From NCBI RefSeq assembly GCF_001652725.1, contig NZ_LWHJ01000030.1, forward strand, positions 124,001-188,000: a stretch of DNA of 64,000 nt, read 5' to 3'. Origin of the DNA: Pedobacter psychrophilus. GTDB lineage: Bacteria; Bacteroidota; Bacteroidia; Sphingobacteriales; Sphingobacteriaceae. A program made the translations under genes and the position numbers. Within the stretch, counting starts at the first letter, position 1; each line of letters starts with the position of its first letter. Positions 1 through 64,000 of the stretch are shown here, in pieces. Below the pieces are notes generated by a model, which was not told the origin of the DNA, made no database searches, and saw only the letters and a program-made list of their open reading frames with translations.

Positions 1-1449
1 GAAAAGCAAACATTATATAATCTAAATCAAGATTCAACCACAGTTTTAGCCACCACAATCAATATTTTTTTGTGGATACTTTTTCTAGGAAATGCGTTCT
101 TTTTAGCCATCAACTTTTCAAATAACCTAGTTTGGAATGTTGAAGAAATCATTCGCATTAACGGTTTCACTTTATTAATTTGGTCAACCGTTACATTTTT
201 TAGTGCCATTTTAAGCACTTACTGTAAATACTATCTTGCTGGTTTCAAATACCAAAAAAAATTCATCGGCTTAAGCCTAGGTTTCACTTTTTCGGTAATG
301 CTTTTTATTGCCTCTAATCACATTGCATTGTTATTATTATCATGGTTTGCAATGGGTGTTTTTATGGCGGGTTTAATAGGTATTAATGCAGAATGGAAAG
401 AAGCGCAAGAAGCCAGAAAATTTGCGCAAAAATATTTCTTTTTAGGAACTCTGTTTTTAAGTTCCGGAGTTTTATTGTTGGCAGAAAAAACCAACACTCA
501 CACTTTAGAAGGCATCATTAAAAACGTAAATAATCTTTCTCAAATCACAATTGTCATTGCAGCTTTGTTTATCATTACCGCAGCAATTATTCAATCGGCA
601 ATTTACCCTTTCCACAGGTGGTTGCTTTCAGCAATGACGGCTCCAACACCAGCATCAGCATTGATGCATGCGGGTTTTGTAAATGGAGCAGGCATTTTAT
701 TGGCGCTTTTTGCTCCACTAATATTTGCTTCAAACACTTTTATCTTATTATTAATCATCGGCGGATTAACCGCCATTATTGCCCAGTTTACCAAGCTTTT
801 ACAAACCAACGTTAAGCAAAAACTGGGATGCTCAACCATTGCACAAATGGGTTTTATGATTATGCAATGTGGTTTGGGTTTCTTTAATACAGCGGTAGTT
901 CACCTTATTCTTCATGGCTTTTATAAAGCTTATTTGTTTCTTGCATCAGGGGAAAACATACAACAAACCAAACCAGAAAAACCCGAGAAAATTGTGATTA
1001 AACCATTGCAAGCTATTGTGGTTCTTTTCTTTGGAATAATTGGCGCTTATCTTTTTGCAACATTAACCGGCAAAGGATTAGGTGTAAATAGTGGAATATT
1101 TTTAACCTTGATTGTAGCTATCACAGTCGGACAAATTACTTACAACATCGTCAAACAAAAAAATCTCAGCATTTGGCAAAAAGCATATATCCCGCCAATA
1201 TTATTTTTATTGGGCATAGGTATTTACGCTTTGATTTATAATGGAGTAACTCATTTAATGGCAACAATGTCAATGGTTGATGTGCCTTTACCACTTAACG
1301 CTATACAAATCATATTCGGGATTATATTTTTGATAGGTTTCTTTATCATGAAACTTGGCATATACCGCAACTTTTCATGGCTTTATGTAAAGCTATTGAA
1401 TGATTCGCAACCTTATCATAAAACTTTATTAATGTTTAAAAGCAAATAA
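1..1449 (+). CDS. dabB: DabB, NuoL-like proton-conducting membrane subunit of the DAB inorganic carbon pump (5' partial)
   Basis: The reading frame is open from base 1, so the true start lies upstream; 482 codons are visible. The protein is almost wholly hydrophobic with about twelve membrane segments and belongs to the NuoL/MrpA proton-translocating family. The family signature is visible around bases 604-700 (FHRWLLSAMTAPTPASALMH) and 835-880 (STIAQMGFM). The gene ends 2 nt before the start of dabA, the arrangement known for DAB systems, in which DabB is thought to pass cations that energise DabA for CO2/bicarbonate capture. Without the DabA neighbour it could be read as a stray complex I or Mrp subunit, but no other nuo or mrp gene is present. 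A TTG at 70 is an artefactual internal start. Confidence 0.88.
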   Translation, partial: EKQTLYNLNQDSTTVLATTINIFLWILFLGNAFFLAINFSNNLVWNVEEIIRINGFTLLIWSTVTFFSAILSTYCKYYLAGFKYQKKFIGLSLGFTFSVMLFIASNHIALLLLSWFAMGVFMAGLIGINAEWKEAQEARKFAQKYFFLGTLFLSSGVLLLAEKTNTHTLEGIIKNVNNLSQITIVIAALFIITAAIIQSAIYPFHRWLLSAMTAPTPASALMHAGFVNGAGILLALFAPLIFASNTFILLLIIGGLTAIIAQFTKLLQTNVKQKLGCSTIAQMGFMIMQCGLGFFNTAVVHLILHGFYKAYLFLASGENIQQTKPEKPEKIVIKPLQAIVVLFFGIIGAYLFATLTGKGLGVNSGIFLTLIVAITVGQITYNIVKQKNLSIWQKAYIPPILFLLGIGIYALIYNGVTHLMATMSMVDVPLPLNAIQIIFGIIFLIGFFIMKLGIYRNFSWLYVKLLNDSQPYHKTLLMFKSK

Positions 1450-1451
1450 AT

Positions 1452-3776
1452 ATGAGCGAGCAAAACTTTATCAAACTTATTGAAAAAGCATCTAATGTAG
1501 TTGGGAAAACATTTCCTTTATATGCTTTTGTTACCTCTAATCCCTTATCTGGTTATGAACAAGAGACCTTTTTTAATGCTACAGAAAGTGCTCAGAAATA
1601 TTTTTCAGGTTCTTTTTTCCCTACTGCGGAGGTTTATAAACAAGCTTGGGATGCAAATGAAATTGACGGAAAGGTTTTAAAGAATATGCTTTTTGCTGAT
1701 GGATTTACGGAAAGCCCGGCTACTTACTTACAACAACTAGTAAATCAAAAAACTTCAGTAGAAGAAAACCCAAATCATCATTTAGATACCTTAATGGTAA
1801 AATGGCTGAGTTCTTTTTTAGACGAAGGAATAGCTGAATGGGAAATGCCTAACAGAGAAGATGGTTTTTATAATGCTTGGAGAAAATTAGCAAAATATGA
1901 TGGAAAGCTAAACATAAAATCCAAAAAAGAAATACCCGAATCGGCAATAGAATCATTACAACAAGCCCTTAAAGATTACTCCGATGATGAACAGTTACAA
2001 ATTTTAGAATATCATATCGCAGCTTTAGCTGGCTGGACAGGCTACATAAAATATAGAGCAGAGAACAATACAGATTGGCAACAAAAATATCCTATTTCTT
2101 TAGCAGATTATTTAGCGGTTAGACTTTGGGTTGCAATTAAAATAAATGCTGAAATAATTTCGCCAACTAAAGATAGAACTTTACAAAAAGAGAAAGCAAA
2201 ACTGCAATATGTTTGGTTAAAAGCTTGGGAAAAAACCTTACAAAATAAATTGGTACAAAAACTAGAGAAAAAGCAAACAACCGTTGAGGATGTGATTAAA
2301 GCAGATGAAACACCAGATGCACAACTGGTTTTTTGTATTGATACCAGATCTGAATTAATCAGAAGGCATATTGAAGCACATGGGAATTATGAAACATTTG
2401 GCTTTGCTGGTTTTTTTGGAATAGCTACAGATTATAAGGATTTAAATACCGGAATTGTTAGAAAATCTTGCCCACCAATAGTTAGTTCTGCTTATACCAT
2501 TTCTGAAAAGTATCAAGATGGAAAAGCTAAAGAAATGGCAAACTTTAAAAAAACCACTGAAGAATTAAAGTTTAAAAATTACTTTCTAAAGAGATTAAAA
2601 AACATGTTGCCATCTGCATTTGGTTATGTAGAAGGTTCGGGTTTAGTTTATGGAGCTTCTTTGGTTGCGAGGTCACTTTTCCCTGGAAAGCTTTATCAAA
2701 TCGAACAAAAAAACTCCAATTCTCATGAAAATTTTTGCGATGCAACACTTGAACACTGTCATTCAACAGAAAATTCTTTGGCTAATATTCCTTTAACGGA
2801 AAAAGTTGCTATTGTTTACTCTGCTTTTGCGGTAATGGGATGGCAAAAATTTGCTCCATTAGTAGTTTTCGCAGGTCATGGCAGTCATTCAAAAAACAAT
2901 CCATTTGGTTCTAGTTTAGATTGTGGCGCTTGCGCAGCCAGTCCAGGAAGAAACAATGCCAGAATGTTGACAGCTTTAGCAAATTTGCCAGAAATAAAAA
3001 AAGCTTTAGCATCGGACCATAATTTGTTAATTCCAGAAAACACCTTTTTTATTGGGGCAGAACATAACACCACGACAGAAAGTATTTTATTGTTTGATAG
3101 CAATGTACCGGCATCACACCAAGAACATTTAAAAGCTTTAAAAGAGAATTTATCAAAGATTCAATTAAGAGCCATAAAAGAAAGAAGAGGACTAATTGAT
3201 AACGAAATAAATCACGTCCACAAAAAAGCAAATAATTGGGCAGAAACCAGACCAGAATGGGGACTAGCAAAAAACGCAGGATTTATAATTGGGCATAGAT
3301 CCTTATCAAAAAATGTAAACTTAGAGAGCAGATGCTTTCTGCAATCTTATAATTGGAAAACTGACGACAACGGCTCATTATTAGAGGCCATAATGCAAGG
3401 ACCTATGACGGTTACGCAATGGATAAACAATCATTATTATTTTTCGACAGTTGATAACGATAGGTTTGGTGGAGGATCAAAAATTACACACAATGTTACT
3501 GGAGGTTTTGGTGTATTACAAGGAAATGGAGGAGATTTAAAAATAGGCATTCCCTTACAATCTGTTAATGCGACAGACGATGAAATGTTTCATCAGCCTT
3601 TAAGGTTATCAGTGATTATTGAGGCGCCGCTTGAAAGAGTTACTGCAATTTTACATAGAAACCCAAATTTGAAAAGTTTAATAACTAACGAATGGATTTA
3701 TTTAATGGTGATGGATCCGCTAAAAGATGCGATTCCAAAATTGTATGTTGATGCTGCACAAATTGAGTTTGCATAA
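1452..3776 (+). CDS. dabA: DabA, DUF2309/UPF0753 zinc-dependent inorganic carbon transporter subunit
   Basis: 774 aa, DUF2309 family. DabA is a beta-carbonic-anhydrase-like protein that with DabB converts CO2 to bicarbonate vectorially at the inner membrane. The four expected zinc/active-site residues are visible: C295 and D297 in FCIDTRSE, H476 in AGHGSH and C491 in LDCGACAASPGRNN. The spacings (2 and 15 residues) match those I recall for the characterised Halothiobacillus protein (C351, D353, H524, C539). Translationally coupled to dabB. In a heterotroph it probably feeds anaplerotic carboxylation under low CO2. High confidence in family; function inferred from homologues. Confidence 0.93.
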   Translation: MSEQNFIKLIEKASNVVGKTFPLYAFVTSNPLSGYEQETFFNATESAQKYFSGSFFPTAEVYKQAWDANEIDGKVLKNMLFADGFTESPATYLQQLVNQKTSVEENPNHHLDTLMVKWLSSFLDEGIAEWEMPNREDGFYNAWRKLAKYDGKLNIKSKKEIPESAIESLQQALKDYSDDEQLQILEYHIAALAGWTGYIKYRAENNTDWQQKYPISLADYLAVRLWVAIKINAEIISPTKDRTLQKEKAKLQYVWLKAWEKTLQNKLVQKLEKKQTTVEDVIKADETPDAQLVFCIDTRSELIRRHIEAHGNYETFGFAGFFGIATDYKDLNTGIVRKSCPPIVSSAYTISEKYQDGKAKEMANFKKTTEELKFKNYFLKRLKNMLPSAFGYVEGSGLVYGASLVARSLFPGKLYQIEQKNSNSHENFCDATLEHCHSTENSLANIPLTEKVAIVYSAFAVMGWQKFAPLVVFAGHGSHSKNNPFGSSLDCGACAASPGRNNARMLTALANLPEIKKALASDHNLLIPENTFFIGAEHNTTTESILLFDSNVPASHQEHLKALKENLSKIQLRAIKERRGLIDNEINHVHKKANNWAETRPEWGLAKNAGFIIGHRSLSKNVNLESRCFLQSYNWKTDDNGSLLEAIMQGPMTVTQWINNHYYFSTVDNDRFGGGSKITHNVTGGFGVLQGNGGDLKIGIPLQSVNATDDEMFHQPLRLSVIIEAPLERVTAILHRNPNLKSLITNEWIYLMVMDPLKDAIPKLYVDAAQIEFA

Positions 3777-3852
3777 TAAGTAAGCTGATTAAAGATGAAA
3801 GTTTTGGACTAAATTGAAAGCTTTCTGCTTTTAGCTTTCTGCTAAAGTGAAC

Positions 3853-4776
3853 TCAATATTTCTCGTACCAATCAAATTTACTGTGAACAATATTCTCTTT
3901 TTCATCTTTCAGATACTTTAGAAAATGTGTTGCCGCTGGCGAATGGTTTTTACCTTTTAACCAAATCAAACTCCAAGTAGAAGTAATAGGTAATCCTTTT
4001 ACAGGGATAATTTGTAAATCTTTATTATTAAGCTCGTTTTTAATCCCAATTAATGGCATAATTGAATAACCCATGCCGGCAATTACAGCTTGTTTAACCG
4101 CTTCATTAGAGGTTAATTCCATCTTTTTAAGAATAGAGACATTGTTTTTATCCATAAAATCTTGCATGGTTTGCCTTGTTCCAGATCCTTTTTCCCTAAA
4201 AATTATGGGTAGGGTGTTTAGTAGGGTTTTATCATAAATAGGTTTATGATATTCATTTTTTAAGCCTCCAACCAAATAAAGCTTATTTTGTAAAAGATCT
4301 AATTTTTCAATATTTAAATTGGTAGGTAAAACAGAAACTAAGGCGAAATCTACTTCGTTATTCTCTAAACTTTTTAAAACTCCTTTTTTATTAGTGACGT
4401 CAATCTGTAATTCTAAACCTTCATGTTGGCCTACAAAATCGGTAATAAAGAAAGGCATTACATATTGCCCTGTAGAAACTACTGATACTTTAAGTTTACC
4501 CGTTAATTGCCCTTTAAAAGCTTGTGTTTTATAATTAATGGCATGTACCTGATTCAATATGTTTTCTGCAGCTTCTGCAAGCTCTTTCCCAAAATCGGTA
4601 ATGTAAATTTTACGACCAACTACTTCTGTTAAAGGAATATCAAACTGTAATTGTAAGTTCCTTAATTGTATAGAAACTGCTGGCTGTGTCAAATATAATT
4701 CTTCTGCGGCCTTGGTAACACTTTGCGTTTGTGCAATCTTTAAGAAAATGTGTAGCTGATTGAGAGTATAATTCAT
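3853..4776 (-). CDS. LysR-type transcriptional regulator next to dabBA
   Basis: 307 aa. The N-terminal winged helix-turn-helix is typical (LNQLHIFLKIAQTQSVTKAA, then LTQPAVSIQLRNL at about residues 29-41), followed by a two-lobed LysR substrate domain. The gene is convergent with dabA and divergent from the small gene at 4895. LysR proteins of CbbR/CysB-like type often control inorganic carbon uptake genes, so control of dabBA is a reasonable inference, but the effector cannot be read from sequence. Inverted repeats at 4782-4808 and 4853-4866 in the divergent spacer are candidate binding sites. Confidence 0.9.
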   Translation of the reverse strand: MNYTLNQLHIFLKIAQTQSVTKAAEELYLTQPAVSIQLRNLQLQFDIPLTEVVGRKIYITDFGKELAEAAENILNQVHAINYKTQAFKGQLTGKLKVSVVSTGQYVMPFFITDFVGQHEGLELQIDVTNKKGVLKSLENNEVDFALVSVLPTNLNIEKLDLLQNKLYLVGGLKNEYHKPIYDKTLLNTLPIIFREKGSGTRQTMQDFMDKNNVSILKKMELTSNEAVKQAVIAGMGYSIMPLIGIKNELNNKDLQIIPVKGLPITSTWSLIWLKGKNHSPAATHFLKYLKDEKENIVHSKFDWYEKY

Positions 4777-4781
4777 AAATA

Positions 4782-4866
4782 TATGTTATGCTTACCATTA
4801 CAAACATAAATAAAAACTAATGATTTAGAAAGCGCATTTTTGATTTGTAAATTAGGTGATTACCTA
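4782..4866. promoter_or_regulatory. candidate LysR operator region between lysR and the gene at 4895
   Basis: The 118 bp divergent spacer holds two inverted repeats: TATGTT (4782-4787) with AACATA (4803-4808), just upstream of the lysR start, and TAGGT-GATT-ACCTA (4853-4866), just upstream of the 87-residue gene. LysR regulators usually bind short interrupted palindromes in such divergent regions. The assignment is inference only. Confidence 0.35.
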
Positions 4867-4894
4867 TACAGTTATGATAAAAAAATAATAAAAC

Positions 4895-5158
4895 ATGATA
4901 AAAAAATTTAAACTAATTGAAGGGATTTTTAGTGCTTCAGACGCTAAAGAAATTTTATTAAACCTTATTGAGGAAAAAATTAAATTTCACGAATTAAGAA
5001 GTTTTAGTGATGAGGTAAAACAGGGTAAGAAGAATGATGAGTCATTATTAAAAGTTGCCGAATTAAATGATACAAAGTCTAAAATTAAAGCGTTGCTAGA
5101 AAAGGTGGAGAATGGGAAAAATCTCAAAATCAATTCATTTATTGAAATTGAAAACTAA
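4895..5158 (+). CDS. conserved small hypothetical protein, 87 aa
   Basis: A short, charged, probably all-helical cytoplasmic protein with no signal peptide or membrane segment. It opens MIKKFKLIEGIFSASDAKEI and closes with SFIEIEN. It resembles a small unnamed family common in Bacteroidota, recognised by general look only. It is divergent from the LysR gene and shares its control region, so it may be a regulated target. No function proposed. Confidence 0.7.
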   Translation: MIKKFKLIEGIFSASDAKEILLNLIEEKIKFHELRSFSDEVKQGKKNDESLLKVAELNDTKSKIKALLEKVENGKNLKINSFIEIEN

Positions 5159-5275
5159 AATTCAAGTAAATTTTAAAGCTTACAAATCGGATTCTTCTTA
5201 GATAATTTTAAAATTAGAACTTTATCACTAATTAATCGATTAAGATTAGTTAATTAGTGGCATATTAGACTTTAA

Positions 5276-6508
5276 ATGAGGAGAAAGACAAGCGTATTAC
5301 CATATATAATTTTCATTATTTTTTTAGTAATCATTAATTGGTATGTTACAAATGGATTCCAAATATTATTTCCAAATTTCTTTTTTCAAGAAACTTTTAC
5401 CTCCGTTAATTTAATAATAAGCTTTTCTTTAATCGCAGCAATATTTAGGCTACAAAGCCACGGAATGGATGGTTTTTTTAAACTTGCCACGCACTTTTTT
5501 GTTGTGATTTTTGTTGCGGAAATAGTTGCATCTTTAATACTATTGGTTGGAGATATTGTGATATTAGCATTGGCATTCTTTGGCAATCATGATCCAGAAA
5601 CTTTTTTACCTCTTAGGATTAATACGTTTTCAATAATTGCTTTAATTGCTTTTATCATAGTTATTCTTGTATTTATTGATGGAATTGTAAGGGGTAAATA
5701 TGCCTATCGGGTAATTAAAAAAACTTTATTTTTTGATGATTTGCCACCAGCTTTCGAAGGCTTTTCCATTACTCAAATTTCTGATGTTCATTCAGGAAGT
5801 TTCAATAATAATAAGGCAGTTCAAAAAGGAATTGATTTAATTAATGCTCAAAAATCTGATTTATTAGTTTTTACCGGAGATTTAGTTAATAATAAAGCAG
5901 AAGAAATTGTTCCTTGGATTCCGCTATTTCAACAAATTAAAGCCAGCTATGGTAAATTTTCTATCCTCGGCAATCATGATTATGGTGATTACATCAAATG
6001 GCCTAATGATTTAGAGAAAAGAAAAAACTTACAAAACTTAAAGGATTATCATCAACAAATTGGCTTTAAACTATTGTTAGATGAAAATGTAACTATAGAA
6101 AAAGGCGGACAAAAAATCGATTTATTAGGAGTAGAAAACTGGGGAATTGGCTTTGGAGAAAGAGGAGATTTGAATAAAGCCTTATCAGGCACAAACCAAA
6201 ATGATTTTAAGATTTTGTTATCTCATGACCCATCGCATTTTGATGCTCAAGTAAAAACCCATGCTTCAAAAATTAATCTAACATTAAGTGGACATACTCA
6301 TGGAATGCAATTTGGAATTGAGGCCTTCGGGATTAAATGGAGTCCGGTGAAATACCGTTACAAGCATTGGGCTGGTTTAAAAGAAGAGCTTGGAAGGTTT
6401 TTATACATTAATAGAGGTTTTGGCTTTTTAGGTTTTTCTGGTAGGATTGGTATTTGGCCAGAAATTACGGTAATTGAGTTGAGGACTTTTAACCACAAAG
6501 CTCAATAA
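5276..6508 (+). CDS. membrane-anchored calcineurin-like metallophosphoesterase
   Basis: 410 aa. About four N-terminal membrane segments (to about residue 130) are followed by a metallophosphoesterase domain on the YkuE-like pattern. The dimetal motifs are all visible: D170-x-H172 (QISDVHSG), GD202, GN233H, SHDP and GH340TH342. The substrate is unknown; relatives act on phospholipids or nucleotides at the membrane. It stands alone, with a repeat-rich convergent spacer to recQ downstream. Confidence 0.88.
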   Translation: MRRKTSVLPYIIFIIFLVIINWYVTNGFQILFPNFFFQETFTSVNLIISFSLIAAIFRLQSHGMDGFFKLATHFFVVIFVAEIVASLILLVGDIVILALAFFGNHDPETFLPLRINTFSIIALIAFIIVILVFIDGIVRGKYAYRVIKKTLFFDDLPPAFEGFSITQISDVHSGSFNNNKAVQKGIDLINAQKSDLLVFTGDLVNNKAEEIVPWIPLFQQIKASYGKFSILGNHDYGDYIKWPNDLEKRKNLQNLKDYHQQIGFKLLLDENVTIEKGGQKIDLLGVENWGIGFGERGDLNKALSGTNQNDFKILLSHDPSHFDAQVKTHASKINLTLSGHTHGMQFGIEAFGIKWSPVKYRYKHWAGLKEELGRFLYINRGFGFLGFSGRIGIWPEITVIELRTFNHKAQ

Positions 6509-6518
6509 GAAAAAAAAG

Positions 6519-6781
6519 TTGCCACTAATTCACTAATAAAACACTAATCTAAATTTGAAAATTAAATTTGTCTGAATCTTGATTTTCAGGATTTAAAGAT
6601 TTTCAGGATCAAATATTTTAAACTTAGATTGGTGCAATAAAATCATTTTACTTCATAAAGATTAGTGAAAATTAGTGCAATTAGTGGCAAAAAAGTCTGA
6701 ATCTTGATTTTCAGGATTAAAGGATTTAATGATCAAATATTTTAAACACAGATTAGTAAAAATTGGGGCTATTAGTGGCTA
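6519..6781. repeat. composite intergenic repeat, family A copy 1 (convergent junction)
   Basis: The spacer between the convergent phosphoesterase and recQ genes is made almost only of repeats. A motif GATTAGTG...ATTAGTGGC occurs once inverted (about 6521-6548) and twice direct (about 6659-6689 and 6750-6780). Between them lie two ~57 bp near-identical units that start TCTGAATCTTGATTTTCAGG (about 6573 and 6698) and end TCAAATATTTTAAAC. Related copies occur at 29668 and 55913. Confidence 0.8.
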
Positions 6782-6787
6782 AAAAAA

Positions 6788-8899
6788 CTAACCTCGTTTC
6801 TCCAATACAGCTAAAGCCAATCTAATTTTATGATAAGGAACAGACTCCTTTAAATGTTCAAATATTGGTTTCATTATTTTGGTTTCTTTCAATGTTAAAG
6901 TTGCTTCCTTCACCATACTAACTTCATCCTCATTCACATATTTAGCTAGACTTTCTATTTTTCCGCTTAAATATAATTGTGCTAAATGTGAATAAACAGT
7001 TGCTTCTGCTATATTTCTTGTGATGGCAATTTCAGAAATGCTGATGTTTTGCTGCAACATTTTCAAGGTATCTAAATATGTACTTCCTTTCGATTTTTTA
7101 ATTTCAGAAGTAGAAGAAAAATCGTTGATAGCATTTAGAAATGCTTCTCCATATTTAAAAAGTTTATGCTCCCCAACTCCCGAAATAGTTAATAATTCTT
7201 CGGCGGTAGTTGGTTTTTGACGCACCATTTCGTCTAAAGTAGCATCAGAAAAAATCACATAAGCAGGTACGTTTTCTTTTTCGGCAAAAATGCGACGTAC
7301 TTTTCTTAAAGTATTAAATAACTCTTCGTAGTCACTTACAATTTTTGGTTGTCTTGTTTTTACGGTTTTTTCTACTGCTTTAATCGAGTTTAAAACAGTA
7401 AGTTCAATTTTCTTTTTGCCAAATAAAATGTCATTTCCTGCAGGAGTAATTTTTAAGGCAAAATTTTCATCATAAGCCATTTCTAAAATTCCCAAATTAA
7501 GCATTTGCATAATGTAACGCTGCCAATCAAAAAGTGGGATTTCTGCACCAGCTCCGTGGGTTTTAATTTTATCGTAACCAGCAGCGATAATTTCTTGTCT
7601 TTTACTTCCTCTTAAAACATCAACCAACATGTTCAAGCCTTCTTTTTCTCCCATTCGCATTACTGCAGATAATGCTTTTTGTACCGTTACCGTCCCATCA
7701 AAATGCTGACGTGGATTTGCGCAAACATCACAATTACCACAGTTTTGATCAGGACTTTCAGAAAAATAATTCAGTAAGATCTTCCTTCTGCAACTATCGG
7801 CTTCTGCATAATTTTGCATCCGCTTTAGCTTTTCTAAATTTACTTCGGCCATTGCGCCTTCACCAGCAAATTTATTTAGCAGTTGCAAATCGGCATAGTT
7901 ATAATAAAGAATGGTTTCAGAAGGCAAACCATCCCTTCCGGCCCGGCCGATTTCTTGATAATATCCTTCAATATTTTTTGGTAAATTATAATGAATTACC
8001 CACCTCACATTAGATTTATCAATTCCCATCCCAAAAGCAACAGTAGCACAAACCACCTGTAAATCGTCATTTATAAACCTTTCTTGTACAGAAGAACGAA
8101 CGGCAGCATCCATACCAGCATGGTAAAACATGGCATTTATTCCTTGGTTTTGTAAAGCTTCATAAGCCTCTTCGCATTTTTTCCGGCTTAAGCAATAAAT
8201 AATGCCGCTTTGGTTTTTTCTTTCCTGTATAAAATCAATAATCTCGTTTATTTTTTCTTTTGGCTTAACGCCGATTTTCACTTCTAAGCTTAAATTTTTC
8301 CGGTCGAAAGAAGTAATAAATATTTGAGGTTTTTTTAATTTGAGTTGCTTAATAATATCTCTTCGGGTCAATTTATCTGCAGTAGCAGTTAAGGCAATAA
8401 AAGGAATCGAAGGATAACGTTCCCTCAAAAAACCCATTTGTGTGTATTCTGGTCTAAAATCATGTCCCCAAGAAGAAACACAATGTGCCTCATCAATTGC
8501 AAAAAGACTTATTTTACAAGCTTTCGTAATGATTTCTGTATCAGAAAGTAATTTTTCTGGAGATATGTAAAGTAATTTTATCTCGCCATTATGGCAACCA
8601 TTTAATATCGCTTGTTGCTCCTCAAAACTTTGCGAACTGTTGTAAAAGGCCGCAGAAATTCCATTGCTCCGCAAAGCATCCACCTGGTCTTTCATCAAAG
8701 AAATCAATGGTGAAACTACAATGGCAGTTCCTGGTAAAAGCAAAGCCGGAATTTGAAAACATAAAGATTTTCCTCCGCCTGTTGGCATCAACACCAAAGA
8801 ATCGGCTCCTGATAATGTTTGCTCAATAATTTCTTCCTGTTGCGGACGAAAATTCTCGTAACCAAAGTATTTTTTTAGGAGTTGATTTGGAGAGAGCAT
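6788..8899 (-). CDS. recQ: ATP-dependent DNA helicase RecQ
   Basis: 703 aa, full length for RecQ. In order: superfamily 2 helicase core with Walker A (MPTGGGKSLCFQIP, about residues 38-51) and the DEAH box (AIDEAHCVSSWGHDFRPEY), motif VI (QEIGRAGRDG), the zinc-binding cysteines (CRRKILLNYF...CGNCDVC), a winged-helix RQC region and an HRDC domain (VIFSDATLDEMVRQKPTT), then a C-terminal helix-turn-helix extension common in Bacteroidota. It unwinds recombination and fork intermediates. Its start lies 3 nt from the ruvX stop, so ruvX-recQ is probably one operon. Confidence 0.96.
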   Translation of the reverse strand: MLSPNQLLKKYFGYENFRPQQEEIIEQTLSGADSLVLMPTGGGKSLCFQIPALLLPGTAIVVSPLISLMKDQVDALRSNGISAAFYNSSQSFEEQQAILNGCHNGEIKLLYISPEKLLSDTEIITKACKISLFAIDEAHCVSSWGHDFRPEYTQMGFLRERYPSIPFIALTATADKLTRRDIIKQLKLKKPQIFITSFDRKNLSLEVKIGVKPKEKINEIIDFIQERKNQSGIIYCLSRKKCEEAYEALQNQGINAMFYHAGMDAAVRSSVQERFINDDLQVVCATVAFGMGIDKSNVRWVIHYNLPKNIEGYYQEIGRAGRDGLPSETILYYNYADLQLLNKFAGEGAMAEVNLEKLKRMQNYAEADSCRRKILLNYFSESPDQNCGNCDVCANPRQHFDGTVTVQKALSAVMRMGEKEGLNMLVDVLRGSKRQEIIAAGYDKIKTHGAGAEIPLFDWQRYIMQMLNLGILEMAYDENFALKITPAGNDILFGKKKIELTVLNSIKAVEKTVKTRQPKIVSDYEELFNTLRKVRRIFAEKENVPAYVIFSDATLDEMVRQKPTTAEELLTISGVGEHKLFKYGEAFLNAINDFSSTSEIKKSKGSTYLDTLKMLQQNISISEIAITRNIAEATVYSHLAQLYLSGKIESLAKYVNEDEVSMVKEATLTLKETKIMKPIFEHLKESVPYHKIRLALAVLEKRG

Positions 8900-8902
8900 A
8901 TC

Positions 8903-9325
8903 TTAAAATCCTAAAGATTTTTTCTCCATATAAGATTGCAAAATGATGGTTGCGGCAACAGTATCTATCAAATATTTATCCTTATGCGCTGCTTTCTTCA
9001 TCCCACTTTGTGCAATAGCCGCGGCAGCCAATTTAGTAGTATAACGTTCATCCATCATAGCAATGGGAATGCTAGGGAAATTTTTTTTTAGGATGGTTAT
9101 AAATCCTTTTACATTTTGAGCAGTTTGTGAAGGACTGCCATCTGTTTGTTTAGGCTCGCCCACTACAAATAATTCTACCTGTTCGGTTAACAGATATTTT
9201 TTAACGTAATCAATAATATCTTTAGGATGTATGGTTTCTAAACCGGTGGCAAACATTTGCAAAGGATCTGTAACGGCAATTCCGGTTCTCTTATTTCCAT
9301 AATCAAAGCACATTATCCGCGGCAT
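8903..9325 (-). CDS. ruvX: YqgF/RuvX family putative Holliday junction resolvase
   Basis: 140 aa, RNase H-like fold. The N-terminal acidic motif (CFDYGNKRTGIAVTD) and the later ERYTTK and DTVAA segments carry the expected catalytic acids. Members act in Holliday junction resolution or pre-16S rRNA 5' end processing. First gene of a two-gene minus-strand operon with recQ, which suits a DNA recombination role. Confidence 0.94.
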   Translation of the reverse strand: MPRIMCFDYGNKRTGIAVTDPLQMFATGLETIHPKDIIDYVKKYLLTEQVELFVVGEPKQTDGSPSQTAQNVKGFITILKKNFPSIPIAMMDERYTTKLAAAAIAQSGMKKAAHKDKYLIDTVAATIILQSYMEKKSLGF

Positions 9326-9436
9326 TTTTTGTTAATTTATTTTAGTAAAAGAGGTTTGCAAATGTAAAAATTTTATCTGTTTAAGGCATAAAATCGGTAG
9401 TCCAAGCAAAAGCAAATTTTTTATATTCTTAATTTA

Positions 9437-9464
9437 TGTTTAATATTATTTCGAATATTAAACA
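9437..9464. promoter_or_regulatory. perfect 11-bp inverted repeat, possible operator
   Basis: TGTTTAATATT (9437-9447) is followed by a 6 nt loop and its exact complement AATATTAAACA (9454-9464). It lies in the 187 bp divergent spacer between ruvX and the lipoprotein gene at 9513, about 50 bp before that start. There is no U-run after it, so an operator or mRNA leader hairpin is more likely than a terminator. Confidence 0.5.
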
Positions 9465-9512
9465 ATAGTTTAATTTAGCTTCTTAGTTTAAATTACTACT
9501 TAAAAAACCTGT

Positions 9513-10328
9513 ATGAATAAAATTTACGCTTTGTTAATTATTTTTTTAATTATCACTTTTTCTTGTCGAAAAGATAACTCTACATTTAAGAATGGATCAA
9601 GCGGTAACGCTTCAACTGGTTCTTGTTTAATCAGTGGAGGTACTGTTGACGGTGAAAATTTAGTGCTTAAGTATCAACTAGACTCTATTATTGCTGAGGC
9701 TACCTATTCTTTAAATAGTGATGATAATCAATATCTAATTCAGGAAACACCTAAAAAGTTCATTCACACAAATAAAACTAAAGAATTAAAAAATGCAGAT
9801 TATAGAGTATATCTTAATTCTTTTGGAGCTGTAGAAAAAGAAGTCAAAATAACATTGAATGCCGATAATAAAACATTTACAGAATCAAGTTCGCAATCTA
9901 ATATTTATACTTACAATTCTAAAAATCTGTTAGTTAAAATGATAGGCAAGTTAGATGATGACCCCTCTGTTTATGGTACATTCGATTTAACCTATGATGC
10001 TAAAAACAGAATTAGTGAGATTACTTTAAAAGATGACACTGGAGCAAAGTATTTTACCTATAACAATTTTAAGTTTTTAGACCAGCCTAAGAAAAACAAC
10101 TTAGTAACTGTAGGATTAACAGACACTTTTGGAAATAATTTTATTCCTTCCCTTAGAAACGCTTATGTTACACATTACGAAACTACATTTGAAGGAATAA
10201 GTTTAGAGCCAGATACCTACGATTTTAAATACACTTTTGGGAACAGCAATATAAAAGTTGATGGTAAATACATTCTTTTTGGCTTTGCAATAGATTTTAC
10301 TGTAAACTATAATTTGATCTGTAAATAA
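9513..10328 (+). CDS. putative lipoprotein, 271 aa
   Basis: A lipoprotein signal peptide is clear: a hydrophobic stretch then FSC, with the acylated cysteine at residue 18. The rest is a secreted beta-rich domain with no motif I recognise; a run of YNSKNLLVKM and YDAKNRISEI hints at the YD/RHS-like or DUF4595-type repeats often seen in Bacteroidota lipoproteins. It overlaps the next gene by one base (TAATG), so the two are co-translated and probably work together at the outer membrane. Confidence 0.8.
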   Translation: MNKIYALLIIFLIITFSCRKDNSTFKNGSSGNASTGSCLISGGTVDGENLVLKYQLDSIIAEATYSLNSDDNQYLIQETPKKFIHTNKTKELKNADYRVYLNSFGAVEKEVKITLNADNKTFTESSSQSNIYTYNSKNLLVKMIGKLDDDPSVYGTFDLTYDAKNRISEITLKDDTGAKYFTYNNFKFLDQPKKNNLVTVGLTDTFGNNFIPSLRNAYVTHYETTFEGISLEPDTYDFKYTFGNSNIKVDGKYILFGFAIDFTVNYNLICK

Positions 10329-11038
10329 TGGGAACTTCTAAAAAAATTAAGAAGTTATTAGTAATTATATTATTATTTATCTCTTATCAAGTTAACGCAC
10401 AAATTTTTATTAACGGTAAAGGACCCAGAAATTCTTACGGAGCTGGAGGTAAAACAGCAATCAGTATTTCATACGGCAGCTTATTTTGGAACGACTCTCA
10501 ACAAAAAGAAATCAATGGTTCAACTGCCGGTTTAGAAGATTTTAATGTTTTATCATTTTCTGGGTTTGACAAGTTCAACTATAATATCTCTTTAAGGATT
10601 GGTCTTGAAAAAGGATTGAGTGATAAAATTTCGATTAAAAGCTACTTAACCACAGGGAGGCTTTTCAATGGAGTTTTAATAAGACCAGACTTAGAGGTAA
10701 CGGATAAATCAAGAATCATCCAACTTTCTACTTACGGAAATCTGATACTCTCTAAACCAGAAAAGAAATTCAAATTTCACTTTTTATTTGGCCCCGATTT
10801 TATGTACGTAAAAAGAGACGCACTTATTAAAGATTATATCACTGCAGAAAATTCTGTTTCTGATGATTATCAAATAGATGAAAATATTTTCGAGGTTGGT
10901 GTTTCAACTGGTTTGGGTTTAAGCTATGACATTTCTAACCATGTTGTTATTTTTTCTGATGGCTTAATGGGTATTTCTCTTCCAGGAGGAGGTCTTAAAA
11001 TCAGTAATTCTGGTTTAGGTTTAAAATATATTTTTTAG
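10328..11038 (+). CDS. putative outer-membrane beta-barrel protein, 236 aa
   Basis: An N-terminal signal peptide ending near VNAQ is followed by alternating-residue beta strands, and the chain ends in an aromatic residue (GLGLKYIF), as outer-membrane barrels do. Coupled to the upstream lipoprotein by a one-base stop/start overlap. Function unknown. Confidence 0.78.
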   Translation: MGTSKKIKKLLVIILLFISYQVNAQIFINGKGPRNSYGAGGKTAISISYGSLFWNDSQQKEINGSTAGLEDFNVLSFSGFDKFNYNISLRIGLEKGLSDKISIKSYLTTGRLFNGVLIRPDLEVTDKSRIIQLSTYGNLILSKPEKKFKFHFLFGPDFMYVKRDALIKDYITAENSVSDDYQIDENIFEVGVSTGLGLSYDISNHVVIFSDGLMGISLPGGGLKISNSGLGLKYIF

Positions 11039-11098
11039 TAAACCCTGTTTTCTTTTCAAATTAACATTTGAGTATTTTTCTGTTAAATTTGATTGGAA

Positions 11099-12055
11099 AT
11101 GGAAATTACTCAAGAAATTAAAGATCGATTAGCGCTGCTTCAAGAAAAATACGCCGCAATGGGACAGGATATGGTTTCCTATTTAGACGGTTTGCTTTAC
11201 GCCGATTATTTAACTTATTGGGATTATATTCATTTGGATATGTTGCTAAGCCTGCAAACGCCTAAAACTTCCTTCCCCGATGAGAAAATTTTTATTCTCT
11301 ATCATCAAATTACCGAACTTTATTTTAAACTGGTTTTGCATGAGTGCGAGCAAATTACACAGCATGAAAATTTGGATGTCGCGTTTTTTGCCTCTCGCTT
11401 AAAGCGGATAAATAACTATTTTGAAACCTTAACCCAATCTTTTACCATCATGATTGATGGAATGGATAAAGAGCAATTTTTGAAATTCAGAATGTCTTTA
11501 TTACCCGCAAGTGGTTTCCAAAGCGGGCAATATCGTATGATAGAAATTTACTCTTCAGATTTAATCAATTTAGTAGCGAAAGATAAAAGAGAGGAATTTA
11601 AATCAGCAAATATAGATCAACAATACGAACAAATTTATTGGAGGTATGGCGCTACCGAATTGGCATCGGGAAAACAAACCCTTACTTTAAAACAATTTCA
11701 ATCTAAATATGATACCTCATTTTTAACTTTATTAAAAAAAGTCGAAAAAAATAACCTTTGGCAATCTTATTTAAAACTTAAAGCTAAAGAAGGGGTTTTA
11801 ACTGAAGTTGAAAATTTGTTAAAGAGACTGGATGTTTTGGTAAATGTAAACTGGCCTTTGGCACATTACAAATCTGCGGTAAGGTATTTGAATAGAGAAC
11901 CAGAAGAGATTAAAGCAACAGGAGGTACCAATTGGCAAAAGTATTTGCCTCCACGTTTCCAAAAAAGGATTTTTTATCCAGAACTTTTAAGTTTAGAAGA
12001 AACCGAAGAATGGGGCAAAGCTTGGGTTTATGAGGTGTTAGCATCCTTAAAATAA
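11099..12055 (+). CDS. kynA: tryptophan 2,3-dioxygenase
   Basis: A heme enzyme that opens the indole ring of tryptophan, the first step of the kynurenine route. 318 aa from the ATG at 11099; a TTG six bases upstream is in frame but the ATG is preferred. Family marks seen: LYHQITELYFKLVLHE with the distal His at residue 69, LPASGFQSGQYR, and a C-terminal WPLAHYKSAVRYL whose H256 is the likely proximal heme ligand, then ATGGT for substrate binding. The other kynurenine genes are not in this window. Confidence 0.93.
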   Translation: MEITQEIKDRLALLQEKYAAMGQDMVSYLDGLLYADYLTYWDYIHLDMLLSLQTPKTSFPDEKIFILYHQITELYFKLVLHECEQITQHENLDVAFFASRLKRINNYFETLTQSFTIMIDGMDKEQFLKFRMSLLPASGFQSGQYRMIEIYSSDLINLVAKDKREEFKSANIDQQYEQIYWRYGATELASGKQTLTLKQFQSKYDTSFLTLLKKVEKNNLWQSYLKLKAKEGVLTEVENLLKRLDVLVNVNWPLAHYKSAVRYLNREPEEIKATGGTNWQKYLPPRFQKRIFYPELLSLEETEEWGKAWVYEVLASLK

Positions 12056-12109
12056 AAAGAAATATTTAAACAAATTTGTAAATTGCCAGACTATTAAAGA
12101 GGAATAATC

Positions 12110-13174
12110 ATGATAGAAACATCAAATATAAAAGTAACCAAAGCGGCAACTTCTAAATTGCCCCAAATAGATTTTGACAATTTACCATTTGGAAAAACTT
12201 TTTCTGATCATATGCTTACGGCAGATTATGCAGATGGCGAATGGAAAAATTTTGAGATTTTGCCTTTCGGCGATATTGGTTTAAGTCCTGCTATTTCTGC
12301 TTTGCATTACGGTCAATCTTTTTTTGAAGGATTAAAAGCATATCGCCATGCAGATGGGCAAATTTCTGTTTTCAGACCAGATCAAAATGCTGCTCGTTTC
12401 AATAAATCGGCAGAGCGGATGTGTATGCCAACCTTACCAGAAGATTTATTTATTGAAGGTATTTTAGCTTTGGTAAATGTAGATAAGGATTGGGTGCCCA
12501 GTAAAGAAAATTATACACTTTACATCCGTCCGTTTATGTTTGCTACCGACCCATTTTTAGGAGTTGCACCTTCTACTACTTATAAATTTATGGTGTTATT
12601 AGGCCCAACTGGTCCATATTTTTCTAAAAATTTAAGGGTTAAAATAGAAACAGAATACACTAGGGCTGCAGAAGGTGGTTTTGGTTATGCCAAAGCTGCT
12701 GGTAATTACGGTGGATCTTTATTACCAGCAAAAAAAGCAGCTCAACAAGGTTTTGATCAATTGATTTGGACAGATGCTAAATCCCATGAATATATCGAAG
12801 AAATGGGAGCTGCCAATGCGATGTTTGTTATTGATGGGAAATTGGTTACTCCTTCTACCCGTGATACCATTTTAGATGGAATTACCAGAAAAAGCATTAT
12901 TGAGTTGGCAAAAGGTTTTGGAATGGAAGTAGAAGAGCGTAGAATTTCCGTTAAGGAATTATTAGAAGCCATAGCTAATGGAACTTGTACCGATGCTTTT
13001 GGAGCGGGTACTGCCGCAACTATAGCACAAGTTGCAGAGATTGAGCATGAAGGAAAAACTTATACTTTACCAAATCCAGCAGAAAGTGTTTTTGCCAATA
13101 AAATGAGAAAGGCTTTAGATGATATTAAATTTGGTAGGGTAGAGGATGTAAAGGGTTGGAATTATATGGTTTAG
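12110..13174 (+). CDS. ilvE: branched-chain amino acid aminotransferase
   Basis: 354 aa, class IV PLP aminotransferase, bacterial long type. It interconverts Leu, Ile and Val with their 2-oxo acids using glutamate. The PLP-binding Lys is K195 in GYAKAAGNYGGS; the family motif EEMGAANAMFVIDGKLVTP and the C-terminal AFGAGTAATIAQV follow. Stands alone and is followed by a strong terminator hairpin at 13194. Confidence 0.96.
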   Translation: MIETSNIKVTKAATSKLPQIDFDNLPFGKTFSDHMLTADYADGEWKNFEILPFGDIGLSPAISALHYGQSFFEGLKAYRHADGQISVFRPDQNAARFNKSAERMCMPTLPEDLFIEGILALVNVDKDWVPSKENYTLYIRPFMFATDPFLGVAPSTTYKFMVLLGPTGPYFSKNLRVKIETEYTRAAEGGFGYAKAAGNYGGSLLPAKKAAQQGFDQLIWTDAKSHEYIEEMGAANAMFVIDGKLVTPSTRDTILDGITRKSIIELAKGFGMEVEERRISVKELLEAIANGTCTDAFGAGTAATIAQVAEIEHEGKTYTLPNPAESVFANKMRKALDDIKFGRVEDVKGWNYMV

Positions 13175-13193
13175 ATTTTAATTTTGAAAATAT

Positions 13194-13224
13194 AAAATGG
13201 TTCGTGGAAACACGAACCATTTTT
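13194..13224 (+). terminator. Rho-independent terminator after ilvE
   Basis: A 13 bp perfect stem, AAAATGGTTCGTG / CACGAACCATTTT, with a GAAA tetraloop, followed by a T-run. It lies 20 bp after the ilvE stop; the A-run on the other side would also let it work for the opposing ssb gene. Confidence 0.92.
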
Positions 13225-13240
13225 GTTTAAATCTATATGC

Positions 13241-13306
13241 ATAGATTTTTCAATTTTCTTTACATGAGAAAAGCGATATGTAAAGATTTTTCAATTTTCT
13301 ATACAT
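13241..13306. repeat. pair of ~25 bp direct repeats between ilvE and ssb
   Basis: The 17-mer AGATTTTTCAATTTTCT occurs at 13243-13259 and again at 13284-13300, each followed by a T/A ACAT tail. They fill the convergent spacer downstream of the ilvE terminator. Role unknown. Confidence 0.7.
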
Positions 13307-13327
13307 ATACTATTACAAAGCTGCCAA

Positions 13328-13669
13328 TTAAGCTGCTTTACGTCCTAAAATCACAATCTCATTGACTACAATTTCTGTAATGTATCTTTTAACGCCATCT
13401 TTATCATCATAAGTACGGGTTACCAGTTTTCCTTCTATGGCAACTTCACTTCCTTTGTTTAAATACTGAGCTGCAAACGCTGCTTGATTGCCCCACATTA
13501 CCAATTGGTGCCATTGGGTCTCCTCTACTTTTTCTCCTTTTTGATTTTTGTAAATATCATTGGTAGCCAAATTTACTTTAGCTACTTTTTTAGATTTAGA
13601 AAATTCTTTTACTTCAGGTGCTGCACCCAAGAAACCGATTAACCTTACACTGTTTTTTAAATTAGTCAT
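13328..13669 (-). CDS. ssb: short single-stranded DNA-binding protein, lacks the acidic C-terminal tail
   Basis: 113 aa from the ATG at 13669, which gives the usual SSB opening (MTNLKNSVRLIGFLGAAPEV); an in-frame longer start would add 23 unlike residues. The OB fold is recognisable (KVAKVNLATNDIYKNQKG, ETQWHQLVMWGNQA, GSEVAIEGKLVTRTYDDKDG). The chain stops at VILGRKAA, with no linker and no DDDIPF-type tail, so it cannot recruit partner proteins in the normal way. Likely an accessory SSB paralogue rather than the main replicative one. Confidence 0.93.
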   Translation of the reverse strand: MTNLKNSVRLIGFLGAAPEVKEFSKSKKVAKVNLATNDIYKNQKGEKVEETQWHQLVMWGNQAAFAAQYLNKGSEVAIEGKLVTRTYDDKDGVKRYITEIVVNEIVILGRKAA

Positions 13670-13842
13670 TGTCTTAAAAATTAAATTGTATATACTTGTT
13701 AACGAACAGCTAACCACCATGGCTAACCGACAAAACAAAGGTGAGAATTGTGCAGAAACCTAGTCGGATGTTAATCATTTATATCCGTATATAAACGGAT
13801 AATACGGGAATTGGGTTGGAGGATTAGATATATATTTAAGTT

Positions 13843-14397
13843 ATGTACAATATTAGCCGACCACTTACGACATTGCTTTTCACTTCATTGATGTTGTTTA
13901 TGCAAGCTTGTCTGACAATTCCAAAATATAAGAAATCTGCAATTAAGCCTATCAACGACAGTCGTTTATTAGAAGGAACATATTCAAACTTTAACAATAA
14001 CGGAATAAATCACAGAACTGCTTTTCAATTAATCAATTGGAAAGCAAATAAAATTAATAATGCCGACACGACAAATTTTTCTACTTTTAATATTAGAATT
14101 TTAAATGACCGAACTTTATCTTTTAATTTTTCAAATTCATTAGGCCGAACTGAAACAAAGAAAGTTAAATTTAGAGTGCAGGACAACGGTTTTTTCATTC
14201 TTAGAAATCATAATTTCAGACTGATAGGTATTCCTTATATTTTAGGCTATTACGACATTAAAAAAATGGAAATTGGATTGACAGAAAAAAACGAATTAAT
14301 TATTAATGGCGTAGAAAAAGGAGAAGGTGCTATTTTAATTGTGTTGGGGTCCGGTTATCCTAAAACTAATTTCTCTCTGACTTATGAAAAAAAATAA
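13843..14397 (+). CDS. cassette 1: putative lipoprotein, 184 aa
   Basis: A signal peptide with lipobox FMQAC (cysteine near residue 23) then a secreted domain without a motif I know. The ATG lies only 2 nt inside the cassette, within the GTTATGTAC core, so the start codon travels with the recombination site. The stop is 3 nt before the attC R'' box. It is placed directly after ssb with no older attC before it, so it may be the newest or first cassette. Confidence 0.75.
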   Translation: MYNISRPLTTLLFTSLMLFMQACLTIPKYKKSAIKPINDSRLLEGTYSNFNNNGINHRTAFQLINWKANKINNADTTNFSTFNIRILNDRTLSFNFSNSLGRTETKKVKFRVQDNGFFILRNHNFRLIGIPYILGYYDIKKMEIGLTEKNELIINGVEKGEGAILIVLGSGYPKTNFSLTYEKK

Positions 14398-14400
14398 TAC

Positions 14401-14540
14401 TGTACATAACAGCAAATTTGTACAAAAATGGCTGACGGTGGTTCAACTCAGGTTTTTCGTTAATTATTTGGTTCAGTGCGGTGCGACAATGGTTCTGCAA
14501 GCAATGCCATTTCTGCACAAATTAGCAAACCGTTATACGC
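14401..14540 (+). repeat. attC-like site 1
   Basis: R'' TGTACATAAC (14401-14410), then one base A, then the arm GCAAATTTGTACAAAAATGGC. The distal arm GCCATTTCTGCACAAATTAGC (18 of 21 positions pair), spacer AAACC, then R' GTTATACGC (14532-14540). The unequal 1-nt and 5-nt spacers between outer core and stem recur in the other copies. About 75 nt of conserved loop sequence lie between the arms. Confidence 0.87.
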
Positions 14541-14547
14541 AATTTTT

Positions 14548-15849
14548 ATGAAGAAGACATTAACAGGATATATTTTGACAGACGATTATGAGAGAAAATT
14601 ATGGTCAGAATGTATATTTGTTTTTGACAGTTCAGCTTTACTCAATTTTTATGAGTACTCAAATGACGCCATAAAAGAAATTAACAAGACCATTTTTAAG
14701 CAGCTTAAAGGAAGGCTTTGGATAACCAAACAAACAGAATATGAATACTTGAAAAATCGCGAAACTGTATTAGTTAAGCCAGCTAAACTTTATGACGAGT
14801 TATTATCCGTTCATTTTGATTTGAAGTCGTTTCAAACTTTCAAAAATCAGTTTAATCAATTAAAAGAAAGGACTAAAAAGACTAATAAACATCCGCATAT
14901 CAAACAGGCAATATTGAATGATTTTGAAACTAAGATTGCAACCTTCGAAAAGGAAATTTCAACTTTCAAAGAGGAACTAAATAAGGAAATAGAGAAAAAG
15001 AAGACGGAAATACATAAAATCAAAACAAAAGACACGATTTTAAATCTCTTTTCTAGGTCGTTTTTAGTTGGTGCTGAATATTCCTTCGAAAAAAAGATGG
15101 AGATTGTGACAGAAGGAGAACTGAGATATAGAAATTCAATTCCACCAGGGTACGAAGACCTTAAGGAGAAAATAGGACTTCAGATATATGGGGACTTAAT
15201 AATTTGGAATCAGATTCTAGATTTAGCAAAAGAGAAGAAGAAACCAATAATATTAATAATTGACGACCTGAAAATTGATTGGTGCTATAAGAATCAACGA
15301 GACAAGAACATCATTGATTCTCCAAGGGAAGAGCTGATTATGGAAATGAAGGACAAGTGTGGTGTTGAGTTTTGGTCGTACAGTTCGAATCAATTCTTAG
15401 ATAAGTCCAATGATTTACTAGGAACTGTAATCGCGGAAAGTGTTATTGAAGAAGTTAAAGAATCTAACCAGTATATGATGGCTTCACGTGTTGAACAAAT
15501 TGTCTATCATTGGGCTCAACAATATTTTCAAGGTGAAGTATTATATTTACAAGGACCTGACTATGGAGTAGATTTTTTAATCAAGACTCCAGAAATGCAT
15601 ATCGGACTTGAGGTAAAATACTATCCAAAATTTCGAAAGCAGAGCGTACAGAATTTATTAGAACACTTAATTCCTCGTTTCCGTTCAAGAGGTGTTTTAG
15701 ACATTTTTGAAAAAATAATAATTGTTATTGCCTGCGAAACAAAGGAACTTGCTGAAGAAATTAATCTCACACGAAGTCAAACACTTACAGAATCAAAAAT
15801 TCAGATAGTCATTGGACATATTGACCACGGACTATTTGTGACTATATAA
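14548..15849 (+). CDS. cassette 2: PIN-like domain fused to a PD-(D/E)XK nuclease-like domain, putative defence effector
   Basis: 433 aa from the ATG at 14548; the in-frame ATG at 14476 would translate the attC site and is rejected. The N-terminal ~250 residues match the PIN_8/DUF4935 pattern: FVFDSSALLNFYEY with D27, WITKQTEYEYL, GD216 and ILIIDDLKIDW with D239/D240, interrupted by a coiled coil (about residues 110-180). The C-terminal part has D342 in GPDYGVDF and E355-V-K357 in IGLEVKYY, the PD-(D/E)XK nuclease pattern. PIN domains are mostly RNases, so this looks like a two-nuclease protein. Defence or toxin function is inferred from domain make-up and cassette location. Confidence 0.75.
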   Translation: MKKTLTGYILTDDYERKLWSECIFVFDSSALLNFYEYSNDAIKEINKTIFKQLKGRLWITKQTEYEYLKNRETVLVKPAKLYDELLSVHFDLKSFQTFKNQFNQLKERTKKTNKHPHIKQAILNDFETKIATFEKEISTFKEELNKEIEKKKTEIHKIKTKDTILNLFSRSFLVGAEYSFEKKMEIVTEGELRYRNSIPPGYEDLKEKIGLQIYGDLIIWNQILDLAKEKKKPIILIIDDLKIDWCYKNQRDKNIIDSPREELIMEMKDKCGVEFWSYSSNQFLDKSNDLLGTVIAESVIEEVKESNQYMMASRVEQIVYHWAQQYFQGEVLYLQGPDYGVDFLIKTPEMHIGLEVKYYPKFRKQSVQNLLEHLIPRFRSRGVLDIFEKIIIVIACETKELAEEINLTRSQTLTESKIQIVIGHIDHGLFVTI

Positions 15850-15852
15850 AAC

Positions 15853-15990
15853 TGCGTATAACACGGGTTTTGCGTTAGTGGGCGGACAGTGAGAATAGAA
15901 ACATTTGAGCAATTAATAAACTTTAGTGATGGCAGATAGTTTTCGGTTTCAAAAGCCCACCAACGCAAAGCCCGAAACCGTTATAAGGCA
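15853..15990 (+). repeat. attC-like site 2, divergent stem
   Basis: R'' TGCGTATAAC (15853-15862), A, arm CGGGTTTTGCGTTAGTGGGC; distal arm GCCCACCAACGCAAAGCCCG, spacer AAACC, R' GTTATAAGGCA (15980-15990). The stem sequence shares nothing with the other copies, yet the core, the 1/5 nt spacers and the pairing are kept, with one bulged base. Confidence 0.85.
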
Positions 15991-16005
15991 TTTTAACTAG
16001 ACCGA

Positions 16006-16599
16006 ATGGAACCAAATATTGAACAATTAAGAAAGAACTACGAACGTTTCGACGATAGAAAATTAATTCGTATTGCAACAGAAGAAGCTACTTCTTTAAG
16101 ACCCGAAGCACTTGAATTAGTAAAGGAAATTATTAAAGAAAGAAATCTTTCAGAAGACGTTTTGAAAGGTGTAGAAGTTCAATTTAAAGAAGTCGACGAA
16201 AAAACTTTATCTGAATATACCGAACTACTAAGAAAACTTCCTTGTCCTGTTTGCAAATCGAATTCTGAAAAGCTAAATGCGACTATGACTGGAAATGTTA
16301 TGAGCTTTATAATTATGACGAACTATGAAAAAGATATTAAAATAGCTTGTCCGAAATGTCTCGACAAATTACATAATAGAGCAATGATAAAGACAGCTTT
16401 GCTAGGCTGGTGGGGAATTCCTTGGGGAATAATAAGAACTTCACAGGCTTTAATCTTGAACAGTAAAATGAAAACTAAAAATCATTCTTTTGAGCCGACC
16501 GAGATTTTAAGTGGTTTTGTATCACAAAGAATTGGAAGAATAGAAGCAAATAGAAACAACAAAGAGGAACTTGAATCTTTAATTGAACATATTCGTTAA
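16006..16599 (+). CDS. cassette 3: zinc-ribbon membrane protein, 197 aa, unknown function
   Basis: An N-terminal helical acidic region (residues 1-75), then a zinc ribbon formed by CPVC (about residue 81) and CPKC (about residue 119), then a hydrophobic stretch (LLGWWGIPWGIIRTSQALIL) and a polar tail. No family name recognised. Starts 25 nt after the cassette boundary and ends 9 nt before the next attC R'' core. Confidence 0.72.
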   Translation: MEPNIEQLRKNYERFDDRKLIRIATEEATSLRPEALELVKEIIKERNLSEDVLKGVEVQFKEVDEKTLSEYTELLRKLPCPVCKSNSEKLNATMTGNVMSFIIMTNYEKDIKIACPKCLDKLHNRAMIKTALLGWWGIPWGIIRTSQALILNSKMKTKNHSFEPTEILSGFVSQRIGRIEANRNNKEELESLIEHIR

Positions 16600-16607
16600 T
16601 AACAAAA

Positions 16608-16683
16608 CGACCTATAACATCAAATTCGCAAAAAAATGGCTGATAGTAGTTCACGTTAATTCATCAGTTATTTACTTAATTTA
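16608..16683 (+). repeat. attC-like site 3, truncated (5' half only)
   Basis: CGACCTATAAC (16608-16618) and the arm up to AAAAAAATGGC, followed by the conserved loop segment GTTAATTCATCAGTTATTTA seen also in site 5. Similarity stops near 16683; no distal arm or R' box follows. The R'' matches the start of cassette 3 (15980) only in GTTATA, so the site looks hybrid and eroded. Confidence 0.7.
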
Positions 16684-16833
16684 TTTAAAGCAGGATTCGA
16701 AAGCACTCAAAAACTCATATGGAAATCTAACTTACTAATAACAAATATTTTATAGATTATTTCTTAACATCGTTTTATAAATGCTAATTTTTTTAGTAAA
16801 ATTGATCTTTGTTATTTATCTAAATAAAATATT

Positions 16834-17223
16834 ATGAGTAGAATACCACTTCCAAAATTAGAAGATAATCCATTTGTTAACCGTAAGAAGGTAACTTTTA
16901 AATTAAATAATAAGATAATCGAAGGTTTTATAACTGCAGTTCCTTACGAGTTAGCAAAAGTTGAAGTTGGTTATTATATTGAATTAGATGAAATAAAACT
17001 TGTCATTTGTTCATCAATTGATGGTTGGGTACAACTGAATAGAAAGTCTGATTTGGTTGAGTCAATAGGTAATTATATTGAAAAATATTCAGAAGAGATT
17101 GAAACTGATGAAATGAATATAAAGCAACAACAAAGTCTAATAAATAAACAAAGGTCGGATGAATTGATTAAGCATTATGAGAAGGTTATTAAAAAAACCA
17201 AGATAGCTGATATTTCAATTTAA
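16834..17223 (+). CDS. cassette 4 region: hypothetical protein, 129 aa
   Basis: A soluble protein with a beta-rich first half (KVTFKLNNKIIEGFITAV, VGYYIELDEIKLVICSS) and a charged helical second half. No family recognised. It has a longer leader (about 150 bp) than its neighbours and no intact attC on either side, so it may be an old cassette with eroded ends. Confidence 0.65.
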   Translation: MSRIPLPKLEDNPFVNRKKVTFKLNNKIIEGFITAVPYELAKVEVGYYIELDEIKLVICSSIDGWVQLNRKSDLVESIGNYIEKYSEEIETDEMNIKQQQSLINKQRSDELIKHYEKVIKKTKIADISI

Positions 17224-17242
17224 ATAGGTTAATAGTTTGTGT

Positions 17243-17346
17243 TTATATATAAGTTAAATTATTTATTTTAGAAATAATAATTAACCCCCATAAGCCAACC
17301 AAAATAGGGATGTTTAAGAGGTTTTATAGCACTTATATATAAGTTA
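17243..17346 (+). repeat. 14-bp direct repeats bracketing a 90 bp period
   Basis: TTATATATAAGTTA at 17243-17256 and again at 17333-17346. The second copy contains the GTTA of the cassette 5 start (17343). A similar TATATATTTAAGTTA lies at the start of cassette 1 (13829-13843). This may mark an attI-like or secondary insertion site. Confidence 0.5.
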
Positions 17347-17375
17347 CATGCCATTATTACTGACTAAACTTAAGA

Positions 17376-17888
17376 CTGAATATTGAAACAAAGACACTTT
17401 TAAGAATATCTGTAAAATATAGCTTTTTACTCCTTTTAGTTTTAATAATAGAATGGACTTTAACTAGATATTCTTTATTTAAAATCCCAGAAACCATTCC
17501 ATCGACACCTATAAAGCTCGAAGGTTTATTACTTATAATTGCATTTTTGACCTTTATAATACTAGCAGAAAAGAAATATTTAAAATTAAACCCACAAGTA
17601 AGCATTTTAAAATTGACTTGTTTAGGAACAATTATATGTTTTTATACTGAAGTCATTTTTCAAATTTTAAGACAACCTTTTGTTAACACTATTTCATTTA
17701 CAGGACATTTGTATTATATTTCAATTGGTGCAATTGTAATAACAATTTTTATGGGAGCAATATCTTTTTTGGTAGCTTTTCAACTAAAAACAAAACGAAC
17801 GGCACAACTATTATTTTTTATAATAGGGTTTTTAATTATTATTAATTTGACCAAACATTTTATTCCTAATGCATTCGGACCTTATTGA
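17376..17888 (+). CDS. cassette 5: putative membrane protein, about 170 aa, non-ATG start
   Basis: A frame opening at 17364 runs to 17888 and encodes four hydrophobic segments: FLLLLVLIIEWTL, LLLIIAFLTFIILA, HLYYISIGAIVITIFM and LLFFIIGFLIIIN. Starting at an inner TTG (17547) would lose the first segment and cut the second. No ATG is present upstream; a CTG at 17376 (then NIETKTLLRIS) sits where an ATG is expected, so the start is either rare or decayed. Function unknown. Confidence 0.6.
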   Translation: MNIETKTLLRISVKYSFLLLLVLIIEWTLTRYSLFKIPETIPSTPIKLEGLLLIIAFLTFIILAEKKYLKLNPQVSILKLTCLGTIICFYTEVIFQILRQPFVNTISFTGHLYYISIGAIVITIFMGAISFLVAFQLKTKRTAQLLFFIIGFLIIINLTKHFIPNAFGPY

Positions 17889-17903
17889 ATTTAAAAACAT
17901 AAC

Positions 17904-18043
17904 GGCATCTAACAGCAAATTGCACAAAAATGGCTGACTGTGGTTTACGTTAATTCATCAGTTATTTACTCAATTTAGTGCGGTACGACATCGGTTCCGC
18001 AAGGAATGCCATTTCTGCACAAATTAGCAAAACGTTATAGGTA
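17904..18043 (+). repeat. attC-like site 5
   Basis: R'' GGCATCTAAC (17904-17913), which complements the cassette 5 start GTTACATGCC (17343) at 9 of 10 positions. Arm GCAAATTGCACAAAAATGGC, distal arm GCCATTTCTGCACAAATTAGC, spacer AAAAC, R' GTTATAGGTA (18034-18043). Confidence 0.87.
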
Positions 18044-18074
18044 AACTTAACGAACGTAACTACTGAATCAATTA

Positions 18075-18323
18075 ATGACAATGCGAGTAATATTATATAA
18101 AACTTTATTATGGATATTCATTCTTGCAATACCTATCTTATGCTTTGGAATTTTGAACACAATGGTAAGTTTGAAATATGAAACTGACTTTAAAAATAAT
18201 TGCATTTCAAAAGTAACAGGCGTCGACCTATGTGAATCATTGACGAACATAAAAATATTATTATTTTTATGTGTCATCTTTATTATCTGTCTATTGACTT
18301 TTAAGAAGAAACTTATGAATTAA
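18075..18323 (+). CDS. cassette 6: small two-helix membrane protein, 82 aa
   Basis: Two hydrophobic helices (LLWIFILAIPILCFGIL and ILLFLCVIFIICLLTF) flank a ~30-residue loop with two cysteines, probably periplasmic. No family recognised. It fills a compact 453 bp cassette whose ends match perfectly. Confidence 0.68.
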   Translation: MTMRVILYKTLLWIFILAIPILCFGILNTMVSLKYETDFKNNCISKVTGVDLCESLTNIKILLFLCVIFIICLLTFKKKLMN

Positions 18324-18355
18324 CTATTGAAATAAATATCTGTGAATAAAAATTC

Positions 18356-18496
18356 TACCTATAACAGCAAATTTGCACAAAAATGGCTGATGGTGGTTTA
18401 TGTTATTTCATCAGTTATTTAATTAATTTAATGCGGTGCGACAATGGTTCTGCAAGCAATGCCATTTCTGCAAAATTTTTCAAAACGTTAGCAGTA
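18356..18496 (+). repeat. attC-like site 6
   Basis: R'' TACCTATAAC (18356-18365), exact complement of the cassette 6 start GTTATAGGTA at 18034. Arm GCAAATTTGCACAAAAATGGC, distal arm GCCATTTCTGCAAAATTTTTC, spacer AAAAC, R' GTTAGCAGTA (18487-18496). Confidence 0.87.
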
Positions 18497-18512
18497 ATTA
18501 TAAACGACGACA

Positions 18513-18935
18513 ATGCTAAAATCAATTCTATTAATAATTTCAATATCGACATTGTTTTTTCGGACAGTTGACTCTTGTAGAATAACGCCGAGCAATGTGA
18601 ATAAAATACTTCAATATGGGATAGATAGGAAAGTATTTTCGACAAATTGTTTAAGTCATTCAGACACGTTGACATTTTCTATCTATAAAAATGAAAGCAA
18701 TATTTTTGAAGGACAAATATTTAAACTTGAAAATGGGAAGGTTGCAATTTATAGACAGTATCAAATAACAAATTCTTCCTTGGTACTGAAAAATCCAATA
18801 AAAGGAAAGACAGGTTATAACTTGGATTTCTCATTTGAATGTAGTGGTGGCAAGACAATAGGAGCTATGAAAATTAGTTGTTTCGAAAACGACTTTAAAA
18901 TTTCAGATATAAACTATTTAACAAGTATAGAATAA
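18513..18935 (+). CDS. cassette 7: secreted hypothetical protein, 140 aa
   Basis: A hydrophobic signal peptide (LLIISISTLFF) followed by VDSC, which may be a lipobox-like or plain cleavage site; the mature part has further cysteines and no motif I know. Starts 26 nt after the cassette boundary; ends 5 nt before the attC R''. Confidence 0.68.
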   Translation: MLKSILLIISISTLFFRTVDSCRITPSNVNKILQYGIDRKVFSTNCLSHSDTLTFSIYKNESNIFEGQIFKLENGKVAIYRQYQITNSSLVLKNPIKGKTGYNLDFSFECSGGKTIGAMKISCFENDFKISDINYLTSIE

Positions 18936-18940
18936 ATAAC

Positions 18941-19079
18941 TACTGATAAACAGCAAGTTTGTACAAAAATGGCTGAACTGCTTAAAATAACTTTCTACAA
19001 ATTAATTAAGTTTATGCAAGCTGAGATTGGTACTGCTTTAATGCCATTTTTATACAAACTTGCAAAACGTTATAAATAA
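18941..19079 (+). repeat. attC-like site 7, with compensated stem changes
   Basis: R'' TACTGATAAAC (18941-18951), A, arm GCAAGTTTGTACAAAAATGGC; distal arm GCCATTTTTATACAAACTTGC pairs at 20 of 21. Relative to sites 1, 5 and 6 both arms carry the matching change (AAGTTTG with CAAACTT). Spacer AAAAC, R' GTTATAAATAA (19069-19079). Confidence 0.87.
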
Positions 19080-19090
19080 TTCTGTAAGAC

Positions 19091-19771
19091 GTGAATAAAT
19101 TTCCGACAGGCATACAAATAGAGTTTTTTAAACTTCTCAATGATGAACTATCAATTGAGAATTTTGAGCACTGGGTATATGAAACTAAAGAACTTGAATT
19201 TTTTTTTGAGCAGGATGACTATTTAGACTTTATTTCTTTAGATTTTAAAGACCGACATATTATTCACGAAATGAAAAAAATCGTGGACAAATATTTGAAC
19301 TATGGAGAATATGAAAAGAGGAAAATAAATAGAATTTTAGCTGACCTGATTTCTAAAAATGACGATTTTTCAAAATCACTAATAGCAGCATACGATATGT
19401 ATTGTGACGGCTATGAGTTCTTAGACAATATTGGAATGGGCTATGGACTGACCTTTGCAAATGAGTTTTTTGAATTTAAAGACTGGATGAATTTACCAAT
19501 AGACGAAAAGAGCAGGAGAGTTAATGCTATCTATAAAGGAATAAAAACAGAAGCAGAAAAAGTTCAAGACTGGTTCGACAGAAAAAAAATTATTTTGACT
19601 GGAGAGGTAGACGAAATTGGACATTATGGTTATATCGACAACAGAACAATTGAAGAGAAAAAGCCGACAGGTTATTCGGTAATAAACTTAGACGAAAAGA
19701 AAAGCATTACATATAACAGCACCTTGCCAAAAGCGGGGCAGACGTGGTTACAGAAACTTTTCGGTAATTAA
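19091..19771 (+). CDS. cassette 8: hypothetical protein, 226 aa, GTG start
   Basis: A soluble acidic protein; residues such as ELEFFFEQDDYLDFISLDF and DRHIIHEMKKIVDKYL suggest an all-helical DUF-type immunity-like fold, but no family is named with confidence. GTG at 19091 is the only start near the cassette boundary. The last ~21 residues (from TYNSTLPKAG) are encoded by the attC site itself, so the native stop may have been lost. Confidence 0.68.
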   Translation: MNKFPTGIQIEFFKLLNDELSIENFEHWVYETKELEFFFEQDDYLDFISLDFKDRHIIHEMKKIVDKYLNYGEYEKRKINRILADLISKNDDFSKSLIAAYDMYCDGYEFLDNIGMGYGLTFANEFFEFKDWMNLPIDEKSRRVNAIYKGIKTEAEKVQDWFDRKKIILTGEVDEIGHYGYIDNRTIEEKKPTGYSVINLDEKKSITYNSTLPKAGQTWLQKLFGN

Positions 19772-19840
19772 TAAACATTGGTGCAACTTGAAAGGTTAAT
19801 GTTCCGAAAGCCCCGCCTTCGAGCTGCAAAACATTAAAAA
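19707..19840 (+). repeat. attC-like site 8, GC-rich stem and degenerate R'
   Basis: R'' TTACATATAAC (19707-19717), A, then GCACCTTGCCAAAAGCGGGGC; distal arm GCCCCGCCTTCGAGCTGC, spacer AAAAC, then ATTAAAA where GTTATA is expected. Pairing is good only in the inner GCGGGGC block and the outer GC(A). Probably the inert distal end of the array. Confidence 0.7.
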
Positions 19841-19842
19841 AA

Positions 19843-20493
19843 ATGCCTACCAGAGTAAAAATATGTTGTATCAGTTCTATAGAAGAAGCTAAAATCGCTA
19901 TTAAATATGGTGCATCTGCTTTGGGTCTTGTTGCAAATATGCCAAGTGGCCCAGGCGTTATTTCTGACGAATTGATCTTAACAATTTCTAAAATTGTTCC
20001 GCCTTCCATCTCAACATTTATGCTTACCAGTAAAACGGATGCCGAACAAATCATCCAACATCATAAACGAACTTTAACAAATACCATTCAGATTGTAGAC
20101 GAGCTCAAAACAGGAGATTATGAAACAATTAGAAAAGCATTACCAGCAATAAAAATTGTGCAGGTAATCCACGTTATAGACGACAGGACAATAGACGAAG
20201 CAGTAAAAATTTCAGAATTTGTAGACGCTTTATTGCTAGACAGTGGAAATCCAAATTTAAAGATTAAAGAACTTGGCGGAACAGGACGAGTTCACGACTG
20301 GACCATCAGCAAAAAAATAGTTGAACAAGCCAAAGTGCCAGTTTTTCTTGCAGGTGGATTAACAGTTGACAATGTAAGGCAAGCTATTGAAGAAGTGCAA
20401 CCTTTTGGTCTCGATTTGTGCAGTGGAGTAAGAACAGAACAAAAGCTTGACCCTAAAAAACTTGAAAAGTTCTTTGAGAATGTTTGGAAATAA
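19843..20493 (+). CDS. phosphoribosylanthranilate isomerase-like protein (TrpF family)
   Basis: 216 aa TIM barrel of the TrpF family. The catalytic pair is present: C8 in VKICCI (usually KICGI) and D133 in ALLLDSG, and the phosphate-binding VFLAGGLTVDNV and LCSGVRT loops are seen. The usual QLHG motif is replaced by QIVDE. No other trp gene is near and it follows the last attC-like site, so it may be a stand-alone paralogue with a changed role. Whether it is a cassette is unclear since no attC follows it. Confidence 0.78.
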   Translation: MPTRVKICCISSIEEAKIAIKYGASALGLVANMPSGPGVISDELILTISKIVPPSISTFMLTSKTDAEQIIQHHKRTLTNTIQIVDELKTGDYETIRKALPAIKIVQVIHVIDDRTIDEAVKISEFVDALLLDSGNPNLKIKELGGTGRVHDWTISKKIVEQAKVPVFLAGGLTVDNVRQAIEEVQPFGLDLCSGVRTEQKLDPKKLEKFFENVWK

Positions 20494-20614
20494 TAGGACA
20501 TACTACTGAATCTAAAAAAGAACCACTTAAAAAAGTATTTAAAAATCATAAAAATCACGAGGCTATTGTAATATATCGGCTCTTATTGTATCTAATATGC
20601 TGCGTTATCATTGT

Positions 20615-21802
20615 ATGAAGATGAGAATACTAGTTGTAATGAGGTTTATTTTAATAGTCTTTACTCTTATAGCATTTCAAATCAAATTAAATGCTCAGTC
20701 ATTTAATTTCAATCAAGGAGGTTTTACCAACACTGATTACTTTATTGAAATTCCTTATACAAGGGTAAAAGGGAAAATAATTATCGAAGTTAAAATGGGT
20801 GCCGAAGTGCGGAAATTTATCTTGGATACTGGCGCACCCACTGCAATTAGCATAAGTCTTTTAGAAAAATTAAAACTTGATATTTTATCAAGTCAAGATT
20901 TTACAGACATCAATGGGAGAAAGAGCGTTTTAGAAGTTGCAAATATTAAAGAACTTAAATTGGGTGAATCAGTAGTTGCAGATATACCGGCTGTGGTATT
21001 AGATGAAAATATACTTACAAAATGTTTTGATGTAGACGGTTTAATAGGCAGTAATCTGCTTCGTAATTCAATTGTTCAATTTGATTACAAAAATAAAGTT
21101 ATTAGAATTTCGAACGATATAAATAAAATAAACATATCGAATGCAAAACCTTCTGATATATTAATTGATAAGCAAAGTTCTCCCATATTTAACATTCAAC
21201 TTGGAGACAAAGCCAAAGAAATGCTGCTCTTTGATTCGGGTGCAGATGAGCTTTATTCTATGAGTAACAACAATTTAGAAAAATTAAAAAAGGCTAAAGC
21301 TTTCAGCGTTATTTCTGAAAGTTTGGGTTCAAATTCTTTTGGCATAAATGGTTTAGAACGAGAATCAAAAAATTATAGATTGTTAATTCCTGAATTTAAC
21401 ATCATGGGATTTACTTTAAAAAATATAGTGTCAGAAACAACTTCAGATGGTAATTCAAGAATTGGTGCTCGTTTACTTGAATATGGGATGCTAACTATAA
21501 ATTATAAAAACAGCAAAAGTTATTTCGAGCCATTTTCGCAAATTGCTATCAACAAGGAAGAATATTGGGACTTAAGTCCAACTTTTATGAACGGAAAATT
21601 AGTAGTAGGTAGAATTTGGTCTCAAGAATTAAAGAAAATAGCTGTTGGTGATCAAATTCTTTTTATCAACGATAAAGATATGACAAGCTTTACTGAATGT
21701 GAATTTCTTTTTAGCTCGCCATTAGCGGATATTAAAAAAGCAACTTTAAAAGTTCAAGACGCTAAAGGAGAAATACAGACAATTGAAATTAAAAAAATAT
21801 AA
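20615..21802 (+). CDS. secreted retropepsin-like aspartyl protease with C-terminal PDZ-like region
   Basis: 395 aa from the ATG at 20615, giving a normal signal peptide ending KLNAQ; an upstream in-frame ATG at 20597 is less likely. Two aspartyl protease half-sites: D71TGAPT and D207SGADE, so both catalytic aspartates lie in one chain. The C-terminal ~80 residues (KIAVGDQILFINDKDM) look like a PDZ domain. Role in periplasmic proteolysis unknown. Confidence 0.85.
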   Translation: MKMRILVVMRFILIVFTLIAFQIKLNAQSFNFNQGGFTNTDYFIEIPYTRVKGKIIIEVKMGAEVRKFILDTGAPTAISISLLEKLKLDILSSQDFTDINGRKSVLEVANIKELKLGESVVADIPAVVLDENILTKCFDVDGLIGSNLLRNSIVQFDYKNKVIRISNDINKINISNAKPSDILIDKQSSPIFNIQLGDKAKEMLLFDSGADELYSMSNNNLEKLKKAKAFSVISESLGSNSFGINGLERESKNYRLLIPEFNIMGFTLKNIVSETTSDGNSRIGARLLEYGMLTINYKNSKSYFEPFSQIAINKEEYWDLSPTFMNGKLVVGRIWSQELKKIAVGDQILFINDKDMTSFTECEFLFSSPLADIKKATLKVQDAKGEIQTIEIKKI

Positions 21803-21926
21803 AGCATTTTAACATTTCTACAATTTTAAAACAAAATTTATGCAAGGTCAAAATTCAGGACTTTAGGTGTAAATGCAATTTTTTTAAAAATAAAAAATAG
21901 AAAAATTCAGGATAATTGTAATTGAT

Positions 21927-22595
21927 ATGAATAGCTTTTATAAACAATCAAAAATAAGACAATGGATTGAAGCCACTCTGCTGTTATTATTAGGTTTTTG
22001 GCCAGCCATGGTTATTATTGAAAAAGGATATTCTCACCCACTATTTTATTTACTACTATTAATATATGTTCCTGTAGCACAATTTGCTTTTACACCATTC
22101 TTTAAACTAACTGGTGTTTACAACTACTATTCTCCAATGTTATTAGGTTATATGGCAAACCACCTTCAAATAGACTTACATAGCGGAACTAGTTTTGACT
22201 ATCTCTTTGTGATGCGAAAATATAAACCAGGCTTTGAGATCAGAAATAGGTTATTGATGTATTATCTGGAAGGATTAATTAATCTTATCCAACAAATTGA
22301 AAATAAAAATATACCCGAGGATGTTAAAATTGTAGGTACTTCTTATTTTTTTAAAGAAAAAACATTGACTAAAATGGGATTTGAGATTACGAAATCCTCA
22401 TTATTTTATAGAATAAACTTACTTGTAAACTTCATAGACTTAATTTGGATGAATTCTGTTTCTCAAGGAAAGCTGTCAATTCCTGCAATATGGAATGCAA
22501 AAACCATAAGTATTACAGGAATAAAATTAATAGAAAACAAAAAAGAGGTTGAAGAATTTTATGAAATGTTAAAAACAAAAACCAGCTTAAACTAG
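21927..22595 (+). CDS. hypothetical membrane protein, 222 aa
   Basis: Two N-terminal hydrophobic segments (about residues 15-33 and 38-62), then a soluble domain with no known motif. Stands alone ahead of the convergent pyk terminator. Not recognised. Confidence 0.7.
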   Translation: MNSFYKQSKIRQWIEATLLLLLGFWPAMVIIEKGYSHPLFYLLLLIYVPVAQFAFTPFFKLTGVYNYYSPMLLGYMANHLQIDLHSGTSFDYLFVMRKYKPGFEIRNRLLMYYLEGLINLIQQIENKNIPEDVKIVGTSYFFKEKTLTKMGFEITKSSLFYRINLLVNFIDLIWMNSVSQGKLSIPAIWNAKTISITGIKLIENKKEVEEFYEMLKTKTSLN

Positions 22596-22650
22596 CCATT
22601 AATCAAAAAGCTAGCTCTTATGTTGAAGATCGTTTTAAAAAATATAAAAA

Positions 22651-22678
22651 AAACGCCCCAGGAAATCCTGAGGCGTTT
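22651..22678. terminator. bidirectional terminator between the unknown gene and pyk
   Basis: AAACGCC-C-CAGG-AAAT-CCTG-AGGCGTTT hairpin with one bulge, an A-run on the left (T-run for pyk, which reads leftward) and TTTAATATTT on the right. Confidence 0.88.
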
Positions 22679-22703
22679 AATATTTAAATAAAGTTTAAAA
22701 AAC

Positions 22704-24134
22704 TTACTCAATCACACTTACTTTAATCATATTCGTTTTCCCTTTTTTCTCGATAGGAATAGCCGCTGTATTGATTACTAAATCGCCAGATTCAATTATT
22801 TTTTCGGCTACTAGGATTTTATTTACTTCGCTGATGGTTCTATCGGTACTATCAAATTTATCATAAAAGAAACCTTTAACACCCCATAACAAACTTAATG
22901 TATTTAATAAATTGATATTAGAGGTAAAGATATAAGTACCCGCTTTTGGGCGGTGACTACAAATTTGGAAAGCAGTGTAGCCAGAAGAAGTCATAGAAAC
23001 TATACCTGCAGCATTAGTTTTTTGTGCCAAGAAAACCGCAGAACTACATACCGCATCAGCCATATAAGTTGCAGAAGTTTCATCTAATTCTTTTTCTTTA
23101 TAATATGGATAAGAAGTATCCTCTACATGTTTAACAATTTTACTCATCGTTTCAATAACGATTAATGGAAACTCGCCAACAGAAGTCTCTCCACTTAGCA
23201 TCACTGCATCTGCACCATCTAAAACTGAGTTAGCAACATCATTAACTTCTGCCCTTGTTGGGCGAGGAGTAGTGATCATGCTTTCTAACATTTGAGTTGC
23301 CACAATAACAGGTTTAGAAGCGATATTACATTTTCTTGCAATCATTTTTTGTAAAACTGGCACTTCTTCTAAAGGCATTTCAACACCTAAATCCCCACGG
23401 GCAACCATCACACCATCAGTTACTTCAATAATTGCATCTATATTATCAATGGCTTCTGGTTTTTCAATTTTGGCTATCACCCTGGCAGTTCTTCCGCTAC
23501 GGCTAATTATTCTTTTTAAATCGATAATATCTTCAGCCGTACGCACAAAAGAAAGCCCAATCCACTCTACATCATTTTGTAAAGCAAAATCTAAATTGCT
23601 TAAATCTTCTTCTGTTAAAGATGGGATAGAAACCTTAGTATTTGGTAAATTTACTCCTTTACGGCTAGTTAAAACACCGCCATGTACCACCTCACAAACT
23701 ACAGTCTCTTTTCTATCTGTACTTACTACTTTTAACTGCAATTTTCCATCATCTAAAAGAATAATTTCTCCTGCTTTAACGTCTTGAGGGAAAGTATCAT
23801 AAGTCATGTAAATTTGATGGTCATCGCCTATACATTCTTTAGTTGTAAAAGTAATTTGGTTTCCGTTTATTAAATTGATACCGCCATCTTTTACTAAACC
23901 AATCCTAATTTTAGGTCCTTGTAAATCGGCTAAAATACCAACATTTGTTTTATATTTTTGATTGATTTCTCTGATGATATCAATTACTTTTTGATGATCT
24001 TCTACTTTTCCGTGAGAAAAATTTAATCGGCAAACATCTACTCCGGCCTTAATCATTGATAATAAAACGTCTTTATTAGATGAGGCTGGGCCAAGAGTTG
24101 CCACTATCTTGGTCTTTTTTTGAATAATTTTCAT
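22704..24134 (-). CDS. pyk: pyruvate kinase
   Basis: 476 aa. Converts phosphoenolpyruvate and ADP to pyruvate and ATP, the last step of glycolysis. Visible family motifs: KIVATLGPAS at the start, LNFSHG, the active-site IARIEKPEAI-type segment (here VIAKIEKPEAIDNID), MVARGDLGVEMPLE and VATQMLESM. Full length with normal C-terminal domain. Followed on the minus strand by the IPExxxVDY gene upstream of it, a typical Bacteroidota grouping. Confidence 0.97.
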   Translation of the reverse strand: MKIIQKKTKIVATLGPASSNKDVLLSMIKAGVDVCRLNFSHGKVEDHQKVIDIIREINQKYKTNVGILADLQGPKIRIGLVKDGGINLINGNQITFTTKECIGDDHQIYMTYDTFPQDVKAGEIILLDDGKLQLKVVSTDRKETVVCEVVHGGVLTSRKGVNLPNTKVSIPSLTEEDLSNLDFALQNDVEWIGLSFVRTAEDIIDLKRIISRSGRTARVIAKIEKPEAIDNIDAIIEVTDGVMVARGDLGVEMPLEEVPVLQKMIARKCNIASKPVIVATQMLESMITTPRPTRAEVNDVANSVLDGADAVMLSGETSVGEFPLIVIETMSKIVKHVEDTSYPYYKEKELDETSATYMADAVCSSAVFLAQKTNAAGIVSMTSSGYTAFQICSHRPKAGTYIFTSNINLLNTLSLLWGVKGFFYDKFDSTDRTISEVNKILVAEKIIESGDLVINTAAIPIEKKGKTNMIKVSVIE

Positions 24135-24227
24135 ATATTTTTTAATATGGTTTTGGTCTATTTTTGAAGAATAATCTATTACTAACTTTCAAAAATAGTG
24201 TATTTTTAACACTAACTCAAATCTGAT

Positions 24228-24644
24228 TTAAAATATCAGGTTTTCTTTCGATTTTAACTTGGCTGGATTAATATCCACAACGGCCTGTATTTCGTCTATC
24301 AGCTTTAACTGAGCAAGAAATAAATCCAAGTCTTCTTCATCAATATATTGTTTAATCAAGATAAAATAATCTGTTTCTTTCATTTCTGGAATTAAATAAC
24401 CTTCCGTTCCTTTATTAGCGATAAGGTAAAACTCGCATCCAAAATCTGCTGTACAGTATAAATATTTTGAAAAATACTTTACAGGGAGGTTTTTAAATGC
24501 TAATGTTAAATCTTCATCTTTTCTAAAATCAGTTTCGGTATGTTTATTGATTACAAAACATAGCCTGTAATCTCTTAATTGAGAGGTTATGGCCAATAAA
24601 TTAAAATTGAAGTCAAGTTCTAGCTTTAAAAATTTTTTAATCAA
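24228..24644 (-). CDS. IPExxxVDY family protein
   Basis: 138 aa. Named for its motif, here IPEMKETDY, with Thr in place of Val. Function unknown; the family is restricted to Bacteroidota and is nearly always beside pyk and acpP-fabF, as here. Confidence 0.88.
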   Translation of the reverse strand: MIKKFLKLELDFNFNLLAITSQLRDYRLCFVINKHTETDFRKDEDLTLAFKNLPVKYFSKYLYCTADFGCEFYLIANKGTEGYLIPEMKETDYFILIKQYIDEEDLDLFLAQLKLIDEIQAVVDINPAKLKSKENLIF

Positions 24645-24726
24645 GATAATAAAGTTTAATTTCGGTGCTTGAAACCGATTTATAACATTTGTTAAACGCT
24701 GTAAAATTAGAGCAAAAACAAAAAGG

Positions 24727-24757
24727 TTTGATATTTAATAGAATTTATTTTTCTTTG
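24727..24757 (+). promoter_or_regulatory. Bacteroidota-type promoter of acpP
   Basis: TTTG (24727-24730), 19 nt spacer, then TTTCTTTG (24750-24757), which matches the TAnnTTTG box except for one base. It lies about 30 bp before the acpP start. Confidence 0.65.
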
Positions 24758-24789
24758 CACAGAATTTTTAACCCTTAATTATAAGTATT

Positions 24790-25026
24790 ATGTCTGATAT
24801 CGCTTCTAGAGTAAAAGCAATTATCGTTGAAAAACTAGGTGTAGACGAAGGAGAAGTAACTCCTGAGGCTTCTTTCACTAACGATTTAGGTGCTGACTCG
24901 TTAGACACCGTTGAATTGATCATGGAATTTGAAAAAGAATTTAACGTGGCTATCCCAGATGATCAAGCTGAAACCATCAGTACTGTTGGTCAAGCTATCT
25001 CTTATTTGGAAAAAAACGTAAAGTAG
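24790..25026 (+). CDS. acpP: acyl carrier protein
   Basis: 78 aa, acidic. The 4'-phosphopantetheine serine is S37 in [10 protein letters not shown]. Carries growing acyl chains in type II fatty acid synthesis. First gene of acpP-fabF-rnc. Confidence 0.98.
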
Positions 25027-25045
25027 TTATTGCTTAATTGAATAA

Positions 25046-26299
25046 ATGGAGCTTAAAAGAGTTGTAGTTACAGGATTAGGGGCGCTTACTCCCATAGGAA
25101 AAACTGTTCCAGAATTTTGGGACGGTTTGATTAATGGAGTAAGCGGTGCTGCTCCCATTACACGTTTTGATACAGAAAAATTCAAGACAAAGTTTGCTTG
25201 CGAAGTAAAAGACTTTGTTGCTGAAGATTATCTGGATAAAAAAGAAGCTCGAAAATTAGACCCATTTGTTCAATATGCTTTGGTTGCTACCGAAGAAGCA
25301 GTAAAAGACGCTGGTTTAGACTTCACAAAATTAAACACTAATCGAATTGGTGTGATTTGGGGAGCCGGAATTGGCGGACTTAAAACATTTTTGGATGAGA
25401 TTACCAATTTTGCCAAAGGCGATGGAACGCCAAGGTTAAATCCTTTTTTTATCCCAAAAATGATTATTGACATTGCTCCGGGACATATTTCTATGAAATA
25501 TGGTTTACGTGGACCAAACTTCTCTTGCGTTTCTGCTTGTGCTTCTTCTACAAATGCTTTAATTGATGCTTTTACCTACATAAGAATGGGCAGGGCAGAT
25601 ATGTTTATTTCTGGCGGATCTGAAGCCATATTAAACGAAGCAGGAATTGGTGGTTTTAATGCGATGCATGCACTTTCTACCAGAAATGATGATCCAAAAA
25701 CAGCTTCTCGTCCGTTTGATAAAGACCGTGATGGTTTTGTTGCCGGTGAAGGTGCAGGAACAATTATTTTAGAAGAGTTAGAACATGCAAAAGCTCGTGG
25801 TGCAAAAATCTATGCAGAAATTGTTGGTGGCGGCATGAGTGCCGATGCTAATCATATTACTGCCCCACATCCGGAAGGATTAGGTGCTAAATTAGTGATG
25901 CAATCTGCTTTGGATGATGCCGAAATGACCACATCAGATATTGATTATATTAATGTACATGGTACTTCTACGCCTTTGGGTGATATTAGCGAAACCATGG
26001 CTATTGGGGCTTTATTTGGCGAAGATGCTTACAAGCTAAATATTAGTTCTACTAAATCTATGACTGGGCATTTGCTTGGTGCAGCGGGTGCAATAGAATC
26101 TATCGCTTGTATCTTAGCAATTAAAAATGGAATTGTTCCTCCAACAATTAACCATTTTACAGATGATCCTTCATTTGATGCTAAATTAAATTTCACATTT
26201 AACAAGGCTCAAAAAAGGGATATTAATGCCGCATTATCAAATACTTTTGGTTTTGGTGGACATAATGCTTCTGTAATTTTTAAAAAATACAAAGAGTAA
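25046..26299 (+). CDS. fabF: beta-ketoacyl-ACP synthase II
   Basis: 417 aa thiolase-fold condensing enzyme that elongates acyl-ACP with malonyl-ACP. Catalytic triad C165 (SACASST), H305 (VHGTSTPLGD) and H342 (MTGHLLGAAG). Lies 19 nt after acpP. Confidence 0.98.
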   Translation: MELKRVVVTGLGALTPIGKTVPEFWDGLINGVSGAAPITRFDTEKFKTKFACEVKDFVAEDYLDKKEARKLDPFVQYALVATEEAVKDAGLDFTKLNTNRIGVIWGAGIGGLKTFLDEITNFAKGDGTPRLNPFFIPKMIIDIAPGHISMKYGLRGPNFSCVSACASSTNALIDAFTYIRMGRADMFISGGSEAILNEAGIGGFNAMHALSTRNDDPKTASRPFDKDRDGFVAGEGAGTIILEELEHAKARGAKIYAEIVGGGMSADANHITAPHPEGLGAKLVMQSALDDAEMTTSDIDYINVHGTSTPLGDISETMAIGALFGEDAYKLNISSTKSMTGHLLGAAGAIESIACILAIKNGIVPPTINHFTDDPSFDAKLNFTFNKAQKRDINAALSNTFGFGGHNASVIFKKYKE

Positions 26300-26352
26300 T
26301 TTTACAAAATCTCTAAACAATCAACTCGTTTATCTTTAACGAATAAATTTTA

Positions 26353-27081
26353 ATGCCCCTATCTAGGATATATAAACTCCATATTTCTCCAGACCGTAAA
26401 TACGTAAAGGTTTTAAAAAATTTATTGGGTTTTGTGCCAGGTAATTTATCGCTTTATAAAATGGCGTTTAGGCATAAATCAATTGCATTGGTTCTAAAAA
26501 ACGGGTCTAAAAATAATAATGAAAGGTTAGAATTTTTAGGTGATGCCGTTTTAGGATCTGTAGTTGCAGAAGTGCTTTTTAAACTTTACCCTTATAAAGA
26601 CGAAGGTTTTTTAACAGAGATGCGCTCTAAAATTGTGAGGCGAGCAAACCTAAATCAGTTGGGTAGAAAGTTAGGTTTTGATGAATTGATAGAATTTGAT
26701 AAAAAAGCTATCAACATCAGTGCAAAACACAGTTCGCTTTTAGGCGATGCATTTGAATCTTTAGTAGGAGCCGTTTATTTAGATAAGGGCTATGATTTTA
26801 CTAAGGATTTCATCACTCAAAGAATTATAAAACCGCATATTGACATCCATCAGCTAGAGCTTACTGAAACTAATTTTAAAAGTAAATTGATAGAATGGTG
26901 CCAAAGGCATTCTAAAGATATTTCTTTTGAACCAATTGAAAATATAGAGGGCGATAATGATAAACTATTTAGCGTTCAGGTTTTAATTGATGGGGAAGCT
27001 ATGGCAAGTGGAATAGATTACAACAAAAAGAACGCAGAGAAGATTGCCGCCGAAAAAACCTGTGAAATGGTAGGGATTTAA
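26353..27081 (+). CDS. rnc: ribonuclease III
   Basis: 242 aa. Catalytic signature NERLEFLGDAVLG (about residues 55-67) with the second acidic site DAFESLVGAVYLD, then a C-terminal double-stranded RNA-binding domain ending AEKIAAEKTCEMVG. Processes rRNA precursors and structured RNAs. The acpP-fabF-rnc order is conserved in Bacteroidota. Confidence 0.97.
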   Translation: MPLSRIYKLHISPDRKYVKVLKNLLGFVPGNLSLYKMAFRHKSIALVLKNGSKNNNERLEFLGDAVLGSVVAEVLFKLYPYKDEGFLTEMRSKIVRRANLNQLGRKLGFDELIEFDKKAINISAKHSSLLGDAFESLVGAVYLDKGYDFTKDFITQRIIKPHIDIHQLELTETNFKSKLIEWCQRHSKDISFEPIENIEGDNDKLFSVQVLIDGEAMASGIDYNKKNAEKIAAEKTCEMVGI

Positions 27082-27159
27082 TTATTCCTTTTCTTAAAAT
27101 TCCCTTCTTAAATTTTTATATTGCTATAACTAAAATTAATTTGATTGGTTTAGGGTTAT

Positions 27160-28110
27160 ATGATTGAGCTAAAAAACATCAGTAAAACTTTCGGAGAAAC
27201 ACAAGCCGTCAAAAATATCAGCTTTAGCGTAAAAAAAGGAGAAACTTTAGTTTTGCTAGGGACAAGCGGATGTGGTAAAACTACAACGCTAAAAATGATA
27301 AATAGGTTGATAGAACCAGAAAATGGTGAAATTTTTATCAACGGTGAAAATATTAAAACCATCCAAGAAGAAAAACTGAGATTGGGAATAGGTTATGTGT
27401 TACAAAACCACGGATTGTTTCCTCATTTTACAATTGCGCAAAATATTGCTATTGTCCCTAAACTTTTAAAATGGGATAATGATAAAATCAACAAAAGAAC
27501 CAACGAACTTTTAGAAAAACTTCATTTACCGCTTCAGATAAAAGAAAAATATCCAAACCAATTAAGTGGCGGGCAGCAACAAAGAGTTGGTTTAGCGAGG
27601 GCTTTAATGGCAAATCCGCCTATATTATTGATGGACGAACCATTAGGTGCTTTGGATCCGATTACCAGAAACCAAATAAGACAAGAGTTTTTAACTTTAG
27701 ATGAATTGCTAAACAAAACAATTGTGATGGTCACCCATGATGTTGAAGAAGCTTTTGAACTTGGAGATCGGATTTGTTTAATGAACGAGGGTGAAATTTT
27801 ACAAATGGGCTATCCTAACGAACTTTTAACAAGGCCAAAAAATCAATTGGTCTCTAATTTTTTAGAAGGACATAAACTAAAGCTATCCTTAAAAACCGTT
27901 TCATTAATTTCTTTATGGGATTTTTTCCCAAACCATAAAAGTGAAAATTTAGAAAGTTTAAATGCAGAATCATTTACCGTGTGGAGCGCATTAGATATTT
28001 TACAAGATAAAAAGACCATTCATCTTAATTTTAAGGGAGAACAAAAAAATCTTGATGCTATTGGATTGGTATCTGCTTTAGAAAAATACAAACAGAATGG
28101 AACAGAATAG
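27160..28110 (+). CDS. osmoprotectant/glycine betaine ABC transporter ATP-binding protein (OpuCA-like)
   Basis: 316 aa. Walker A GTSGCGKTTT, signature LSGGQQQRVGLARAL, Walker B LLMDEPLGALDP and the switch His (VTHDVEEAF). Overlaps its permease gene by 14 bp. The C-terminal 80 residues replace the CBS pair of true OpuCA with an unlike sequence. Confidence 0.92.
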   Translation: MIELKNISKTFGETQAVKNISFSVKKGETLVLLGTSGCGKTTTLKMINRLIEPENGEIFINGENIKTIQEEKLRLGIGYVLQNHGLFPHFTIAQNIAIVPKLLKWDNDKINKRTNELLEKLHLPLQIKEKYPNQLSGGQQQRVGLARALMANPPILLMDEPLGALDPITRNQIRQEFLTLDELLNKTIVMVTHDVEEAFELGDRICLMNEGEILQMGYPNELLTRPKNQLVSNFLEGHKLKLSLKTVSLISLWDFFPNHKSENLESLNAESFTVWSALDILQDKKTIHLNFKGEQKNLDAIGLVSALEKYKQNGTE

Positions 28111-29662
28111 TTTTTTTCAATTTGTTGCTCACGAATCTGATAAGTTAGTGAACCAAACTTTGGTTCATATCGGGCTTACTTTTATTTCTTTGTTGATTGC
28201 TATCAGTATTGCTTTGCCATTAGGTATTTTAATCAGCAGAAAAGCGAAACTGGCATCTCCAGTTCTGGGTTTTGCAGGTGTTTTACAAACAATTCCTAGC
28301 ATCGCTTTATTAGGCGTAATGATTCCCATTTTAGGCATCGGCGTAAAGCCAGCAATTGTTGCCTTATTTTTATATGCGTTATTGCCAATTATCAGAAACA
28401 CTTATACCGGAATTAAAAATATTGAGCCACAAGTTTTAGAAGCTGCTAAAGCGATGGGAATGAGCAAAGCGCAAATTTTAAAACAAGTAGAATTGCCTTT
28501 AGCTTTTCCAGTAATTATGGCTGGTATTAGAACCGCAACTGTAATAAATGTAGGAGTGGCTACGCTGGCAGCTTACATTGCTGCAGGTGGTTTGGGCGAG
28601 TTTATTTTTGGTGGTATTGCTTTAAACAATAGCAACATGATTTTAGCTGGTGCTATTCCTGCGGCATTATTGGCTATAACTTTCGATTACTTACTATCTA
28701 AAGTACAGCATATCAGTTTTAAAAATATAAAAACATACTTAGTTCTCCTTCCATTTCTTTTGATATTATGCTCGTCATTTTACTTTTTGCCTTTGGCTTT
28801 TAATGGTAAAATGCTGGCCGGATTTACACCAGAATTTATGGGTAGGCAAGATGGTGATTTAGGATTAAGGGAAATTTATGGATTAAAAATAAGGACGGTT
28901 GTAATTAGTGATGCAGTAATGTATCGGGCTGCTTTTGATAAAAAACTGGATGTAATTAGCGGTTATAGTACTGATGGAAGACTACAAGCTTTTAATTTGG
29001 CTACACTAAATGATGATAAAAATATCTTCCCGCCTTATTTTGCAGCACCCATTATCAACCAAGAAGTTTTAGAGAGGCATCCTGAATTAGAAGAAATTTT
29101 GAATTTACTTTCAGGAAAAATCGACGATAAAACCATGACTAATCTGAATTATAAAATTGATTATTTGCATCAATTACCAGAACAAGTGGCAAAAGATTTT
29201 TTAATATCGAAGAACTTATATAAAACCCCAAAAAATGGAAAAGGTGCAACCATTAAAATTGGATCTAAGATTTTTGGTGAGCAGTATATTTTGGCGCAAA
29301 TGTATAAAATGTTGATAGAGGGAAATTCTGATTTACAAGTAGAAACAAAGACAGGTTTAGGCGGAACAAAAATTTGTTTTGATGCACTAACCAATCAACA
29401 AATAGATTTTTATCCAGAATATACCGGAACTGGTTTATTGGTTATTCTCCCTCAAAAACCAAAGCTTTTTGCTGTTATGATGGGTGATAAAGAAAAAGTT
29501 TATGATTACGTTCAACAAGAATTTAATAAGAACTACCGTATTAAATGGCTAAAACCAATTGGCTTTAATAATACTTATGCTTTAATGATGAGGGAAAAGC
29601 AGGCTGCCGAATTGAGAATTAAAAGTATTAGTGATTTGAAAAGAGTTTTGGAAAGGGAATAA
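28097..29662 (+). CDS. fused permease and substrate-binding protein of the osmoprotectant ABC transporter (OpuCB-OpuCC-like)
   Basis: 521 aa. Residues 1-about 220 form the BPD-type permease with the EAA loop (EAAKAMGMSKAQILKQVELP); after a membrane segment near residue 215-235 a periplasmic OpuAC-like choline/betaine-binding domain follows (KIGSKIFGEQYILAQMY, YPEYTGTGLL). The fusion means one polypeptide supplies both roles. Likely imports quaternary amines under osmotic stress. Confidence 0.92.
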   Translation: MEQNSFFQFVAHESDKLVNQTLVHIGLTFISLLIAISIALPLGILISRKAKLASPVLGFAGVLQTIPSIALLGVMIPILGIGVKPAIVALFLYALLPIIRNTYTGIKNIEPQVLEAAKAMGMSKAQILKQVELPLAFPVIMAGIRTATVINVGVATLAAYIAAGGLGEFIFGGIALNNSNMILAGAIPAALLAITFDYLLSKVQHISFKNIKTYLVLLPFLLILCSSFYFLPLAFNGKMLAGFTPEFMGRQDGDLGLREIYGLKIRTVVISDAVMYRAAFDKKLDVISGYSTDGRLQAFNLATLNDDKNIFPPYFAAPIINQEVLERHPELEEILNLLSGKIDDKTMTNLNYKIDYLHQLPEQVAKDFLISKNLYKTPKNGKGATIKIGSKIFGEQYILAQMYKMLIEGNSDLQVETKTGLGGTKICFDALTNQQIDFYPEYTGTGLLVILPQKPKLFAVMMGDKEKVYDYVQQEFNKNYRIKWLKPIGFNNTYALMMREKQAAELRIKSISDLKRVLERE

Positions 29663-29667
29663 ATTGT

Positions 29668-29768
29668 TTGAATCTTAATTTTTAGAATTATCAAGCGTAC
29701 TTAACAAGTGCAGAATATTAAAGTTTTATCTAATGTAGATTAGTGAAAATTCGTGATATTGGTGGCAA
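29668..29768. repeat. intergenic repeat, family A copy 2 (convergent junction)
   Basis: TTTGAATCTTAATTTTTAGAA followed by GATTAGTGAAAATTCGTG and ATTGGTGGCAAG fills the 110 bp between the convergent transporter and lptC genes. It matches copy 1 at 6519 in motif order and in abutting the stop of the minus-strand gene. Confidence 0.7.
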
Positions 29769-29772
29769 GAAG

Positions 29773-30345
29773 CTACTCTTCAATTGCGTTTCCTTTAAAA
29801 TTGAAAACACCAGAGCCTTGTCTAATCTCGTAATAGCTAAAATCTTCATTAGCCCAAAAACCTGGTCCGTTAATAATTTTTTGAGTAGGCAAACCTTTGT
29901 TTAAGGTAATAGTGACGGGTAAATTAGAATAAAATTTTTTTGTGTTTTCATCCCAAATTAACTCTTCCGATTCAAAGGTGCTGCCTTCTGCATTGATTAC
30001 GACTACATTATTTTTTAGTTGAACAACTTTTTCGTTTTCTCGCTGTATGGCATAATTAGAAGTAACCTTGGTGGTTTGTTTTAAGTTTTTATCAAATAAT
30101 AAAACCTCAATACCTTTAGGCATTTCAAAATAAGGAGCGGCTGTTTTATAGTGATAAAGGATTGGAGTATTTAGTTTTGCTTTAACGTATGCAGAATCGC
30201 TGTAAATAATCTGAGCCCCTTTGGTTATCTCGACTTCGCCTTTTCTTTTTGATTCTATCTCTTTTACCTTACTTAAATCGTTTTCGCATGATGTAAAAGT
30301 CATCAGCGTAAGCAAAATAAGAAAAATATTAATTAGAGATTTCAT
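29773..30345 (-). CDS. lptC: LPS export ABC transporter periplasmic protein LptC
   Basis: 190 aa from the ATG at 30345, which yields a lipoprotein-like signal (MKSLINIFLILLTLMTFTSC); an in-frame longer start at 30402 lies inside the upstream gene. The OstA-like beta-jellyroll domain (GAQIIYSDSAYVKAKLNTPI, EELIWDENTKKFYS) is typical. It passes LPS from LptB2FG to LptA. Starts 7 nt after the upstream barrel gene ends, so they are cotranscribed. Confidence 0.88.
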   Translation of the reverse strand: MKSLINIFLILLTLMTFTSCENDLSKVKEIESKRKGEVEITKGAQIIYSDSAYVKAKLNTPILYHYKTAAPYFEMPKGIEVLLFDKNLKQTTKVTSNYAIQRENEKVVQLKNNVVVINAEGSTFESEELIWDENTKKFYSNLPVTITLNKGLPTQKIINGPGFWANEDFSYYEIRQGSGVFNFKGNAIEE

Positions 30346-30352
30346 GCTAAAA

Positions 30353-31639
30353 TTAATCGTACTTATATTTTTGGAACCATTTATCATTGATGGTAAAGCC
30401 AAGTGTGAAGTTGTAAAAATTCTCTTTAACTAAATTATTATCCAACGTTCCTCTTTTACCAATTTCAGTAGTAAAATTGACTTTATAAAATGCTGTTCTG
30501 TTAGAAACCAATGGAAAACCTAAACCAAAATTAACTGATTTAACATCTATATCGGTATTATTAGTACGCACATAGGTTTTATCGTAATTAATTCCTAAAC
30601 GATAATCCATCAATTTTAAATAATTAGTTACAGCATTAATATTTGGGGTAATTTGACCCCCAACAGAAACTCCATAGGTATTGTTTAATCCTTGATTTAT
30701 GCCATTATTAGTAAATTGTGACCATTTTGCAGTTCTAAAATCGGCACCAATTAGCCATTTATTTAACCTTTCTATACTAAAACCAAAATTATGGTTTGCT
30801 GGTAGATTTAGTTTGCCACTTACCTCGTTTCTAAAAGAGATACTATCCGTTCTCGTTTCAGAATCGCCGTCTAAAATATACCTGCTAGTAAGTTGTGTAA
30901 GTTTGGTATTAAGATTAGTTTTTACGCCACCGGTGTATCCTAATGTTAATTTGGTATTTTTATTTATTAAAGCAATATATTGAGCTCCAAAATCAAAATT
31001 TAAACCGCCAACAGCATTGTCCTCTTCTGTTTTAGAGTTTAAAAATCCAATATATTCTGTGTATTCTGCTGCTCTAGTTTGTTTTAAATTACCAAAAATA
31101 TAGCTCATATTAACTCCCAAGCTTAAATGCTTACCAAGGCCAAAACCATAACCCAAATAAGCTTTTGTTAAGCCACCTTCACCTTTATAAATCTGGTTAA
31201 CATTAAAAGTATCTACCGTTGTTTTATTTATAAATTCATAACCTAAATTACTGTATGGTAAAATTCCAAAGCTTAAAGCTGAAGCCTTAGTAACTGGAAC
31301 TGCAAAAGTAAAATGGTTTAAAGAGGCGTTGAAATTTTGCTCGGTTGAGCTTCCTTTATTTAAATTTTGAAGATTTACAGTTGCACCTACATCAAATACA
31401 GTTAATCTTATTTTAGAATATGATGCCGGATTAGAAATATTTAAATTTTGATAACCCCCATAGCTACTTATTCCATAAGCTAAGTTTCCCATCGCCCTGT
31501 TTTGTGGTAAATAGCTGCCTTTTAAGTTTCCTACACCAAATTTTGAATAAGGAGAATTGATAGTAGATTGAGCCATTACGCAACTTGTTATCGCTACAAA
31601 AAATGATAGTGCAAGTATATTTTTTTTATTTATGATCAT
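30353..31639 (-). CDS. outer-membrane beta-barrel protein (FadL/PorV-like), 428 aa
   Basis: Start at ATG 31639, giving a signal peptide ending CVMAQ. The text STINSPYSKFGVGNL at the mature N-terminus and NRAMGNLAYGIS is a widely conserved Bacteroidota barrel family opening. Beta strands alternate to the C-terminal YKYD. It overlaps coaX by 14 bp. Its constant placement with coaX and lptC suggests a role in outer-membrane biogenesis, but this is inference. Confidence 0.83.
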   Translation of the reverse strand: MIINKKNILALSFFVAITSCVMAQSTINSPYSKFGVGNLKGSYLPQNRAMGNLAYGISSYGGYQNLNISNPASYSKIRLTVFDVGATVNLQNLNKGSSTEQNFNASLNHFTFAVPVTKASALSFGILPYSNLGYEFINKTTVDTFNVNQIYKGEGGLTKAYLGYGFGLGKHLSLGVNMSYIFGNLKQTRAAEYTEYIGFLNSKTEEDNAVGGLNFDFGAQYIALINKNTKLTLGYTGGVKTNLNTKLTQLTSRYILDGDSETRTDSISFRNEVSGKLNLPANHNFGFSIERLNKWLIGADFRTAKWSQFTNNGINQGLNNTYGVSVGGQITPNINAVTNYLKLMDYRLGINYDKTYVRTNNTDIDVKSVNFGLGFPLVSNRTAFYKVNFTTEIGKRGTLDNNLVKENFYNFTLGFTINDKWFQKYKYD

Positions 31640-32375
31640 GCTGATATTTAACAACCGTATTTAAACCTTTTAAAACCAAAAGTGGTTCGTATGAAATTAA
31701 GTGCGCAAAGATGCTGTTTTTAAATCTGGTATCAAAAAACGCTGCATCCCCACCGCATAGTATAATTTTTAAACTCGGATTTATTTCTAAATAATTTTTG
31801 ATAAATCCTTCTACCTCATATATTACCCCATTAATTACGCCTGATAGCATAGAGGTGATACTATCATTACCAAAATTTTCGGCAAAAGAAGAATCTAAAT
31901 CTACTAATGGCAACTTTGCCGTAAACTGGTTCATTGCCTTAAATCTCATCGAAATACCGGGAGAAATACTGCCTCCGTAATAATTAGCATTTTCATCAAT
32001 TTGATCATATGTAATACAAGTACCAGCGTCAATTACCAATACATTGTTGTTTGGGAAAATATGCTTTGCGCCAATAACCGCAGCTAATCTATCTAAACCT
32101 AAACTTTGAGGGCTTTTATATTTATTATGGATTGGTATTTTTGTATCGCTATTAAATTTTATATAATTAAACTTCTCTGCAATTTGTCTTTCATCAATAT
32201 CAACATCTTTTTTAACTGATGAAATAATGATACTTTCTATAAAATGAGAAGTTGTTAAGGTTTTTATATTTTGCTGTAAGGATAAGTATGATACTTCTTG
32301 AAACAATATTTCATCTTTATCAAAAACCGCTATTTTATTAGCGCTATTACCAACATCAATTACCAAATTGGCCAT
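31626..32375 (-). CDS. coaX: type III pantothenate kinase
   Basis: 249 aa ASKHA-fold kinase, first step of coenzyme A synthesis, feedback-insensitive type. Motifs DVGNSANKIAVF (phosphate 1), LGLDRLAAV, DAGTCITYD and GGSISPGISMR are all present. Stop lies directly beside the purQ start region in a tight minus-strand operon purQ-coaX-barrel-lptC. Confidence 0.96.
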   Translation of the reverse strand: MANLVIDVGNSANKIAVFDKDEILFQEVSYLSLQQNIKTLTTSHFIESIIISSVKKDVDIDERQIAEKFNYIKFNSDTKIPIHNKYKSPQSLGLDRLAAVIGAKHIFPNNNVLVIDAGTCITYDQIDENANYYGGSISPGISMRFKAMNQFTAKLPLVDLDSSFAENFGNDSITSMLSGVINGVIYEVEGFIKNYLEINPSLKIILCGGDAAFFDTRFKNSIFAHLISYEPLLVLKGLNTVVKYQHDHK

Positions 32376-33068
32376 TTATGCGTTAACCATTTCTAATATA
32401 GATTCAAATAGAACCAACCCGTCCTGATTTCCTAAAAGCGAATCTGCTGCTCTTTCTGGGTGTGGCATCATACCAAAAACATTTCTATTTGCATTGCAAA
32501 TACCGGCAATATTTTCTAAAGAACCATTTGGGTTTGCCTCTGTTGTAATATTTCCATTTTCATCACAATATCTAAACAACACTTGATCTTGGTCATTTAG
32601 TTTTTTCATTTCATCAGCATGTGCATAAAAATTTCCCTCACCGTGTGCCAAAGGAATTTTTAAAGCCTTATCTAAATCAATTTTAGATGTTATTAAACTT
32701 TTATTTGTTTGTGCTTTTATATGAACATTTTTACAGATAAATTTTCTACTGGCGTTGTGTAATAATGCTCCTGGCAATAAACCCGCTTCAGTTAAAATTT
32801 GAAATCCGTTACAGACACCCATTACGTACCCGCCTTTATTTGCAAAAGAGATTACCTCTTGCATAATTGGAGAAAAGCGGGCAATTGCCCCAGAACGTAA
32901 ATAATCTCCAAAAGAAAAACCTCCTGGTAAGGCTACAAAATCTACCCCTTGTAAATCGTGGTCTTTATGCCAAAGCGGAACAACCTCTTGACCTAATATT
33001 TTATCGAAAACGTAAATAAGGTCTTGATCGCAATTAGAACCTGGAAAAACAACTACTCCAACTTTCAT
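32376..33068 (-). CDS. purQ: phosphoribosylformylglycinamidine synthase, glutaminase subunit
   Basis: 230 aa class I glutamine amidotransferase. Nucleophile C86 in GVCNGFQ, with VFPGSNCDQD at the N-terminus and MMPHPERA (catalytic His) near the C-terminus. Supplies ammonia to PurL in purine synthesis; needs PurL and PurS, which are not in this window. Confidence 0.97.
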   Translation of the reverse strand: MKVGVVVFPGSNCDQDLIYVFDKILGQEVVPLWHKDHDLQGVDFVALPGGFSFGDYLRSGAIARFSPIMQEVISFANKGGYVMGVCNGFQILTEAGLLPGALLHNASRKFICKNVHIKAQTNKSLITSKIDLDKALKIPLAHGEGNFYAHADEMKKLNDQDQVLFRYCDENGNITTEANPNGSLENIAGICNANRNVFGMMPHPERAADSLLGNQDGLVLFESILEMVNA

Positions 33069-33164
33069 TTTTTAATAATTTTCTATTTATGAGGTGCTGA
33101 ATAACAATACGTACAAAACTATCAAAATTTAATAGTTAAACGGGTGCTTATCTGTTAAAAAAAG

Positions 33165-34145
33165 TTAAACAAACTGGAAGTAAACTATAAAAATCATCAT
33201 CATAAAAAATAATGTTTCGTATATCCATTTCTTTTTGGCATTCATGAAATAATAAGAAAGTACTACTGCTACTGGGGCTACACTCAATAAAAAGTGGTTT
33301 ATCCTAAAATCTGCTTTTAAATAGAAAGACAGAATGGAGACTATAAAAATTAAGGTTAATAGCTGTATGGATTTCCTGACTAAAACAAAGCTTTTGAAAA
33401 AGTTTACTCTTAAAGCAATTAATCCCAATATAAAGCAGATGCTTAATGGCAAGAGCACAATATAGTCAAACAGGTTAATTTTAATGTAGAAAGGGATTTT
33501 GGTAGAAAGTGGCTTCCAAATCTCGTAGAAGCTTAATAATTTATCATTCCAATAATAATAAACGCCTAAGAAAAACATGATGGTTATGTAACCGGTAATT
33601 ACACTTACCCACTCTCGCCAGTTAAATGGCTTAAACAAAATTAATGCAATCCATAACACCAATAGAAAAAGAACAAAAGGGAAATAAATTATCGTACCAA
33701 TGGCTACAACTAAACCTAAATCAAACATTGCGGATATAGAATCTACAGATTTATGCTCTCTTAAAACCTTATTTAAGATAAATAAAATTAGAAAATTGAC
33801 TATTAATGGCGGTGATAGAATTAGAAAGGGGGCAAAAACGCTAGAACAAACTACAAAAAGTAAAGCTGGCAAAAATGAAGCTTTCCCAAGTATGTTATAA
33901 TCATTCATTATCTTATTAAAGATTAATGCCTGGGAAAAAACTATAAATGCAGCACAAATAATGTTTAATAAAGGAGATAATAACCTGTCGAAATCTAAAT
34001 TGATTAAAATCCTTGAGAAAAATAAATTCACTCCAGAATTTACAACATCAGGCAAATTCCATAATATCCCAAGTCTTAAAACTATAATTAAGACAAAAAG
34101 GATAAATATGTTGAAGAAATTTAAATTTTTAAATTGCTGAATCAT
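33165..34145 (-). CDS. DUF6427-like polytopic membrane protein, 326 aa
   Basis: About nine to ten hydrophobic segments, few charged loops, and WREWVSVITGY in one loop. Resembles the DUF6427 group of Bacteroidota membrane proteins of unknown role. Separated from purQ by about 95 bp. Confidence 0.78.
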   Translation of the reverse strand: MIQQFKNLNFFNIFILFVLIIVLRLGILWNLPDVVNSGVNLFFSRILINLDFDRLLSPLLNIICAAFIVFSQALIFNKIMNDYNILGKASFLPALLFVVCSSVFAPFLILSPPLIVNFLILFILNKVLREHKSVDSISAMFDLGLVVAIGTIIYFPFVLFLLVLWIALILFKPFNWREWVSVITGYITIMFFLGVYYYWNDKLLSFYEIWKPLSTKIPFYIKINLFDYIVLLPLSICFILGLIALRVNFFKSFVLVRKSIQLLTLIFIVSILSFYLKADFRINHFLLSVAPVAVVLSYYFMNAKKKWIYETLFFMMMIFIVYFQFV

Positions 34146-34195
34146 GCCTATGTTTTGCAGACCAACAATGATAACGATAATCTGGTAAAATTGGG

Positions 34196-35197
34196 CTAGG
34201 CATTTTTAATACCTGCAAATTTTTGAATGAGCGTATCAACAATCCACGCAGTTTGATCGGGGAATTCAATCTCTACTTTTTGCTCTGTATCTATCCAATT
34301 TTTTAAAACCTTAGAAAAGTTTTTATCTATTTTTTTAATGACTTTAACTCCTAATAAGCGAGCAGCTTCTGCATTACATTCTTGCTCAAACTGATTTTTC
34401 ATAGGGATCATTAAAACTTTTTTACCTAAAAATAAAGCTTCTGATGGGCCTTCAAAACCGCCACCCGTTAAAAGCCCTTCGCAGTTTTCTAAGCTTTTGT
34501 TAAAGGATTGATTATCTATCGGCTTAACCAAAACATTTGCAAATTGATAATGTGTTTTTTGATGTTTACTAAATACTTCCCATTGCACATTTGGTAAAGC
34601 GTGTAAATGTTGTAATAACAATTTATCATCTACTGCAGGTAAATAAACTGTGTAATAACCATTTTTTGTTGGGTTTAAAACCCTTATTTCACTTCTAATT
34701 ACTGGTGTGTAAATAAAATCGTCGTATGCTTTAAAATGAAAACCAATATGATGTGAAGTAGGAGCGTAGTATTTTAAAATAAGCTCGGCGTATTTTTCTT
34801 TTTTTAATGGTCTAGGAGATTTTGGCGAAAGAAAAGATGCTTGATGACTTAAAGAAACACTATTAATCTTTTTTAAACGGCAAGCCCAGGCAGTTATAGG
34901 TTCAAAATCATTGATTATCAAATCATAATCTTTGAAAGGGATAGAGTGCATATCCTTCCAAAGCTGTCTCAAATTCATGGCTTTAAAAGTTTTCCAATAA
35001 TCAATACCACCTTTTTTGCCAAAGATGTAACTGAAACCATGAAAGCGATATTTTAAAGGTTGTGATAAAGAAACATCGGACTGAGAGCCACTTACCAGTA
35101 AATCTAATTCGCCATATTTTTGCAATAAAGGCACTATTTCCCTTGCTCTACTAATGTGTCCGTTGCCTGTGCCTTGTATGGCGAAAAGTATTTTCAT
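34196..35197 (-). CDS. MurG-like glycosyltransferase family protein
   Basis: 333 aa GT-B fold. N-terminal nucleotide-sugar motif FAIQGTGNGHISRA and C-terminal LLTGGGFEGPSEALFLGKK match the MurG/UGT28 group. Acceptor unknown. Its stop is 6 nt from the neighbouring phosphoesterase stop region; both are on the minus strand and likely in one operon, perhaps for an envelope glycolipid. Confidence 0.85.
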   Translation of the reverse strand: MKILFAIQGTGNGHISRAREIVPLLQKYGELDLLVSGSQSDVSLSQPLKYRFHGFSYIFGKKGGIDYWKTFKAMNLRQLWKDMHSIPFKDYDLIINDFEPITAWACRLKKINSVSLSHQASFLSPKSPRPLKKEKYAELILKYYAPTSHHIGFHFKAYDDFIYTPVIRSEIRVLNPTKNGYYTVYLPAVDDKLLLQHLHALPNVQWEVFSKHQKTHYQFANVLVKPIDNQSFNKSLENCEGLLTGGGFEGPSEALFLGKKVLMIPMKNQFEQECNAEAARLLGVKVIKKIDKNFSKVLKNWIDTEQKVEIEFPDQTAWIVDTLIQKFAGIKNA

Positions 35198-35203
35198 TAG
35201 TTA

Positions 35204-36046
35204 TTAAGCCACTTCTTGTTTAAATTTCTCAAAAAGCTCTTTAACGTTTAGCATATTATTTAAATCTTCTTTTTCCTCTAAAGAATCTTCTTCAGAATCT
35301 ATCAAACTTGTATCATGCTTATAAATGCTCCAAACTTGATTGTTATATTCTAGGGCTGTTAAACTTTCTACCCAATCTCCAGAATTTAAATAAGTAACGC
35401 TACCTTTTTCTGTAATGATCTCTCTAATTTCTGGTTGATGAATGTGCCCACAAATTACAAAACTATATTGTTTTTCGATGGCTAATTCTGCTGCTGTTTG
35501 CTCAAATTCATTTATAAATTTTACAGCTTCTTTTACACTGGCTTTAATTTTTTGGGAGAATGAATATTTCTTTTTACCCATTTTTAATAATATCCAATTG
35601 GTAAAACTATTAATATGTATTAAAGTATCATAACCGATAGCACCTAGTTTTGCTAACCATTTAGAGTGTTGCATAGTCACATCAAAAACATCACCATGAA
35701 AAACCCAGGCTTTTTTACCATCAACATCTAAAACTAATTTGTTTAAAAGTTGAAAGCCCCCCATTTTAAAATCAGCAAATTTCCTTAACATTTCATCATG
35801 ATTACCTGTAAGGTAATATACTGGAACACCATCAGTAACAAATTTTAATATTTTGCGGATAACTTTTGTATGCTCTTCTGGAAAATAAGATTTACTGAAT
35901 TGCCAAATATCTATAATATCGCCGTTAAGGATCAGCATTTTTGGCTTGATGCTTTTAAGGTATTTTAAAAGTTCTTTAGCATGGCAACCATAAGTACCCA
36001 AATGCACATCAGATATTATCGCAATATCAATTTCTCTTTTAATCAT
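35204..36046 (-). CDS. UDP-2,3-diacylglucosamine diphosphatase-like metallophosphoesterase
   Basis: 280 aa from the ATG at 36046 (MIKREIDIAIISDVHLG); an upstream in-frame ATG would add eleven unlike residues. Dimetal motifs ISDVHLG, LNGDIIDIW, LTGNHDEM, FHGD and CGHIHQPE. The architecture matches the LpxH-like/YbbF group of Bacteroidota. May cleave a lipid A precursor or another nucleotide-lipid; the adjacent glycosyltransferase supports an envelope role. Confidence 0.87.
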   Translation of the reverse strand: MIKREIDIAIISDVHLGTYGCHAKELLKYLKSIKPKMLILNGDIIDIWQFSKSYFPEEHTKVIRKILKFVTDGVPVYYLTGNHDEMLRKFADFKMGGFQLLNKLVLDVDGKKAWVFHGDVFDVTMQHSKWLAKLGAIGYDTLIHINSFTNWILLKMGKKKYSFSQKIKASVKEAVKFINEFEQTAAELAIEKQYSFVICGHIHQPEIREIITEKGSVTYLNSGDWVESLTALEYNNQVWSIYKHDTSLIDSEEDSLEEKEDLNNMLNVKELFEKFKQEVA

Positions 36047-36123
36047 TTTCAGAAATTTTAGGGAGTAGAGGTTTTGCAACCGATAAACTTAGCGGCTGGA
36101 GGATGGTTTTTTGATGAGTTTTT

Positions 36124-36228
36124 TTAATCCTCTTCTTCTTCAATTCTTAAATCGAAAGGACTGAAATAAAAGGCAATTATAGCTAAAACTGCTATTACTA
36201 TAATTCCACAATAAAATGTTTCCATCAT
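36124..36228 (-). CDS. 34-aa single-span membrane microprotein candidate
   Basis: A small frame starting MMETFYCG, one hydrophobic helix (GIIVIAVLAIIAFYF), then SPFDLRIEEEED and a stop. The clean helix followed by an acidic tail and the ATG ATG start look coding rather than random, and it lies just upstream of the phosphoesterase on the same strand. Not in any known family that I recognise. Confidence 0.5.
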   Translation of the reverse strand: MMETFYCGIIVIAVLAIIAFYFSPFDLRIEEEED

Positions 36229-36307
36229 TATTTAATAATTTAACAAAGATGTAATTATCAAATAAACAGAATGTTAAGAAAGTGTTATCGTTAAGTTTTT
36301 GCAAAAA

Positions 36308-36338
36308 AAATGGGTCAACATTTTGTGCCGACCCATTT
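36308..36338. terminator. terminator downstream of the outer-membrane gene at 36361
   Basis: AAATGGGTC (36308-36316) and GACCCATTT (36330-36338) form a perfect 9 bp stem; an A-run to the left gives the T-run for the minus-strand transcript. Confidence 0.87.
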
Positions 36339-36360
36339 GATGTTATTTTATTAAAATAAA

Positions 36361-36876
36361 TTATTTAGCTGGTCTTTTAAAAGCATAAGCTAACCTTACG
36401 GCAACCATTCCATTGCTTCCTGGGCTATAATCAAAGCCTTCATATCTTAAAGCAATATCCCATTTGTTATTTGCATAACCTAAACTAGGAGCATAGATAA
36501 AAGGATTTCCACCATTTTTTACAGTAGAAAAACCTACACCAACTTCTGGTTGGAAATAATAAGTATCGCCAAAAAAGAATTTAGCACCTGCCTTTAATGG
36601 AATTAATCCATCTCCAAAATTTGTACCTCCACCAATTGGCGCATAATAACCAGTTGTTAATGTTAATGATGTTCTTTGGCTTAAATCATGTTGTAAGCGT
36701 AAATCTGGTGCTAAAATAATATCTGCACCTCCAGATTTTGTTGGAACTCCTATACCTAAAGCAACACCAAGTCTTGTGGCATGTCCATCTTCACTAGATT
36801 GTGCAAAAGCACCTGCAAATGTTATTAGGGTTAAAGCAGCTGCTGCTATCATCCCTTTAAAAGTAGTTTTTTTCAT
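36361..36876 (-). CDS. outer-membrane beta-barrel protein, 171 aa
   Basis: Start at ATG 36876 gives a textbook signal peptide (MKKTTFKGMIAAAALTLITF, cleavage near FAQSS). The mature protein has strands typical of a small porin/OmpA-like barrel (GVALGIGVPTKSG, LRLQHDLSQRTSLTL) ending VRLAYAFKRP. Substrate unknown. Confidence 0.82.
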   Translation of the reverse strand: MKKTTFKGMIAAAALTLITFAGAFAQSSEDGHATRLGVALGIGVPTKSGGADIILAPDLRLQHDLSQRTSLTLTTGYYAPIGGGTNFGDGLIPLKAGAKFFFGDTYYFQPEVGVGFSTVKNGGNPFIYAPSLGYANNKWDIALRYEGFDYSPGSNGMVAVRLAYAFKRPAK

Positions 36877-36949
36877 TTTTGTAATTTTAAAGGACTTAAA
36901 CAAGTGTTGTGCCAATTAAATTTGTTTCATAAAAACTTTGGCTTTTATT

Positions 36950-36982
36950 TTTGACAGTGGATTAATTTTTGCTTTAAATTTG
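36950..36982 (+). promoter_or_regulatory. Bacteroidota-type promoter of ybaB
   Basis: TTTG (36950-36953), 21 nt, then TAAATTTG (36975-36982), an exact TAnnTTTG box, 20 bp before the start codon. Confidence 0.65.
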
Positions 36983-37001
36983 GAAACTTAACGCATTAGA
37001 T

Positions 37002-37307
37002 ATGTTTGATAAATTATTTGAAGCCCAGCAAAAAGCTGAGGATGTAAAAAGGAGATTAGAAACTATTAGTTTAACCTCTGAAGTGGAAAATGGAGCAATT
37101 AAAGTAACTGCAACTGCATCTAAAAAAATTACTGCTATAGAAATTGATGATAATTTTATCAATGAAAATGGAAAAGAAGCTTTAGAAGAAGTTTTGGTAA
37201 TTGCTATTAACAAAGTTTTGGAGCAAGCAGAAAATGTATCTCAATCTGAAATGGCTGCCGTTACCCAACAAATGATGGGTGGTTTAGGCGGAATGTTTGG
37301 ACAATAA
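37002..37307 (+). CDS. YbaB/EbfC family nucleoid-associated protein
   Basis: 101 aa. The N-terminal QKAEDVKRRLETISLTSEVENGAIKVTATA pattern and C-terminal QMMGGLGGMFG are diagnostic. Binds DNA as a dimer and shapes the nucleoid. Single gene flanked by a promoter and a terminator. Confidence 0.92.
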   Translation: MFDKLFEAQQKAEDVKRRLETISLTSEVENGAIKVTATASKKITAIEIDDNFINENGKEALEEVLVIAINKVLEQAENVSQSEMAAVTQQMMGGLGGMFGQ

Positions 37308-37323
37308 TTCTTAAATAATGCAA

Positions 37324-37346
37324 AAAATCGGCTTTAAGCCGATTTT
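37324..37346. terminator. bidirectional terminator between ybaB and the TonB receptor
   Basis: AAATCGGCTT-T-AAGCCGATTT perfect stem, preceded by an A-run and followed (after ten bases) by a T-run. Serves both convergent genes. Confidence 0.9.
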
Positions 37347-37363
37347 AAATTCTTTTTTTTGGA

Positions 37364-39679
37364 TTATAAGCTTAAGGGTAAATAGAAACCAAAAGTGATG
37401 TTTCTACCTTGGTTATAAATCCCAAAGTTTGGGTCTGCTTCGTCCAATCTACCTGGTTTAAATCGGCTTAAATGGTCGTAATATTTTTTATCTAACAAAT
37501 TATTTCCTGAAATATTAAATCTTATAATTTGTTTTCCAAGATTAAAGGATGCTCCAATGCCCGCTCTTAATAATGAATATCCACTGGTAATAGTTTCAAA
37601 GTTATCAACCCTGTTTTGAGCAAAATAATTATCTAATCCTAGTGAAAAATAACTGCTTTTTAAACCTTTAATTTTAGGTTCTATTCTAATCTCATTACGT
37701 AAACTAGCTGCTGGTATAAAAGGTAAAGGTTTATTTAATGCCAGATTTTCTGCATGTACGTAACTAAAAGTATTCTCGAAATGAAAAAAACTTGTTGGGT
37801 GAAAAATTAAGCTTACATCAGTACCATATAAGTCTGCATTATCTTGTTTATATCTAAATAGCGGTAAAGTTTCTATTTGTCCTTGTTCGTCTTCAACATC
37901 AATTGTTTCCTTATTATTTTGGGCTAAATAAATATAATTTGTCATGTAGTTATTATACACACTCAAATTAACATCAAAATATTCTGTAGCATAACCAAAA
38001 GTGGCATCAGCTTGATAGCTTCTTTCTGCTTTTAAGTCATTTGTGCCAACTTCATATCTAAATGTACCTTCATGTACACCATTAGAGCCTTGTTCTGCTG
38101 GGTTTGGAGCCCTAAAGCCACTACTTAAATTGGCTTTAAAATTAAATCTTTCATTAAATTGATGCGTGTAACCAGCTGCTCCACTTAAATTAGAATAGTT
38201 GGTTTTAAAAGCCATAAACTTTGACGCTCCATTTAAAAATAAATCTTTTCCTTGATTATTTCTATAATCAAGACGTAGCCCAGCATTAAAGCTAGAATTT
38301 TCCCAATCTTTTTTAACGTAGTAAAAAGCACCAATGCCAAAATAATTATAATCAGGAACTAAAAATTCTTGAGCTTTATTCTGGCTATGTGCATAATCTG
38401 TACTTAAACCAAAAACAGATTGCCAGCCATTTTTTTGTTCTATATAATATTTGGCGTCTAAAGTATAGGTGCTCAAATCAAAAAACAGAGAAGGAACAGC
38501 GCTCTCAAGTTCTTTCCTCACGTTGTTTTGAAAACCTAAATCCAATTTTAAATTTCCTTTATCAAACAGAAAATTACTGTTAGAAGCTATTTTGAAATGA
38601 GAAATATCCTGATTAGGAAATTGCAAGGTTCTGCTTTTGTCTTGTGCATCTGTAATAACATCACCGTTATCATCTACAAATTTTCCATTTCCATCTAAAA
38701 CAGGGTCATAAAAACCTATTTTATTGTTAAAATAAGATACATTAACATGGCTATAACCCCAAGCCTTATTTAGGCCAAACATCGCTCCATAAGAGTTTTC
38801 TATAAAACCAGAATTTGGATAATAATAATCTGGCGTTTTAAAAGAAAAGGCATTTTTATAAGTGCCTCTTGCTCGCCAAACAAAGCCATCAGAATTTCCG
38901 GTTAACATTGCAGAGTTGGCTGATAAGCCACCATTAGTAGAATAATTACTCAATACTTCTCCTTTTAAAGTTCCTTCAGGTACAGTTAATGGTTCTAAAA
39001 TATTAATTACTCCACCCAAAGCGTCGGCACCATAAAGTAAACTTGCAGCACCACGTAAAACTTCTATTCGGTCTGCGCTATACTGGTCAATTTCAATTCC
39101 GTGTTCATCGCCCCATTGTTGTCCTTGCTGTTTTATGCCATTATTTATAGTTACAATTCTGTTAAAAGAAAGTCCCCGGATAACAGGTTTTGAAATAGCC
39201 TGTCCAGTAGTAATTTGATTTACTCCCGCAACTTTTGAAACGGCATCAATCAAATTGCTAGAAGCTCTATCTAACATTTCATCCTTAGATAAAACACCAA
39301 CAGAAGTGCTGTTTTTTTTATTATCCGCACCTGTAACTGTACCTGTAACAACTACTTCGTTAGCTTCAATTAAACTAGGTTGAAGCTCAAAAATGATATT
39401 TTTTGTTATGGCAAAATCAATAGTTTGGTTTTGATATTTGTAACCGAGATAAGAAATTTGAACTAAAAATTTTCCCTTATCGGGGATGCGATTAAAGCTG
39501 AATTTTCCATTGATATCTGCCACAGCACTAATTTTTAAATCTTGGATAGTTATTGTAGCTCCAGGTAAAGGTTCTTTTGTTTTTGCGTCAATTACTTTAC
39601 CTGTAAAAATAATATCTGCTGCATGTGCGTTTGAAAAACCAATAAATAGGCCTATCAAAACATATAAAATACGTTTCAT
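37364..39679 (-). CDS. TonB-dependent outer-membrane receptor
   Basis: 771 aa. Signal peptide, an N-terminal carboxypeptidase-regulatory-like domain (GKVIDAKTKEPLPGATITI), a plug domain (VRGLSFNRIVTINNGIKQQG, LRGAASLLYGADALGGVINI) and a 22-strand barrel ending in a short aromatic tail (FGFYLPLSL). Paired with a Cys/His-rich small protein upstream (39747), which points to a metal or metal-complex substrate such as zinc or copper; this is inference. Confidence 0.93.
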   Translation of the reverse strand: MKRILYVLIGLFIGFSNAHAADIIFTGKVIDAKTKEPLPGATITIQDLKISAVADINGKFSFNRIPDKGKFLVQISYLGYKYQNQTIDFAITKNIIFELQPSLIEANEVVVTGTVTGADNKKNSTSVGVLSKDEMLDRASSNLIDAVSKVAGVNQITTGQAISKPVIRGLSFNRIVTINNGIKQQGQQWGDEHGIEIDQYSADRIEVLRGAASLLYGADALGGVINILEPLTVPEGTLKGEVLSNYSTNGGLSANSAMLTGNSDGFVWRARGTYKNAFSFKTPDYYYPNSGFIENSYGAMFGLNKAWGYSHVNVSYFNNKIGFYDPVLDGNGKFVDDNGDVITDAQDKSRTLQFPNQDISHFKIASNSNFLFDKGNLKLDLGFQNNVRKELESAVPSLFFDLSTYTLDAKYYIEQKNGWQSVFGLSTDYAHSQNKAQEFLVPDYNYFGIGAFYYVKKDWENSSFNAGLRLDYRNNQGKDLFLNGASKFMAFKTNYSNLSGAAGYTHQFNERFNFKANLSSGFRAPNPAEQGSNGVHEGTFRYEVGTNDLKAERSYQADATFGYATEYFDVNLSVYNNYMTNYIYLAQNNKETIDVEDEQGQIETLPLFRYKQDNADLYGTDVSLIFHPTSFFHFENTFSYVHAENLALNKPLPFIPAASLRNEIRIEPKIKGLKSSYFSLGLDNYFAQNRVDNFETITSGYSLLRAGIGASFNLGKQIIRFNISGNNLLDKKYYDHLSRFKPGRLDEADPNFGIYNQGRNITFGFYLPLSL

Positions 39680-39746
39680 CTTAATTTTTTTTTGATATGA
39701 AAGATTGCAGGATTAACCGCTTAATTAATAAATAAAGAATTTTAAA

Positions 39747-40076
39747 TTAAGCAATTACAGGAGGGGCTTTATTTTTTGTAAGATGAAAAAACTGAAAATA
39801 ATTATCAGCTTTAAAAACGAAAGTTAAAACAGTAAATTTTTGATGTAATGTTATAGGAGTATTTTTTTGAGGTAATTCTCCTAAAAAAACCGCATCTGAA
39901 GTAGTGCAACAAGGTTTAGTGTGATTTTTTAAATGTTTATTACAACTACTACCGCAATTATCTGTAGGTATAAAATAATGGTTGTGAAAAATATTATGCA
40001 AAGGTACTGCTGCGCTCATTAATGAAAACATCAGCGCAAGCGATAGTAAACTGTTCGTTATCTTTTTTCTCAGCAT
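39747..40076 (-). CDS. small Cys/His-rich secreted protein, 109 aa, partner of the TonB receptor
   Basis: Signal peptide-like N-terminus followed by a cluster of potential metal ligands: HNIFHNHYF, DNCGSSCNKHLKNHTKPCC. It is 67 bp upstream of the TonB receptor on the same strand. Such small proteins commonly precede metal receptors in Bacteroidota. Function not known. Confidence 0.75.
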   Translation of the reverse strand: MLRKKITNSLLSLALMFSLMSAAVPLHNIFHNHYFIPTDNCGSSCNKHLKNHTKPCCTTSDAVFLGELPQKNTPITLHQKFTVLTFVFKADNYFQFFHLTKNKAPPVIA

Positions 40077-40193
40077 TTATTGTACAAAGTTATAAAACTG
40101 TAGCTACTAAAAAGTAACATTTTCATTTCTAAATCATAACCATTAGCATAAATATTAATGCTTGATTATAATAAAGCAATATATTTGTCCAAC

Positions 40194-40538
40194 ATGAAAC
40201 CAGCAGAGGTAAATCAAAAATTTTCAATATTACAACATAAATTAGCCACCCAATTTGATAATGAAAAACCTGATATTAAGGTAATTCTTTTTTTAATTGG
40301 CGTACAAGAATTGGGGCAAGGACCAAAAAAATTCAGCAAAAGACAAAAAGAAGAATTAATGCATATTGCAAATTGCAGGCTTTTTTCTGAATTAGGTTTT
40401 TATGAATTAGAAGGCACCGACCAAGATGGATGGCCACATTGGAAAATATTAAAACCAATCCCAGCTTATAATATTTTAGAACAAGAAATGTTAATGAAAA
40501 CCCTAATTGTTAATTATTTTGAAGATGTTTATTCATAA
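40194..40538 (+). CDS. conserved hypothetical protein, 114 aa
   Basis: Start at ATG 40194 (MKPAEVNQKFSILQHKLATQ) is preferred over the in-frame ATG at 40158 because the family usually opens so. Conserved core LFLIGVQELGQG and DGWPHW. Recognised only as a Bacteroidota conserved family of unknown function. The next gene starts 10 nt downstream. Confidence 0.72.
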   Translation: MKPAEVNQKFSILQHKLATQFDNEKPDIKVILFLIGVQELGQGPKKFSKRQKEELMHIANCRLFSELGFYELEGTDQDGWPHWKILKPIPAYNILEQEMLMKTLIVNYFEDVYS

Positions 40539-40548
40539 AAAATTTTAT

Positions 40549-41238
40549 ATGAAAAAATTATTACTACCCATTTTTTGTTTATTCTTTTTCAGTTCTTTTG
40601 CTGCAAAACCAAAAAATACTTATATAAAAATCACCACTAATTATGGCGAAGTTTATCTAAAACTGTATAACGAAACACCAAAACATCGTGATAATTTTAT
40701 AAAAATTATTAAAGACGGAACTTTAAACCAAACTCTTTTTCATAGAGTAATTCAAGAGTTTATGATTCAAGGAGGCGATCCAACTTCTAAAACCGCAAAA
40801 CCTGGTCAGCAATTAGGCGATGGCGATTTAGGTTATACTATTCCCGCAGAATTTAATCCTAATTTATTCCATAAAAAAGGAGCTTTAGCTGCAGCAAGAG
40901 ACAATAATCCTGAAAAAGCATCAAGCGCTTCGCAGTTTTATATAGTTCAAGGCAAAGTTTTTACAGAGGAAGAATTGGACGCAGTTGAAAAAAACAGAAT
41001 GGCTGGCAGAAAAATCCCAAAAGAGCAAAGAGAAGTTTATAAAACCATTGGTGGCACCCCTCATTTAGATCAAAATTACACCGTTTTTGGAGAAGTTGTA
41101 AAAGGATTAATCATGGTTGATAACATTTGCACCGTAAAAGTTGATGGAAACAATAGGCCTTTAACCGATATCAAAATGACAGTTAGTTTAGTAGAGAAAA
41201 AAGAATTGAGAGAATTGTTGAAGGAGATAAAAAATTAA
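40549..41238 (+). CDS. cyclophilin-type peptidyl-prolyl cis-trans isomerase, exported
   Basis: 229 aa from ATG 40549, giving a signal peptide (MKKLLLPIFCLFFFSSFA). Cyclophilin motifs FHRVIQEFMIQGGDP, SASQFYIV and NYTVFGEVVKGL are present, with the usual insert. Folds exported proteins. Follows the hypothetical gene closely, probably one operon. Confidence 0.94.
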   Translation: MKKLLLPIFCLFFFSSFAAKPKNTYIKITTNYGEVYLKLYNETPKHRDNFIKIIKDGTLNQTLFHRVIQEFMIQGGDPTSKTAKPGQQLGDGDLGYTIPAEFNPNLFHKKGALAAARDNNPEKASSASQFYIVQGKVFTEEELDAVEKNRMAGRKIPKEQREVYKTIGGTPHLDQNYTVFGEVVKGLIMVDNICTVKVDGNNRPLTDIKMTVSLVEKKELRELLKEIKN

Positions 41239-41241
41239 TAT

Positions 41242-41320
41242 GTGGGCGTTCGGGCGGGCTTTACACTGTAGTTTTTTGTAAAAACAAAAAAGCTGCCATT
41301 TCAATCCCTAACGCAAAGCC
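41242..41320. repeat. REP-like extragenic palindrome
   Basis: GGGCGTTCGGGCGGGCTTTA then GTTTTTTGT-AAAA-ACAAAAAAGC and CCATTTCAATCCCTAACGC. This order matches a repetitive extragenic element I recognise from Pedobacter-like genomes. It occupies the space between the isomerase and exonuclease III genes. Confidence 0.65.
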
Positions 41321-41359
41321 TAACCACCTTGCAAACCAACCACCTAAAAACCTAACAAA

Positions 41360-42130
41360 ATGAAAATTATATCATACAATGTAAATGGAATAAGGGCTGC
41401 AATAAATAAAGAGTTTTTTGCCTGGTTACAAGCTACAGATGCTGATGTGGTTTGTTTACAAGAGATAAAAGCAACTCCAGATCAAATTGTAGATATTATT
41501 ATTTTAGAACAGCTTGGGTATAAACATTATTGGTTTCCTGCCGAAAAAAAAGGATATAGCGGTACAGCAATCTTTTCTAAAATAGAACCAAATCATGTAG
41601 AATATGGTTGTGGCATAGAAGATTATGATAGAGAAGGAAGAATAATTAGAGCAGATTTTGAGGAATGCTCTGTCATCAGCGCTTACTTTCCATCTGGTAG
41701 CAGCGGAGATATACGTCAGGTTTTTAAATACAAATTTTTAGATGAAATAGCCGATTACATCAGTCGTTTAAAAGTAGATTTCCCAAAACTGGTTATTTCT
41801 GGCGATTATAACATTTGCCATAAAGCGATAGATATTCACAATCCAAAATCAAACGCTAATTCATCGGGGTTTTTGCCAGAAGAAAGGGCTTGGATGGATA
41901 GTTTCGTCCACCTAGGTTTCATAGATACTTTTCGTCATTTTAATCCAGACCCACACAATTATACTTGGTGGAGTTATAGGGCAGGAGCAAGGAATAAAAA
42001 TTTAGGTTGGCGAATTGATTATCATATGGTCACTCTAGAATTAGAAAAAAACTTAAAAAGAGCAGCCATTTTACCAGAAGCAAAACATTCTGATCATTGC
42101 CCAATTTTATTAGAGCTTAGTTTTTATTAG
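41360..42130 (+). CDS. xth: exodeoxyribonuclease III
   Basis: 256 aa EEP-family nuclease. LQEIKATPDQI, SGDYNICHKAIDIHNPK, and the catalytic SDHCP near the C-terminus. Acts at abasic sites and 3' blocked ends. Start at ATG 41360 with MKIISYNVNGIRAA. Confidence 0.97.
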   Translation: MKIISYNVNGIRAAINKEFFAWLQATDADVVCLQEIKATPDQIVDIIILEQLGYKHYWFPAEKKGYSGTAIFSKIEPNHVEYGCGIEDYDREGRIIRADFEECSVISAYFPSGSSGDIRQVFKYKFLDEIADYISRLKVDFPKLVISGDYNICHKAIDIHNPKSNANSSGFLPEERAWMDSFVHLGFIDTFRHFNPDPHNYTWWSYRAGARNKNLGWRIDYHMVTLELEKNLKRAAILPEAKHSDHCPILLELSFY

Positions 42131-42132
42131 AA

Positions 42133-42564
42133 ATGCCAAAAATCTTCAAAAGCAGAAAAGACCAATTGTTTATTTGGATAATAATTATTGTTGTTTCGAT
42201 GATGCTAACATTATCCATTTCAGATATAATTTTAAGTGGATTAAAATTAGAATCATTTGTTTTAATTTCGATAAACTTGGGGGTTTCCATTCTTTTATTT
42301 TGGATATTTTTTGGAACTAGCTATGAACTAGATAAAAAGGAATTGAAATATTTTTGCGGGCCATTTAAGGGCAAAATTTTAATTGCAGATATTAAAGAAA
42401 TCACAAAAAACACCACCAAATGGGTTGGATATAAACCTGCAACCGCAAGAAAAGGAATAATTATAAAGTACAAAAAGTATGATGATATTTACATCAGTCC
42501 AGATAGTAATGTTGCTTTTATTAAAGAAATTTTGAAAATTAAAGCAAACATCAAAATTTCCTGA
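42133..42564 (+). CDS. membrane protein with PH-like domain, 143 aa
   Basis: Two N-terminal membrane segments (about residues 13-32 and 40-58) followed by a PH-type beta domain (YELDKKELKYFCGPFKGKILIADIKEI, KKYDDIYISPDS). Function unknown; starts 2 nt after xth stops. Confidence 0.8.
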   Translation: MPKIFKSRKDQLFIWIIIIVVSMMLTLSISDIILSGLKLESFVLISINLGVSILLFWIFFGTSYELDKKELKYFCGPFKGKILIADIKEITKNTTKWVGYKPATARKGIIIKYKKYDDIYISPDSNVAFIKEILKIKANIKIS

Positions 42565-42605
42565 TTTAAGTCCATCAAAATTTAGTTTTGCTTTGACAAT
42601 CCATA

Positions 42606-42637
42606 TTTGCTTTTCACCAAACAATATTGCATTTTTG
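42606..42637 (+). promoter_or_regulatory. promoter upstream of the SAM riboswitch
   Basis: TTTG (42606-42609), 20 nt, CATTTTTG (42630-42637), one base off the TAnnTTTG box. The expected transcript start falls at the first base of the aptamer. Confidence 0.6.
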
Positions 42638-42642
42638 CACTG

Positions 42643-42739
42643 CTTATAGAGAAAGACGGAGGGATTAGACCCAACGAAGTCTTAGCAACCTGTGCAAACA
42701 AGGTGCTACATTCTATCCGCAGCTGGCGGAAAAGATAAG
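42643..42739 (+). promoter_or_regulatory. SAM-I (S-box) riboswitch upstream of metH
   Basis: P1 stem CTTAT (42643-42647) with ATAAG (42735-42739). The conserved S-box core GGAGGGA...GACCC, GAAGTC, GCAACC and AAGGTGCTA follows in order (42657-42709). The next ~125 bp before metH include a weak hairpin GAAGTC/GACTTTTC (42742-42769), a possible expression platform. When SAM is plentiful metH (and perhaps metF) expression should fall. Confidence 0.92.
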
Positions 42740-42787
42740 TGGAAGTCTAACACACCTGCCCGACTTTTCAAAATAAGCCAAATAAGT

Positions 42788-42862
42788 ATTGAGATTTTAG
42801 TATTGAGTATTGCGATATTTCGCATAGTCTCATTACGCAATTCTCACTACTCAATATTGTAA
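42788..42862. repeat. AT-rich TATTGAG / CTCAATA palindromic repeat, copy 1
   Basis: TATTGAGATTTTAGTATTGAG on the left and CTCACTACTCAATA on the right flank a GCGATATTTCGC stem. It lies in the metH leader after the riboswitch; a related copy is at 51181. Confidence 0.55.
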
Positions 42863-42864
42863 GT

Positions 42865-45800
42865 ATGGATATCAGAAAAGAACTAGAAAAAAGAATACTC
42901 ATTATCGATGGAGCAATGGGCACCATGATTCAGCAATATAAATTGACTGAGGAGGATTTTCGTGGAGAAAGATTTAAAAACCATCCATCAGATGTAAAGG
43001 GAAATAACGATTTATTAAACCTTACCCGTCCAGATGTTATAAAAGCTGTTCACGCTAAATATTTAGATGCTGGAGCAGATATTATTGAGACCAATACTTT
43101 TAGCACACAACGTATTTCCATGGCCGATTATGGCATGGAAGATTTATCTTACGAACTCAGTTTTGAGGGCGCTAGAATTGCTAAAGAAGTTGCAACCGAA
43201 TACACTCAAAAAAATCCAGAAAAACCACGTTTTGTGGCTGGAGCAGTTGGTCCAACCAACCGTACTTTATCTATGTCGCCAGACGTTAATGACCCAGGTT
43301 TTAGAGCAATTTCTTTTGAAGAATTAGAAGAAGCCTACTATGAACAAGTTAGGGGTTTAGTAGATGGTGGCGCCGATTTGTTATTGGTAGAAACCATCTT
43401 TGATACGCTAAATGCCAAAGCAGCAATTTTTGCTATAAAAAAATATGAACAAGAACTAAACGAGAAGCTAACTAATAATCAAGAACTTCCACAAAATTTA
43501 TCAAATTCAGTTTATCCAAAAGGACAGGCATTCTTCTCCCTTGGAGAAGGACCGAGGATGAGGCTAAAGCTCGATATCATGATTTCTGGTACCATAACAG
43601 ATGCTTCCGGAAGAACATTATCCGGACAAACCGTAGAAGCATTTTTAAATTCTATGCGTCACGGCGATTTACTTTCTATTGGTTTAAACTGTGCTTTGGG
43701 AGCAAAAGATATGCGTCCACATATTGAAGAGCTTTCAGAAAAGGCAGATATGTTTGTAACTGCTTATCCAAATGCAGGTTTGCCAAACGAGTTTGGCGAA
43801 TACGATGAAACCGCATCAGAAACGGCAAATTTTGTTGATGATTTTATGGCCTCGGGTTTTGTAAATGTGATTGGTGGTTGTTGTGGGACCACGCCAGATC
43901 ACATTAGGGCAATGGCCGAAAAAGCTAAGAAATATCCACCAAGAAAAATCCCACAAAGAGAACCTTTTATGAGACTTTCTGGTTTAGAAGCGGTAACTAT
44001 AACGCCTGAAACCATGTTTGTAAACGTTGGTGAACGTACAAATGTAACAGGTTCTCCAAAATTTTCTAAACTCATCCTTTCCGGTGATTTTGACACCGCA
44101 CTTTCTATTGCCCGTCAGCAAGTAGAAGGTGGTGCGCAAGTCATTGATGTGAATATGGATGAGGGGATGTTAGATTCTGAAGCAGCAATGACCAAGTTTT
44201 TAAACCTCATTGCATCAGAACCTGATATTTCTAAACTACCTATTATGGTAGATTCTTCTAAATGGAGTGTAATTGAAGCAGGTCTAAAATGTTTGCAGGG
44301 AAAAGGAATCGTTAATTCAATATCATTAAAAGAAGGCGAAGAAAAATTTAAAGAATACGCTCATAAAATTAAACAATACGGTGCAGCCACAGTCGTAATG
44401 GCTTTTGACGAACAAGGACAAGCCGATAATTTAGAACGTAGAAAAGAAATTTGCAAACGTTCTTATGATATTTTGGTGAACGAAGTTAATTTCCCTCCAC
44501 AAGATATCATCTTCGACCCTAATATTTTAACCGTTGCAACGGGATTAGAAGAGCACAACAATTACGCTGTCGATTTTATCGATGCTACCAGATGGATAAA
44601 AGAAAACCTTCCTCATGCTAAAGTTAGTGGCGGGGTTTCAAATATTTCTTTTTCTTTTAGAGGAAATAATACCGTTCGGGAAGCGATGCACTCCGCATTT
44701 TTATACCACGCGGTAAAAGCGGGTTTAGATATGGGAATTGTGAATGCCGGAATGTTAGAAGTTTATGAGGAAATCCCTAAAGAGCTTTTACAAAAAGTTG
44801 AAGATGTATTATTAAACCGTCGTCCGGATGCAACTGAGATTTTAGTAGATTATGCCGAAACAGTAAGCACAAAAGGGAAAGTTATCGTTAAAAGTGAGGA
44901 ATGGCGTAATGGAACTGTTCAGGAACGTTTATCTCATTCATTAATTAAAGGAATTATTGATTACCTAGATGTTGATGTAGAAGAAGCTCGTTTACAATAT
45001 GCTTTACCTATTGAAGTAATCGAAGGACCTTTAATGGATGGAATGAACATTGTTGGAGATTTATTTGGCGAAGGAAAAATGTTTTTGCCTCAGGTGGTAA
45101 AATCGGCAAGGGTAATGAAAAAAGCCGTTGCTATATTAATGCCTTATATAGAAGCTGGGAAAGTTAAAGGCACCAGTAGTAGTGCGGGTAAAATACTGAT
45201 GGCAACCGTTAAAGGCGATGTTCATGATATTGGGAAAAATATTGTTGGTGTTGTTTTAGCCTGTAATAACTTTGAGGTGGTAGATTTAGGCGTGATGGTT
45301 CCTGCTGCTCGAATTATTGAAGAAGCAAAAAAACATCAGGTTGATATTATTGGTTTAAGCGGATTGATAACTCCTTCATTGGATGAAATGGTTCATTTTG
45401 CCAAAGAAATGGAGCGTGAAGGTTTTGATATTCCTTTGCTGATTGGTGGTGCAACAACTTCAAGAATTCATACCGCAGTAAAAGTTGATCCACATTACAA
45501 AGGTGCGGTTATCCATGTTTTAGATGCTTCTAGAAGTGTAGGCGTTTGTAGCAATCTACTCGCTAAAGAAACAAAACAGAACTACATCAAAACCTTAAAA
45601 GAGGATTATAACACTACCAGAGATAATTACAATAATAAGAAAGTTGTTAAAACTTTTAAGAGTATTAATGATGCCCGTAAAAATCAATATCAAATCAGTT
45701 TAAATGGTTCAATACCTAAAGCTCCAAAATTTACTGGGACAAAGGTGATTGATAATTATCCTTTAGAAGAATTAGTGCCGTATATAGATTGGACTCCTTT

Positions 45801-46674
45801 TTTTCATACATGGGAGTTAAGAGGCTCGTACCCAAAAATATTTGATGATAAATTTGTGGGTATTGAAGCAAAAAAATTATATGATGATGCCAAAGTTTTG
45901 TTAAAGCGCATTGTTGATGAAAAGCTATTTACAGCAAAAGCAGTATTTGGTTTTTGGCCAGCAAACTCTGTTGGAGATGATATAATTTTAGAAGTTGAAA
46001 GTGAAAAGTTGAAAGTTGAAAGCCAACAGGCCGAACTAACTAACCAACTAAAACCTAACCAACAAATCTCGATTCACACCCTTCGCCAACAGGCAGAAAA
46101 AGCTCAAGGCGAACCTTATTACGCTTTATCAGATTTTATCGCACCTAAAGAGACTGGGATACAGGATTATTTTGGAGGCTTTGCGGTAACAACTGGCCAC
46201 GGCTGTGATGAACTAGCAGCTGAATTTGAAAGAGATCATGATGATTATAATAGCATCATGGCCAAGGCTTTGGCAGATAGATTGGCAGAGGCTTTCGCCG
46301 AGAAATTACATGAAATGGTGCGTAAAGATTATTGGGGTTATGCAGAAGATGAAATTTTGGACAACGAATCCTTAATAAAGGAAAAATATCAAGGCATTCG
46401 TCCTGCACCAGGCTATCCTGCTTGCCCAGATCATACAGAAAAAGGAACACTTTGGGAATTGTTAGATGCAGAAAATAAAATAGGATTAAAAATTACAGAA
46501 AGCTTTGCGATGTATCCAACTGCTGCGGTCAGTGGATTTTATTTTGCGCATCCAGAAGCCAGATATTTCGGTTTAGGAAAGATAAATAAAGACCAGGTAG
46601 AAGATTACGCAATAAGAAAAGGAATGGATTTGGAGACCGCAGAAAGGTGGTTGAGTCCGAATTTGGGATATTAA
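42865..46674 (+). CDS. metH: cobalamin-dependent methionine synthase
   Basis: 1269 aa. Domains in order: homocysteine-binding with zinc Cys residues ([17 protein letters not shown]), pterin-binding ([13 protein letters not shown]), cobalamin-binding ([16 protein letters not shown], the DxHxxG motif) and the SAM-activation domain ([25 protein letters not shown]). Longer than usual: two stretches look like repeat-derived in-frame insertions (see findings), near residues 200-236 and 1046-1071. Controlled by the SAM-I riboswitch upstream. Confidence 0.97.
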
Positions 46675-46758
46675 ACCCCCAACCCCCTAAAGGGGAATAA
46701 ACACATATAACAAAATTTAACATTTACATAAAATAATTTCCCTTTAGGGGTTAGGGGT
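46675..46758. repeat. inverted repeat pair between metH and metF
   Basis: CCCCCAACCCCCTAAAGGGG (about 46675-46695) is answered by CCCTTTAGGGGTTAGGGG (about 46740-46758), and each arm contains its own CCCTAAAGGG palindrome. The arms sit at the two edges of the 84 bp spacer. Likely a REP-like element; may also act as an mRNA hairpin before metF. Confidence 0.7.
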
Positions 46759-47715
46759 ATGAAAATTACAGACCACATAAAAAACGCAAAAGGCAAAACA
46801 CTTTTCTCTTTTGAACTTTTACCACCAATCAAGGGGCAAAGTATCCAATGGATTTATGATGCGATAGACCCTTTAATGGAATTTAAACCTCCTTTTATAG
46901 ATGTTACTTCTTTAAGAGAAGATTATATCTACAAAGAGAAAGAAAGTGGACTTTTAGAAAAAGTATCGTACAGAAAACGTCCTGGAACTATTGCAATTTG
47001 CGCTGCAATCATCAATAAATATGGTGTCGATGCTGTGCCACATTTAATTTGTGGTGGTTTTACCAAAGAAGAAACAGAAAATGCGTTAATAGATTTACAG
47101 TTTTTAGGTATCGATAACGTTCTTGCTCTTAGAGGAGATGCTCGTAAAGCAGATTCATCTTTTGTGCCAACCAAAGGCGGACATTGTTATGCCACTGATT
47201 TGATAAAGCATATCAAAGACCATAATTCTGGAAAATTTTTGCATGAAGATGTTGTTTCAGACTATAATAGTGATTTTTGCATTGGCGTTGCCGGTTATCC
47301 AGAGAAACATTTTGAAGCTCCAAACCTTAAAGCCGATTTCAAATTTTTGAAACAAAAGGTAGATGCCGGGGCAGAATTCATTGTTACTCAAATGTTTTTT
47401 GATAACCAAAAGTATTTCGATTTTGTAAAGAAATGTCGTGAAAATGATATTAATGTACCTATAATTCCAGGCTTAAAGCCGATAAGTGCATTAGGGCAAT
47501 TAGTGGCTTTACCTAAGATTTTTCATATAGATTTACCCGAAGAACTTAGCGAAGCGGTACAAGAATGTACTAATGTAAAAGATGTTAAAAAGGTAGGAAC
47601 CGAATTTATGATTCAACAATGTAAGGAGTTAATGGATTTTGGAGTGCCAGTATTGCATTTTTATACCATGGGTAAACCAGAACAGACTTATAATATAGCT
47701 AAAGCGATTTTTTAA
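46759..47715 (+). CDS. metF: methylenetetrahydrofolate reductase
   Basis: 318 aa FAD-dependent TIM barrel that makes 5-methyl-THF for MetH. FSFELLPP (active-site Glu in bacterial MetF), LALRGD, and VTQMFFDNQ are seen. Directly downstream of metH, so the pair may share SAM control. Confidence 0.96.
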   Translation: MKITDHIKNAKGKTLFSFELLPPIKGQSIQWIYDAIDPLMEFKPPFIDVTSLREDYIYKEKESGLLEKVSYRKRPGTIAICAAIINKYGVDAVPHLICGGFTKEETENALIDLQFLGIDNVLALRGDARKADSSFVPTKGGHCYATDLIKHIKDHNSGKFLHEDVVSDYNSDFCIGVAGYPEKHFEAPNLKADFKFLKQKVDAGAEFIVTQMFFDNQKYFDFVKKCRENDINVPIIPGLKPISALGQLVALPKIFHIDLPEELSEAVQECTNVKDVKKVGTEFMIQQCKELMDFGVPVLHFYTMGKPEQTYNIAKAIF

Positions 47716-47730
47716 ATTTCAGAGCACACT

Positions 47731-47898
47731 ATGGACTTTGTATTCTCAGAACTAACTATGATTTTATTATTCACCGTAATACCATTAGCGGTTTTAGTAA
47801 TTGTTATAGTTTACATTAGAAACTGGATGGTGAAACAAACCAAGTTAAAAGAAGAGCAAAATAGATTGCTGAATAAAATCGCTGACAAATTAAAATAA
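47731..47898 (+). CDS. small single-span membrane protein with basic helical tail, 55 aa
   Basis: MDFVFSELTMILLFTVIPLA then a helix through YIRNW and LKEEQNRLLNKIADKLK. A hydrophobic span followed by a short coiled-coil type tail. Starts 15 nt after metF. It belongs to a family with two nearby copies at 47921 and 48369. Confidence 0.65.
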   Translation: MDFVFSELTMILLFTVIPLAVLVIVIVYIRNWMVKQTKLKEEQNRLLNKIADKLK

Positions 47899-47920
47899 GG
47901 ATTATTATAACATAAAAACT

Positions 47921-48049
47921 ATGTCAATCATTTCATTTATCAACATTAGTTTTCCAGAGTTAATAATGCTCTCTATAACCATTTCTATTTTTATAATTAT
48001 TGTAATTTATTTTGTCTTTAAAAAAACAAAAAAATTAAAAACAAAATAA
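47921..48049 (+). CDS. small single-span membrane protein, 42 aa, related to the neighbour
   Basis: MSIISFINISFPELIMLSIT, then IIVIYFVFKKTKKLKTK. Same plan as 47731 but the tail after the span is short. Closely spaced and probably cotranscribed. Confidence 0.55.
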   Translation: MSIISFINISFPELIMLSITISIFIIIVIYFVFKKTKKLKTK

Positions 48050-48368
48050 CGGTTTGTTTCAGAAAATAGCTAGCTCTTTTCCGTAGTTTTTGCCTCACAA
48101 ACCACAAATAATTTTTATAGTGTTTAGTTAAAGTAACTAGTAGATTCAACAATTTAAGGATTTAATTTGCCTGTTCTAAATTTTTAAACGATTGGTAAAT
48201 CAGAACAGACTTACAATACTGATAAAGCGATTTTTTAGATGATAATTGTTTAATTTCATTATTAAAATCATTAATCCAAAAAATGAATTTTGTATTTTAA
48301 GAAAATTATATAAATTGTAAAAAGATTACACAGAGTTTTAAAATAATAGTCAATAAATAATCATTAAC
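48050..48368. other. intergenic stretch with a remnant copy of the metF 3' end
   Basis: Positions 48191-48238 (TGGTAAATCAGAACAGACTT...AAAGCGATTTTTTAG) repeat the last ~47 bp of metF (47670-47715). The rest of the 319 bp is AT-rich with no open frame that I can support. Confidence 0.75.
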
Positions 48369-48527
48369 ATGGGTTTAGGTGCACCAGAAATAATTTTAAT
48401 CTTAATTGGATTTGTATTTCCTCTAATAGTCATTTTATTTGTGGTTCGCTATTTCAGAAAGAGCCAGAGATTAAAGCAAGAACAAGTTGAGTTGTTAAGA
48501 AAGATAGCCAATAATCGAAATTCTTAG
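48369..48527 (+). CDS. small single-span membrane protein, 52 aa, third paralogue
   Basis: MGLGAPEIILILIGFVFPLI, then RYFRKSQRLKQEQVELLRKIANN. The tail LKQEQVELLRKIA parallels LKEEQNRLLNKIA of the 47731 protein. It follows the metF-end remnant, as the first copy follows the real metF, so it arose with a segmental duplication. Confidence 0.68.
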   Translation: MGLGAPEIILILIGFVFPLIVILFVVRYFRKSQRLKQEQVELLRKIANNRNS

Positions 48528-48601
48528 CAAAGAATTTTGAAGACAACATTTATTTAAAAATACATCCATACCTACAAGCCTACTGATAAACATTAAAACC
48601 T

Positions 48602-49351
48602 ATGGAAGTACATCAACACTCTCATCAACCGCATGGAAAAAAAACGTGGAGAAATTATTTTTGGGAATTTCTAATGCTTTTTTTAGCTGTTTTTTGTGGA
48701 TTTTTAGCCGAGTACCAATTAGAGCACACAATTGAGCATGATAGAGAGCAACAATATATATCATCAATGATTGCTGATATGAGAGAAGATTCTGCAAAAA
48801 TTAATTCTAGTATAGATTTATGTGAAAAACAGATTGCTGGTTTTGATAATCTTTTAGAGAACATTTACAACAGACCTTATACTGATAGCAGTTTGAAAGT
48901 GATGTACATCACTCAATTAAAATATACTCATAATAGATATTCTGTATTTTTTACTAAAAGAACTATTAAGCAGTTAGAAAATTCTGGTGCATTAAGGTTA
49001 ATTAGGAATAAATCCGTTTCTGATAGTATAACTTTTTATAATGAAGAATGCGTTATGGCTGAAACTCAAGCAGACTATTTTGAAAAAGTTAGAATGAATA
49101 AAGTTTATGACTATTCTTTAAAACTGTTTGATAATCAATACGTTTTAGATTATAAAGGTCAAGTGTTAAAGACTTTATTTGATAATGGTTCAAAAATTAC
49201 ACTTTTAGATGATGATCCAAGACTCATAAAAGAATATGCAAATGCAATTACCTACGCAAGGGGTTCACTTAAGACTTATATTTTTATCCTAAAAGCTATA
49301 AAAGCAAAAATACCTACAAAGCTGAGTTTTTTAGAGGATAATAACCATTAG
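48602..49351 (+). CDS. conserved membrane-anchored protein with N-terminal His-rich motif, 249 aa
   Basis: Opens MEVHQHSHQPHGKKTWRNYF, then one membrane helix (FLMLFLAVFCGFLAEYQLE), then a soluble alpha-helical domain. This HxHxxHxxHGKK plus FWEFLMLFLAVF opening is a conserved Bacteroidota protein of unknown function. Convergent with the CpsB-like gene. Confidence 0.75.
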   Translation: MEVHQHSHQPHGKKTWRNYFWEFLMLFLAVFCGFLAEYQLEHTIEHDREQQYISSMIADMREDSAKINSSIDLCEKQIAGFDNLLENIYNRPYTDSSLKVMYITQLKYTHNRYSVFFTKRTIKQLENSGALRLIRNKSVSDSITFYNEECVMAETQADYFEKVRMNKVYDYSLKLFDNQYVLDYKGQVLKTLFDNGSKITLLDDDPRLIKEYANAITYARGSLKTYIFILKAIKAKIPTKLSFLEDNNH

Positions 49352-49378
49352 CTTTATAAAAAAATATAAAATTAAAAA

Positions 49379-50116
49379 TTAAACCAACATCACATTCTGT
49401 AAAGCACTTTCTTCAAACAAAGTTTTTAATGAAGGAGTAAATAAAGACTGGTGCAAAGCATCTGCATGTCTGAGGTGATGCATATCTGAACCTATAAAAT
49501 CAATCATCATATTATCTACCAATTCTTCAGCAATTTTTTGAGTTTGCTTACCATAATAACCAGATAATGAAATCGTATTTAATTGAAAATAGCAGCCGTA
49601 TTCTTTAATTTTATAATAATTTTCTATCGAACCTAAATAAAGATAACGCTCTGGATGTGCCAATATCGGCTTTAAGCCTTTATCAGTTAATTTTTGGATA
49701 ATGTCTTTAATATTGTTTGGATAGTTGATGTATGAAAGCTCGAAAAGGATATAATCTTTACCCATAGTCATCAGATTTCCTTTATTGATTTTAGTTTCAA
49801 AGGTTTCATCTAAATAATACTCGGCTGCAGCTTCAATTGGCATATAAATGTTTTGCTTTACTAACTCTTCTCGCAATTCATCTAATGCTTTATTGATGGT
49901 GTCCGGCGTATTACGATAATAATCAGCCATAATATGAGGCGTGGCAATCAGCTTTTTAAAACCAAGTTCTTGGAATCGCTTTACCATCATGATGGACTCC
50001 TTGACAGTTGGAGCGCCATCATCAATGCCGGGAAGAATATGCGAGTGCATATCAATCCCAATATCGCTGAAATTAAATTCTGGTGTGTTTTTCTTTGGTT
50101 TAAAAAGACCGAACAT
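49379..50116 (-). CDS. CpsB/YwqE-type tyrosine-protein phosphatase (PHP family)
   Basis: 245 aa PHP domain. IDMHSHILPGIDDGAP carries the metal ligands; TPHIM, AHPERY and IGSDMHHLRHA follow. This family dephosphorylates the Wzc-type kinase that controls polysaccharide export. Directly abuts rfbB. Confidence 0.9.
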   Translation of the reverse strand: MFGLFKPKKNTPEFNFSDIGIDMHSHILPGIDDGAPTVKESIMMVKRFQELGFKKLIATPHIMADYYRNTPDTINKALDELREELVKQNIYMPIEAAAEYYLDETFETKINKGNLMTMGKDYILFELSYINYPNNIKDIIQKLTDKGLKPILAHPERYLYLGSIENYYKIKEYGCYFQLNTISLSGYYGKQTQKIAEELVDNMMIDFIGSDMHHLRHADALHQSLFTPSLKTLFEESALQNVMLV

Positions 50117-51169
50117 TTATCTGTTTTGGTATTGCTCCTCGTAATAATGTTGATAATTACCAGAAGTAACGTTATTTAGCCAGGTTTCGTTTGCTAAATA
50201 CCAATCGACTGTTTTTTCTAAACCTTCTTCAAATTGTAAACTTGGTTCCCATCCCAATTCGTTTTTCAGTTTTTTAGCGTCGATTGCATAACGTAAATCG
50301 TGGCCAGCTCTATCGGTAACGTAGGTAATTAGTTTTTCTGATGTTCCTTCTTCACGATTTAATTTTTTATCCATCACTTTACACAATGTTCTGATTAAAT
50401 CGATATTAGTCCATTCGTTATGTCCTCCAATATTATATGTTTCTCCAGATTTTGCTTTATGGAAAATCACATCAATTGCCCTTGCATGATCTTCTACCCA
50501 AAGCCAATCTCTAATATTTTCTCCTTTTCCGTAAATAGGTATGGCTTTATTTTGTTTGATATTATGGATAGAAAGGGGAATTAATTTCTCTGGAAAGTGA
50601 AAAGAACCATAATTGTTTGAACAGTTAGAAATCACACAATCCATTCCGTAAGTATCATAATACGCCCTTACAAAATGATCAGAGCTTGCTTTTGATGCAG
50701 AATATGGAGAATGTGGATCGTAAGAAGTTTCTTCGGTAAACATTTCTGTTCCTTCCCCTAAAGTTCCGTAAACTTCATCTGTAGAAACATGATAAAAACG
50801 TTTTTTATCATAGTCACCTTTCCATGATGTTTTTGCAGCGTTCAACAGATTGCAAGTTCCCACCACGTTAGTCATTACAAATTCTATTGGATTAGAAATT
50901 GAACGATCTACGTGAGATTCGGCAGCTAAATGTATAACCGCATCAAAATTTTCTTTATCAAATAAATTTTGGATAAAAGCAGCATCAACAATATCGCCCT
51001 TTACAAATTTGTAGTTTGCAGATTTCTCTACATCCAATAAATTCTCCAAATTTCCCGCATAGGTCAGTTTATCCAAGTTTACGATTTCATAATTTGGATA
51101 GGTGTTCACAAAACGCCTTACAACGTGTGAACCAATAAATCCGGCTCCGCCGGTGATGAGTATTTTCAT
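50117..51169 (-). CDS. rfbB: dTDP-glucose 4,6-dehydratase
   Basis: 350 aa extended SDR. Rossmann GGAGFIGSHV, catalytic STDEVYGT, YSASKASSDH and the substrate-loop FPEKLIPL. Converts dTDP-glucose to the 4-keto-6-deoxy sugar for rhamnose and related sugars. The companion rfbA, C and D are not in view. Confidence 0.95.
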   Translation of the reverse strand: MKILITGGAGFIGSHVVRRFVNTYPNYEIVNLDKLTYAGNLENLLDVEKSANYKFVKGDIVDAAFIQNLFDKENFDAVIHLAAESHVDRSISNPIEFVMTNVVGTCNLLNAAKTSWKGDYDKKRFYHVSTDEVYGTLGEGTEMFTEETSYDPHSPYSASKASSDHFVRAYYDTYGMDCVISNCSNNYGSFHFPEKLIPLSIHNIKQNKAIPIYGKGENIRDWLWVEDHARAIDVIFHKAKSGETYNIGGHNEWTNIDLIRTLCKVMDKKLNREEGTSEKLITYVTDRAGHDLRYAIDAKKLKNELGWEPSLQFEEGLEKTVDWYLANETWLNNVTSGNYQHYYEEQYQNR

Positions 51170-51180
51170 TTGATAAGATT

Positions 51181-51256
51181 TGAGTATTGAGAATTGAGTA
51201 TTGAGTTAGCTAACCAGATTATAAAGTCGCATATCTCAATACTCATATCTCAAATC
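51181..51256. repeat. AT-rich TATTGAG / CTCAATA palindromic repeat, copy 2
   Basis: TGAGTATTGAGAATTGAGTA at the left and ATCTCAATACTCATATCTCA at the right with a short non-repeated centre, filling the rfbB-galE gap. Related to the copy at 42788. Confidence 0.6.
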
Positions 51257-51260
51257 TATT

Positions 51261-52289
51261 TTAAAAAGGATTCTTAGCTATATATTTTTCCCATTCCCAT
51301 GCAGATTTCATCATATCATCTACATTTAATTCTGTTTTCCAGCCTAAAGCTTCTGATGATTTAGTGACATCTCCATAAACTTTTTCAATATCGCCAACTC
51401 TGCGTGGACCAATTTTGTATTTTAGTTTTTCGCCTGTCGATTTTTCAAAAGCATTGATAATTTCTAGAACTGTGGTTCCTTTTCCAGTTCCGATATTGAA
51501 AACCTCATAATTATCTTCAGACTTCCCTGCTTCCATACGTTTGATAGCTGCAACGTGTGCTTTAGCTAAATCAACAACATGAATGTAATCTCTTACACAA
51601 CTCCCGTCAGCAGTATCATAATCATCACCAAAAACAGTAATTTGTTCTCTTTTTCCGATGGCTGTTTGGGTAACAAAAGGAATTAAATTTTGTGGAACAC
51701 CAATTGGTAATTCACCAATTAAAGCTGTTGCATGTGCTCCAACCGGATTGAAATATCTTAGCGCAACAATGTTATAGTTTTTATTTACAGATGCAGTTTC
51801 TGCTAAAATTTCCTCAGCAATTTGTTTTGTATTCCCGTAAGGAGATTCTGCTTTTTTAACTGGTGCAGCTTCTGTTACTGGCAAAACATCGGGCTGACCG
51901 TAAACAGTACAACTTGATGAGAAAACAAAGTTTATAGGTGTATCTTTATATTGAGAAAGCAGGTTAATTAAAGAAAAAAAGTTGTTTCTGTAGTATTCTA
52001 AAGGTTTTTGAACCGATTCTCCAACAGCTTTAAAAGCCGCAAAATGGATAATTCCTTTGATATCTGAATTTGATTTGATGAAAGCCGTAACTTTAGCTTC
52101 GTCACATAAATCAAACTGATGAAATTCTGGCTTGTAACCGATTATTTTTTCTATTTGATCTAATATTTTGATTGATGAATTAGATAAATCATCAACAATT
52201 ACTGGAGTATAACCTGCATTATAAAGTTCTACAACGGTATGCGAACCTATAAATCCTGTTCCTCCTGTTACTAAAATCTTTGTTCCCAT
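51261..52289 (-). CDS. galE: UDP-glucose 4-epimerase
   Basis: 342 aa. GGTGFIGSHTVVEL, SSSCTVYGQ, PYGNTKQIAEE (YxxxK) and RYFNPVGAH. Interconverts UDP-glucose and UDP-galactose for envelope glycans. Overlaps the uxs gene by one base. Confidence 0.96.
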   Translation of the reverse strand: MGTKILVTGGTGFIGSHTVVELYNAGYTPVIVDDLSNSSIKILDQIEKIIGYKPEFHQFDLCDEAKVTAFIKSNSDIKGIIHFAAFKAVGESVQKPLEYYRNNFFSLINLLSQYKDTPINFVFSSSCTVYGQPDVLPVTEAAPVKKAESPYGNTKQIAEEILAETASVNKNYNIVALRYFNPVGAHATALIGELPIGVPQNLIPFVTQTAIGKREQITVFGDDYDTADGSCVRDYIHVVDLAKAHVAAIKRMEAGKSEDNYEVFNIGTGKGTTVLEIINAFEKSTGEKLKYKIGPRRVGDIEKVYGDVTKSSEALGWKTELNVDDMMKSAWEWEKYIAKNPF

Positions 52290-53281
52290 TATTTATTATA
52301 ATTCGTAAAGTCTTTGTGATCGATTTTATCCAATTGCTCTTGAGTTAGGGTCTTAAAATATTCGTAAGTGATTTTTAAACCTTCTGCCCTGTTCACTTTT
52401 GGTTCCCAGTTTAATAACGCTCTTGCCTTAGTAATATCTGGCTGACGTTGTCTTGGGTCATCTTGAGGAAGTGGTTTATAAATTACTTTTTGGTTTGTTC
52501 CAGTCAATTTAATAATCTCTTCTGCAAACTGACCAATGGTAATTTCATCTGGGTTTCCTATGTTAACTGGTTGCGCATAATCAGACATTAACAACCTGTA
52601 AATTCCTTCTACCAAATCATCAACATAACAGAAAGAACGGGTTTGTGTTCCATCTCCAAAAACCGTTAAATCTTCTCCACGTAGAGCCTGACCTACAAAT
52701 GCCGGTAAAACACGTCCATCATTTAATCGCATTCTTGGCCCGTAAGTATTAAAAATTCTTACAATTCTGGTTTCAACACCATGAAAAGTATGATAAGCCA
52801 TTGTGATAGCTTCTTGGAAACGTTTCGCTTCATCATACACACCACGAGGGCCAACAGGGTTTACATTTCCCCAATATTCTTCTGGTTGAGGATTTACAGC
52901 TGGATCTCCATAAACTTCTGAAGTAGAAGCAATGATCAATCTCGCATTTTTAACTCGGGCTAAACCCAAAAGATTATGAATTCCCAAAGAACCAACTTTT
53001 AAAGTCTGGATCGGAATTTTTAAATAATCTATAGGACTTGCAGGTGAAGCAAAGTGTAAGATATAATCCAATTCTCCAGCTACATGTACAAATTTTGAAA
53101 CATCATGATGATGAAATTCAAAATCTTCTAGCGGAAAAAGATGTTCGATATTGGCTAAATCGCCAGTAATCAAATTATCCATCGCAATTACATAATAGCC
53201 CTCTTTTATAAACCTATCGCACAAATGCGAACCTAAAAAACCTGCCGCACCAGTAATTAAAACTCTTTTTTTAACGCTCAT
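52289..53281 (-). CDS. UDP-glucuronate decarboxylase (UDP-xylose synthase)
   Basis: 330 aa [35 protein letters not shown] and [10 protein letters not shown]. Uses UDP-glucuronate made by the neighbouring Ugd to form UDP-xylose or the 4-keto-pentose. The Ugd-Uxs order supports the call. Confidence 0.93.
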
Positions 53282-53300
53282 TTTTATGTTTTTATGCTTC

Positions 53301-54611
53301 TTAATTTACTGTTGCCCTGCCAATACTATTATAATAATATCCTAAATCAATCATTTTATGAAGATCGTAAAGGTTTCTTCCATCAAAAATTACTTTTGAA
53401 GCCATTTTTTCTTCCATTTGCTTAAAATCCGGATTTCTAAATGCTTGCCATTCTGTTGCGATAATTAAAGCATCGGCACCTTCTAAAGCTTCATAAGCAT
53501 TATCGGCGAAGGCCAAAATATCACCTTTCATTTTTCTTACATTTTCCATTCCCTCTGGATCGTAAGCAACAATCTCAGCCCCTGCTTTCGTCAATTCGTC
53601 AATTATGTACAAAGCTGGTGCTTCTCGGATATCGTCGGTTTCTGGCTTAAATGCCAAACCCCAAAGTGCAAATTTCTTTCCCTTAACATCGTTGTTGTAA
53701 TATTTCATCATCTTCTCAACGATCTTTAGTTTTTGGCTCTGATTTACTTCCATTACCGCATCCAAGATCTTGAAATCATAATCATATTCTTTTGATGATA
53801 AAGCCAAAGCTTGAACATCTTTTGGGAAGCAACTACCACCATAACCAATGCCTGGAAATAAGAATCGCTTTCCAATTCTATCATCGGCACCAACGCCTCT
53901 TCGCACCATATCAACATCAGCACCTACCAATTCGCAAAGGTTGGCAACCTCGTTCATGAAAGTGATTTTTGTTGCCAAAAATGAATTAGCAGCATATTTT
54001 GTTAATTCAGAAGAACGTTCGTCCATAAAAATAACTGGATTTCCAGAACGAACATACGGAGCGTAAAGTTCTTCCATCAATTTTTTAGCCCTATCACTTC
54101 TTGTTCCTACCACCACTCTATCTGGCTTCATAAAATCATCAACTGCAACACCTTCTCTTAAAAACTCAGGGTTAGAAACCACATCAACTTCTACCAAAGT
54201 ATTTTCTTCAAAAGCGGCTCTAACTTTATCTGCAGTACCAACCGGAACTGTGGATTTGGTAACGATAACTTTATAATCTGTAATCAGATTTGCAATATCT
54301 TTTGCAGCGCCCAAAACATAGCTCAAGTCCGCTTTTCCGTCTCCCCCCGGAGGAGTTGGCAATGCTAAAAATATGATGACAGCATCTTTTATGGCTTCAG
54401 CTAAATCTGTTGTGAACTTGATACGACCTTGTTCTATATTTCTATGGAAAAGAATATCAAGGCCTGGTTCGTAGATGGGAAGCTCCCCATTCTTCATCTT
54501 ATTTACTTTTTCCTCAACTATATCTACACAGGTTACATTGTTTCCGGTTTCAGCTAAACAAGTTCCGGTCACTAAACCAACATATCCTGTCCCGATTACT
54601 GCTATATTCAT
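53301..54611 (-). CDS. ugd: UDP-glucose 6-dehydrogenase
   Basis: 436 aa. [17 protein letters not shown] (NAD site), [23 protein letters not shown], and [14 protein letters not shown] with the catalytic Cys. Oxidises UDP-glucose to UDP-glucuronate. First gene of the sugar-nucleotide cluster ugd-uxs-galE-rfbB-cpsB. Confidence 0.97.
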
Positions 54612-54675
54612 ATTTTTATTGCTGTATTTTCTTAAATTTCTTTAAACTTGACGAAGTTAATAATTCGAGAGATAA

Positions 54676-55917
54676 ATGCCTATATTTTATAACATTGGGA
54701 TTAAGTTTTATTATTTTTTAGTATGGATAGTTTCTTTTTTTAATAGAAAAGCAAAACTTTGGATTGATGGGAGAATGAATTGGCGTTCAAAATTTAACCC
54801 TAATCATTTGCATAAAAACATTTGGTTTCACTTTGCTTCTTTAGGAGAATTTGAACAGGGAAAGCCACTTTTACAAGCGGTTAGAAAAAGATTTCCTGAT
54901 AAAAAAATTGTAATTACCTTTTTCTCTCCTTCCGGATATGAGGTTAGAAAAAACTCTCTTTTGGGAGATTATATCCTTTATCTTCCTTTAGATACTGCAA
55001 AAAATGCTCAAGATTTTCTAAATATTTTTAAGCCTGAAATTGCGGTTTTTAACAAGTACGAGTTCTGGAATTATTTTTTTAAGGAGTTAAAAAAACAGCA
55101 AATCCCACTATATATTACTTCTGCAATCTTTAGGAAAGAGCAATTGTTTTTTAAGCCTTACGGCGATTTTTATCGCTCTATCTTAAAATGTGTCACCCAT
55201 TTTTTTGTTCAAAATCAAACCTCAGCAGATTTATTAAATGGAATTGGTTTAAATAATTTTACCATTAGTGGTGATACCCGTTTTGATAGCGTAGCAGATT
55301 TGGCTCAAACTAGAAAGGATTTCCCCATAATCGAAAACTTTAAAGACAATCAAAAAATTTTTATCGGTGGAAGCACATGGCTTGAGGATGAAAAACTAAT
55401 TGCCCAATACATTTTATCACCACCAAAAGGTTGGAAATTTATTATAGCTCCACATGAAATATCAGAAACAAACATCAAAAGTTTACAGCATCTTTTAAAT
55501 AATGAAGTAATTCGATATTCTGAAATTAACGAGGCATCATCCATAAAAGATGCTAAATTTTTAATAATTGATAATATCGGGATGCTTTCTTCTTTATATG
55601 CTTATGCAGATGTTGCATATATTGGTGGAGGTTTTGGAGCAGGAATTCATAATACTTTAGAGGCAGCTGCTTATGGATTACCAGTGATTTTTGGGCCTAG
55701 ATATCGAAAATTTAAAGAGGCAATTGATTTGGTTTCTTTAAAAGGAGGATTTACAATTAGCAATCAAGAAGAGTTAAATGAGGTTTTAAATAAATTAATT
55801 TCTAATGAAGACTTTAGAAAACAATCTGGAGAAATCGCAAAGATTTATGTGGATCAAAATATTGGAGCTACTCAGATGATTATGGATGAAGTTTTTGGGA
55901 AATTGTCTGGATCTTGA
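54676..55917 (+). CDS. waaA: 3-deoxy-D-manno-octulosonic acid (Kdo) transferase
   Basis: 413 aa GT-B enzyme that attaches Kdo to lipid A. FHFASLGEFEQGKPL with the catalytic acid E, FFSPSGYE, and GGGFGAGIHNTLEAAAYG at the C-terminal sugar-nucleotide site. An N-terminal hydrophobic anchor is present. Divergent from ugd. Confidence 0.93.
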   Translation: MPIFYNIGIKFYYFLVWIVSFFNRKAKLWIDGRMNWRSKFNPNHLHKNIWFHFASLGEFEQGKPLLQAVRKRFPDKKIVITFFSPSGYEVRKNSLLGDYILYLPLDTAKNAQDFLNIFKPEIAVFNKYEFWNYFFKELKKQQIPLYITSAIFRKEQLFFKPYGDFYRSILKCVTHFFVQNQTSADLLNGIGLNNFTISGDTRFDSVADLAQTRKDFPIIENFKDNQKIFIGGSTWLEDEKLIAQYILSPPKGWKFIIAPHEISETNIKSLQHLLNNEVIRYSEINEASSIKDAKFLIIDNIGMLSSLYAYADVAYIGGGFGAGIHNTLEAAAYGLPVIFGPRYRKFKEAIDLVSLKGGFTISNQEELNEVLNKLISNEDFRKQSGEIAKIYVDQNIGATQMIMDEVFGKLSGS

Positions 55918-56046
55918 TTAACAGGATTTTAGGATTATCTTGATTCCTATTTTAAGAAGAAAAAATTCAAATAGCAAACAATCCTTTTTATCCTTTAATC
56001 AAGAAAATCAAGATTCCGACAAAGAGATTAGCGATTATTAGTGGCA
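55913..56046. repeat. intergenic repeat, family A copy 3 (convergent junction)
   Basis: GGATCTTGATTAACAGGATT, an inverted answer in TTAATCAAGAAAATCAAGATT (about 55995-56015), then GAGATTAGCGATTATTAGTG ending GGCAAAAC beside the stop of the minus gene. Same motif order and placement as the copies at 6519 and 29668. Confidence 0.7.
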
Positions 56047-56051
56047 AAACT

Positions 56052-57694
56052 TTACTGCTTTTTCACATACTTCAACACCAATAAATTTTGAGCATTATGA
56101 CCCAAACCACTAATATTATTTTGAAAAAGATTGACCGATTGATCGTAAAATAAAACCACAACTGGTGCTTCATCCATCACCAATTGATCCATTTTTTGAT
56201 ACAGTTTAAAACGGTCTTTATCATTCTTTATATAATTAAGTTCCTCATACATTCTATCAAATCGTGGATTGTTAAAGCTGGTATAATTGGGGCCAATTGG
56301 AACATAATTTTTAGAATAAAACATAGAAAGATAGATCTCCCCATCCGCATAATCGGCAATCCAACTTCCTCTAAAAAAATTGGTTTCTCTTTTGGCAATT
56401 GTTTCCCGTAAAGAAGCGCTTTGGTTTACTTCAATTTTAGAACTTATACCTACATTATTAAGCTCACCCTGTATAAATTCAATTAAATCTTTATATGTTG
56501 TGGTAGTGCTTAAAGTCAATTCCTTCATTCCAATCCCATTCGGGAATCCTGCTTCTTTTAATAATTGCCTCGCTTTTTCAGGATTATAATCATAACCTTT
56601 TACAGCTTTTGCATCAAAACCAGGCATTCCTGCAGGGATAAATCCAGCCGTTCCTGGAATTCCTATACTATTTCTTAAATATTTAACTAAGCGTTCTTTA
56701 TTGATAGCATAATTAATAGCCTGGCGTACTTTTTTATATTTAGTTGGGGAGTTTTTTACGATAGCTAAACTGCTATCCACTAACATTCCCAAATATTCTG
56801 TATTCAAATAAGGACCTTTAACCAATTGAAATTTGCCTTTATACCGCGAAGTCATATTACCACTTTTGGTTAAAATATCATCGCGATAGCTGCCATCAAT
56901 GCTATTAAAATAATCTAAATCCTTTTTCAAGAATTCCATAAAGGCAGTTTGTTTATCAGGGATGAAAGTGGCTTTTACAGCATCTAAATATGGTAATCTA
57001 ATTCCCTTGCTGTCTTTTTCAAAATAATTCTCATATTTTAACAACACTAAAACTTCGCTTTCTTTCCAATATTTAAATTTAAATGGACCAGTACCAATTG
57101 GATGCGTCCTAAATTCTTTGCCATATTTATCGGCAACCTCATGTGGTACAACCGAACAATATTGTGCAGATAACATCGATAAAAAAGGAGGGAAAGGTTT
57201 ATTTAATTTGATGATAAAAGTTGAATCGTTTGAGGCAATAAAATCATCTTTTCCATTCACTTTGTCATTAAAAATCCAAGCTCCTGAAGAGGTCATTTTA
57301 GGGTCAATTATTCTTGAAAAAGAATATTTGAAATCTGAAGCAACTGCCTTTCTTCCTTTACCGTTTTTAAAAATATCATCATCATGAAAGAAAACATCAT
57401 CTCTTAAATGAAATGTGTAAGTTTTACCATCCTCAGATATTTCCCAACTTTTTGCAACACTGGGTTTAATATTTAAGCTATCATCAATTTGTACCAAACT
57501 GCTAAAAATTTGGTTACACATCCATAAAACGTTTTGGTTACGGGCAAAGCTGGATCTAATGATGTTAATCCTTGGTCCAAATTGATATTGAAAACCGTTT
57601 TATTACTTTTTTTTTCATCGGATTTACATCCAAATAAAAAGAATAAACTCATTACAAAAAGCAGATAGAGATAAATGGGTTTTAAACGCTTCAC
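56052..57694 (-). pseudogene. oligopeptide/dipeptide ABC transporter substrate-binding protein, one frameshift
   Basis: An SBP_bac_5 lipoprotein: GTG at 57694, signal with lipobox FLFGC (Cys23), then TSLDPA, the family's opening motif. The first frame continues with unlike residues after SLDPAL, while the second frame starts at the expected MCNQIFSSLV and runs normally to the end (VPHEVADKYG, PIGTGPF, MYEELNYI). A single missing base near 57545-57549 (the CAAAG run) restores one 548-residue frame. It is either a real pseudogene or a sequencing error. Confidence 0.83.
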
Positions 57695-57731
57695 AAAAAT
57701 CAAATATTTATATTTGGCAAAATACCCAAAA

Positions 57732-58658
57732 ATGCAAAACAAAAGAATCATTTCCTTATTACCTGCTGCTACTGAAATTATTTGCGCATTAGGTTTACAA
57801 GAAAATTTAGTCGGTAGGTCGCATGAATGTGATTATCCAAAAGAAATACAAAACCTCTCAATTTGTTCTGATGCTAAATTTATTTCGGGAAATGATAGTG
57901 CAAAAATAGATGCTCAGGTAAAAGTAATATTGACGGATGCACTGTCGATTTATAAAATCGACAAAGAGTTAATCACTTCATTAAAACCAGATTTTATCAT
58001 CACCCAAAACCAATGCGAAGTCTGTGCAGTTTCAGAAAAAGATGTAGAATTTGCATTAAGTGATTTAGTAAATTCCGATGTTAAATTAATCTCACTTCAG
58101 CCAAATACGCTTGATGACATTTTAAGGGAAATAAAAGAAGTTGCTATTCAATTAGATGTGGAAGAAAAAGGAAACGAGTTAGTTGAAGAGTTAGAGGAGA
58201 GAATTGATATCGTAAAACATAAATTAAAATTTTTTCCTGATCAGCCAAAAGTGGCAATAATAGAATGGCTTTCGCCGATTATGGTTGCTGGCAATTGGAT
58301 TCCAGAATTGGTAGAAATTGCTGGTGGGAAATCCATATTAGCAGAAAATGGAAAACACTCGCCATTTGTAGAATGGCAACAAATTTATGATGAAAACCCA
58401 ACTATAATAATTGTCGCACCTTGCGGATTTACCATTAACAGAACTTTACAAGAGATAGATTTATTATTAAACCAACCAGGCTGGAGAGATTTAGATGCTG
58501 TAAAAAATAATCGAGTTTACATTGCCGATGGTAATGCCTATTTTAACAGAAGCGGACCACGAATTATAGATACTATTGAAATGTTGGCCGAAATGATTAC
58601 GCCAAAATATTTTGCTTTTGGTTATGAAGGCGAAGGATGGATAAAGTTTGAAAGTTAA
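57732..58658 (+). CDS. BtuF-like substrate-binding protein (cobalamin/helical backbone metal receptor)
   Basis: 308 aa from ATG 57732 (MQNKRIISLLPAATEIICAL); an upstream start at 57675 is dismissed. ISLLPAATEIICALGL and VGRSHECDYP are typical of Bacteroidota BtuF-like proteins. No signal peptide or lipobox, so it is probably cytoplasmic or exported by another path, and no btuCD is nearby. The cobalamin link is a family inference; metH in this window needs B12. Confidence 0.85.
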   Translation: MQNKRIISLLPAATEIICALGLQENLVGRSHECDYPKEIQNLSICSDAKFISGNDSAKIDAQVKVILTDALSIYKIDKELITSLKPDFIITQNQCEVCAVSEKDVEFALSDLVNSDVKLISLQPNTLDDILREIKEVAIQLDVEEKGNELVEELEERIDIVKHKLKFFPDQPKVAIIEWLSPIMVAGNWIPELVEIAGGKSILAENGKHSPFVEWQQIYDENPTIIIVAPCGFTINRTLQEIDLLLNQPGWRDLDAVKNNRVYIADGNAYFNRSGPRIIDTIEMLAEMITPKYFAFGYEGEGWIKFES

Positions 58659-58682
58659 TCTCATATTTGATTCACCATCAAA

Positions 58683-58713
58683 TTTGTATCTCAAAATAAT
58701 TTTACTACATTTG
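58683..58713 (+). promoter_or_regulatory. Bacteroidota-type promoter of rimP-nusA
   Basis: TTTG (58683-58686), 19 nt, exact TACATTTG (58706-58713). Confidence 0.7.
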
Positions 58714-58722
58714 CATTGATTC

Positions 58723-58751
58723 GAAAGAGGGGGCACATTGTCCCCTCTTTC
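58723..58751 (+). promoter_or_regulatory. leader hairpin at the 5' end of the rimP mRNA
   Basis: GAAAGAGGGG (58723-58732) and CCCCTCTTTC (58742-58751), a perfect 10 bp stem, begin about 10 nt after the promoter box, so they lie at the very start of the transcript. No U-run follows. It may protect the mRNA or regulate it. Confidence 0.65.
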
Positions 58752-58775
58752 TATTTAACAAAAAATCAAATTTAA

Positions 58776-59240
58776 ATGAGTGTCGAGAAAAGAATAAGGG
58801 AATTAATAGCCGAAAAACTGGCCGATCGTCCTGATCTTTTTGTGGTAGAAATTAAGATAGTCAACAATAAAAATGTAACTATTTTATTAGATGGAGATAA
58901 TGGTGTAGGCATTCATGATTGTGCTTTGGTGAGTCGTCATGTAGGTTTTCATTTAGAAGAAGAGAACTTAATTGATAATGCATACACCTTAGAAGTGGGT
59001 TCGCCAGGTTTGGATACCCCGCTAACTTTAGATAGGCAGTTTCAAAAAAATATAGGCAGACTTTTAGAAATTAAACTGAAAGAAGGAAAACAAACTGAAG
59101 GGAAATTGCTTGCCGCAGATGAAAATAGCCTCACCATTATGGAGGTGGTAAAAGAAAAAGGCAAAAAAAGTAAAGAAGCAGAAAAAAATATTAATAAAGA
59201 TGAGATTACCGAAGTAAAAGTTGGGGTCTCTTTTAAATAA
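58776..59240 (+). CDS. rimP: ribosome maturation factor RimP
   Basis: 154 aa. LLDGDNGVGIHDCALVSRHV and EVGSPGLDTPL are the family signature. Needed for 30S maturation. Precedes nusA and infB as in most bacteria. Confidence 0.95.
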   Translation: MSVEKRIRELIAEKLADRPDLFVVEIKIVNNKNVTILLDGDNGVGIHDCALVSRHVGFHLEEENLIDNAYTLEVGSPGLDTPLTLDRQFQKNIGRLLEIKLKEGKQTEGKLLAADENSLTIMEVVKEKGKKSKEAEKNINKDEITEVKVGVSFK

Positions 59241-59270
59241 CAAGAAGATTTATAATAGCAATGATAGCAA

Positions 59271-60506
59271 ATGGAAAGCATTAATTTAATCGATTCGTTT
59301 CAAGAGTTTAAGGACTTCAAGAATATTGACAGACCAACGGTAATAAGTGTTTTGGAAGAAGTTTTCCGAAGTATGTTACGAAAGCGTTTTGGTACTGATG
59401 AGAATTGCGATGTAATTGTAAATCCAGATAATGGAGATTTAGAGATTTGGAGAACAAGAACTGTAATGGAAGATGGTTTTTCTGAAGATGATGATTTGGA
59501 AATTGAATTGGCAGAAGTACAAAAAATTGATGCTGATTTAGAAGTTGGTGATGATTTCATTGAACAGATTACTTTAGAAAGTTTTGGTAGAAGAGCAATT
59601 TTAGCTGCCCGCCAAACCTTGGTTTCTAAAATCTTAGAATTAGAGAAAGACGAAATCTTCAAAAACTATAAAGATAGAGTTGGAGAAATTGTATCCGGAG
59701 AGGTTTATCAAGTTTGGAAAAAAGAAACTTTGGTAATTGACGACGAAGGAAACGAATTAATCCTACCTAAAACAGAACAAATACCTGCAGATTATTTCAA
59801 AAAAGGAGATACGGTTAGAGCAGTTGTTGATAAGGTAGAAATGCTGAACAGCAACCCGAAAATCATTATTTCCAGAACTGCACCAGCATTTTTACAACGT
59901 TTGTTTGAATTAGAAGTTCCAGAGATTTTTGATGGATTAATTACCATTAAGAAAATTGTTAGAGAGCCAGGAGAAAGAGCAAAAGTTGCGGTAGAATCTT
60001 ATGATGATAGGATTGACCCTGTTGGAGCTTGTGTGGGAATGAAAGGTTCAAGAATACATGGTATTGTAAGAGAATTAAGAAATGAAAATATTGATGTGAT
60101 CAACTTCACAAATAATATCTCATTATATATCCAAAGAGCACTTTCACCAGCAAAAATCACTTCTATTAAATTAGATGATGAAACCATGAGAGCTGCCGTT
60201 TATTTAAAACCAGACCAGGTTTCTTTAGCCATTGGTAGAGGTGGACATAACATAAAATTGGCTGGAAAATTGACCGGATACGAAATTGACGTTTATCGTG
60301 AATCATCAGAAGAAGAAGAGGATGTAGATTTAGAAGAATTCTCTGATGAAATTGATGGATGGATCATTGATGAATTTAAGAAAATAGGTTTAGATACTGC
60401 AAAAAGTGTGATAGCTTTATCTGCTGCTGATTTGGTAAAACGTACAGATTTAGAAGTAGAGACTATTGAAGAAGTGCTTGGAATTTTACGTTCTGAGTTT
60501 GAATAG
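59271..60506 (+). CDS. nusA: transcription termination/antitermination factor NusA
   Basis: 411 aa. N-terminal RNA polymerase-binding domain, S1 domain (GEIVSGEVYQVWKKE), two KH domains (RAKVAVESYDD, GVCVGMKGSRI-like GACVGMKGSRIHGIVREL; GRGGHNIKLAGKLTG), and a short acidic C-terminal tail. Acts with RNA polymerase. Confidence 0.97.
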   Translation: MESINLIDSFQEFKDFKNIDRPTVISVLEEVFRSMLRKRFGTDENCDVIVNPDNGDLEIWRTRTVMEDGFSEDDDLEIELAEVQKIDADLEVGDDFIEQITLESFGRRAILAARQTLVSKILELEKDEIFKNYKDRVGEIVSGEVYQVWKKETLVIDDEGNELILPKTEQIPADYFKKGDTVRAVVDKVEMLNSNPKIIISRTAPAFLQRLFELEVPEIFDGLITIKKIVREPGERAKVAVESYDDRIDPVGACVGMKGSRIHGIVRELRNENIDVINFTNNISLYIQRALSPAKITSIKLDDETMRAAVYLKPDQVSLAIGRGGHNIKLAGKLTGYEIDVYRESSEEEEDVDLEEFSDEIDGWIIDEFKKIGLDTAKSVIALSAADLVKRTDLEVETIEEVLGILRSEFE

Positions 60507-60509
60507 CTT

Positions 60510-60538
60510 TTTGTTTTGTAGTAATAAACGTACTTTTG
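60510..60538 (+). promoter_or_regulatory. internal promoter candidate before infB
   Basis: TTTG (60510-60513), 17 nt, exact TACTTTTG (60531-60538), 31 bp before the infB start. Confidence 0.55.
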
Positions 60539-60568
60539 TGTAATAATAGCTTAGAAAGAAAAGATTAA

Positions 60569-63500
60569 ATGTCAGAAGACAAAAATTTAGGAATATTAAA
60601 AGTTGCAAAAGAACTGAACATTGGTTTAGGTACCATCGCTGAGTTTTTAAATGGCCAAGGCTTTAAAGTAGAAGCAAGGCCAAATACTAAGCTATCTGGC
60701 GATATGTACAATGCTCTTTTGAAAGAATACCAGGGAGATAAAATCCTCAGGGAAGAAGCAAAAAGCATTGTTATAGGAAAAATACGTCGTGATGATGTTA
60801 GCAATGCTGTAGAAACACCAACCTCACCTCCTAAAAGAGAAGAGGAAGCTGAAGAAATTTTAATAAAAAATACGGGCTACACTCCGCCTGTATTACCTGA
60901 GGTTAAAAAAGAAGAACCAAAACAAGAAATTGTAAAGGAAGATACTTCATCAAACCCGGGAGTTAAAATAGTAGGTAAAATTGATTTAGATAGCCTAAAT
61001 TCTAAAACACGTCCTGATAAAAAATCTTTTAAAGAACAAGCTCAAGAACCTAAAGCAGCGGTAAAACCAGAAGTTAAGGAAGAACCGAAACAAGAGGTAG
61101 TTGAAGAAAAACCGGTTGTAGAAGAAAAGCCTAAACAGGAAGAAACTATAAAAGCAGAAACTCCAAAGGTAGAAGAAACTCCAAAAACGGAAGCTCCAAA
61201 ACCAGAAAAAGAGGTTGTTGTAGAAAGTAAAAAAGAAGAAGCAGCCCCAATAAAAGAACAAAAAACAGAGGAAGTAAAACCTGCTGTAGAAAATAATATA
61301 GCTCCTCCTGCTGCTGCAGAGGAAGAAGATGAAGTAATAAGAGCAAAAGCGAAGCAATTAACAGGTCCAAAAGTTATTGGCCGAATAGAACTTCCGGTTG
61401 ATAGAAAAAAAGACCAGCCAGTTGCTTCTTCATCTAACCCAAATACAGCAGATAACAAACGAAAAAGAAAACGCAAACCTACACCAGGTGGTGGCGCACC
61501 AGGAGCCGGCGGCGGCAATCGTCCACAAGGACAAGGACAAGGTCAAACCGGAACTCCAGCTCAAAGTGGCGGAGGTTATCAAGGAAATAGACCAAATACT
61601 GGAGGTGGCGCAGGTCAAGGGCAGAGTAACAGACCTGTAGTTCCGGGAGCAAGACCTCCACATAGAAGAGGACAACCAGTTCCACCAAAAGCAGAACCAA
61701 CTGAAAAAGAAATACAAGACCAAATTAAAGCAACGCTTGCTAGATTAAGTGGTGCTGGTAAATCTGGTAAATTTGCACAACGTTCTAAATTACGTCGTCA
61801 AAAACGTGATGATGTTGCCGCTACAGCTGAGGAAAGATTAGCTGCAGAGGAAATGGATTCTAAAGTATTGAAGACAACAGAGTTTGTTACTGCAAACGAG
61901 TTGGCTACAATGATGGATGTAACTGTTACTGAAATTATCGCAACCTGTATGAGTTTAGGTTTATTCGTATCCATTAATCAAAGACTGGATGCAGAAACTT
62001 TAACTATCGTTGCAGATGAATTTGGTTACGAAATACAATTTGTTGGTGCAGAAGAAGAAGAAATAAATCTTGAAGAAGCAGATGCAGAAGGTTCATTAAT
62101 ATCAAGATCTCCAATTGTTACCGTAATGGGTCACGTAGATCATGGTAAAACATCTTTACTTGATTTTATCCGTAAAGCAAACGTAATTTCTGGAGAAGCC
62201 GGAGGTATTACACAGCATATTGGTGCTTACGAAGTAAAAGTTGATGAAGATAAAAGCATCACTTTCTTAGATACACCGGGTCACGAAGCCTTTACGGCGA
62301 TGAGAGCCCGTGGTGCTAAAGTAACCGACGTTGCAATTATCGTAATTGCTGCGGATGATACCGTGATGCCACAAACTACAGAAGCAATTAACCACGCATT
62401 GGCCGCTAATTTGCCAATGGTTTTTGCCTTCAACAAAATGGATAAGCCAGGAGCAAATCCTGATAAGATACGTGAGCAATTATCTGCAATGAATATTCTG
62501 GTAGAAGAGTGGGGTGGTAAATACCAAACCCAGGAAATCTCTGCCAAATCTGGGATGAACATTGATAAATTGTTAGAAAAAGTATCCTTAGAAGCAGAAT
62601 TATTAGAATTAAAAGCAAATCCAAATAAAAGAGCAGTAGGTACTGTAATTGAGGCTCAATTAGATAAAGGAAGAGGCTATGTGGCTACCGTATTGGTAGA
62701 AGCAGGTACTTTAAGAATTGGTGATCCTATTCTTGCAGGTTCATATAGTGGTAGGGTAAAAGCACTTTACAATGAAAGAGGAGCAAGGGTAGACGAAGTT
62801 GGTCCATCACAACCAGTACAAGTTTTAGGTTTTGCCGGAGCGCCACAAGCGGGTGATCGTTTTAACGGAGTAGAAAGCGAACCAGAAGCAAGGGATATTG
62901 CAAACAAACGTTTACAGTTACAACGCGAACAAGGTTTACGTACTCAAAAACACATCACACTTGATGAAATTGGTCGTCGTCTAGCGATTGGTAACTTTAA
63001 AGAATTGAACATCATTATTAAAGGTGATGTGGATGGTTCTGTAGAAGCATTATCAGATTCATTACAAAAACTATCTACTGAGCAAATTCAGGTTAAGATT
63101 GTTCATAAAGCGGTTGGTCCGATCTCAGAATCTGATGTTTTATTAGCAACAGCTTCTGATGCAATTATTATTGGTTTCCAGGTGAGACCAAGTGCAGGAG
63201 CAAGGAAATTAGCAGAACAAGAAGAAATTGATGTAAGGTTATATTCTATCATTTACAAAGCTATCGATGAGATTAAAGCAGCGATGGAAGGTATGTTGGC
63301 TCCAGAATTTGAAGAGAAAATTGTTGCTAACGTTGAGATTAGAGAGACCTTCAAAATTACTAAAGTGGGTACCATTGCAGGTTGTATGGTGTTAGACGGA
63401 ACCATTCATAGAAACAGTAAAATCAGGATTATCCGTGAGGGAGTTGTGGTTTATACTGGAGAGCTGGAATCTTTAAAACGTTTCAAAGACGATGTGAAAG

Positions 63501-63610
63501 AAGTGGCGAGAGGTTATGAATGTGGTTTAAACATCAAAGGTTATAATGATATCCAGGTAAATGATATTGTTGAAGCTTACGAACAAGTAGAGATAAAAAG
63601 GAAGTTGTAA
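60569..63610 (+). CDS. infB: translation initiation factor IF-2
   Basis: 1013 aa. A long charged, P/E/K- and G/Q-rich linker (about residues 70-400, with [10 protein letters not shown]-type repeats) precedes the GTPase core: G1 [11 protein letters not shown]3 DTPGHEAF, G4 NKMDKPG, then beta-barrel domains. It delivers fMet-tRNA to the 30S subunit. Confidence 0.98.
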
Positions 63611-63630
63611 ATTTTTTTTAAAAATAAGTG

Positions 63631-63659
63631 AAGCCGTTCAATTTTAAATTGAGCGGCTT
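63631..63659 (+). terminator. Rho-independent terminator after infB
   Basis: AAGCCG-T-TCAATTT paired with AAATTGA-G-CGGCTT, a 14 bp stem with one wobble, followed by seven Ts. Confidence 0.95.
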
Positions 63660-63758
63660 TTTTTGTTTGAGAAGTTTTTTGTAATTTATTATTATATTCA
63701 AAGATTAAAAATATCGAGAATTTTTTAAACTAACAATTAAAAATCATTTCTTATTACT

Positions 63759-64000
63759 ATGAGATTAAGTAGCGTTGAAATAAATAATTTTAAAAGTATT
63801 AGAGAAATTATAATTCCTTTCGACGCTTATGGTCAAGGAATCAATAGGAGTAACACAAATTTTTTGGTAGGTCTAAATGAAAGCGGGAAAAGCGCTATTA
63901 TTCATGCTATAAGTTTAATTGATAGCGGATTAGAAGATTTAGATTATGATGTTTATTGTTCGCTTGAAGCACAAGATGAAGATGAATATATAGACATCTA
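63759..64000 (+). CDS. OLD/RecF-like AAA family ATPase, 3' partial
   Basis: The start MRLSSVEINNFKSIREIIIP and the Walker A region VGLNESGKSAIIHAI are the N-terminus of an AAA_15/OLD-like ATPase. These commonly pair with TOPRIM nuclease or other defence proteins (Gabija, OLD, retron-type), but the partner lies beyond the window. Start chosen at 63759. Confidence 0.8.
   Translation, partial: MRLSSVEINNFKSIREIIIPFDAYGQGINRSNTNFLVGLNESGKSAIIHAISLIDSGLEDLDYDVYCSLEAQDEDEYIDI

Follow-up and report, generated by a model that had tools for sequence, protein, structure and literature searches.

Two short cassette arrays in Pedobacter psychrophilus very probably belong to a divergent integron common in the class Bacteroidia

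Introduction

Between the ssb region and a trpF-like gene of Pedobacter psychrophilus, short genes on the + strand alternate with related hairpins. Are these hairpins recombination sites of gene cassettes, mobile repeats or structures of the transcript, and if they are recombination sites, which enzyme would act on them? The stretch of DNA analysed here (the window) comprises 64,000 nucleotides, positions 124001-188000 of its contig, from a genome of 4.0 Mb. A first-pass annotation had read the hairpins as attC sites whose fold, rather than sequence, is conserved.

In known attC sites, the choice of strand depends on two or three extrahelical bases of the R''-L'' arm; recombination between two attC sites fails when these bases are missing from both, and in attI x attC reactions without them polarity is still given by the central spacer (PMC2727003). 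A helix specific to IntI touches the region of the second extrahelical base (PMC11641012). For Bacteroidetes, IntegronFinder surveys first gave only In0 elements and later a complete integron in Salinibacter (PMC9024848). A review lists Bacteroidota among the integron-bearing phyla (PMC8618304), and Bacteroidetes are not among the 11 taxa used to trace resistance cassettes via attC (PMC8352920). In the accessible text of open-licence PubMed Central, preprints excluded, we found no description of an integron cassette system of the present kind in Bacteroidia.

Results

Two putative cassette arrays in the window

In the array region, about 13.83-19.84 kb, six sites have both halves, the right core of the last being degenerate, and there is one half-site at about 16604-16690. 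Each cassette consists of a gene and a site of about 137 nt (Table 1). One array gene encodes a PIN_8 domain, and the remaining ones have no Pfam match (E ≤ 0.001). The true start of the ORF in cassette 2 probably lies within the cassette. The left half of half-site s3 fits the repeat family up to 16683, and its right half was not seen. A regular-expression scan of the window for hairpins ranked only s1 and s2 of the expected sites.

Table 1 Features of the two putative cassette arrays (window coordinates)
Feature	Position	Strand	Details
attI-like site 1	13827..13842	+	GATATATATTTAA|GTT; directly 3' of ssb upstream region; first array begins here
Cassette 1	13840..14531	+	ORF 13843-14397, 184 aa, no family
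attC-like site s1	14396..14546	+	R'' AAC 14408; R' GTT 14532
Cassette 2	14532..15979	+	ORF 14476-15849 as listed; PIN_8, PF18476, E 5.7e-53; ends 11/12
attC-like site s2	15848..15994	+	Unrelated stem; AAC 15860; GTT 15980
Cassette 3	15980..16690	+	ORF 16006-16599; ends in half-site s3, AAC 16616; ends 9/12
attI-like site 2	17283..17345	+	Hairpin remnant, then TATATATAAGTTA; GTT 17343; start of second array
Cassette 4	17343..18033	+	ORF 17547-17888 as listed
attC-like site s4	17899..18048	+	AAC 17911; GTT 18034
Cassette 5	18034..18486	+	ORF 18075-18323, 82 aa; ends 10/12
attC-like site s5	18351..18501	+	AAC 18363; GTT 18487
Cassette 6	18487..19068	+	ORF 18513-18935, 140 aa
attC-like site s7 (site 7)	18936..19083	+	AAAC 18948; GTT 19069; 21-position stem; covariance model R1, 121.5 bits
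Cassette 7	19069..19832	+	ORF 19091-19771, 226 aa; ends 9/12
Last attC-like site s8	19703..19842	+	AAC 19715; degenerate right core ATTAAAA 19833; R1, 102.9 bits; array ends before trpF-like gene

Both arrays begin with an attI-like stretch. The first resembles, by eye, the ATATA..AAGTTA word found behind the integrase of relatives, in a looser form outside the strict pattern, and the 12 nt past its GTT agree with R'' of the first site at 11 of 12 positions. The second (17283-17346) matches the region behind the integrase of a relative genome, G001, at 77%, and agrees with R'' of s4 at 10 of 12 positions. The strict attI pattern occurs at 17245 and 17335, before the second array, and once more at 10249, outside the arrays. 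Between half-site s3 and the second attI-like start, the segment 16690-17343 holds an ORF (16834-17223), which would fit a fusion of two arrays or the loss of a piece.

An attI-like word and a cassette-like start stand behind both ssb copies of the source genome (window 13660-13842 and the second locus, L177:2530-2725). The ssb upstream region itself is common to relatives (12 loci followed). Beyond the source genome, the attI-like word occurs at most as a variant in L168, seen by eye. A conserved ssb-linked attI site is not claimed, because the clear word is limited to the two ssb copies of this genome and that possible variant.

Conservation and covariation of the hairpins

As the first-pass annotation had described, site 7 carries GCAAGTTTG in its left arm and CAAACTTGC in its right arm; its left core is AAAC, with one extra A. 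The exchange of G-C in site 7 for A-T is real, because the sites at 14402, 17905 and 18357 pair A with T there. The imperfect pairing reported opposite this base (in sites 1, 5 and 6 of that annotation) was not found: the A.A mismatch of site 1 lies two positions off, one base is missing nearby in the site at 17905, and in the site at 18357 it is another place of the right arm that differs. Site 2 (15854-15988) indeed combines an unrelated stem (20 positions, 18 matching) with the same TAAC/GTTA cores and the same spacers of 1 nt on the left and 5 nt on the right. The general statement that the hairpin and not the sequence is conserved stood in its first half and fell in its second, since cores, spacers, wobble positions and loop columns are conserved as well. 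The cores and some columns of the loop of about 70 nt are common to all six window sites, those with unrelated stems included.

Across the six window sites, both sides had changed in 15 of 27 pairs, a number that none of 500 shuffles equalled and that slid controls (2 to 6) did not approach, and 78.6% of cells paired, versus 28 to 39% in slid controls. A covariance model made from these six sites was used to search the source genome and its relatives, which include Pedobacter and Pelobium. It gave 71 matches in the source genome (E ≤ 0.01), some of them single and many on small contigs that end inside sites, and at least 72 of 100 relatives, the source genome counted, had matches. Site counts in these relatives and in the class sample below are lower bounds, because stricter filters were applied and few candidates were taken per genome.

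For a larger set, the best 150 of 210 matches (52 loci) were aligned. Both cores were present in 134, and the 16 without a core were dropped; a further 16 of the 134 were out of register, so that 118 sites were used for counts of mismatches and stem energies. Covariation was scored on 120 distinct rows, taken as in register by a looser criterion (12 of 21 pairs), with a null that places substitutions randomly on a tree, a home-made equivalent and not R-scape itself. Four of the 28 named pairs had E < 0.05 and a fifth stood at 0.05, versus 1 of 1512 other pairs, which lay in neighbouring columns. The covariation expected of a folded single-stranded substrate was thus borne out in the larger alignment, and its modest strength per pair probably reflects the inheritance of whole stems as blocks. 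Inherited copies make up many of the sites, and a non-redundant set comprised 35 sites, 21 of them in register. Since the covariance models were built from such sites, their hits resemble them, and bulged sites may be under-sampled.

Site architecture and strand polarity

Each site is laid out as an outer helix, an internal loop of 1 and 5 nt, an inner helix of about 21 positions and the loop already mentioned. The right spacer exceeded the left one by 4 nt in 123 of 133 sites; in a second set (the best 150 of 209 sites near integrase loci) this held for 125 of 142. Bulges on the left (R''-L'') arm were found in 4 of 133 and 8 of 142 sites. The aadB site, which served as the single canonical attC control, has one; attC sites beside canonical IntI were too few for spacers to be measured. 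Single bulges on the right arm were not rare (34 of 133 and 22 of 142).

The mismatches are polar. Read on the top strand, the 118 in-register sites contained 425 non-Watson-Crick cells, 236 of them A.C and 52 G.T; A.C was in excess in 93 sites and G.T in 3, and stem positions 11 and 14 were A.C in 69 and 90 sites, respectively. A top-strand A.C is a G.T on the bottom strand, and the bottom-strand stem is therefore more stable, as predicted energies with the arms closed by a fixed short loop indicated for 112 of 118 sites (mean difference 2.1 kcal/mol); window site s2 is one of the six exceptions. In the 21 in-register sites of the non-redundant set, the excess was smaller and just within the range of the shuffles (A.C 37 versus G.T 17; ratio 0.685 versus 0.615 in shuffles, sd 0.023, maximum 0.692), and this evidence is weaker. 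The polarity strengthens the reading as a folded single strand, as neither a transcript nor a plain palindrome would give it. Folding of the complete bottom strand agreed with the first-pass reading in part: s2, s7 and s8 clearly beat their shuffles (z -3.93, -4.37 and -2.28), and s1, s4 and s5 did not (-0.46, -1.24 and 0.17). Whole-site folding energy is thus weak evidence for the hairpin.

Complementary cassette ends

The two ends of a cassette match each other. Over 84 junctions, the 12 nt past GTT agreed with the 12 nt before the AAC of the next site at 9.29 of 12 positions, compared with 4.87 (sd 0.17) for shuffled partners; agreement of the same 12 nt with R'' of their own site was 4.94 of 12, no better than the shuffled 4.87. 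The agreement stays high to position -12 and falls abruptly to 0.1 at -13. Within it, position -8 is a near-invariant mismatch of C facing T (top C.A, bottom G.T), present in 74 of 84 junctions. A second set of 92 junctions, partly from the same DNA, gave 8.99 of 12 versus 4.61 for shuffled partners (sd 0.16), with C/T at -8 in 76. The window junctions scored, in order, 11, 11, 9, 10, 10, 2 and 9 of 12; the junction with 2 belongs to site 7 and reaches 10 once the extra A of its core is skipped. The AAC/GTT core with the cassette boundary at GTT is that of a canonical integron.

One cassette of 0.5 kb, present at three places of the relative genome G001, is 94-97% identical inside, and its downstream flanks are 52-54% identical. 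The neighbouring sites upstream resemble one another at 83-86%; farther out, the flanks do so at 47, 48 and 75%. Cassettes cut at GTT would be expected to behave in this way. In one copy (L106:12856-13356), the first 13 nt or so differ from the sister copies and mismatch the copy's own R'', as though an exchange had affected just the 5' end.

The linked recombinase and its putative attI

The source genome encodes a tyrosine recombinase of 347 residues, with 200 bp between its stop codon and the end of the contig. A near copy is truncated by another contig end, and the two genes stand at the ends of contigs C27 and C33. The contig of the window arrays gave no TIGR02249 match at E ≤ 0.001, so the adjacent integrase of a complete integron was not found there. 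Arrays without an integrase also occur among canonical integrons (CALIN). No canonical IntI above the cut-off was found in the source genome; the recombinase itself scored 207 bits against TIGR02249, under the cut-off of 265. The spacing between motifs was measured in 15 of 16 cassette-linked recombinases and in 11 of 12 canonical IntI. It was 91-92 aa in the former, all 15 of which lack the IntI insert of about 41 residues, and 133 aa in the latter, all 11 of which have it.

In a tree that left out L154, plus L156 and L008, which had no recombinase ORF by motif, the 16 cassette-linked recombinases grouped with IntI apart from Xer (support 99/97, with a long-branch warning), and they formed one group of their own at 80/77, with the same warning. 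Xer recombinases (XerA, XerC/D) have a similar length between the catalytic motifs, but the tree sets the cassette-linked recombinases apart from them, and membership of the Xer/dif system did not hold. By sequence, the best solved structure was 4a8e (XerA-like, 146 bits), and IntI4 2a3v scored 129 bits; a reading of the recombinase as simply XerA-like was given up, as the tree groups it with IntI. NCBI labels some members of the family 'site-specific tyrosine recombinase/integron integrase', so the suspicion of an integron role is already present in annotation.

Integrase loci were taken as the best 80 of 506 named relatives by the recombinase profile, 46 of the 80 titles being Flavobacterium. 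At E ≤ 0.001, 209 sites were listed near these 80 genes, every one on the strand of the integrase: 208 in 387 kb downstream versus 1 in 691 kb upstream; a site lay within 5 kb in 35 of the 37 loci with at least 5,140 nt downstream. Of 76 loci, 38 have the attI-like word ATATA..AGTT with its start 86-100 nt past the last matched codon, where 0.3 were expected. Judged by this motif, relatives carry a putative attI beside the integrase gene. A hairpin-like stretch (CCCCCACAAGCCAACC and others) precedes the word at L106:2110-2190 and L138:3370-3450; its letters differ between genomes and recur in several, and it could be a terminator or part of attI.

Distribution in Bacteroidia

In a sample of 198 Bacteroidia genomes, sites occurred in at least 136 and the integrase in 102. 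Both were found in 91 genomes, the integrase only in 11, sites only in 45 and neither in 51 (odds ratio 9.4, p = 9e-11). Canonical IntI above the cut-off was found in 1 of these 198 genomes, and in 84 of 296 genomes of a phylum sample, one of them from the same class. Among 45 of the integrase rows, from genomes with a listed site, 14 had a site within 10 kb among the at least 150 sites listed outside the source genome; 9 of these near pairs were co-directional, 4 divergent and 1 otherwise arranged. As a control, genomes of other classes were selected for their canonical IntI, and 13 of these 40 had R2 matches at E ≤ 0.01. In one of them (G103:C1:1206375-1206510), the IntI gene has a single weak R2 match at most 4 kb away, which may be cross-use of sites or chance.

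Possible links to clinical resistance cassettes

The veb1 site of the Klebsiella pneumoniae plasmid NZ_CP031802.1 (L263:1465-2545) is a weak R2 match (33.2 bits, E 1.5e-5) and the sole match in 3.9 kb. The cassette ends match at 10 of 12 positions with the C/T mismatch at -8, and the site has a single extrahelical base. This signature suggests that the cassette may have originated in Bacteroidia. Shortened relatives of the integrase precede tet(X3) by about 190 bp on an Acinetobacter plasmid (L260:5052-7225) and blaVEB-3 by about 110 bp on a Klebsiella plasmid (L261:5142-6763). Both resistance genes stand at the place of a first cassette, with a cassette-like start in GTTA before each and a half-site behind tet(X3), seen by eye. 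R2 gave no full site behind tet(X3) or blaVEB-3 in the plasmid loci (L260, L261, L262), and blastn gave no match of site s5 to the plasmids. VEB-1 and tet(X3) appear to carry the Bacteroidia cassette signature, and we regard them as leads. A study of Chryseobacterium describes a tetX-catB11-IS91-XerD cluster (PMC11194056).

Discussion

The window very probably contains two short arrays of cassettes that belong to a divergent integron, one common in the class Bacteroidia; cutting and recombination are deduced from sequence comparison. In the folded site, the integrase would cut at the AAC/GTT core of the bottom strand, and the cut site would recombine with a double-stranded attI, as in integrons. 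The bottom strand would be chosen by its conserved G.T wobbles (top C.A or A.C) together with the asymmetric internal loop, which would replace the extrahelical bases, and such a choice is in line with the polarity of the central spacer (PMC2727003). We lean, with less assurance, towards a wider reading: that Bacteroidia hold a deep sister lineage of integrons, largely missed by surveys, which recombines folded sites without the additional domain of IntI or extrahelical bases and chooses the strand by G.T wobbles and the 1/5 loop, whose excised cassettes close through a 15-bp outer helix with 12 cassette-specific outer bases, and which supplied VEB-1 and tet(X3) to clinical plasmids. Sites occur in at least 136 of 198 sampled Bacteroidia genomes. 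Should the system recombine, a large reservoir of mobile genes would have escaped notice, the supposed need for extrahelical bases and for the IntI insert could be tested on an exception found in nature, and some clinical resistance cassettes may have part of their history in Bacteroidia.

Could these be ordinary cassettes with canonical attC sites, served by a canonical IntI that escaped detection? The plan is that of canonical integrons (V. cholerae VCR, class 1): single-gene cassettes in one direction, AAC/GTT cores, a hairpin more stable on the bottom strand, and attI by the integrase gene. The veb1 cassette, with the same end signature, is moreover recombined by IntI1, though poorly (PMC3518468). 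We nevertheless consider this improbable, as canonical IntI above the cut-off is missing from the source genome and found in 1 of 198 genomes of the class, the linked recombinase lacks the insert wherever measured (15 of 15), the internal loop of the sites is 1/5, and only 4 of 133 and 8 of 142 sites possess the extrahelical base that the aadB control shows on its R''-L'' arm. On these grounds the sites are not canonical attC, as the first-pass annotation would have them. The canonical R box also has 4 variable bases (PMC5371416), versus a pairing of cassette ends over 12 nt beyond the core here. With left-arm bulges rare and the insert absent, both partners of the contact between helix and extrahelical base would be missing together.

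Nor does a mobile hairpin repeat of the MITE or REP type, inserted behind genes and belonging to no cassette system, fit well, and we regard it as very improbable. It would agree with the 71 matches in the genome, some of them single, and with several small contigs ending inside repeats, but it would not give the units between repeats their unit-specific complementary ends, place 208 of 209 copies downstream of an integrase on the same strand (near the best 80 of 506 loci), set an attI word at a nearly fixed distance or allow stems unrelated in sequence. Slighter still is the chance that the hairpins are a terminator or regulatory element in gene transcripts, as their place behind genes on the sense strand might suggest. 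Sense-strand mismatches are more often A.C than G.T, whereas G.U would be the one tolerated in RNA; in 112 of 118 sites the stem is less stable on the sense strand; no Rfam match was found in window 13600-20700 at E ≤ 0.1; and the pairing of cassette ends joins sequences that flank the gene on both sides.

The divergent integron proposed here has likenesses among described systems. In chromosomal integrons of Treponema the integrase is likewise transcribed towards attI, in the direction of the cassettes, and is treated as IntI; here the best 80 loci are co-directional and some relatives in the class divergent (PMC3607928 for Treponema). The veb1 cassette shares a 133-bp site, a weak R2 match and the cassette-end signature, but it has one extrahelical base and sits in class 1 integrons served by IntI1 (PMC3518468). 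In Riemerella anatipestifer, the gene aph(3')-IVb was taken up and inserted without flanking homology together with a hairpin region of 140 bp at its 3' side, which the authors call attC-like (PMC13148043); the likeness is by description, the part of the paper available naming no recombinase or family. The cassette system would also be carried on plasmids: in Chryseobacterium sp. SNU WT5 (L259:14001-27763), an integrase of the recombinase family is followed by six sites on the same strand, and this plasmid array contains an IS110 element and a group II intron.
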